DNA from: Runella sp.
GTDB taxonomy: Bacteria > Bacteroidota > Bacteroidia > Cytophagales > Spirosomataceae
DNA length: 32,069 nt
Direction of reading: 5' to 3'
Assembly (NCBI RefSeq): GCF_027484545.1
Contig: NZ_JAIXST010000183.1
Coordinates: forward strand, 1 to 32,069
Every line of letters starts with the position of its first letter. The first letter of the stretch is position 1. Made by a program: the position numbers and the translations under genes. The notes beneath the pieces were generated by a model. It searched no databases. It saw only the letters and a program-made list of their open reading frames with translations, and had not been told where the DNA came from. Shown one piece after another: positions 1 through 32,069 of the stretch.

Positions 1-56
1 TGGTTTTGAGCAGCCATAGCTGATTCAAGTTGCAGTATGTATTCTTTATCTGTCAA
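1..56 (-). CDS. Possible 5' end of a reverse-strand gene leaving the window
   Basis: Read on the reverse strand from a possible TTG start at 56, the frame stays open to the window edge and gives about 18 residues (LTDKEYILQLESAMAAQN). The composition is protein-like, a charged amphipathic helix, and an in-frame stop lies a few codons upstream of the TTG. All three forward frames of this stretch hit stops, so it is not the missing upstream part of the forward gene at 132. The product cannot be identified. A transposase N-terminus is one possibility, but nothing proves it. Confidence 0.22.
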   Translation of the reverse strand, partial: MTDKEYILQLESAMAAQN

Positions 57-95
57 TGGGCAATGCTAAACGTTTTTTTCCATTTTAACTAATTT

Positions 96-112
96 GACTC
101 AGAACCTGAGTC
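96..112. repeat. Short perfect hairpin (7-bp arms)
   Basis: GACTCAG-AAC-CTGAGTC is a perfect 7-bp inverted repeat with a 3-base loop, just upstream of the truncated gene at 132. It could be a small operator, a hairpin, or the trace of a rearrangement junction. No T-tract follows it, so it is not a standard terminator. Confidence 0.4.
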
Positions 113-131
113 GTAACCTTTATTTTTCAGT

Positions 132-902
132 TTGGTAACAGAATTGTTTGCTTATGGTTGGATAGTAGAACGCTGGGAAACGGGAATAAGCCTGCATGAC
201 TCCGAGAATGGGCTCAAAGCCCTGATTAAAGTAGAAAAATATACCCGGAAGATTACGTTAAAAATAGGGGGAAAGATGCCTCAATCTTTACTGTCTATTG
301 TTCGAGCTATTGTTAAGAAGTTAGTAAAAGAACTCTCTGAGGTAGTATGGGAAGAAATGGAAGAGATGATTCCCGTACCCAATAAAATAGATACTTACAT
401 ATCTTATCGTACTATTTTGAAGCGATTGGCCAAATCAGAAGGAACAGTACAAGATGCCGATGGCGATGATTATCGCATTTCAGATTTACTGCAAACCATA
501 GAAACAACTCAAGAAACGAATAAAAACATGGCAGACATTAAAATTGACATCAAAAACGAAAATAATAACACGAACACCAATACCAACACCATCAATCTTC
601 AAGGCGCTCCCATTGATGACTTGAGAGATTTGTTGGTTGAATTGGAAGATGCTGTGGGAGACAATAGAGCATGGCAAGATAATTTCATGAAGGCATTGAA
701 AGACTTGCAAGCCTTAGAAAATGCTCAGACCTTGCCTCAACAAAAAGAATCAGCATCAAGGCTGAAACTGTTTTTCAAGAAAGCGAAAGATGTGAAAGAT
801 TGGACAGCTATCACTCTGTTGCCTGCTGAAATCGCTACCAAAGGGGCTAAAATGCTTGAAATGGGAAAAGCCCTGTTGGAACAGTTTCACATGAACTTTT
901 AG
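132..902 (+). pseudogene. C-terminal fragment resembling a Roco (COR-domain) protein
   Basis: 256 residues are open from a TTG. The first 70 resemble the C-terminal half of a COR domain from bacterial Roco GTPases: an aromatic/Arg-rich strand, a 'KALIKV...ITLKIGG' strand pair, then a helix with LLSIVR, followed by IPVPNK. Next come a spacer rich in Asn/Thr (about residues 146-160) and a helical C-terminal region. The leucine-rich repeats and the Roc GTPase module expected upstream are absent: in-frame TAA at 114-116 and stops in all other forward frames close the preceding sequence. I read it as the 3' remnant of a larger gene truncated at its 5' side. No ATG or convincing start supports an independent gene. 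The family assignment is from memory of the COR pattern and is moderate. An unrelated hypothetical protein is the alternative. Confidence 0.45.
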
Positions 903-903
903 T

Positions 904-922
904 TTCGGGGAAATGCCCCGAA
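904..922 (+). terminator. Hairpin directly after the Roco-like remnant
   Basis: TTCGGGG-AAATG-CCCCGAA forms a GC-rich 7-bp stem two bases after the stop codon. No T-run follows, so intrinsic termination is only possible, not clear. Confidence 0.3.
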
Positions 923-1064
923 CAGAATCTGTCACTATGGTCGGTGTCTGCACCGTACCACTTCGCTGGGGTTGATGAATAAGATGGCAGTTGCGGCCAC
1001 CTGCCAAGGATAAAGTAGCCGACTTTCGGAATATTTGTTGATTGAATCGTGTAGTGTGAAATGA

Positions 1065-2246
1065 TTAAAAAATAGATCCTCCCCAATACCAATCGCGAAA
1101 ATCGGCAGCGGTGGCAGTTCGGCCTATGAGCCATCTATGCTCCAAGCTCAAATCATCTGCACGATAGTTAAGGGTTTTTAAATCACTGTAAGATGGGGTT
1201 TCTTTTACTTCTACAGCCGTATTTTGATTTAAAATAAAGTCAATTTCCTGCCCTGATTTTTTTTGAAAATAAGCGACTTCCCCCAGATTTTTGAGTTGTT
1301 GGGCAATGGCATTTTCAAACACTTGCCCACTGCTCACTTGTGCCAAAAGGTGTAATAAGCCCGTATCTGCCAAATATAGTTTGGTTTGTGATGATATTTC
1401 TTTGTCTTTGTTTTTTGTAAAGGCGGGAATACGATAAATGAAATAGGTGTATTCCAGCAACTCTAAGTAATCAGCAAGTTTGTGGCGGTTTATTCCTGAA
1501 ATACTGCTCAGTTTGCTGATATCAAGCCGACTTCCCACGCGTGAGGCAAGTAATTGTATGAGTTTATATAGCTCATTACTGGCTTTAAAATCAGATAATA
1601 GTTTGATGTCTAACTCTATATAGGCATTGATTATGTCTTTGAGGTAAGCAATTTTGTCTTCCTGCGTCTCTGCCATAACTACTTCGGGAAACCCGCCAAA
1701 TTGCAGAAATGTTTCGTAAGATTGTTTGAATTTGAGATAGATAAATGGCTGATACATTTGTAATTTGAATGAAGAAACAGCGAAAGAATCATATCCTTGA
1801 AATGCTAAGAATTCATCAAAAGCAAGAGGATATAATTCAAAAATTCGTTTTCGACCGGCCAGACTTTCTGTAAAATGGTTTTTTATATAATAAGAACTTG
1901 AACCCGAAAGAAGAAATTTGATTCCATAGGTATCGTAGAGATATTTTACAACACTCGTAGAGGCAGGTACCAGTTGTATCTCATCCAATGCAAGAACACA
2001 GGGAATGTTTAAATGCAAGCCTAAAGCTTGTAAGCCGCTTTCGATAGCCGAATAACTATTTTCGGAAAACAATACCCGATTCTCAATTTTTTCAAAATCA
2101 AGGTATAGCTTATTTGAATGCGAAACCGTATCCAGTAAATACTTAAGGGCTGTCGTTTTTCCTACTCTTCTTAGACCTGTTATAACAGTTGCCTGTGGCT
2201 TAGTCAAATGCTCTTTAAGTGCTGCAAATAAATGACGCTCGTACAT
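1065..2246 (-). CDS. AAA-type ATP-binding protein, AAA_14/DUF4143 family
   Basis: 393 residues, a normal length for the AAA_14 plus DUF4143 family. Walker A is GLRRVGKTT (24-32), Walker B is LALDEIQ (85-91), and a sensor-like LLSGSSS lies at 112-118. The DUF4143 region follows the ATPase core. The C-terminus carries a PD-(D/E)XK-like pattern, QEIDFIL...AVEVKE, suggesting a nuclease-fold domain. Members are common in Bacteroidota and archaea, often as solitary accessory genes. Their biochemical role is poorly established, and DNA-linked or toxin-like functions have only been speculated. The ATG at 2246-2244 lies inside one arm of a 23-bp perfect inverted repeat, which points to self-regulation. 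It stands alone between the Roco-like remnant and a forward TetR gene. Confidence 0.88.
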   Translation of the reverse strand: MYERHLFAALKEHLTKPQATVITGLRRVGKTTALKYLLDTVSHSNKLYLDFEKIENRVLFSENSYSAIESGLQALGLHLNIPCVLALDEIQLVPASTSVVKYLYDTYGIKFLLSGSSSYYIKNHFTESLAGRKRIFELYPLAFDEFLAFQGYDSFAVSSFKLQMYQPFIYLKFKQSYETFLQFGGFPEVVMAETQEDKIAYLKDIINAYIELDIKLLSDFKASNELYKLIQLLASRVGSRLDISKLSSISGINRHKLADYLELLEYTYFIYRIPAFTKNKDKEISSQTKLYLADTGLLHLLAQVSSGQVFENAIAQQLKNLGEVAYFQKKSGQEIDFILNQNTAVEVKETPSYSDLKTLNYRADDLSLEHRWLIGRTATAADFRDWYWGGSIF

Positions 2247-2296
2247 ATAGTTTAACTATTTGTACAAAATTAATACAAATAGTTAAACTATATGTA
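2242..2296. promoter_or_regulatory. 23-bp perfect inverted repeat overlapping the ATPase start
   Basis: Arms 2242-2264 and 2274-2296 are exact reverse complements, separated by 9 bases. The ATPase start codon (2244-2246) lies in the left arm. Each arm contains a near-palindromic core, TAGTTTAACTA or TAGTTAAACTA. On the reverse strand the spacer supplies TAATTTTG, which fits the Bacteroidota -7 consensus TANNTTTG. The arrangement suits an operator, or a hairpin that would sequester the start codon. It could also be the footprint of a palindromic repeat. Confidence 0.6.
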
Positions 2297-2395
2297 TTAA
2301 TTGACTTATTGGATGCTGATTAGGCTTGATAGCAGTGTAGTATGATTAGTGAAGTCGGAAAGAAATAATGCACTATTTATGGTTAATTAGTTTTA

Positions 2396-2411
2396 TATAA
2401 ACAATTTTGTC
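2396..2411 (+). promoter_or_regulatory. Candidate operator or promoter element before the TetR gene
   Basis: TATAAACAATTTTGTC ends 14 bases before the TetR start. It recurs with one substitution at 3085-3100, upstream of the adjacent oxidoreductase. The core ACAA-TT-TTGT is palindromic, as expected for a TetR dimer site. It also resembles a degenerate -7 box (CAATTTTG). Confidence 0.35.
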
Positions 2412-2425
2412 GAGCAAAAGACTTT

Positions 2426-3037
2426 ATGCCAAAAATAGACCACGATACCAAAGAAAAAATACTGGCGGCAGCTGAAAAAGTATTTCACAGCAACGGATTC
2501 AAAGGAACACGCACGACCTTGATTGCGGAAGAAGCCGGCATTAGCCGAACGATGCTGCATTACTATTTCAACTCCAAAGAAGCTCTGTTTCAGGAAGTGT
2601 TGAAGAATACGGTAAGCACGGTGCTGAGTCATACTAAAAAGCGACTTGGAGAGTCATTGGAGTTGCACGAAGTGATTGAAAACATCATTGATATTGTGGC
2701 TGATATGTGCGAAGAAAAGCCCGGATTGCCGAGTTTTGTCGTCAATATACTAAATGAATCGCCGCAGATGGCTCTTTTTTTTGCGACTACGCAAAATGAT
2801 AATGTTCCGGCTGAATTGGATAAAGTTCTGGGTGAAGCAAAAAAGAAGGGGGAAGTAGACGCAGACATCACAGGCGAAGAGTTGATACTCCATATTTACG
2901 GCATGTGCGTGATTCCTTACTTGGGGTTGACGTACATCAAAGTGAAAGAAAAGCGCGACGACGAAGCTATGAAAACGTTTTTGAGAGAACGAAAAGAAAA
3001 AATCAAAGCCTTTGTGTTGAAAGGTATTCGCCCTTAA
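2426..3037 (+). CDS. TetR/AcrR family transcriptional regulator
   Basis: 203 residues, the usual TetR length. The N-terminal helix-turn-helix spans roughly residues 8-55: a KILAAAEKVF helix, GFKGTRTTLIAEEAGIS, then the recognition helix and the typical LHYYFNSKEALF signature. The remainder is a variable helical ligand-binding and dimerisation domain. The gene sits just upstream of, and codirectional with, an FAD oxidoreductase, and both leaders carry a nearly identical 16-bp element. The likely role is repression of itself and the oxidoreductase by an unknown small ligand. The ligand cannot be inferred from sequence. Confidence 0.9.
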   Translation: MPKIDHDTKEKILAAAEKVFHSNGFKGTRTTLIAEEAGISRTMLHYYFNSKEALFQEVLKNTVSTVLSHTKKRLGESLELHEVIENIIDIVADMCEEKPGLPSFVVNILNESPQMALFFATTQNDNVPAELDKVLGEAKKKGEVDADITGEELILHIYGMCVIPYLGLTYIKVKEKRDDEAMKTFLRERKEKIKAFVLKGIRP

Positions 3038-3040
3038 AAG

Positions 3041-3078
3041 CAAAAGAACAGGGCCAAATTCGGGGCCCTATTCTTTTG
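3041..3078 (+). terminator. Intrinsic terminator-like hairpin after the TetR gene
   Basis: CAAAAGAACAGGGCC pairs with GGCCCTATTCTTTTG around an 8-base loop, giving 15 pairs with one mismatch. The right arm is U-rich. It lies directly after the TetR stop codon and separates it from the oxidoreductase promoter. Confidence 0.65.
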
Positions 3079-3084
3079 CTTTAT

Positions 3085-3112
3085 TATGAACAATTTTGTC
3101 AAACAGTTTTGT
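3085..3112 (+). promoter_or_regulatory. Candidate TetR operator or promoter before the oxidoreductase
   Basis: TATGAACAATTTTGTC (3085-3100) matches 15 of 16 bases of the element upstream of the TetR gene. A second, imperfect copy of its core (ACAGTTTTGT, 3103-3112) follows 13 bases after the first. Tandem near-palindromic cores suggest an operator, although a promoter -7 role is possible. Confidence 0.35.
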
Positions 3113-3180
3113 GGATGCGCATTGAGCTACTGTCAAACTTATTTTCAGAATTTCCTAAACAACCATAAACCATTCTAAAA

Positions 3181-4524
3181 ATGCAGGAGTTAAAAGTAAA
3201 AGGAAGCGTCATTACTAAAAATGACAAAGGGTTTAATGAAGCTATCATGGCCACATTATTCAACAAAGTGGATCCGCGCAAACGCCCGTTTCTCATGGTC
3301 AAGCCTCAGAATACAGAGGATATTATTGAAACCATTCGCTACGCCAAATCAACGGAGAAAACCATCAGTATCTGTTCGGGAGGACACAGTTGGTCGGCCA
3401 ATCACTTGCGAGAGGGAAGTATTTTGATCAATATGTCGGGTTTCAACACCTACGAAATCAACAAAGAGGCAATGACGGCTAAAGTAGGGCCGGGAGTGAT
3501 AGGAAGTAAATGGCTGAACGAGCTTTTCCGGCAAGACTTATTCTTTCCGGCGAGCCATTGCAAGGGTGTATGCTTAGGGGGTTATCTGTTGCAGGGCGGT
3601 TTCGGATGGAACAGCCGCAAATTGGGACTGGCTTGCGAAAACGTGATTGGGATAGATGTCGTCACAGCCGACGGAGCGTATATCCATGCGAGTGAGACCG
3701 AAAACAGTGATTTGTTTTGGGCAGCCCGAGGAGCAGGGAGCGGCTTTTTCGGCGTCGTGGTCTGCTTTCATCTGAAATTGTTCAAACGACCCGAGTACTG
3801 CGGTTCCATTACGCACGTCTATGATATAAAATATTTAGAGGAAGTGTACCGATGGGCGTATGAAGTAGGTCCATCAGTGCCCAAAGCGGTTGAGTTTCAG
3901 TTATTAATGAGCAGGAGCGTGTTGAAATTTTTTGGGATGGGTATTGAAGTCGCAGCCCCTATTTTTGCGGATTCAAAAGAGGAATTGGAGGAGGCTAAAG
4001 CCTTCATGCACAACAGCCCCATCAAGAAAAAAGCGTTTGTTCGTACTCCCTTCGTGCCGACCGGTATGGAAGCAATGCATCGTTTTGTAATGGGGCATTT
4101 TCCCGAGAATCAGTACTGGGGGGTTGACAACATGTGGACTTCGGCTACCATCGATGAACTGTTACCTTATTTGCAGGGAATGGCGAAAAATCTGCCTCCT
4201 GCCCCTTCGCACATGCTATGGCTTAACTGGCATCCCGGTGTACGGAAGCAGGATATGGCTTTTTCGTTGGAAGACAAAATTTATATCTCGTTGTTTAGTA
4301 GCTGGACATCTCATGCTGATAGGCGCAAATACGAAAAATGGGCGACGGATTGGATGAAATGGACATCCCATTTATCGTCGGGGATTCAATTGGCGGATGA
4401 AAATTTGCACAACCGAACTGCTTCTTTTTTAGCCAATGACCATTTGAAAAAGCTGGATGAGATTCGCACAATAAGAGATTCTGACCAGCTTTTTAATGCG
4501 TGGCACAGCAGACCACAGGTGTAG
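3181..4524 (+). CDS. FAD-binding oxidoreductase, berberine-bridge-enzyme-like
   Basis: 447 residues with no signal peptide, so cytoplasmic. The N-terminal FAD_binding_4 (PCMH/VAO-type) domain spans about 30-205, with SGGHSW (His69 is the expected 8-alpha-linked FAD ligand) and HCKGVCLGGY (Cys127 lies at the position of the 6-S-cysteinyl ligand of bicovalent BBE-like enzymes). It ends with the typical DLFWAARGAGSGFFGVV. The C-terminus (about 405-440) matches the short BBE domain. Family members oxidise sugars, oligosaccharides or secondary metabolites with O2 or another acceptor. The substrate here is unknown. The TetR gene immediately upstream, with a shared promoter-region element, suggests inducible expression. 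Confidence 0.85.
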   Translation: MQELKVKGSVITKNDKGFNEAIMATLFNKVDPRKRPFLMVKPQNTEDIIETIRYAKSTEKTISICSGGHSWSANHLREGSILINMSGFNTYEINKEAMTAKVGPGVIGSKWLNELFRQDLFFPASHCKGVCLGGYLLQGGFGWNSRKLGLACENVIGIDVVTADGAYIHASETENSDLFWAARGAGSGFFGVVVCFHLKLFKRPEYCGSITHVYDIKYLEEVYRWAYEVGPSVPKAVEFQLLMSRSVLKFFGMGIEVAAPIFADSKEELEEAKAFMHNSPIKKKAFVRTPFVPTGMEAMHRFVMGHFPENQYWGVDNMWTSATIDELLPYLQGMAKNLPPAPSHMLWLNWHPGVRKQDMAFSLEDKIYISLFSSWTSHADRRKYEKWATDWMKWTSHLSSGIQLADENLHNRTASFLANDHLKKLDEIRTIRDSDQLFNAWHSRPQV

Positions 4525-4569
4525 AAAAATAAAATCATTCTGACTTGAAAGTTTTTCTTTATTGGGTAA

Positions 4570-4634
4570 AATAGAGGTAATTGCTATATTTAATGTCAAA
4601 ATTAGTGTGGTTTATTTTGACAATTATCTCTATT
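4570..4634. promoter_or_regulatory. Leader of the TonB receptor: promoter candidate and 14-bp inverted repeat
   Basis: AATAGAGGTAATTG (4570-4583) is mirrored by CAATTATCTCTATT (4621-4634) with one mismatch, across a 37-base spacer. A plausible promoter overlaps: TTG at 4562-4564, a 20-base gap, then TATATTTA at 4585-4592, one base off TANNTTTG. The repeat could be a paired operator. If transcription starts further upstream it could form a leader hairpin. Confidence 0.3.
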
Positions 4635-4653
4635 ACCTACTTTTTACACATTT

Positions 4654-7089
4654 ATGCCCATTCGTGCCATTCATTTTGCATTTTTATTAGTGAGCCTCTT
4701 TTGCACTGCCGGTTTGGGCCAAAATGTGGATATACCCAAGCCGCGATACATAGTCACTGGGAGAGTGCTGCATTACCCCGAAAACACGCCGTTTGCGGGG
4801 GTGAGCATCATTGCCCGCGGTCCTGAACGAATTGCTACCATTACCAAAGCCGATGGAGCTTTTCGATTGGAGCTCGTCCGAGGCAAATACACGCTGGTAG
4901 CGCGACTGTTGGGCTATTTTACGGAAGAAACGTCCATCATTGTTCCAGACGATAATACGGCTGAATTCTTGTTACGTGAAAATGCATTGTTGCTTCAGGA
5001 AGTTCAAATCAATGAGACCACTGCCGAGAAAAACGTTTCTAAAGTAGAAATCGGGGTTACGAAGCTGAATATCAAAAGCATCAAAAAAATCCCTGCCGTG
5101 TTGGGCGAGGTGGACGTAATGCGGAGCCTGCAACTCTTGCCGGGGGTTTCGAGCGTGGGCGAAGGAGCGACTGGTATTAACGTTCGCGGAGGGGGGATTG
5201 ACCAAAATCTGATTTTGATTGACGATGCGCCTGTGTATAACTCATCGCATTTGATGGGGCTTTTCTCGGTTTTTAATCCCGATGCTCTCAAAGACGTTAC
5301 GTTTTATCGGGGCGGTATTCCTGCGCAGTTTGGTGGGCGGGTATCGTCGGTGATAGACGTTAAAATCAAAGAACCTAACCTCGAAAAATGGACGATGCAG
5401 GGCGGTATTGGTCTGGTAGCGAGTCGTTTACTGTTTGACGGTCCGATTGTTAAAAACAAAATAGCGCTTTTGGTAGCCGCTCGCGCCTCTTTTTCTGATT
5501 ATCTCTTTCGATTTGCCAAAGGGGCTTTTTTCAAGGGAACAAGGGCCAATTTTTACGATATTACAAGCAAACTCGCCATCAAACCTTCGACCAAAGACCA
5601 GATTTACCTGACTTTTTACCAAGGAAAAGATGTGTTCAAAATAGCGGGAGATTCGCTGGCCCGTACCGAAGTGAACGCTACTTCGTCCGTGTTTGACTGG
5701 CAAACCCGAAATCTGACGGCCCGTTGGAACCACGCTTTTTCGGAAAAACTATTTGCCAACCTCATTGCGGTGTACAGCAGCTACACGCCCACCATTACCA
5801 ATCCCGACTCGGCCAACGCCTTTGAACTAAAATCGGGTTTGGTCTATAAAAACATCAAGTTGGACTTAGGCTACGTAGCCGGTAAGCACAAAATTGACGC
5901 GGGATTGAGCGGTATTCGCTACGACATTCAGCCGGGCGATTTGCAACCTACCTTGGCCTCTTCCAACATCAATCCGCTCAAACTCCAAAGTGAGCAAGGA
6001 CTTGAAGCGGCAGCCTATTGGAACCACGAAATTGAAGTCAGTAAAGGTTTAAGCGTTATGTACGGCTTGCGTTATTCGTGGTTTGCCGCACTGGGACCTT
6101 ATCGGGTTAATCAATACGAAACCAACAGCCCGCGCGACCCAACCACTATTTCGGGAGGTACTGATTACGTAACGGGTAAATTTATCCAATCGTACAACGG
6201 TTTTGAACCGCGTTTGGTGGCAAGGTTAAATCTTACGCCTACCACTTCGTTGAAGTTTAGTTTCAACCGAATGTACCAATACCTGCAATTGATTTCCAAT
6301 ACAACCGCCGCGCTCCCTACCGACCGTTGGAAAATCAGCGATGCTTTTTTGAAACCTCAAATCGGCGACCAAATTTCACTCGGCATCTTTAAAAACTGGC
6401 AAAAAGACACCTACGAAACTTCCTTGGAACTGTACTACAAACGCCTCACCAACGTAGCTGACTACCGAAACGGCACCAACCTCACCCTGCTCGAAGCCCC
6501 CGAAACGGCCATTTTGCAAGGGTCGGGGCGGTCTTACGGAGCGGAATTATTGGCTCGCAAAAACTCAGGGTTTCTGACGGGTTGGATTAGCTACACCTTT
6601 GCCCAAACCGAATACCTCGTTAATAGCCCTTATCCCGAAGATAAATACCGCAACGGCGTTTATTTTCCTGCCAATTTTAACAAACCCCACACCATCAACG
6701 TGGTGCTTAATTACCGCATTAGCCGCCGTACGAGTTGGTCGATGAATTGGGTGTATAGTACCGGGCGTCCCATTACGTATCCGTTGGACAAGTATTTTGT
6801 GGGGAATATTTACGTGCCCAACTATACCGTTCGCAATCAGGCCACTATCCCCGATTATCATCGTTTAGACATTGGACTTACCGTTGACCCAATTCCTGCG
6901 GCGAAGCGAAAATGGCAGAGCGGTTGGGCGTTTTCGATCTATAATTTGTATGCTCGCCAAAATGCCTATTCCATCTTTTTCAGAACTAAAAACGATAACG
7001 TTCTTCAGTTTTACAACAAAGTAAACGCGTATAAACTGTCTATTTTTGGTACGCTTATTCCCTCCATTACCTACAACTTTACTTATTAA
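4654..7089 (+). CDS. TonB-dependent outer-membrane receptor
   Basis: 811 residues. A signal peptide (about 1-22, ending GLGQ) is followed by a carboxypeptidase-regulatory-like beta-sandwich (about 34-110), a TonB plug (about 140-245, with GINVRGGGIDQNLILIDDAPVYNSSH and the FGGRVSSVIDV exit) and a 22-strand-type beta-barrel ending in an aromatic residue (NFTY). It imports a scarce ligand across the outer membrane using TonB/ExbBD energy. It is followed after 5 bases by a DUF4249 lipoprotein, a recurrent pairing in Bacteroidota in which the lipoprotein probably acts as surface partner. It is shorter than SusC-type receptors and lacks SusD nearby, so starch-type uptake is less likely. The ligand is unknown. 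Confidence 0.92.
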   Translation: MPIRAIHFAFLLVSLFCTAGLGQNVDIPKPRYIVTGRVLHYPENTPFAGVSIIARGPERIATITKADGAFRLELVRGKYTLVARLLGYFTEETSIIVPDDNTAEFLLRENALLLQEVQINETTAEKNVSKVEIGVTKLNIKSIKKIPAVLGEVDVMRSLQLLPGVSSVGEGATGINVRGGGIDQNLILIDDAPVYNSSHLMGLFSVFNPDALKDVTFYRGGIPAQFGGRVSSVIDVKIKEPNLEKWTMQGGIGLVASRLLFDGPIVKNKIALLVAARASFSDYLFRFAKGAFFKGTRANFYDITSKLAIKPSTKDQIYLTFYQGKDVFKIAGDSLARTEVNATSSVFDWQTRNLTARWNHAFSEKLFANLIAVYSSYTPTITNPDSANAFELKSGLVYKNIKLDLGYVAGKHKIDAGLSGIRYDIQPGDLQPTLASSNINPLKLQSEQGLEAAAYWNHEIEVSKGLSVMYGLRYSWFAALGPYRVNQYETNSPRDPTTISGGTDYVTGKFIQSYNGFEPRLVARLNLTPTTSLKFSFNRMYQYLQLISNTTAALPTDRWKISDAFLKPQIGDQISLGIFKNWQKDTYETSLELYYKRLTNVADYRNGTNLTLLEAPETAILQGSGRSYGAELLARKNSGFLTGWISYTFAQTEYLVNSPYPEDKYRNGVYFPANFNKPHTINVVLNYRISRRTSWSMNWVYSTGRPITYPLDKYFVGNIYVPNYTVRNQATIPDYHRLDIGLTVDPIPAAKRKWQSGWAFSIYNLYARQNAYSIFFRTKNDNVLQFYNKVNAYKLSIFGTLIPSITYNFTY

Positions 7090-7094
7090 GCGAT

Positions 7095-8225
7095 ATGTTT
7101 TCCGTTATTCGTTATCTGTTTTATCCGTTATCTTTTATTCGTTATCGGTTAACCGTTAGGAGACTTTCCCAACGCCGAAGTTGGATATCTGCTGCTTTGT
7201 CGGCGCTCTTCATTACGCTTTTGATGGGGCAATGCGTCACAAAATTTGACCCGAAAATTACTGAAAATACGCCGAAATTAGTGGTAGATGGCCTCATCAC
7301 TGACCAACCCGGCCCGTATCAGATTCGGCTTCAGTACAGTTATCCTTATACTAATCAAACGTCAGTCAGAACCATCGGCGGGGCAACCGTCGAACTCAGC
7401 GACGATAAAGGCACGAAAGAAACCCTCATAGACCGCGGATACGGACTGTACGAGACGGCTGCCAACGGCATTCGGGGAACGGTAGGAAGAAGATACAGTA
7501 TTTCCATCAAAACTCCCGATGGGAAAAAGTATCTGTCACAGCCCGAACTCCTCAAACCGGTGGCTGAATTTGGAACGGTTTATACTGAATATCAGCAAAC
7601 CACTACGCCCGGTCTGCGCGGTCAGTTCAATGTTTTTGTTGATGTCAAAGACCCCGCAACTCCCAATGATTTTTACCGTTGGAAATGGACGCATTACGAA
7701 AAATTGACGTATTGTTACTATTTGTTTACCACTCTTCCAGGGGGCATTATTCGTGAACGCAGTGAATGTTGCGAGTCGTGTTGGAAAGTGGAAGCGTGTA
7801 ATGGGTGCATTATTCTGGCCAATGACCGGCTTACCAACGGCAAGACCATTACCGGGGTTCCGCTCGGAAAAATTCCCTATGACGATGTTTCGGGCTATTT
7901 TATTCTGTTTGAACAATATTCTCTGACGGCAGAAGCCTATCAATTTTGGAAAGCCGTTGACAGTCAAATCAATAACTCAGGAGGGATTTTTGACTTGCCG
8001 CCCGCTACCGTCAACGGCAATTTAGCCTGTACCAGTCATCCCGAAGACCAAGTTTTGGGGTATTTTGGTGCCTCTTCTATCGTGTATAAGCCCATACGCA
8101 TTCCCAGAAATAATGTAACTGCTCCCCCGCTCCAATTGTATGATGCCCCTTGGACCGACGTAAACAAATGCGTCAAATGTCAGGAAAGCCCTTTTCGAAC
8201 GGCTAAACAACCGAGGGGTTGGTAA
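7095..8225 (+). CDS. DUF4249 domain lipoprotein, partner of the TonB receptor
   Basis: 376 residues. A lipobox-like LMGQC places the acylated Cys at residue 47, and the mature part matches DUF4249: an early beta domain (KLVVDGLITDQPGPYQIRL, GATVELSDDKG), then a Cys-rich insert (about 215-240), and a C-terminal CVKC. Only one in-frame ATG (7095) is usable, which makes the N-terminal extension before the hydrophobic segment unusually long. That extension is encoded by a triplicated 12-bp motif (7105-7146). It lies 5 bases after the receptor stop, so the two are almost certainly cotranscribed. DUF4249 proteins are found beside this receptor class. Their exact function is not established. Confidence 0.82.
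   Translation: MFSVIRYLFYPLSFIRYRLTVRRLSQRRSWISAALSALFITLLMGQCVTKFDPKITENTPKLVVDGLITDQPGPYQIRLQYSYPYTNQTSVRTIGGATVELSDDKGTKETLIDRGYGLYETAANGIRGTVGRRYSISIKTPDGKKYLSQPELLKPVAEFGTVYTEYQQTTTPGLRGQFNVFVDVKDPATPNDFYRWKWTHYEKLTYCYYLFTTLPGGIIRERSECCESCWKVEACNGCIILANDRLTNGKTITGVPLGKIPYDDVSGYFILFEQYSLTAEAYQFWKAVDSQINNSGGIFDLPPATVNGNLACTSHPEDQVLGYFGASSIVYKPIRIPRNNVTAPPLQLYDAPWTDVNKCVKCQESPFRTAKQPRGW
7105..7146 (+). repeat. Triplicated 12-bp motif in the DUF4249 N-terminus
   Basis: TTATTCGTTATC occurs at 7105-7116 and 7135-7146, with TTATCCGTTATC at 7121-7132. The copies are 14-16 bases apart and encode Ile-Arg-Tyr/Tyr-Pro-Leu-rich residues ahead of the signal sequence. Confidence 0.6.
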
Positions 8226-8283
8226 GTTTTGTTTGAAAGTAATTTGCTAACTTGCCGTTAAAACTTCAACTCTTCAATTTTTC

Positions 8284-10428
8284 ATGAAAACACTCAAAAA
8301 CAGCATTTTGGTGCTAATGATTGCCCTCACGGCGTGCAAAACTACGCCTGAGCAAACCAAGGTGTTGACGCAGGCCGACTATCCTGCGCCACCCGTAGCA
8401 GTTAAAAAAACTCAGGTATTCAACAACCACGGCTACACGCGTACGGATGATTATTTTTGGCTCAAAGACAAAACCAATCCTGAAACAATTGCTTATTTGA
8501 AGGCCGAAAATGCCTATTCGGATACCGTCATGGCGGCCACGAAAGACCTTCAAAAAACACTTTTTGAGGAAATGAAAGGCCGTATCAAAGAGGAAGACCA
8601 ATCGGTGCCGTCGTACGATAATGGTTATTACTACTATTCTCGGGATGAAAAAGGAAAACAATACAGCATTCAATGCCGCAAAAAAGGGAGTTTAGAGGCC
8701 ACCGAAGAAATCATTTTTGATGAAAATAAATTAGCTGAAGGAAAAAACGCCTTCATTATGGGCGGCTATGACGTAAGCGATGACAATACCATCGCGGCGT
8801 ATGTGAGCAACACCACGGGCTCATACGCTGAATTTGAACTCAAATTCAAAGACTTACGCACGGGCAAAGACCTGCCTGATGCCATTGCCCGCATGGGGGG
8901 CAGCATGGCATGGGCGGCTGACAACAAAACGGTGTTTTACGGGGTTCCTAATCAAGCTCTGCGTTCTCACAAAATTTTTAAGCATGTGTTGGGTAGTACG
9001 GGAAAAGATGAATTGGTGTATGAAGAAAAAGACGAATTGTTCAATTGCTACGTAGGCCTTAGTAAAACCAAAAAAGTGATTGCTATTGGCTCATCCAGTT
9101 TTACAAGTTCCGAAACGCGAATGATTCCGGCCGACCAACCCAATGCCAAGTTTGTCGTTTTTTTGCCACGCCAAAAAGATGTAGAATACAGCGTAAAAGA
9201 CCATCCTAATGGATTTTATCTAACGTGGAAAGATGTGAATAATAAGAACCAAAAGGTGTATCAACTCCCTAAAACAGGGTATCAGGACCGCGCCACTTGG
9301 AAGGAAATCGTGGCCCACGACCCTAAAGCCAAGATAGAAGGCATTGATGTTTTTGAAAAATACATGGTCATTACCAAACGTATCAACGGTTTGCTCGTCA
9401 TGAACGTCCGTGAATTGGCCACGGGTACTACCAAAGCGATTAACTTTCCCGAGCCAGTCTATACCGCTTATCCGAATGGCACTCCTGATTTTAACTCCAC
9501 CAAGTTTCGCTATTCGTATACCTCGCTCAACCGCCCCACTACGACCTACGATTATGACATGATAACGAACCAAAGCGCCAAGCTTAAGGAACGGGAAGTG
9601 CCAAGCGGTTTTAATCCAGACGAATATGAAGTAAAACGCCTTTGGGCAACGGCTAAAGATGGTGTAAAAGTGCCCATGGCAATTGTGTACAAAAAAGGCA
9701 TGAATTTAAACGGTACCAATCCATGTTTGCTGTATTCATACGGTTCGTATGGGTATTCGTCCGATGCAGGTTTTAATGCCAACGTGTTTAGCTTGGTCAA
9801 TCGGGGATTTGTCTATGCCATTGCGCAGATACGCGGCGGCTCTGATTTGGGTGAACAGTGGTACGACGACGGCAAACTCCAAAAGAAAATGAACACCTTC
9901 ACCGACTTTATCGCCTGTGCCGAGCATTTGATCAACGAAAAATACACGTCTTCCTCCACATTGGCCATCAACGGAGGCAGTGCGGGCGGTTTACTCATGG
10001 GCGCCGTTACTAACCTTCGCCCCGACTTGTTCAAGGTCGTGGTGGCCGAAGTGCCTTTTGTGGATGTCATCAATACAATGCTGGATTCTACTTTGCCGCT
10101 TACCACGCAGGAGTACGAGCAATGGGGAAATCCGAATGTAAAGGCTGATTATGATTATATTATGACGTATTCGCCGTACGATAATCTCAAAAAAACAAAC
10201 TATCCCAACATTCTGGCTACGGGCGGTTTGAACGACTCTCAAGTAGGTTTTCATGAACCAGCCAAGTGGGTAGCCAAGATTCGCACGTTAAAGACTGACC
10301 AAAACATCACCCTATTAAAAATCAACATGGACTCCGGACACGGCGGTGCCACGGGACGGTTTGATTACCTGAAATACGAAGCGTTTAATTATGCCTTTAT
10401 TTTGAGCCGAATGGGGATGGGGAAATAG
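8284..10428 (+). CDS. S9 family peptidase, oligopeptidase B-like, lipoprotein
   Basis: 714 residues, close to the usual oligopeptidase length. The N-terminus is a lipoprotein signal (LMIALTAC, Cys19), so it is probably anchored in the periplasm or on the outer membrane. Residues about 35-430 form the beta-propeller that limits access to small peptides. The alpha/beta-hydrolase domain follows. The triad is visible: Ser566 in GGSAGG, Asp651 in GLNDSQ and His686 in SGHGGA. The RGGSDLGEQWYDDGK and AEVPFVDVINTMLD segments match protease II (PtrB) more closely than prolyl endopeptidase, suggesting cleavage after basic residues. A strong terminator follows, so it ends its transcription unit. Confidence 0.92.
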   Translation: MKTLKNSILVLMIALTACKTTPEQTKVLTQADYPAPPVAVKKTQVFNNHGYTRTDDYFWLKDKTNPETIAYLKAENAYSDTVMAATKDLQKTLFEEMKGRIKEEDQSVPSYDNGYYYYSRDEKGKQYSIQCRKKGSLEATEEIIFDENKLAEGKNAFIMGGYDVSDDNTIAAYVSNTTGSYAEFELKFKDLRTGKDLPDAIARMGGSMAWAADNKTVFYGVPNQALRSHKIFKHVLGSTGKDELVYEEKDELFNCYVGLSKTKKVIAIGSSSFTSSETRMIPADQPNAKFVVFLPRQKDVEYSVKDHPNGFYLTWKDVNNKNQKVYQLPKTGYQDRATWKEIVAHDPKAKIEGIDVFEKYMVITKRINGLLVMNVRELATGTTKAINFPEPVYTAYPNGTPDFNSTKFRYSYTSLNRPTTTYDYDMITNQSAKLKEREVPSGFNPDEYEVKRLWATAKDGVKVPMAIVYKKGMNLNGTNPCLLYSYGSYGYSSDAGFNANVFSLVNRGFVYAIAQIRGGSDLGEQWYDDGKLQKKMNTFTDFIACAEHLINEKYTSSSTLAINGGSAGGLLMGAVTNLRPDLFKVVVAEVPFVDVINTMLDSTLPLTTQEYEQWGNPNVKADYDYIMTYSPYDNLKKTNYPNILATGGLNDSQVGFHEPAKWVAKIRTLKTDQNITLLKINMDSGHGGATGRFDYLKYEAFNYAFILSRMGMGK

Positions 10429-10442
10429 CCGGTTAGCTGCGT

Positions 10443-10481
10443 AGCTTTGTCAAAGTTCAGAACTTTGACAAAGCTTTTTTT
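10443..10481 (+). terminator. Strong intrinsic terminator after the S9 peptidase
   Basis: A perfect 15-bp inverted repeat (10443-10457 and 10461-10475) with a 3-base loop is followed by a T-run. A-rich flanks may also let it serve the convergent gene at 10514. Confidence 0.88.
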
Positions 10482-10513
10482 GCCGTTGTTAGTGTTTTTC
10501 CACCAGCAACCTT

Positions 10514-11914
10514 TTAACGCCCTAATTTCCAGTCATCCGTCCGAAATGGGATGGCCGGTAATCCTTCTTTGTTGAATAAATTGGGAACGGGCGTATCCCG
10601 AAAGGCAAAACGCACGCCTACGGGTTGCGGTACTTTGTCGGATGTGACTTCGACGGCGTTGTTTTTCACAATTCGGGCCTGTGCTTTGTAAAAGATACGG
10701 TCGGCGCCTGCTACTTCAAACTCCGTCAGCGGGCCTCCTTTGGCGGCCAAACCACTTTCTGCATAATCAAACGTCACAATGGCTTTGTTGCCTTCTATTT
10801 GCAGAGCTTTATACTGCGGACTTTTGTAATGGCCGATTTTCTGACCGTAACTTTCTGCCAATGCCCAGCCAGCCAAACGGTTGCCCACTTCTTTTTTGTA
10901 GGCTGGGTGAATGTTGTTGAGGTCATCCACCAAATCGGTGATGACTGCCATCCCTGATTTGGGAATGTCCATGGCGCGGGTTTGCATTTCGCGCACGGCA
11001 GGTGCTTTGAAATCGGTGGTATCGCGGTAATTGAAAGGAGCGATTTGAACGTAGTAAAAAGGAAAGTCTTTTTGCCACGCGCTCCGCCACGTATCCACCA
11101 TCATGTGCATGAGTTGGTAATAGGCAGCAGGATAATGGCGGTTGGACTCGCCCTGATACCACAACGCCCCTGCAATGGCGAACGACGTAAGCGGTGCCAC
11201 CATGCCGTTGTAAATATAGCCCGCCTCTTTGGGCCATCCTTTGCTCGGAATCATGGTTTCAGCAGAGGTACGGGTATTGGGAAACAAATTGACCAAGTGT
11301 TCGGGAATCCAGGATTCGATGTAGGAACCACCCCACGCCACATCAATCAGGCCAATAGGTACGTTGAGCGATTGATTGAGTTTTTTGCCGAAAAAATATC
11401 CTACCGCACTGAACCGCTTCAGCGTTACAGAATCGCAGAGAGCCCACGTGCCTTTGGCATCGGTTTGGGGTGTTTCGGCGGTGAGTTTGGGCATTTTGAA
11501 GAAACGAATGTTGGCATTGTAAGCCGTAGGTAATTCCGCTTGAGCGTCTTTTACGCCGTGACTTGCGCTCCATTCCATGTTGGATTGCCCTGCACACAGC
11601 CACACTTCACCGATTTGGACATTTTCCAACACAATTTTATTTCTCCCCTGAATGGTTAAGGTATACGGCCCGCCGCCTGCTTTTGGGGTAGGAATGCTCA
11701 GTTTCCAAACGGCATTTTCGTTGGTCACCACATTAACCGTTCCGCTCTGCCAACTTCCATAAACCGTTACTTTTTCACCCGGCTGCGCCCATCCCCACAC
11801 CGTGACGTTGGATTGTTGCTGCAAGACCATATTGCTGCTGAAAATAGCCGGCAAATACACATCGGCAACGGCGAAAAGAGGGGAGAGAAGGAAAAGAAGG
11901 AAGATTTTTTTCAT
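10514..11914 (-). CDS. Sialate O-acetylesterase family protein (SASA)
   Basis: 466 residues with a Sec signal peptide (about 1-18, ...FAVAD). After a beta-sandwich N-terminal segment the SASA/SGNH-like fold shows GQSNMEW with nucleophile Ser111, the conserved WYQGESN block (about 252-258) and the catalytic NNIHP with His336. Such secreted enzymes remove acetyl groups from sialic acids or from acetylated plant polysaccharides. With GH2 and PHB-depolymerase-like genes nearby, a role in deacetylating polysaccharide is likely. Its start overlaps the methyltransferase stop by four bases (ATGA), implying translational coupling. Confidence 0.9.
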   Translation of the reverse strand: MKKIFLLFLLSPLFAVADVYLPAIFSSNMVLQQQSNVTVWGWAQPGEKVTVYGSWQSGTVNVVTNENAVWKLSIPTPKAGGGPYTLTIQGRNKIVLENVQIGEVWLCAGQSNMEWSASHGVKDAQAELPTAYNANIRFFKMPKLTAETPQTDAKGTWALCDSVTLKRFSAVGYFFGKKLNQSLNVPIGLIDVAWGGSYIESWIPEHLVNLFPNTRTSAETMIPSKGWPKEAGYIYNGMVAPLTSFAIAGALWYQGESNRHYPAAYYQLMHMMVDTWRSAWQKDFPFYYVQIAPFNYRDTTDFKAPAVREMQTRAMDIPKSGMAVITDLVDDLNNIHPAYKKEVGNRLAGWALAESYGQKIGHYKSPQYKALQIEGNKAIVTFDYAESGLAAKGGPLTEFEVAGADRIFYKAQARIVKNNAVEVTSDKVPQPVGVRFAFRDTPVPNLFNKEGLPAIPFRTDDWKLGR

Positions 11915-12831
11915 TTTAAATAAGGGTTACTTGGGAAATCGTAATAGATAAAGCCCTCTTTTTTAAGATTTTGAACAATCGTATCATCGGGCTTTATTTT
12001 AAAAATAACGGCGCACAGCACCTGAGAGGGCATTAAACCCAGGCCAGTTAATATATTGTGAAAAAACATTTTGCGCTTTATTTTCTTGTAGACGGAGGAG
12101 GAGTTATCGGTCGTTTGTTCACTGAGTTCTTTATGTATTTTCAGAGAATAATAATTGTTATTAATTCCCTTAAATGCCACTGCGGGAAGGTTAATTCCCA
12201 ATGCTAACTTTTCAATTTCTCTTTCCGATAATTTAAATACGTAATTCCCTACCACTTCAAAAGAATACCTATTCTTCCAGTACTTTTGTAAAATACCGGG
12301 GTTTATTCTATCTACTATATTTCGTAATCCGAGCATGAGCGGCATTCTGGATATAGGGTCGTGGGGTTCAATTAATATGACCCCGTTTTTGGCCACTCTT
12401 ACCATTTCATAGACCGCCATGTAAGGGCGCGGAAAATGATGATAGGCTTCTTTGCAAAAAACATAATCAAAGCTATTGTCTTCAAAAGTCATTTTCTCCG
12501 CATTTTGAACGGAGCAATCACCGATGAGTTTCCTGGCTTTGAGTAAAGGCAAAAAAGTGCCTGCAATATCAGTAGCTGTTACCTGGCACCCTTGGTCCTG
12601 AAAGTAAGCTGCGTCAAACCCATAGCCATCACCCACCGTAAGCAGCGAGGTATTTGCCTTTATCAATGGCGCCGCAAGTTGAAACAGGCGCTCATGAAGC
12701 CAATAGGCAACTGTATGGCGTTTTTTGGCTGACAACCATTTCTCAATTATTTCATTTCTTTCCTCGGCTTCCGGATATTGTTTTTCAAACCATCCTCCGT
12801 GGGATTGATGACTTACATTTTCAAAATTCAT
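11911..12831 (-). CDS. Class I SAM-dependent methyltransferase
   Basis: 306 residues, cytoplasmic. The Rossmann-type SAM-binding core includes LLTVGDGYGFDAAYF (motif I, about 83-97), VTATD with the acidic end of strand 2, FDYVFCKEAYHHF (motif IV region) and a post-motif LIEPHD. It belongs to the broad Methyltransf_11/25 type, and the acceptor cannot be told. The C-terminal part is basic. It overlaps the downstream esterase gene by four bases, so they are cotranscribed. A TACTTTTG box matching the -7 consensus lies about 21 bases upstream of its ATG. Glycan or small-molecule methylation is a guess from neighbours only. Confidence 0.8.
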   Translation of the reverse strand: MNFENVSHQSHGGWFEKQYPEAEERNEIIEKWLSAKKRHTVAYWLHERLFQLAAPLIKANTSLLTVGDGYGFDAAYFQDQGCQVTATDIAGTFLPLLKARKLIGDCSVQNAEKMTFEDNSFDYVFCKEAYHHFPRPYMAVYEMVRVAKNGVILIEPHDPISRMPLMLGLRNIVDRINPGILQKYWKNRYSFEVVGNYVFKLSEREIEKLALGINLPAVAFKGINNNYYSLKIHKELSEQTTDNSSSVYKKIKRKMFFHNILTGLGLMPSQVLCAVIFKIKPDDTIVQNLKKEGFIYYDFPSNPYLK

Positions 12832-12851
12832 TTTTATATTTTTTTGCCGGA

Positions 12852-12859
12852 CAAAAGTA
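12852..12859 (-). promoter_or_regulatory. Probable -7 promoter element of the methyltransferase operon
   Basis: TACTTTTG on the reverse strand matches the Bacteroidota TANNTTTG element exactly and lies about 21 bases before the methyltransferase ATG. No clear -33 TTG at the usual distance was found. Confidence 0.35.
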
Positions 12860-12873
12860 TGATTTTTCTTGTA

Positions 12874-13067
12874 AGCCTTGATTTAAGGCAGCGTTTTAAA
12901 AGTTGCTGCGCGGGCTGCCCGCAGAAACTTAGTGTATTTAATGTTCGGGTTCCCCCAAGTTGTTCCTTGTCTTCCGTAGGGAGACTGCGAACGCAAAATA
13001 GATAAAGTGTTTGTAACACGGTAAGTGCAAAGCCAGCTTCTTTCCATACCGCTAACCAAGCGGTTTT
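12874..13067. ncRNA. Candidate structured RNA in the 268-bp intergenic gap
   Basis: The segment has no convincing gene but is dense with stems. They are GCCTT/AAGGC (12875-12889), GCAGC/GCTGC (12888-12909), GCGGG/CCCGC (12910-12922), a compound stem GTTCG+TCCCCC with GGGAGA+CGAAC (12943-12992) with a 3x3 internal loop, GTGTT/AACAC (13007-13019) and ACCGCT/AGCGGT followed by TTTT (13048-13067). Length near 190 nt and a GC-rich stem flanked by A/T-rich single strands recall 6S RNA, but no specific match can be claimed. The last hairpin with Ts favours the + strand, weakly. A reverse-strand open frame of 84 codons also spans it but has no recognisable protein features. Confidence 0.3.
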
Positions 13068-13099
13068 AGACTTCTTCGGTGATAACAAAAGCGGGTGAT

Positions 13100-13966
13100 T
13101 TACTCCGCCATCTGCCGTTTAAAAAACGCCCAGGCTTCCAAATACACATCAATATCGCGAGGGGTGTTATGTTCACCGTTTAGCACTTTCAATAATGTCA
13201 CTTCGGGTTTGCCGGGCTTTTTGTACGTATAGCGTTCAGTGGTACGTCCGTCGGTGGGGTCGGTGTCGGGGAGGGCTTCCATTTTGGGTGCGCCTTCGTA
13301 ACCTGCCAATTCGGACCAATACTTAAACGTTCGGTCGGTGGAGCGAACAAGTCCCAAACTGATGCCGTTTGTTTTTACTTCGCCACCTGCGTAGGGGTTG
13401 GTAAGGTCGGCTGTTCCGTTTACGATCATGACTGGAATTGCCATTCGTTTTTCTGCGCAATCCATGTTGTTGGTATCGGGTAAGTTGGCAATGAGGGCGG
13501 TGATGGCTCGGAGTTTTTCGGGCATGGTTAGGGCCAATTTATAGGCCATGTGTCCACCGCCAGAGGTACCTACGGCAAAGACTTTCTTGGGGTCAATCGT
13601 GTACTTTTGCTCAAAGTAGCCAATCATCTGCCCAAAAAAGGCATTTTCGTTGATGTTTTCCAGATTGGCTGCCGATTGCGCCGTTTTCCTGCACTCGTTC
13701 CAGTAGTTCTTATAACCGTCGGGATACACCATCAGAATGTTTTCCACGGGGGCAATGGCCTCAAGCTTCTGAGCACCAGCACGCATTTTGCGTCCGTTGC
13801 CTCCCGAACCGTGCAACACAAACAGCAGAGATGCTTGTGATTTGTTAGGCTTCAGAAAATGAAAAGTCCGGTAATGCCCTTCAATCAGAACCGAATCGCT
13901 CACCAATTGGCCTTGGGCACTAAAAGCAGTAATTACCGCTATGAATACAAGCAAAATGTTACGCAT
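13100..13966 (-). CDS. PHB depolymerase/feruloyl-esterase-like alpha/beta hydrolase
   Basis: 288 residues with a signal peptide (about 1-19, ending SAQGQ), so secreted or periplasmic. The fold is alpha/beta hydrolase: an oxyanion region LLFVLHGSGGNG (about 47-58), nucleophile Ser135 in GTSGGGHMA, Asp187 in NGTADLTNPY and His266 in NGEHNTP. The pattern fits the LpqC/PHB-depolymerase-like (CE1-related) esterases, which often cleave feruloyl or acetyl esters on plant polysaccharide. It lies between the GH2 and sialate-esterase genes on the same strand, consistent with carbohydrate degradation. Repeat-rich DNA separates it from the GH2 gene. Confidence 0.88.
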   Translation of the reverse strand: MRNILLVFIAVITAFSAQGQLVSDSVLIEGHYRTFHFLKPNKSQASLLFVLHGSGGNGRKMRAGAQKLEAIAPVENILMVYPDGYKNYWNECRKTAQSAANLENINENAFFGQMIGYFEQKYTIDPKKVFAVGTSGGGHMAYKLALTMPEKLRAITALIANLPDTNNMDCAEKRMAIPVMIVNGTADLTNPYAGGEVKTNGISLGLVRSTDRTFKYWSELAGYEGAPKMEALPDTDPTDGRTTERYTYKKPGKPEVTLLKVLNGEHNTPRDIDVYLEAWAFFKRQMAE

Positions 13967-14015
13967 ATAGAGAAAATGAGGGGTTTTACATGAATAGATA
14001 ATATTGGCAATTTTG

Positions 14016-14070
14016 TCGTGCCGACGTAGGAGGTACTTATGGCCATGATATTGCTCCTACGTCGACACGA
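14016..14070. repeat. 17-bp imperfect inverted repeat upstream of the esterase
   Basis: Arms 14016-14032 and 14054-14070 (core CGACGTAGGAG / CTCCTACGTCG) pair with one mismatch around a 21-base spacer. T-runs and A-runs flank the two ends. It looks like an intergenic palindromic repeat unit rather than a gene-specific operator. Confidence 0.55.
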
Positions 14071-14100
14071 AAAAATAGTTACATCAGGCTCATTATGAAG

Positions 14101-14231
14101 TTACTTGCACTTTGGAAATTCAACCTCACCCTACCCTCACGGTACGCCGTCGCGGCCTTTCTGGAGAGGGTCTTAAATCCCCTTCTCCTGCAAGGAGAAG
14201 GGTTAGGGATGAGGTTAAACTTTGCAAGTAA
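14101..14231. repeat. Composite palindromic element, MITE-like, 131 bp
   Basis: The outer ends TTACTTGCA (14101-14109) and TGCAAGTAA (14223-14231) are exact inverted repeats. Inside them, AACCTCACCC... pairs imperfectly with ...AGGGATGAGGTT. A perfect 10-bp hairpin, CCCTTCTCCT/AGGAGAAGGG (14180-14202), sits near the right end. No open frame is present. It fills most of the 290-bp gap between the GH2 stop and the esterase start. Confidence 0.6.
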
Positions 14232-14256
14232 AATCATAAAGAACTCAATATTTTAT

Positions 14257-17115
14257 CTACTTTACCTTCACAATCACCGTAGGTTCAAAAGGATACATTC
14301 CGAATTTTTCGCCATAAATCGCCAAACCGCCGTTGCCTTCTACCGCCAAACGAAGTACTAATTCGCCCGTTTGAATGGCTTTTTGTAGGGCCTCGGCGGG
14401 CACGTTCACTTCTACGCGATACCCATAACTGCCGGCTTCGCGGAGCTTTTTGTCTTGCGGTTGATAATGCCACGACAATACGCCACGGTGGTCAGCAGGG
14501 TCGTCGGGCAGATTGAGTTTTCCTGCCGCGATACCGTTGAAACTGATAGCTACGTCACTGGGGAATTTGTACTCATCGGTCATGGGATAAGCGTTCGGAT
14601 TGCGGCTGTTGTCGGCGGTGCCGCCCCCCAACATGTAGTCGCCGTCAATTTTGGCGGCGTTGTCGCGGTCTTTGCCAAACAACTGCTTGGCCGAGGCTTC
14701 CATGATAAACGATGCTCCGCCAACGTTGTCGGTTTTGAGGTCGGTAGGCCATTTGATTTTGTATTCAAAATAACCCGCGCCTGCTCCGTTTACCTTTAGG
14801 CCATCCAGAACGTTCCACTGTTTTTGTGACCATTTGGCATCGCTAAAATTCTTGGGGGCAATGGTCAGCAGCCGAAGTTTTTGCCCGCCACCCGTCACCA
14901 TTTCGTTCGCTTGCGGTTTTTCGACGATATACGTATTGAAGTTGCGGCTCAAGATATTGCCTTTGGCATCTTCAAGCACCAACGACAACACCGCTACTGA
15001 TTTTTCAGTAGGCATAATCACGTAAATGGGTGCTAACGCCTGCTGCATCCAGGGTTTGTAGGCAATTTTTTGGGTAAAACTGTGCCATTTTTTTTCCTGA
15101 CCAAAGGCATCCCAACCGTTGAGCTCAACTTTAAGGGTTAGTTCATTGCCCAAATCTGTACGGCCTGTCATCGAAGAAATCGTGAGCGGGACTTGTACTA
15201 CTTCGGTAGCACGAACGCTTTTAGAAATATCTTGGCCCGTGGTAACGTAAATATCGGCGTGTAAATCTTTGAGTGTCATGCCCTGAACAAAGGCTTCTAA
15301 GCCCGTAAATTTCTGGGTACGGTCAAATTTAAAGTAGCCGTTCCATTCGTTGATGACGTCGTGGTGTTCGGTATAAAGCCAACCTGCCACCAACGGGTAT
15401 TTGCGGAATGCGTTGACCGAACGGTGATAATCCCAAGTCCAGTCCACATCGCCTGCGCTTCCGTCGTAGCCCCATACGTTGCCAAACTCCGAATTGATAT
15501 TGGGTTGTTTGCCAGCGGCATAGCCTTTTTCAAAATTAAAAGTAGACCCTTCAAAAGTCTTGGAAGTTAGGTTTTTGAGGTAATCTTCCCAACCATAACC
15601 AGGTAAATACTCGTGCCAAGAATTGATGTCGGTTTCGGTATGGCCTGCACCGCAGCAGATGGAATTGTCTTCTACCAAGCGGGTAGGGTCGAGGGCTTTG
15701 GCCTTGCGATACATACTTGCTACCCACTGTTGGGTTTCGGGCAAATATTTGTTCACTTTTTTACCATTATCTTCTACTTTGGTCCGCAATCCCCACGTTT
15801 CATTGAAAATAATCCAAGAGAAAATGGCCGGGTGATTGAAATCACGTTTAATGAGTTGCGGTAATACACGTTCCGATTCAGCACGCGCTTCGGCGTTGGG
15901 TTGCCCCCAGAAATTAGGCAAGTCAGACATCACCAAAAGCCCGAGTCTATCCGCCCAATACAGCTTGCGCGGTACGTCAATTTTGATGTGGGTCCGGATG
16001 CCGTTCAGTCCAATATCTTTGGCCAACTTAATTTCATTTTTCATGAATTCATCCGTCGGAAACGTATAAAAACCGTCGGGATGATACGATTGGTCGAGCG
16101 TCAACTGAAGGTAAATCGGTTGGTTGTTAAGCGCAACGTAGGGGTAGTTGGTCTCTGGCAGATTCACTACCGAGATTTTACGCATTCCGAAGTAGGTATT
16201 AACCCCATCAGCCCCCCTCAATCCCCCCATTTGGGGGGAAGCTTTACTCCGCCTCTCTACTTGGAGAGGGGGTTGGGGGCGGTCCGCCGATGCGGTGAGG
16301 TTTGCCTCCACTTCATACAAAAACGGATTCTCCAACGTCCACAGCTTAAAATTGGGCATATCTGCCTCAAACGTCAATTGAGTTTGTCCTTTGGCGATGG
16401 TTTGGGTAGGAACATTACCGGGACGCAGACCTGCAATGTTCAGTTTAAGTTCCAAGTCCTGTGAAGCAGGTTGGGGCAACGTAGCCGTCACTTTTACCTT
16501 ACTGTTGTCAATGTCTGGTGAAAAATGCAGCGTTTCTAAGTAATCTTTAGCGCGAGCTTCCAAGTAAATGGTTTGCCATATACCACGGGCATTGCCGTAG
16601 CCCTGTTTACCGTACAGTGCATAATCGCGCCGTTTGTCGTCTACGCGAATGACCAATTTCTGCATAGCCCCGGCTTTTAAGCCGAGGGAAGAGAGTTCAA
16701 ATTCAAAGGGAACGTAGCCGCCTTCAAAACTGCCCAATTCTTTGCCGTCCAACCAGACGGTAGTTTTGTAATCACTTGCGCCAATGACCACAAACACGCG
16801 TTGACCTTTCCATTCTTTGGGAACGGTTACGGTGCGTTGGTACCAGGCAATGTCGGCCTCATCTTTCACACCCGACAGCTTTGAGCCCCACGGGAAGGGC
16901 ACTTTGATGGTCAAAGGAAATTTTTGAGTGCCTTTGGCCCAGCCTTTTTTTAAGCCTACATCTTCTTTGTCAAACTGAAATGACCAATCCCCGTTGAGAT
17001 TGAGCCAATTGGAGCGTTGCCAATCGGGACGAGGGTGTTCGGGTAGAGGGATGTCTGTTTGGGCAAAAATTGATAAAGTAAGAATGAAAAATGGAATCGT
17101 TAAGTAGAAACGCAT
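14257..17115 (-). CDS. Glycoside hydrolase family 2 protein (large, secreted)
   Basis: 952 residues. The signal peptide (about 1-19, LSIFAQ) is followed by the GH2 N-terminal sugar-binding jelly roll (about 30-190: WLNLNGDWSFQFD, WYQRTV, DYKTTVWLDGKELGSFEGGY), an immunoglobulin-like domain (about 200-320), a TIM barrel (about 325-630) and a C-terminal beta domain of about 250 residues. Acid/base Glu439 is in FNETWG and the nucleophile Glu543 in NSEFG. Substrates in this family include beta-galactosides, glucuronides and mannosides, and none can be chosen here. Residues about 279-302 in the Ig-like domain are encoded by a palindromic repeat that keeps the frame. The catalytic residues are unaffected. 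Confidence 0.9.
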   Translation of the reverse strand: MRFYLTIPFFILTLSIFAQTDIPLPEHPRPDWQRSNWLNLNGDWSFQFDKEDVGLKKGWAKGTQKFPLTIKVPFPWGSKLSGVKDEADIAWYQRTVTVPKEWKGQRVFVVIGASDYKTTVWLDGKELGSFEGGYVPFEFELSSLGLKAGAMQKLVIRVDDKRRDYALYGKQGYGNARGIWQTIYLEARAKDYLETLHFSPDIDNSKVKVTATLPQPASQDLELKLNIAGLRPGNVPTQTIAKGQTQLTFEADMPNFKLWTLENPFLYEVEANLTASADRPQPPLQVERRSKASPQMGGLRGADGVNTYFGMRKISVVNLPETNYPYVALNNQPIYLQLTLDQSYHPDGFYTFPTDEFMKNEIKLAKDIGLNGIRTHIKIDVPRKLYWADRLGLLVMSDLPNFWGQPNAEARAESERVLPQLIKRDFNHPAIFSWIIFNETWGLRTKVEDNGKKVNKYLPETQQWVASMYRKAKALDPTRLVEDNSICCGAGHTETDINSWHEYLPGYGWEDYLKNLTSKTFEGSTFNFEKGYAAGKQPNINSEFGNVWGYDGSAGDVDWTWDYHRSVNAFRKYPLVAGWLYTEHHDVINEWNGYFKFDRTQKFTGLEAFVQGMTLKDLHADIYVTTGQDISKSVRATEVVQVPLTISSMTGRTDLGNELTLKVELNGWDAFGQEKKWHSFTQKIAYKPWMQQALAPIYVIMPTEKSVAVLSLVLEDAKGNILSRNFNTYIVEKPQANEMVTGGGQKLRLLTIAPKNFSDAKWSQKQWNVLDGLKVNGAGAGYFEYKIKWPTDLKTDNVGGASFIMEASAKQLFGKDRDNAAKIDGDYMLGGGTADNSRNPNAYPMTDEYKFPSDVAISFNGIAAGKLNLPDDPADHRGVLSWHYQPQDKKLREAGSYGYRVEVNVPAEALQKAIQTGELVLRLAVEGNGGLAIYGEKFGMYPFEPTVIVKVK
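16211..16280. repeat. Palindromic repeat inside the GH2 coding sequence
   Basis: Outer arms GCCCCC...TCAA and TTGGGGGC enclose two hairpins, TCCCCCCA-TT-TGGGGGGA (16222-16239) and CCTCTC/GAGAGG (16252-16269). The strand-biased G/C runs differ sharply from the surrounding gene. In the GH2 frame it encodes a Pro/Arg/Ser-rich stretch (residues about 279-302). Confidence 0.75.
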
Positions 17116-17233
17116 AGTGGGAAAGTTTTTGTTGTCAAAGCAAAAAATAACAAGAACTTACTAACCTATCAAATTAATTTGGCGAAGTTCAGGTAAGACT
17201 GTTTCTTTACTTTTACAAAAATTCAGAACAATT

Positions 17234-17900
17234 ATGAGCAAAAAGAAAAAGAAGAGTACGGCTGTTGTACAGCCTTCACTTAGTCCCAAAAGTTATCTTA
17301 TACAGGGTAACGCCCGTAAACTTCCAATCCACGAATGTTGGATAAATCCCGACTACCAAGATACGGGATTAGCCTCTATTGTGGTATCACGCATTCACGC
17401 CGGAGGTACCATTTACTTGGGGCTCTTTTTTAGTAGATATTTTTTGTCTTGGATTGAAACAAACAGCTTATCAATTTAACGTGACGGAAGCAAAATATGA
17501 AGAAAAAGTGGAACACCTGTTTTCAATGCAAAATAATGAACCTGTTGCGTATGTGTTGGTACATAACATCATTTACGGGGCTATTGGGTACGCTGAAGAT
17601 TTAGGTTTTAAACCTTGGGACAAAGATTGGCAAATCACGCAGTACATTTTAGAAGAAGACGACGAACGGGTAGAATTAATAGAGTTGGAATTTGGGGACA
17701 ATGGCAGGCCAAAGTTGACGCCTGGGCCTTACGACAACGTGAGAGCCATCAGAGCCCAATTGGAAAAAACAGTGGGAGAAGGTAATTATGATTATATAGG
17801 GCCATTGGACGGTTTGTTTGATGACGATGACTGGGAGGATGATGAAGAGTGGGAAGACGATGATGAAGAAGAGTTTGATGACTATGAAGAAGTAAAATAA
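17234..17900 (+). pseudogene. Frameshifted gene for a small acidic-tailed hypothetical protein
   Basis: Two overlapping frames carry one protein. The first (17234-17479) has MSKKKKK and RKLPIHECWIN...IYLG. The second (from about 17424 to 17900) continues SFLVDIFCLGLKQTAYQFNV, a segment that fits directly after the first. The switch lies at CTC followed by six Ts (17426-17431), so loss of one T or one C restores a protein of about 222 residues. It ends with a long Asp/Glu tract. No domain is recognised. The intact product resembles uncharacterised Bacteroidota proteins with a conserved 'VD.FCLG.K' block. The lesion could be genuine or a homopolymer error in the assembly. Confidence 0.7.
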
Positions 17901-17913
17901 CCAAAGAAATCGA

Positions 17914-18897
17914 ATGAAAAAAAATTTAAAATGGACGGGCATTGCCATAGTGGGGCTTGTTTTCGTTTATTTGGCGGGCCCCCGTTCCGACAAAGCTATG
18001 TTTAACCCCACTCTCCCGACGATTACTTCGGATGTGGTTCAACTGGAAAAGGACATCCAAACTTCCGAAGCCAAATACGGCCTGAAACCCGATAATGAAG
18101 CCCGAATCATTTGGGCAGATACGGCTAAAAAACAAAAGACGAAATACAGCATTGTTTATATCCACGGTTTTGGAGCAACGTGGGCTGAGGGGGATCCCAT
18201 TCATAAACAATTGGCGAAAAAATACGGCTGCAATCTGTATTTGGCTCGCCTCTACGATGCGGGCGTAAAAGACCCGAATGCGTTTGAAAAATTGACCCCC
18301 GAAAATTTTATGGAAAGTGCCAAGTACGCATTGGCCGTTGGTGAAGCCTTGGGCGATAGTGTTATCTTAATCGGGTGCTCGGCAGGAGCACTTTTGAGTA
18401 CTTATTTAGCATCAGAACATCCCGAAATCAAAGCCCTGATGCTGTATTCTCCCTGTTTTAAAGTCAATGGACTGTCATTGGCCACAGGGCCTTGGGGCGA
18501 GCAACTTTTATATCAAATTGGCGGAACTCACCGTGATATTACGCAATATTCTCCCGACCGCGCTAATTATTGGCTGACGCGTTACCATACCAACGGGGTA
18601 TTAACGCTTCAAAAAACCATGGATGCCATCGTACAGCCGGCGGTTTTTGCCAAAATAAAAATGCCTGTTTTTATGGCTTATTATTACAAGGATGAAGAAA
18701 ACCAGGACAAAGTGGTATCGGTTGAAGAAATGCTGAAGGCTTTTGATGAACTTGGTACGCCTGCTTCTTTAAAAAGAAAAGTGGCGCTTCCCAATACGGG
18801 TGATCACGTCATTGCTTCGCATTTTACCTCCAAAGATTTAGAAGGAGTGTTTCGCGAATCGGATAGTTTTTTGAAAGAGGTACTTGGTAAACACTGA
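17914..18897 (+). CDS. Alpha/beta hydrolase, membrane-anchored
   Basis: 327 residues. An N-terminal hydrophobic segment (about 8-22) gives a membrane anchor or uncleaved signal. The fold follows: YIHGFGATW (oxyanion region, about 82-90), nucleophile Ser156 in IGCSAGA, and a C-terminal TGDHVIASH containing the likely catalytic His. It resembles serine hydrolases of lipase or esterase type, but the substrate is unknown. It begins 13 bases after the preceding frameshifted gene, so they probably share a transcript. A hairpin overlaps its stop codon. Confidence 0.85.
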   Translation: MKKNLKWTGIAIVGLVFVYLAGPRSDKAMFNPTLPTITSDVVQLEKDIQTSEAKYGLKPDNEARIIWADTAKKQKTKYSIVYIHGFGATWAEGDPIHKQLAKKYGCNLYLARLYDAGVKDPNAFEKLTPENFMESAKYALAVGEALGDSVILIGCSAGALLSTYLASEHPEIKALMLYSPCFKVNGLSLATGPWGEQLLYQIGGTHRDITQYSPDRANYWLTRYHTNGVLTLQKTMDAIVQPAVFAKIKMPVFMAYYYKDEENQDKVVSVEEMLKAFDELGTPASLKRKVALPNTGDHVIASHFTSKDLEGVFRESDSFLKEVLGKH

Positions 18898-18925
18898 TAG
18901 TATGAGCGGAGAGGCTCGCACTATC
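18896..18925 (+). terminator. Hairpin overlapping the hydrolase stop codon
   Basis: GATAGTATGAGC pairs with GCTCGCACTATC around a 6-base loop, with one mismatch and one wobble. No T-tract follows, so its efficiency as a terminator is doubtful. Confidence 0.4.
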
Positions 18926-19018
18926 ATAATTGGTAAGCAAATGCTGTTAGGCATGTCAGAATGTACCATTTTAGGGTCAAAAAGTTATCAAGCGGTCAAA
19001 AAAACTGCCTTTTTGGTA

Positions 19019-19049
19019 TTGATTAATGCCCTAAAAACACGCATCTTTG
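19019..19049 (+). promoter_or_regulatory. Promoter candidate for the 7TM-DISM gene
   Basis: TTG (19019-19021), 20 bases, then CATCTTTG (19042-19049) fits the -33/-7 spacing of Bacteroidota promoters with one mismatch. It lies 37 bases before the ATG at 19086. Confidence 0.4.
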
Positions 19050-19085
19050 TTAAATTCCCCTCGCTGCTTACCAACCTATTAAAAG

Positions 19086-20762
19086 ATGAAGTTTACCCTG
19101 CCCACACTCTTGTTTTTTTTAGGTATCTATTGTTGCCGGGCTCAACCCTCAAAATTGGTTTATTGGGACCCTAAACAATTGACGGAAATCGGCGGAGATG
19201 CCGGGTACTTTGTGGATAGCACCAACGAACTTTCGTATTTGGAGGTTGCCCAAATTCCCGATACAAAGTTTTTGAAAATCCCCGACAAAATTATCAACCT
19301 CGGTTTTTCACCTTCACGTATATGGTTCAAGTTTGATATACAAAATCGAACCGATGAAGTTATCTACGCCCTGTTTTTAGCGCAGGATATTGATTATATT
19401 GATGCCTATGTGGTAAGTGAGGACACTACCTATTTTATGGAAACCGGTGCTTTGCGCCCTTTTGAACGTCGTTATTTTTCTCTCAACAGTGTAGTATTGA
19501 ACTTAAGTGTAGTATTGAACTTAGGAAAACACCCGAAATACCTGTATGTCGGCCTGAAAGATATGAATGGGTTGGTCTCCCAAATTGAATTGGGCACCAT
19601 CAGGCCGCTCATGAACTGAGTATATCGGGAAACGTTGATCAATGCGTTTGTAATGGGGGTTATGTTGTTGATTATCCTGTTTAGCTTTTTTATGTATTTT
19701 ACCTTAAAAGAGCGAACGTATTTACTTTACGCCCTGCACGTAGTTTTTTCTACCCTTACTTTTCTGAGTTTTGAAGGGTATTTGTTCGATTTTCTTTGGC
19801 GTGAAATGCCTTACATGAACAACGGAATCAATGCGAGCCTGATTCGATTATGCGCGCTTCTGACGAGTATTGGGTTTTCAGTTTCTTTTTTGAATATCAA
19901 AAATGTATTACCTCAGTTGCATCGTCTGTTTCAGGGATTGGGAGCGTTGGCAGTGCTTGTTGTATTTGCAAAATTAATTGGGATTCAAAAAGCCGAAATG
20001 GTTTTTAATATCGTTGTTTTAATTACGTTCTTGTTCTATCTGATTGTCGGATTTTGGCTGTATCGGCGCGGTTTTCGTCCTGCCCGTTTTTATCTTTTGG
20101 GGTGGGGTTTTTACATTTTAGAAATACTGCTCATCGTTTTGACCTTATTTAATATCCTTTCTTTTGACCATATCATTACTTACTACGGCTATCATATCGG
20201 GATTTTATTTCAGTCAACGCTGTTGACGTTTGCGCTCATTGATCGTATCAATATGTTGCGTGTAGAAAGCAAAGAAGCACAGGAATTAGCAATGCAACGC
20301 CTTACAGAAAATGAACGACTCATAGCCGAACAGAATCAGGTATTGGAAAAGAAACTGGAACAACAGCCTACTGCCGCCGGAGAAGATTTACAACGATTTC
20401 TGAAACTGATGCGGGATGAGCGGGAGAAAGTAAAGAAAATTCCGATTGCTACTTTGGAAGGGGTTTTGCTTTTTCCGGTGTCCGACATTGTTCGCGTTGA
20501 AGCCATGGGCAGCTATGCCAATGTCTATTTTTTCAATCGGCAAAAGATGGTGGCTTCTCGGTCGTTGGCAGATTTTGAGCAGCAATTGAAAGAGTACGAT
20601 AATTTCTTCAAAGTTCATAAATCACACATCATCAACCTCAATTTTGTGACCAAATACGTACGGGGCGAAGGAGGAGTTGTTTTTATGGAAGATGGCAGCG
20701 AAGTAGATGTGGCTCGCCGCGTTAAGCCTGATTTTCTACGAGCAATGGGGCTCGAAAGCTAA
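19086..20762 (+). pseudogene. 7TM-DISM sensor with LytTR DNA-binding domain, split by an in-frame TGA
   Basis: One frame runs from 19086 to 20762, interrupted only by TGA at 19617-19619. The first part (177 residues) has a signal peptide (...CCRAQ) and a 7TMR-DISMED2-type extracellular domain (SRIWFKFDIQN, YIDAYVV). The second part has seven hydrophobic segments (7TM-DISM), a coiled coil (about 205-245 of its own count) and a C-terminal LytTR domain (IVRVEAMGSYANVYF, FFKVHKSHIINLNFV). Intact, it would be a membrane sensor coupled directly to DNA binding. An 18-bp tandem duplication (19488-19523) adds six residues (SVVLNL) to the sensor. The segment after the TGA could restart at TTG 19635 but would lack the sensor. 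TGA may derive from TGG or CGA. Confidence 0.78.
19488..19523 (+). repeat. 18-bp perfect tandem duplication
   Basis: AGTGTAGTATTGAACTTA occurs twice back to back (19488-19505, 19506-19523). It is in frame and doubles SVVLNL in the sensor domain. Confidence 0.9.
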
Positions 20763-20792
20763 TCCTTCTGTTTTTCTGTTCCTTATTATGCG

Positions 20793-20891
20793 TCAGCCGT
20801 ACTTGTAAATGAGGTTGAAGCTGCCGTAGATAAACTCATCCTCGCCGTAGGTAAGTTTTGGGTTGCTTAGTGGATAGTAGCCGTAGTAGTT
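20793..20891 (-). pseudogene. C-terminal gene remnant, unrecognised
   Basis: On the reverse strand the sequence ends with a stop at 20793 and reads 32 residues rich in Tyr and Gly (NYYGYYPLSNPKLTYG then EDEFIYGSFNLIYKYG). An in-frame TAA at 20892-20894 closes it upstream. The composition looks protein-like, perhaps a beta-structured C-terminus, but no family is recognised. It lies in the otherwise empty gap 20763-21001 and probably marks the deletion of a larger gene. Confidence 0.4.
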
Positions 20892-21001
20892 TTACATCGA
20901 ATTAGAAGTCGGAATAAGTGATGAGGTCATTAGAAGGCATCTCACTGCTCGCAAAACTTTTAATCCTTTTGTAATTATTGAGCTACATAAATCATAAAAC
21001 C

Positions 21002-21301
21002 ATGAACTTAGAACCGGAAATATCCTCTCTACAAATTCTTGTCAAAAGCCTGTTGATAAGGGAATCCCACTTAGAACTGGAAAATTCTAATTTGAGGAAG
21101 AGAAATACGTTGCTTCGCCAAGAGAATAGCGAACTCAGATCTCAATTAGAGGAAAATTTTTCAAGTTCTCATCAACCGCTGCCAAACGATGATTTGGCGA
21201 AAGGTCAGTCATCCCTGAAACAACAGATTATTTTATTACTGTACAGTCAGGCAGCGTTGGTGAAACACTTTACATTTTCAATATCCTTGATTTTGTTGTA
21301 A
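21002..21301 (+). CDS. Small coiled-coil protein, possibly a transposase fragment
   Basis: About 99 residues from the ATG at 21002; a TTG at 20978 is a weaker start. Residues 1-50 form a Leu/Glu/Arg-rich helix typical of a coiled coil (LENSNLRKRNTLLRQENSEL), then a Ser/Pro-rich linker, then a hydrophobic end. IS66-type transposases start with a similar leucine-zipper helix followed by a Ser-rich segment, so this may be a truncated transposase N-terminus. No catalytic region follows. It may also be a genuine small protein or non-coding. Confidence 0.35.
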   Translation: MNLEPEISSLQILVKSLLIRESHLELENSNLRKRNTLLRQENSELRSQLEENFSSSHQPLPNDDLAKGQSSLKQQIILLLYSQAALVKHFTFSISLILL

Positions 21302-21353
21302 AATTTCATGTACAAATTTGTCCTATAGGTACCTTTTTATACAAAACCTTTTT

Positions 21354-23785
21354 ATGAAAACCTCATTTTTATACATCTGCCTTTTATTGGTTTCTTTTTC
21401 GGCTTTTGCCCAACCCTCCCAAACAGTTCGGGGGAAAATAGTGGACAAAGAATCCAAATTTCCGTTGATAGGAGTAACGGCACTATTACTCAACAATGCA
21501 GCCCAACCCGTAGGAACGGTAACCGACTTGGAAGGCAATTTTCGCTTGTCGCAAGTAGCCGTCGGGCGACAAACCTTGCGTTTTACGTTGGTAGGTTACA
21601 AAGAAATCTTACTCAACAACATAGTGGTGGAAGCGGGACGCGAAACCGTACTGAATCTCGAAATGGAAGAGTCGGTAACGGAGCTCAATACGGTGGTGGT
21701 AAAAGTAAAACGCAACGGGGAAGCCGCCAACGAAATGGCGTTAGTAAGTGCCCGGCAGTTTTCGGTCGAAGAAACGGGGAGATACGCCGGAAGCAGGGGA
21801 GAACCTGCCAGAATGGCGTCCAATTTTGCGGGTGTTCAGGGTGCGGATGATTCCCGTAACGACATTGTGATTCGCGGAAATTCTCCTTCAGGAGTGCTTT
21901 GGCGATTGGAAGGAGTAAACATTCCCAATCCCAACCACTTTGCCATTTCGGGTACGTCGGGTGGTCCGGTCGGGATTATTAACAATAAGTACTTAGCCAA
22001 TTCCGATTTTTTTACGGGTGCTTTTCCTGCGGAATTTGGTAACACAACGGCCGGCGTTTTTGACTTGAAACTCCGCAATGGCAACGATGAAAAACACCAG
22101 CTTTCGGCGCAGTTTGGCTTTTTGGGAACGGAATTTTTGGCCGAAGGGCCCTTGTCCAAAAAAAGCAAAGCTTCGTATTTGGTGACCGGGCGTTATGCGA
22201 ACCTATGGCTGTTTAAAAAAGCGGGAATTGACATTGGTACTCAAGCAACGCCTACTTACGCCGACGGTTTTGCGCGGTTTAATTTTCCTTTGAAAAAGGG
22301 GGGAACGTTGCCATTTGGGGAGTGGGCGGAGCCAGCACGATTGATATTTTGATCAGCGAACAGGAAGCCTCCGAGCGTAATATTTTTGGTCAAAACGACC
22401 GCAATCAATATTTCTCTTCCAACATGGCCACCGGAGGGATTACGTTGAATAAACCACTCAATAAAAGTACATTCTTCAAAGCCACGGTCGCTGTTTCAAC
22501 CAATAGTCAGGATGCCAATCACGACTTTTTATTTTTGCGTAAAAATGCCCAAGGCGACCCGCTTATTGAGAGCAAACGTTTTGTGATTGATTCCATTCGC
22601 CCGTTGTTAGATTATAAATTCACCGAAAATAAGTATTCAGTGGCAACCTATATCAATAAAAAGTGGGGCGTAAAAAGCACATTGAAGGCAGGAATAAACC
22701 TTGATTTGTATAGTTTTACAGCGTTTGATGAAGCACGCGTATTCGATGTAACTACCAAACGTTGGACGCCTTGGAATACACGCTGGAATGCCAATAATGA
22801 AAACTATGCAGTCTTGCAGCCTTATATTCAATTTAAGCATTATTTGACCGAAAATCTTTTATTCAACGTCGGTTTAAGCAGTTTGTATAGCTCCATTAAT
22901 TCCAACAGTTATTCGCCGATTGAACCTCGGGCAGGGTTGGCGTTGGAATTGCCTAATCGTCAAAAACTCACTTTTGCCACGGGATTGCACAGCCAGGGGC
23001 TACCTTCGTATCTGTATTTTTATCACCCTAATTTGAAAAATCTGAATACGGTTCCGTATCCTGTCAAAAATGTAGGTTTTACCAAAAGTTGGCATTTTGT
23101 GGCTGGATACAGCAAGATGTTGGCTGATAATTTGCGTTTGTTGGTGGAAGCGTACTATCAAAACCTATACAATATTCCCGTAGAAGTACAGAAATCGTCG
23201 TTTTCGTTGGTAAACTCGGGAGCTGGTTTTTCACGGATATTTCCCAATCTCCTCCAAAACGGCGGCATTGGTCGCAATTATGGTGCGGAAGTAACGTTGG
23301 AGAAGTTTTTCAGCAACAGTTATTATTTCTTAGTCACAGCCTCGGTGTTTGATGCTAAATACCAAGGTTCAGACAAAATTTGGCGCAATTCGGATTTCAA
23401 TGGTAAGTACGCCTTCAATGCGCTGTTTTCCAAAGAATTTACTTTCAACAAACGCAAAAGCCTGAACATTGGCGCGAAGTTTACAGCAACCGGTGGACGT
23501 TGGTATGGCCCTGTGGATGCCGCACAATCCCTTCAGGCACAGGATATTATTTATGCCGATGCTACCCGCAATTCACTGCAATTCAATCCTTACAAACGCT
23601 TTGACCTCAAAACCGAATATAAAATCAACAGGAATCGCCTAACGCACACCATTGCGGTGGATATTGTGAATGTATTGGGAACCAAGAATCAGTTGAGTTT
23701 GAGTTATATACCACAGGCACCGTATTTTAAGCAGGAGTATCAACTCGGATTTTTGCCTGTGTTCTTTTATCGGATAGATTTTTAG
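21354..23785 (+). pseudogene. TonB-dependent receptor, frameshifted
   Basis: Two frames make one receptor of about 810 residues. The first (21354-22352) has a signal peptide (MKTSFLYICLLLVSFSAFAQ), a carboxypeptidase-regulatory-like domain (VRGKIVDKESKFPLIGV, residues about 22-110) and a TonB plug (DSRNDIVIRGNSPSG, PNPNHFAISG, FPAEFGNTTAGVFDL). The second (about 22304-23785) continues the barrel from NVAIWGVGGASTIDIL to a terminal RIDF. The switch lies at AAAAAGGGGGG (22293-22303). One more G or A there restores a continuous barrel. The ATG at 21354 is chosen because the signal peptide starts there. The intact protein would import an unknown ligand. No partner lipoprotein is adjacent. Assembly error versus real loss is unresolved. 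Confidence 0.85.
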
Positions 23786-23792
23786 GGGAACT

Positions 23793-23822
23793 GCCGGCGT
23801 GAAGTTCAAGCTTCGCGCCGGC
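23793..23822. terminator. Bidirectional terminator between convergent genes
   Basis: GCCGGCGTGAAG pairs with CTTCGCGCCGGC around TTCAAG, 12 pairs with one wobble. It sits between the stops of the TonB receptor (23785) and TerC gene (23831). Confidence 0.65.
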
Positions 23823-23830
23823 GACATTTC

Positions 23831-24667
23831 CTATTTTGAATCACTTTCATTATCAGCGACCAATCCTTCGCGCTCGGCTTGCGCTTTGTAGTCGTGTAAC
23901 TGAACAGGTTTGGATTTTTTCTGCATCCTGATGTTGAGTACTTCCACCAATAAGGAGAAGGCGATGGCAAAATACAGATAGCCTTTAGGTACTGAACCTA
24001 CGTGTGATCCGAAAAAGGAAACGTTGGCTAAATGAGCACCTTCGGCAATCAACATAAATCCGATGGCAATCAAAAAGGCCAGACCAAGCATCTGCACGGA
24101 AGGGTGACGGTTGACAAAGTCGCCGACCGGTCCTGAAAATGCCATCATGATAAGTACGGAGAGTACTACGGAAACAATCATAACCGGAACGTTATTGGTA
24201 AGACCAATAGCCGTCAAAATGGAGTCAACGGAGAAAACAACGTTGATAAGAGCAATTTGCAGTACAACGTTGGTCAATTTTGTAGCCGCATTTCCTTTGG
24301 GACGTTGAACTTCGTCATCTTCCCCTTCCAATTTATGGTGGATTTCGGATGTACTTTTGTACAACAGAAAAATGCCCCCCACTACTAAAATAATGCTTTG
24401 TCCAGAGAAAGCGGCTTGAAACCAGCCAAGATCAATATGACTGAACGGTTTTGATAATGAGATGATAAAAGAAATGCCAAACAACAGGGTTACTCGAAAA
24501 GTCATCGCCAACAGCAAGCCGATATTTCGGGCTTTGGGTTGTTCTTTGCGGGAGAGTTTGTTAGCTGCAATCGAAATAAAAATAATGTTGTCGATGCCCA
24601 AAACGATTTCTAAAAACGTCAGGGTTAATAAACTGATAATTGATTCGGCGGTAAAAAGTGAATCCAT
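23831..24667 (-). CDS. TerC family integral membrane protein
   Basis: 278 residues with seven or so hydrophobic segments. The family signature is present: LEIVLGIDNIIFI with Asp26 in the first membrane helix, and NVVFSVDSILTAIGLT with a second acidic residue in the middle. A charged cytoplasmic loop (about 115-130: EGEDDEVQRPKG) and a hydrophilic C-terminus match the TerC/YjbE group. TerC proteins relate to tellurite resistance in some bacteria and, in several, to Mn2+ handling or export during protein metalation. The role here is inferred from family only. Its promoter region is shared divergently with the aminotransferase gene. Confidence 0.92.
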   Translation of the reverse strand: MDSLFTAESIISLLTLTFLEIVLGIDNIIFISIAANKLSRKEQPKARNIGLLLAMTFRVTLLFGISFIISLSKPFSHIDLGWFQAAFSGQSIILVVGGIFLLYKSTSEIHHKLEGEDDEVQRPKGNAATKLTNVVLQIALINVVFSVDSILTAIGLTNNVPVMIVSVVLSVLIMMAFSGPVGDFVNRHPSVQMLGLAFLIAIGFMLIAEGAHLANVSFFGSHVGSVPKGYLYFAIAFSLLVEVLNIRMQKKSKPVQLHDYKAQAEREGLVADNESDSK

Positions 24668-24787
24668 TGTGGGGATAGTTAGGTGAATGCGAAAGATGAA
24701 TTGATTTAGATTATTCGTTTAAATTACAAAATTGGGCTGTTTTTCGATGTGAATAGAATAATTTTACACGAAATTACCAAACACTCC

Positions 24788-25939
24788 ATGGAAGGTTTAA
24801 AAATAGAGTCGAAACTTCCCAACGTAGGTACCACGATTTTTACGGTGATGTCTGCTTTGGCTACTGAGTACAAAGCTATCAATCTGTCACAGGGGTTCCC
24901 CGATTTTCAGATGCCCGAAGAACTCGTGCGTCTCACCTGCAACGCCTTGCAGCAGGGCTTCAATCAATATTCTCCCATGGCAGGATGGATGCCGTTGCGG
25001 GAAAGTATCGCCGCAAAAATTCATGATTTGTACGGTGTCAATGTAAATCCTGATACCGAAATAACCATCACTCCTGGAGGTACTTATGGAATTTATACTG
25101 CGTTTACAACCGTGTTACGGGCCAGCGATGAAGTGATTGTTTTTGAACCTGCCTACGATAGCTATATTCCTAATATTGAAGTGAACGGGGGAATAGCCGT
25201 GCGCATTCCGCTGGAGTTTCCTACCTACCGCATTAATTGGGACGAAGTGCGCGCGCGTATCACGCCTCGTACGCGCATGATTGCGCTCAATTCTCCGCAT
25301 AATCCTACAGGAAGTATTTTGCGGGACGATGACATTGAGCAATTACGCCAAATTGTTCAGGAATACGATTTGCTCATTATGTCGGATGAAGTGTACGAAC
25401 ATTTGATTTATGACGGAGAGCCGCATCGAAGTATTTTGCGCTATCCAGACTTGCGGGAGCGAGCCTTTGTGAATTTTTCGTTTGGGAAAGTATATCATTG
25501 TACGGGCTGGAAAATGGGCTATTGCATTGCACCTCCCGCTTTTATGGCAGAATTCCGTAAAGTACACCAATTCAACTGTTTCAGTTGTTTTACGCCCGCA
25601 CAAGTTGCCTTGGCCGAATTTCTGAAAGACCGGGAAGCGTATCGGGGTATCTCCAATTTTTACCAACAAAAGCGCGATTACTTTGCCAAATTGATGCAGC
25701 AGACGCGCTTTAAGCCGCTGCCCAGCTATGGAAGTTATTTTCAACTGTATTATTTTGATCACTTGTCTGATTTATCCGACAAGGATTTTTCGATATGGCT
25801 TACCAAAGAACACAGCGTAGCGTGTATTCCGGTCTCGGCCTTTTATCAGGAAGCGACTGACAACGGAGTGGTACGGTTTTGTTTTGCCAAAAAAGAAGAA
25901 ACACTCGAAAGAGCGGTGGAGCGATTGGTGAAGGTGTGA
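24788..25939 (+). CDS. Methionine aminotransferase (PLP-dependent, class I/II)
   Basis: About 383 residues from ATG 24788. That start is preferred to GTG 24749 because family members begin just before SKLPNVGTTIFTVM. Fold type I signs are clear: NLSQGFPDF (32-40), the NQYSPMAGWMPLR block (59-71), SPHNPTG (169-175, which binds substrate carboxylate and PLP), DEVYEHLIYD (200-209) and the Schiff-base Lys234 in SFGKVYHCTGWKMGY. These match the bacterial methionine aminotransferase (YbdL-like) group, which transaminates 4-methylthio-2-oxobutyrate and methionine in methionine salvage and can also act on other amino acids. It is the first gene of a forward unit. Confidence 0.9.
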   Translation: MEGLKIESKLPNVGTTIFTVMSALATEYKAINLSQGFPDFQMPEELVRLTCNALQQGFNQYSPMAGWMPLRESIAAKIHDLYGVNVNPDTEITITPGGTYGIYTAFTTVLRASDEVIVFEPAYDSYIPNIEVNGGIAVRIPLEFPTYRINWDEVRARITPRTRMIALNSPHNPTGSILRDDDIEQLRQIVQEYDLLIMSDEVYEHLIYDGEPHRSILRYPDLRERAFVNFSFGKVYHCTGWKMGYCIAPPAFMAEFRKVHQFNCFSCFTPAQVALAEFLKDREAYRGISNFYQQKRDYFAKLMQQTRFKPLPSYGSYFQLYYFDHLSDLSDKDFSIWLTKEHSVACIPVSAFYQEATDNGVVRFCFAKKEETLERAVERLVKV

Positions 25940-25996
25940 TGTTTTCCGTTAAAGCTTCAATTTGTGTATATTTGTTTACTGAAAACGCCCTGAAAT

Positions 25997-26209
25997 ATGA
26001 ATCATCTCATAACCATACATCCTGATATTCAAAGCGGTGCACCGGTGTTTTATAATACCCGTGTTCCCGTAAAAAATTTGTTCGATTATCTCAAGGGAGG
26101 CCATACGGTTGATGAATTTATAGAAGATTTTCCTTCAGTCAAACGGGAACAGGCACTTGGAGTACAGAAAAGCTCAACAGAAATAAATTACAGCATTTTT
26201 GTCGATTAG
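25997..26209 (+). CDS. DUF433 antitoxin-like protein with altered C-terminus
   Basis: 70 residues. The first 56 match DUF433: ITIHPDIQSGAPVFYNTRVPVKNLFDYLKGGHTVDEFIEDFPSVKREQALGV. DUF433 proteins carry a winged-helix-like core and are usually antitoxin partners of PIN/DUF5615-type toxins. Here no toxin gene follows; the next gene is DUF6624. The final residues (QKSSTEINYSIFVD) do not fit, whereas another frame of the same DNA reads KAQQK then a stop, as expected for the family. A small deletion near 26165-26170 therefore probably altered the end. It may still fold, as the core is complete. Confidence 0.7.
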   Translation: MNHLITIHPDIQSGAPVFYNTRVPVKNLFDYLKGGHTVDEFIEDFPSVKREQALGVQKSSTEINYSIFVD

Positions 26210-26217
26210 GGAACACA

Positions 26218-27144
26218 ATGAAATGTCTACTACTTATCCTTTTTTGCGTTGTTTCTTTTTTCGTCTCTGGACAGACAAAAGAATATTTCGTTTTAGTAAA
26301 AAAGGCAGACTCGCTTTACAAGCTTAAAGATTATGCAAGGTCTGCATTGACTTACACTTTAGCATTTAAGGCCAATAATTGGAAGGGCTTGTCAGATGAT
26401 AGATATAATGCTGCTTGTTCATGGGCTTTAAATAATAATCCTGATAGTTCATTTTTTCATTTATATAGGATAGCTACAAAGGCTGATTATTCTGACTATC
26501 AACATATTATCAGTGATAAAAATTTGCTTTCTCTACATGAGGATAAGCGTTGGTTGCCGTTGTTGGAATTGATAAAAGCCAATAAAGAAAAGGAAGAAGT
26601 CAACTATAATAAACCATTAATTCAAGAATTAGATAGTATTTTTGATAGTGACCAAAAATATCGAAAAATGATTCAGGGCGTTGAAAAACAATTTGGGTTC
26701 GATTCAAAGCAGATGGACTCACTATGGCGAATCATACATGCGAAGGATTCTATAAATTTGATAAAAGTCACAGGTATTTTGGATAAATATGGCTGGCTTG
26801 GACCTGATATAATAGGGTGGCGGGGAGGAACTACTTTGTTTTTAGTGATTCAACATTCCGATTTAAAAATTCAGGAAAAGTATTTGCCCGTAATGAGGGA
26901 GGCTGTTAAAGCGGGAAAAATGAATTCGGGAAGTTTAGCTTTACTTGAAGACCGAGTAGCTCTTAGACAGGGGAAGAAACAAATTTACGGCAGTCAAATA
27001 GAAAAGAATGCAAAAGGAGATTGGGTAGTTTCGCCCATAGAGGAAGAAATAAATGTAAATGAACGTCGAAAATCGGTTGGCCTTGAGCCGTTGGAAGACT
27101 ATGTGAAAAAGTGGAATATAGACTATAAATTACCTAAAAAATAA
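26218..27144 (+). CDS. DUF6624 domain protein, secreted
   Basis: 308 residues. A signal peptide (about 1-19, FFVSGQ) leads to a TPR-like N-terminal half (YFVLVKKADSLYKLKDYARSALTYTLAF, about 22-100) and a C-terminal DUF6624 region: LDSIFDSDQKYR, LDKYGWLGPDIIGWRG, LFLVIQHSDLKIQEKYLP, LALLEDRVALRQGKKQIYGSQ. The role is unknown. The QHSD and DR...G...YG blocks are the family's signature and may be catalytic, but this is not established. It starts 8 bases after the DUF433 stop, so they may be cotranscribed. The codon and base use is more AT-rich than nearby genes, which would suit horizontal acquisition together with DUF433. Confidence 0.8.
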   Translation: MKCLLLILFCVVSFFVSGQTKEYFVLVKKADSLYKLKDYARSALTYTLAFKANNWKGLSDDRYNAACSWALNNNPDSSFFHLYRIATKADYSDYQHIISDKNLLSLHEDKRWLPLLELIKANKEKEEVNYNKPLIQELDSIFDSDQKYRKMIQGVEKQFGFDSKQMDSLWRIIHAKDSINLIKVTGILDKYGWLGPDIIGWRGGTTLFLVIQHSDLKIQEKYLPVMREAVKAGKMNSGSLALLEDRVALRQGKKQIYGSQIEKNAKGDWVVSPIEEEINVNERRKSVGLEPLEDYVKKWNIDYKLPKK

Positions 27145-27160
27145 GAGCTATAGTCGTATA

Positions 27161-27643
27161 TTACCTTATAACTCTCCTAACTCCTACAAAACGCTTTTTG
27201 TAATAATCTGCGTGAAGAAAATCATAGCGTACACCGCCTTTCCAGGCAGAGTGAATGAATTTGACGTAATTATTTTTTACGTCGAGAATTAGACCAACAT
27301 GTCCAACGCGTTGACTGCCTGCGTTGTGGCCTTTGAAGAATATCAAATCACCTTCTTTGGCTTCACCGAGGGCAATTTCGATGCCGTGAGAAATCTGTGC
27401 CGCGCTCGAATGGGGTAACAGCATTCCAAATTGTGAAAAACAGTAACGGACAAAGCCCGAGCAATCAAACCCTTTTCTGGAAGTGCCACCTGAACGATAG
27501 CGAAGTGATAAGTGCTTTTTAGCAAAAGTAAGAAGCTCAGTAGACATGGAAGCCTTTTGAATCGTGTCCTTTTTTAGGGATTGAGCGGATATACTTTGAC
27601 TCAATCCTGCCAGTAAAAGCAGCGCAAATACTATTTTCTTCAT
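27161..27643 (-). CDS. NlpC/P60 (C40) cysteine peptidase
   Basis: 160 residues with a signal peptide (about 1-20, SQSISAQ). The NlpC/P60 fold covers residues about 35-160 with catalytic Cys in GFDCSGFVRYC, His in GHVGLIL and a third polar residue in the IHSA segment. It probably cleaves the gamma-D-glutamyl-diamino acid link of peptidoglycan stem peptides in the periplasm. No cell-wall-binding SH3 domain is present, so it is a compact single-domain enzyme. It is convergent with the DUF6624 gene, with only 16 bases between stops. Confidence 0.92.
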   Translation of the reverse strand: MKKIVFALLLLAGLSQSISAQSLKKDTIQKASMSTELLTFAKKHLSLRYRSGGTSRKGFDCSGFVRYCFSQFGMLLPHSSAAQISHGIEIALGEAKEGDLIFFKGHNAGSQRVGHVGLILDVKNNYVKFIHSAWKGGVRYDFLHADYYKKRFVGVRRVIR

Positions 27644-27824
27644 AAGTTAGGAGGAACGGTATTGTAATGAAATAAATCAATTACAGTATCAAATAAAAGT
27701 AGAAAATTTGGCAATAAATTGACATTAAAATGAATTAATGCCAATTTTTATATGCCTAATTAGTTTTTTTAACTTATTGAAAATAAGTAATTAATCCTGA
27801 AAATTTGGTTTATTTAAGAATATT

Positions 27825-27840
27825 ATCGTAATATTGCGAT
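27825..27840 (+). promoter_or_regulatory. Candidate ArsR operator upstream of arsR
   Basis: ATCGTAATATTGCGAT is a near-perfect palindrome 18 bases before the arsR start, as expected for autoregulation. A closely matching site lies at 28204-28219. Confidence 0.6.
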
Positions 27841-27858
27841 AGAAAATAGTTGTAAGTT

Positions 27859-28185
27859 ATGGGGCTTTCAAAAACCGAAGTATTTAGTGATAACGATAAT
27901 CGAATCGCTGATTTGGCCAAAGCTTTTGCGCACCCGGCGCGGGTAGCTATTCTGCGGTTGTTGGCACAAAAAAAAGCATGCATTTGTGGTGATTTAGTGG
28001 ATGAATTGCCGCTTTCGCAGGCTACAGTGTCGCAGCATTTAAAAGAACTCAAACGGATTGGTATTGTTAAAGGAAGTATTGAACCGCCGCGCGTTTGCTA
28101 TTGTATCAACGAAGAAGTATGGGAAGAAGCTGAACAGGCTTTTGATGGGCTGTTTGCCGTTTTGTTGAAAGCAAGTTGCTGTTAA
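27859..28185 (+). CDS. arsR: ArsR family metalloregulator
   Basis: 108 residues, the normal length. The winged helix-turn-helix spans about 15-90: LAKAFAHPARVAILRLLAQ, then CICGDLVDELPLSQATVSQHLKELKRIGIVKG. Cys residues are near the metal-binding region (ACICGDLV) and at the C-terminus (KASCC), which fits As(III)-type sensing by thiols. It lies upstream of the sigma-factor, phosphatase and arsM genes and is preceded by a near-perfect palindrome that is repeated after its stop. The likely role is arsenite-released repression of itself and of the downstream operon. Confidence 0.9.
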   Translation: MGLSKTEVFSDNDNRIADLAKAFAHPARVAILRLLAQKKACICGDLVDELPLSQATVSQHLKELKRIGIVKGSIEPPRVCYCINEEVWEEAEQAFDGLFAVLLKASCC

Positions 28186-28203
28186 ATTTTTTTGGTATAA
28201 ATC

Positions 28204-28219
28204 ATCGTAATATTACAAT
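28204..28219 (+). promoter_or_regulatory. Second ArsR-type operator before the sigma-factor operon
   Basis: ATCGTAATATTACAAT matches 14 of 16 bases of the arsR operator. It lies directly before the start of the sigma-factor gene (28225), pointing to ArsR control of the downstream genes. Confidence 0.55.
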
Positions 28220-28224
28220 TAAAA

Positions 28225-28916
28225 ATGTGCTATACAGCTTCAACGAAAGAACTGCCTAATTTTTGGCGAAACACGGGACCAACGTCGCTGACTACGTGCG
28301 TAAACGCGTTCGTGACGAAGAGATCTCAAAGGACCTAACCCATGATGTCTTTGTGAAAATCTACACGTTTTGCCAAAAACACGATTTTTCGTGCGAAAAG
28401 GCAGGAGTTAGCAATTTGCGCTCCTGGATTTTTCAGATTGCACAAAATACAATTGTGGATTATGCACGCCGCGAACAAAGGTTTGAACGTTCTGAAAATT
28501 TACCTGAAACAGCCTCAGTCGCTGAAACTAATGTGTATTCACAAGCCCAACAATATATTGAACCCTTGTTGTCGTTGATGCCAATGGCGTATGCAGAACC
28601 GCTTCGTTTGGCTGATTTGGAACTTTTGCCACAGCAGGAGATTGCGAACCGGTTGAATTTGAGTTTGTCAGGTACAAAATCGCGCATTCAGCGAGGCAGA
28701 GAAAAATTGCGAACATTGTTCGAAGAATGTACCTACGTAGAATTGGACCCTCGGGGACACCTTATTTCGATGGAAGCGAAGCCTTCTTGTCAAACCCTCA
28801 AAAAAAATTCTGAAAATGATGCGTCTTTTTCAAGTTGCGGTCGTCTTGACGGAGAATTTTATCAAAATAAAACTTCCCATGAACAATCAACAACTTGCTA
28901 TTCTACTTGTCTTTAG
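28225..28916 (+). pseudogene. sigZ: SigZ-like ECF sigma factor, frameshifted
   Basis: The natural start is ATG 28225 (MCYTASTKELPNFWR...), but the sigma sequence continues in another frame (from 28263 as KHGTNVADYVRKRV). One extra A at 28269-28271 would join them. Region 2 is visible (DEEISKDLTHDVFVKIYTF) and region 4 at LPQQEIANRLNLSLSGTKSRIQRGREKL. SigZ-type factors are often beside arsR in Bacteroidota. The tail beyond EAKPSC overlaps the next gene's start. One extra A in the A8 run (28800-28807) would instead end the protein at 28813, as QTLKKKF. Two lesions in one gene suggest either decay or consensus error. It would direct RNA polymerase to an unknown regulon. Confidence 0.78.
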
Positions 28917-29769
28917 TGTGACAAGTCTGTCGGCGCAAAATTTCAAACCTCGCCCTTTAGTCCCAATTTCGGGACATTACAAAACATTGGCTCAGACAGA
29001 CGCTCAGCCGCAATCTAACTCTGCCATTGACCGCCGTCATTTTCCGTTGGATAGCTTACCCGACAGCTATGCTAAACGCTTGAAAATGACACCTGAATAC
29101 CTGACTTTACCGCCAAGTGTTTTTGAAATTGGCGAATTTCCTGCCAACAGCTCAGCTCAAACGCGGACAGAATTGGATTTCCTGCTCAAACTTCAGGCCG
29201 AAGCCCGCACGCCTGAAAAATTGGACGAATCGCTCTCTTTTGCCAATGTATATTACAATAACGACACTAAACCGGGCGATGCAGATTATGAAGTGATGCA
29301 AAAGAACCTGTTTCATATCGGGCGGCAAATAAACGGTTTTAATGCACAGCAATTACCGCTTACGGCTGTTATGATGCGACGAGTTTGGAAAGATGCATCT
29401 TATTACTTCTGGGCCTTGAAGTTTAAATACAATCGTGCTCGTCCGTATCAACTTGACTATCAACTGAAAAATGTGACAGACCCGTTTTTTCAGGCGTATC
29501 CAAGCGGACATTCGTCAAGTTCGTACGTTGCGGCTTACATTTTTCAAGAGTTATTACCCGAAAAAACTGAGCTTTTTGTGAAAAATGCGTACGATATGGC
29601 TTATTCAAGAGAACTATTGGGGGTGCATTTTCCGAGTGATTCAGAAGCGGGTCGAAAATTTGCCCGTCAGTTTGTGAATGAATTGCTTAAAAATAAAGAG
29701 TTCCAAGCTGATTTAATGGCGGCAAAAAAAGAAGTAGAACGTCTTAAAACACAACAAGTAAGTAAATAA
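28879..29769 (+). CDS. PAP2-type class A acid phosphatase, secreted
   Basis: 296 residues from ATG 28879, chosen because it begins a signal peptide (MNNQQLAILLVFSVTSLSAQ). All three phosphatase signature blocks are present: K-(X6)-RP in KFKYNRARP, PSGH in PSGHSSSSY, and SR-(X5)-H-(X3)-D in SRELLGVHFPSD. This is the class A nonspecific acid phosphatase / vanadium haloperoxidase pattern, in which the His is the nucleophile and the enzyme acts in the periplasm on phosphomonoesters. It lies between the sigma-factor and arsM genes, so it may be part of the arsenic operon, for example scavenging phosphate when arsenate competes. That role is inference only. Confidence 0.9.
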   Translation: MNNQQLAILLVFSVTSLSAQNFKPRPLVPISGHYKTLAQTDAQPQSNSAIDRRHFPLDSLPDSYAKRLKMTPEYLTLPPSVFEIGEFPANSSAQTRTELDFLLKLQAEARTPEKLDESLSFANVYYNNDTKPGDADYEVMQKNLFHIGRQINGFNAQQLPLTAVMMRRVWKDASYYFWALKFKYNRARPYQLDYQLKNVTDPFFQAYPSGHSSSSYVAAYIFQELLPEKTELFVKNAYDMAYSRELLGVHFPSDSEAGRKFARQFVNELLKNKEFQADLMAAKKEVERLKTQQVSK

Positions 29770-29787
29770 TTAACGTATTTTTATACC

Positions 29788-31125
29788 ATGAACACAGATC
29801 AAACACTCAAAGAAATTGTCCGTGAAAAATACACGGAAGTAGCGACGCAGTCGAAGACCCAAAACGCAGCCTCCTGCTGCGGTTGCGGCCCGACTTGCAG
29901 TACCGATGAAGATTTTATCGGCATTATGGCCGAAGATTATACTAAGCTCAGCGGTTACGTGGCCGACGCTGATTTAGGATTGGGCTGTGGTTTGCCTACT
30001 CAATTTGCCCAAATTAAAAAAGGAGATACCGTCATTGATTTAGGAAGCGGAGCCGGCAACGACGCCTTTGTAGCTCGTGCCGAAACGGGCGCAGAAGGCA
30101 AAGTAATTGGTATTGATTTTACCGAAGCCATGCTCACCAAAGCCCGTGCCAATACTGAAAAATTGGGATTCAATAACGTTGAATTTAGGTTTGGAGATAT
30201 TGAGCAAATGCCGGTAAATGATAACGTTGCCAATGTAGTGGTAAGCAATTGTGTCCTTAATTTAGTGCCTAATAAAGCCAACTTATTCAAAGAAATTCAC
30301 CGTGTTTTAAAACCCAACGGCCATTTTAGTATTTCTGATATTGTATTGGTAGGTGAGTTGCCTGAAAACCTTCGTCACGCTGCTGAAATGTACGCTGGTT
30401 GTGTATCAGGAGCGATTCAAAAAGAAACCTATCTTGGATTGATTGAACAAACGGGATTTGTGAACAGTACTTTGCAAAAAGACCGCGAAATTTTCCTTCC
30501 CGACTCCATTTTGAGTACGTTCTTGTCAACGGCTGAAATTGCTGCCTTTAGAAACAGTGGAACCGGGATTTACAGCATTACTGTTTTCGCTGAAAAACCT
30601 GCCACCTCTGAGGCGTTGACCGAGCTCGAAATACGTACTGCAAAACCATCTGATTTTTCGGCAGTGGTGGGATTATTGAAAGAAGTCGGACTTCCGACCG
30701 AAGACCTCAATCCTGCTCTCCCTCATTTCCTGTTGGCTTTTGCTAATGAAAAATTGGTGGGTTCAGCGGGAGTGGAGATAAACGGAACGTATGGATTGTT
30801 GCGTTCTGTGGCCGTTTCTGAAGGATTCAGGAAGTACAAAATTGCCCGTCGTTTGGTGAATGATTTAACCAAACAAGTACGATTGGAAGGCGTAAAAGAA
30901 CTGTATTTGATTACGACGACGGCCGATTCGTATTTTGAAAAACAGGGCTATGAGCGCATAAGCAGAGATAATGTGCCTGCTGAAATTGCTCAATTACAGC
31001 AATTTAGCAGCATTTGTCCGAGTTCGGCGGTGGTAATGAAAAAGGCGATTGAAAAGCCTAAAATTAAGCTGTCTGATTTGGAAGCGGTATCGTCTTGCTG
31101 CACACCCAATTCGGGGTGCTGTTAG
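29788..31125 (+). CDS. arsM: Arsenite methyltransferase ArsM fused to ArsN2-like GNAT domain
   Basis: 445 residues. Residues about 1-275 are ArsM: a Cys-rich start (CCGCGPTC, 30-37), Cys67 in LGLGCGLP, SAM motif I DLGSGAGNDAF (84-94), Cys155 in SNCVLNLV and Cys205 in YAGCVSGA, the set that binds As(III). It adds methyl groups to arsenite from SAM. Residues about 280-420 are an ArsN2-type GNAT domain, ending in the FSSICPSSAVVMKK signature. The GNAT pyrophosphate loop reads RKYKIA instead of R-x-x-G-x-G/A, so CoA binding is doubtful. The tail SCCTPNSGCC adds another four Cys. Typical ArsM proteins are about 270 residues, so a fusion is clear. The gene follows PAP2 by 18 bases. Confidence 0.93.
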   Translation: MNTDQTLKEIVREKYTEVATQSKTQNAASCCGCGPTCSTDEDFIGIMAEDYTKLSGYVADADLGLGCGLPTQFAQIKKGDTVIDLGSGAGNDAFVARAETGAEGKVIGIDFTEAMLTKARANTEKLGFNNVEFRFGDIEQMPVNDNVANVVVSNCVLNLVPNKANLFKEIHRVLKPNGHFSISDIVLVGELPENLRHAAEMYAGCVSGAIQKETYLGLIEQTGFVNSTLQKDREIFLPDSILSTFLSTAEIAAFRNSGTGIYSITVFAEKPATSEALTELEIRTAKPSDFSAVVGLLKEVGLPTEDLNPALPHFLLAFANEKLVGSAGVEINGTYGLLRSVAVSEGFRKYKIARRLVNDLTKQVRLEGVKELYLITTTADSYFEKQGYERISRDNVPAEIAQLQQFSSICPSSAVVMKKAIEKPKIKLSDLEAVSSCCTPNSGCC

Positions 31126-31147
31126 AATAAGTTTTAATTAACTTTTC

Positions 31148-31184
31148 AAAAATCCCGCGAAATTATTGTTTCGCAGGATTTTTT
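31148..31184 (+). terminator. Intrinsic terminator after arsM
   Basis: AAAATCCCGCGAAA pairs with TTTCGCAGGATTTT with one mismatch around a 6-base loop, and more Ts follow. It closes the arsenic operon. Confidence 0.8.
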
Positions 31185-31197
31185 GAATTCGGATTTC

Positions 31198-31881
31198 TCA
31201 AATATACACCTCTTTATAAATCGCGTATTGTCCCTGTTTGAAGGTACTTAGCTTGAATAAAGGCTTTTTGCCAACAGTAAAACGAGTTACTTTATCCTTC
31301 AGAGTTTTTGCTTTTTCATCTTCCATCGCTTTTCCTTGGATCAATTCTGCCGCTCCGGTGCTGAGGTTGAAATCGTACTTTTCAAATGAACCGTCGTGAG
31401 TAGAACTGCTTGTGTAAGTAGCCCCAATCAGATACCAATCGTTGTTCTGAAAGCGCCAGCGGTAATCGTATCCCCAACGATCGGAACTGCCCGCATAAAA
31501 TTGGATTAGTAGCGTTCCGCGTTCAATGGTCATTCCAGCCCATGGGTCGCCAAAGATTCCACCTTCGTTAGAAAGCAAAATAGATTCATTCGACTGTACC
31601 GACAACTGATAACTTCCGTCAGTCTGTCGCAGAGCCACAAACAAAATCCGTGGCGGTACCTCCATTTCAGGCTCTTTGAGGTTTTTTACGGGTTTGTCAG
31701 TTTCAATAACTGTGGCGAGGTCGGGCAAATTATCCTTGTTCAAATCGCCTTCCGCCTTTTCCAGAATGTGCCATCCTTTGGGCACAAATGCTTCGAGTTT
31801 GGCTCCTTTTTGCGGTAAAACAGGATATTTGTAAGTCGGAGAAAATAAATACAGCGAAAGTAAAGCAGTGATGATATACAT
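31198..31881 (-). CDS. Hypothetical secreted protein with a calcium-loop-like motif
   Basis: About 227 residues from the ATG at 31881, which starts a signal-like hydrophobic segment (MYIITALLSLYLFS); an upstream ATG (31914) adds 11 residues but is less likely. An EF-hand/dockerin-like loop, GDLNKDNLPDLATVIE (about 43-58), resembles FG-GAP/VCBS-type calcium sites in Bacteroidota secreted proteins. The remainder looks like beta-structure with many Trp/Tyr. No family is recognised. It stands alone between the arsM terminator and the partial gene at the window end, and no function is assigned. Confidence 0.7.
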   Translation of the reverse strand: MYIITALLSLYLFSPTYKYPVLPQKGAKLEAFVPKGWHILEKAEGDLNKDNLPDLATVIETDKPVKNLKEPEMEVPPRILFVALRQTDGSYQLSVQSNESILLSNEGGIFGDPWAGMTIERGTLLIQFYAGSSDRWGYDYRWRFQNNDWYLIGATYTSSSTHDGSFEKYDFNLSTGAAELIQGKAMEDEKAKTLKDKVTRFTVGKKPLFKLSTFKQGQYAIYKEVYI

Positions 31882-31967
31882 AGGGAACGTAAAAAGTTGA
31901 TTTGTTTCTGCCAAAAATAAACAGGATTATAGTTTTTTTCATCATGTTATCAATAGTTTGCAATGAT

Positions 31968-32069
31968 TTAAGCGGCGATAGTGCCGAAAATATATAGCTC
32001 TTTGACTTTTGGATTATTTTTATGCGTGTTAGGGTCAATAGCAAACACGTCAAAAAATCTATCAAGCAA
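31968..32069 (-). CDS. C-terminal end of a gene leaving the window
   Basis: On the reverse strand, 33 residues end at a TAA (31968-31970): LLDRFFDVFAIDPNTHK, then NNPKVKELYIFGTIAA. The composition is clearly protein-like and open to the window edge. No family is recognised from so little. The gap between it and the next gene's ATG (31881) is 86 bases. Confidence 0.6.
   Translation of the reverse strand: MLDRFFDVFAIDPNTHKNNPKVKELYIFGTIAA

Follow-up and report, generated by a model that had tools for sequence, protein, structure and literature searches.

The stretch of Runella sp. DNA analyzed here, which comprises 32,069 nucleotides and will be referred to as the window, carries a single gene encoding both the arsenite methyltransferase ArsM and the GNAT-type protein ArsN2, with the ArsN2 domain nested between the core of ArsM and ArsM's own Cys-rich C-terminal tail. 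We propose that the gene product acts as an As(III)-induced two-enzyme detoxification protein, in which ArsN2 would acetylate a glutamate-like amino-arsenical. This reading, in which induction, activity and substrate are all predicted, is tentative, and we assign it a probability of roughly 45%.

The open reading frame (29788-31125, + strand) starts with ATG, codes for 445 amino acids and is free of stop codons between the two domains. Both parts passed the curated cut-offs of their families in NCBIfam. The ArsM model NF008823/PRK11873 matched residues 2-273 (1.5e-106, 355.9 bits, cut-off 263) and the ArsN2 model NF040501 matched residues 291-419 (8.2e-45, 151.7 bits for the whole protein, cut-off 125), the ArsN2 domain alone reaching 154.3 bits. 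Judged by family membership, one chain combines a true ArsM with a true ArsN2. An earlier note on this DNA had described ArsM motifs followed in the same frame by an ArsN2-type GNAT domain and a C-terminal SCCTPNSGCC, and all of these features were recovered. Cys67, Cys155 and Cys205, which we take to be the catalytic cysteines of the ArsM part, are kept in 18 out of 18 fused and 26 out of 26 unfused ArsM rows of the alignment (the 18 fused rows represent 17 genomes, L014 and L133 being one genome), and CC-x5-CC terminates all 18 fused ORFs. Along the chain, the ArsM core with the three cysteines (residues 1-270; 29788-30597, +) is followed by a linker variable in length and sequence (residues 271-283; 30598-30636, +), the ArsN2 GNAT domain (residues 284-420; 30637-31047, +) and the ArsM-type Cys-rich tail IEKPKIKLSDLEAVSSCCTPNSGCC (residues 421-445; 31048-31122, +). 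The two best sequence matches among solved ArsM structures span residues 47-243. Identity of the fused protein to five named relatives, all from Runella, amounts to 73-84%, and to that of Arundinibacter roseus to 62%. The fold model of the whole chain was weak (mean pLDDT 63.3, pTM 0.44, 7 sequences; residues 1-144 mostly with pLDDT <50), and does not permit any claim of contact between the two domains; only its GNAT part was used, the fold matches of which include 2r8v and 3d2p.

The earlier note had read the protein as ArsM followed by a GNAT domain with a Cys-rich tail. The order and the tail hold, but the tail is that of ArsM, with ArsN2 inserted between core and tail. Three or more cysteines within the last 14 residues are found in 65 of 74 unfused ArsM proteins. 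Of the nine others, five are distant and encoded on plasmids (L047-L051) and one is truncated where its contig ends (L181); the remaining three are those of L100, L189 and L103, in which the protein ends in CC, contains a single Cys there or lacks the tail, respectively. In eight unfused ArsM tails, KP[KR]xx[LI]xxL precedes the cysteines, as seen when KPKIKLTDL...ACTPGGGCC of the unfused ArsM of L112 is compared with KPKIKLSDL...CCTPNSGCC of the window. The window's tail scored up to 75 against unfused ArsM ends, a value as high in 0 out of 500 shuffles, whereas its best score against 63 unfused ArsN2 ends was 27, which was reached by 220 out of 500 shuffles. The tail as a feature of ArsN2 was therefore rejected. 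A hint to the contrary came from the unfused ArsN2 proteins of L110 and L112, which end in PKLEFR and PKLQLR, similar to the KPKIKL part. However, the best score of the Cys-free part of the tail against ArsN2 ends was reached by 466 out of 500 shuffles, and the hint thus carries no weight. The picture is also less than fully clean in that 9 of the 63 unfused ArsN2 proteins have at least two cysteines among their last 14 residues. Since the window's tail resembles unfused ArsM ends and stands after ArsN2, as in 18 out of 18 fused ORFs, ArsN2 is, on sequence grounds, nested in ArsM. Simple loss of the stop codon between arsM and arsN2 was rejected as a full explanation, given that the tail of ArsM stands behind ArsN2. 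The fusion shows a route by which a catalytic domain can land before the Cys-rich tail of an enzyme.

Among 222 genomes of the family, the fused stop-free frame was present in all 13 genomes of the genus and in five genomes belonging to four other genera. As the open frame recurs in 18 genomes, a sequencing or assembly error is excluded, and the stop or frameshift between the domains that the earlier note had named as a refutation is absent. The other refuting outcome it had named, a ubiquitous fusion, does not apply with 18 of 222 genomes; in a phylum sample of 395 genomes the fused frame occurred, among the rows listed, only in two Runella (G000, G010). Its statement that ArsM and ArsN2 are normally separate agrees with the genes found elsewhere, which mostly stand apart. 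At 1e-20, at least 123 of the 222 family genomes matched the fusion alignment with an ArsM, an ArsN2 or both, and among the matches listed the fused frames score highest. Each of the 13 genus genomes contains one match to the fusion alignment at 1e-20 (up to seven candidates scored per genome) and exactly one ArsN2 match at 1e-20, namely the fused one, so that at this threshold the fusion provides their sole ArsM as well as their sole ArsN2 match. In the order sample, ArsN2 above cut-off was detected in 42 out of 291 genomes, mostly as frames of 140-181 aa in contrast to the nested domain of the window. In G520 (L219), arsN2 begins in frame directly past the stop codon of arsM, and in G401, G404 and G445 the two are separate genes, with gaps of 6, 21 and 36 bases between them and a Cys tail on every ArsM.

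The expected inducibility of the fused gene is based on the arsR gene upstream (27859-28185, +), encoding an ArArsR-type repressor of 108 aa (NF033788, 66 bits, cut-off 55). Directly upstream of arsR lies operator 1, ATCGTAATATTGCGAT (27825-27840, +), an exact 16-base core, and a near copy, operator 2, ATCGTAATATTACAAT (28204-28219, +), is located past arsR. The ArArsR site footprinted with DNase in Arsenicibacter rosenii contains ATCGTAATATTGCGAT (PMC11868830). Searching with a 20-base form of the operator and up to 3 mismatches yielded 4 matches (2 sites, both strands) versus 0.04 expected. Both operator-like sites were found at the fusion locus in 13 out of 13 genus genomes; away from this locus, one such site was seen at one mismatch in each of G422, G428 and G429, and the pattern reversed as a control matched once across all 13 genomes together. 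ArArsR needs Cys41, Cys80 and Cys82, its As(III) ligands, in order to respond to As(III) (PMC11868830), and these three are present in 6 out of 6 aligned ArsR rows; the ArsR of the window carries cysteines at positions 41, 43, 80, 82, 107 and 108. Operator 2 sits 1-82 bases ahead of arsM in 17 out of 18 fused ORFs, the window being the exception. When all arsM genes were considered, a second operator-like site (up to 1 mismatch) beyond that of arsR was seen within 120 bases before arsM in 27 of 74 unfused and 17 of 18 fused genes.

In the window, two genes are placed between operator 2 and the fused gene. The first (28263-28916, +) encodes a SigZ-like ECF sigma factor (PRK09637, 9e-41, 139.8 bits, below the cut-off of 212) and has an uncertain TTG start; the second (28816-29769, +), the true start of which is perhaps further in, encodes a phosphatase of the PAP2 superfamily (PF01569, 2.3e-10, 40.8 bits, cut-off 27.2). 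Neither gene had a match at 1e-10 in the other fused loci, and the sigZ type of the window was detected at 1e-25 in 3 of 222 family genomes. In L226 and L227 the sigZ-like gene again has as neighbours a PAP2 gene and a gene that by eye is ArsC-like; it lies approximately 2 kb from an ArsN2 match, and in L227 it is also near arsR. SigZ-like ECF genes recur in ars loci (window, L226, L227, L114, L115), with operator-like sites of 1-2 mismatches upstream where checked (window, L114, L226, L227), and possibly represent a second layer of arsenic regulation. An efflux gene of the ACR3 type is present above cut-off in 11 out of 13 genus genomes; in the genome of the window it is located on a different contig, where its neighbour is an ArsC-like gene.

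According to our proposal, As(III) or methylarsenite would release ArsR, allowing the fused protein to be made. The ArsM core would methylate trivalent arsenic using SAM, and ArsN2 would use acetyl-CoA to acetylate the alpha-amino group of arsinothricin, its hydroxy precursor or a similar glutamate-like arsenical. The flexible Cys tail, presumably the arsenic-binding arm of ArsM, would hang from the end of ArsN2 and could serve both sites. Fusion would fix a 1:1 ratio of the two activities and could allow an arsenical to be handed between the sites before a toxic intermediate escapes. For the ArsN2 profile, the nearest solved chains were the amino-acid acetyltransferases 5yge and 5yo2, which we take to be from Mycobacterium tuberculosis, closely followed by 3e0k and the N-acetylglutamate synthase 2r8v. 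The fused domain itself scored far below the cut-offs of the N-acetylglutamate synthase models (TIGR01890, 25.7 versus 202.85; PRK05279, 34.2 versus 344 bits). Because of this kinship with amino-acid acetyltransferases, and since arsinothricin is a glutamate analogue (PMC6465285), a glutamate-like arsenical is the preferred candidate substrate. Several observations considered below argue against the two-enzyme proposal, namely the atypical acetyl-CoA loop, the relaxed positions 364 and 403, ArsN2 loci without ArsM, the apparent loss of the domain in L155 and L171, the faster evolution of the ArsN2 part and the wider role suggested for ArsN2 of Lysobacter (PMC13163355).

Alternatively, though we regard this as somewhat unlikely, the two enzymes might do their usual separate jobs, with an unrelated ArsN2 substrate and no shared intermediate, and be joined for co-expression only. 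Unfused arsM and arsN2 are frequent neighbours in both gene orders, an adjacency that also supports the two-enzyme proposal. For the order, 46 unfused ArsN2 loci were fetched (45 above cut-off and L129 just below), and in 21 of them a same-strand arsM is located no more than 500 bases away, arsM coming first in 14 and arsN2 in 7; in one more it is 2.2 kb off. Adjacent pairs were also found on two Adhaeribacter plasmids and on replicons of the haloarchaea Haladaptatus and Natrinema, and two Paenibacillus plasmids carry arsM beside arsN1. As the unfused genes are often adjacent, the fusion joins frequent partners. In 24 out of 46 loci, no ArsM was detected in the fetched stretch, some stretches ending at contig ends, so that ArsN2 seems able to work alone. 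Joining for co-expression would also fit the variable, weakly constrained linker and the retention of ArsM in L155 and L171 in spite of the apparent loss of the nested domain there. Against it, ArsN2 is nested ahead of the tail, which is no mere read-through at the end, and the tail has been kept behind ArsN2 in every fused ORF.

The history of the fusion was examined using trees for both parts, from which the duplicate L133 was left out, as it was from the dN/dS analysis. In the ArsN2 tree (80 rows), the 17 fused rows group together (92/95; recovered in 93% of 200 bootstrap trees), although this tree is based on 143 columns, has long branches and does not star the fused group. In the ArsM tree (91 rows), the fused rows fall into two groups, the second of which includes the unfused L155 and L171, and at least three changes are required. 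All fusions as a single clade were rejected on the ArsM tree (p-AU 0.00055). A clade of the fused rows plus L155 and L171 was not rejected with p 0.21, a lenient value as these two were added after the tree was seen. The simplest account, and one that agrees with the ArsM tree, is a single gain followed by at least one loss in which the Cys tail was retained; two separate origins may also explain the tree. The nested ArsN2 was thus probably acquired once in the Spirosomataceae and kept by selection. The domain appears to have been lost, with ArsM kept, in the one lineage of L155 and L171, which suggests that it is dispensable there. Median dN/dS values in Runella were 0.058 for the core, 0.128 for ArsN2, 0.034 for the tail and 0.37 for the linker, all of them rough since synonymous change is near saturation. 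They were derived from twelve rows and 66 pairs, of which a dS filter of 0.1-2.5 left 34 for the core, 27 for ArsN2, 14 for the tail and 39 for the linker. On these values, the ArsN2 domain of the fusion appears to be under purifying selection, evolving faster than the ArsM core.

A more specific scheme, which we consider improbable at present, would have one Cys-rich swinging arm serving two sites, with ArsM methylating hydroxyarsinothricin or another amino-acid arsenical and ArsN2 immediately N-acetylating the product, which would otherwise be toxic. If true, it would give ArsN2 its substrate.

The residues of the ArsN2 domain bear on whether it is an acetyltransferase at all. Eleven residues that are nearly invariant in unfused ArsN2 (Asp306, Gly325, Arg339, Ser340, Thr376, Ala379, Phe383, Arg393, Pro397, Cys410 and Pro411) are all present in the window and in 18 out of 18 fused rows, except Ser340 with 17 out of 18. 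Two other positions are relaxed: Ala at position 364 occurs in 46 of 49 unfused and 9 of 18 fused rows, and Thr at position 403 in 42 of 49 and 6 of 18, respectively. The acetyl-CoA loop of GNAT proteins follows the pattern R/Q-x-x-G-x-G/A. In the window it reads RKYKIA, and Lys replaces the usual Gly at the fourth place in 11 out of 18 fused rows including the window, whereas Gly is found there in 4 of the 18 fused rows and in 26 of 49 unfused ones. Because of this atypical loop, binding of acetyl-CoA is unsure. A decayed GNAT, which the loop Lys would suggest, is weakened as a reading, since unfused ArsN2 shows the same loop variation. It is nevertheless conceivable, if quite improbable, that the GNAT part has no acetyltransferase activity here and instead serves ArsM as a module for arsenic binding or allosteric control via Cys410 and the tail, much as the earlier note had considered for a regulatory or binding role. 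This would fit the loop, atypical in 14 out of 18 fused rows, the invariance of Cys410 (18/18 fused and 48/48 ungapped unfused rows) and other ArsM frames that bear a C-terminal part resembling the chaperone ArsD (by eye); it is countered by the 23 out of 49 stand-alone ArsN2 rows that also lack the loop Gly, by the retention of most family-conserved residues and by the purifying selection on the domain.

Least probable of all is acetylation of a cellular amino acid or thiol (e.g., glutamate or a cysteine ligand), either for metabolism or to provide a ligand presenting As(III) to ArsM: ArsN2, clade 2 of arsN, has been placed near N-acetylglutamate synthases (PMC6465285), for ArsN2 of Lysobacter, alternative acetylation and a role extending beyond arsenic detoxification have been suggested (PMC13163355), and arsN confers arsenate resistance by a mechanism needing components like arsC or arsD according to a review (PMC12607644), but a location next to ars genes and downstream of ArsR operators argues for an arsenic-related role.

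Several known systems resemble parts of the locus. The arsRMC operon of A. rosenii SM-1 shares with the window the six Cys positions of ArsR and the operator core before arsR, and its arsM directly follows arsR; it differs in a separate arsC after arsM, with no ArsN2 in the excerpted account of the operon, whereas ArsN2 is fused here, and in the one footprinted operator of that account, compared with two sites known from sequence in the window (PMC11868830). ArsN2 itself is known from PMC6465285, which in its own words focused on ArsN1, and from NF040501, the cut-off of which the fusion passes with the conserved residues mostly kept. ArsN1, the arsinothricin N-acetyltransferase, is likewise a GNAT protein of ars operons (PMC6465285). 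The fused domain is by its family matches not an ArsN1: the ArsN1 models NF040503 and NF040504 were not among the 14 families matching it at E ≤ 1. Fusions in print are ArsN-ArsC and ArsN-ArsD (Chauhan 2009, cited in PMC6205960), which also place an ArsN-type domain on an arsenic-handling protein, there a reductase or chaperone and here ArsM, and the ArsRM of Brevundimonas sp. M20 (PMC10190100), in which an arsenite methyltransferase is likewise fused to an ars protein, the partner there being the repressor. No ArsM-ArsN2 fusion was found in searches of the open-access PMC literature.

ArsN2 is common in arsenic loci but still little understood in the literature cited here. Its joining to ArsM on a single chain in every sampled genome of the genus ties it to arsenic methylation. 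The fusion offers one construct for seeking the ArsN2 substrate, with unfused pairs and the relatives seemingly without the nested domain as natural controls.

Further unusual architectures were encountered among the loci examined. L114 (4464-5408) and L115 (4989-5933) encode a double GNAT protein of 314 aa adjoining arsM. The N-terminal half of that in L114 is ArsN1a-like (146.5 bits, below the cut-off of 170) and its C-terminal half is an ArsN2 (168.5 bits, above the cut-off of 125); by eye, the protein of L115 is almost identical. The ArsM frames with an ArsD-like C-terminal part, recognized by eye from a CCSTGVCG motif, are those of L221 (1075-2751), L222 (1130-2389) and L224 (1775-2965). 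Downstream of each lies an ATPase that by eye resembles ArsA, and in L222 a CC tail is again found at the end, after the added ArsD-like part. In addition, a gene for a YfcE-like metallophosphoesterase, scoring below the model cut-off, was present in many of the fetched ars loci, with 33 out of 116 searched sources carrying it (e.g., L046, 6354-7133).
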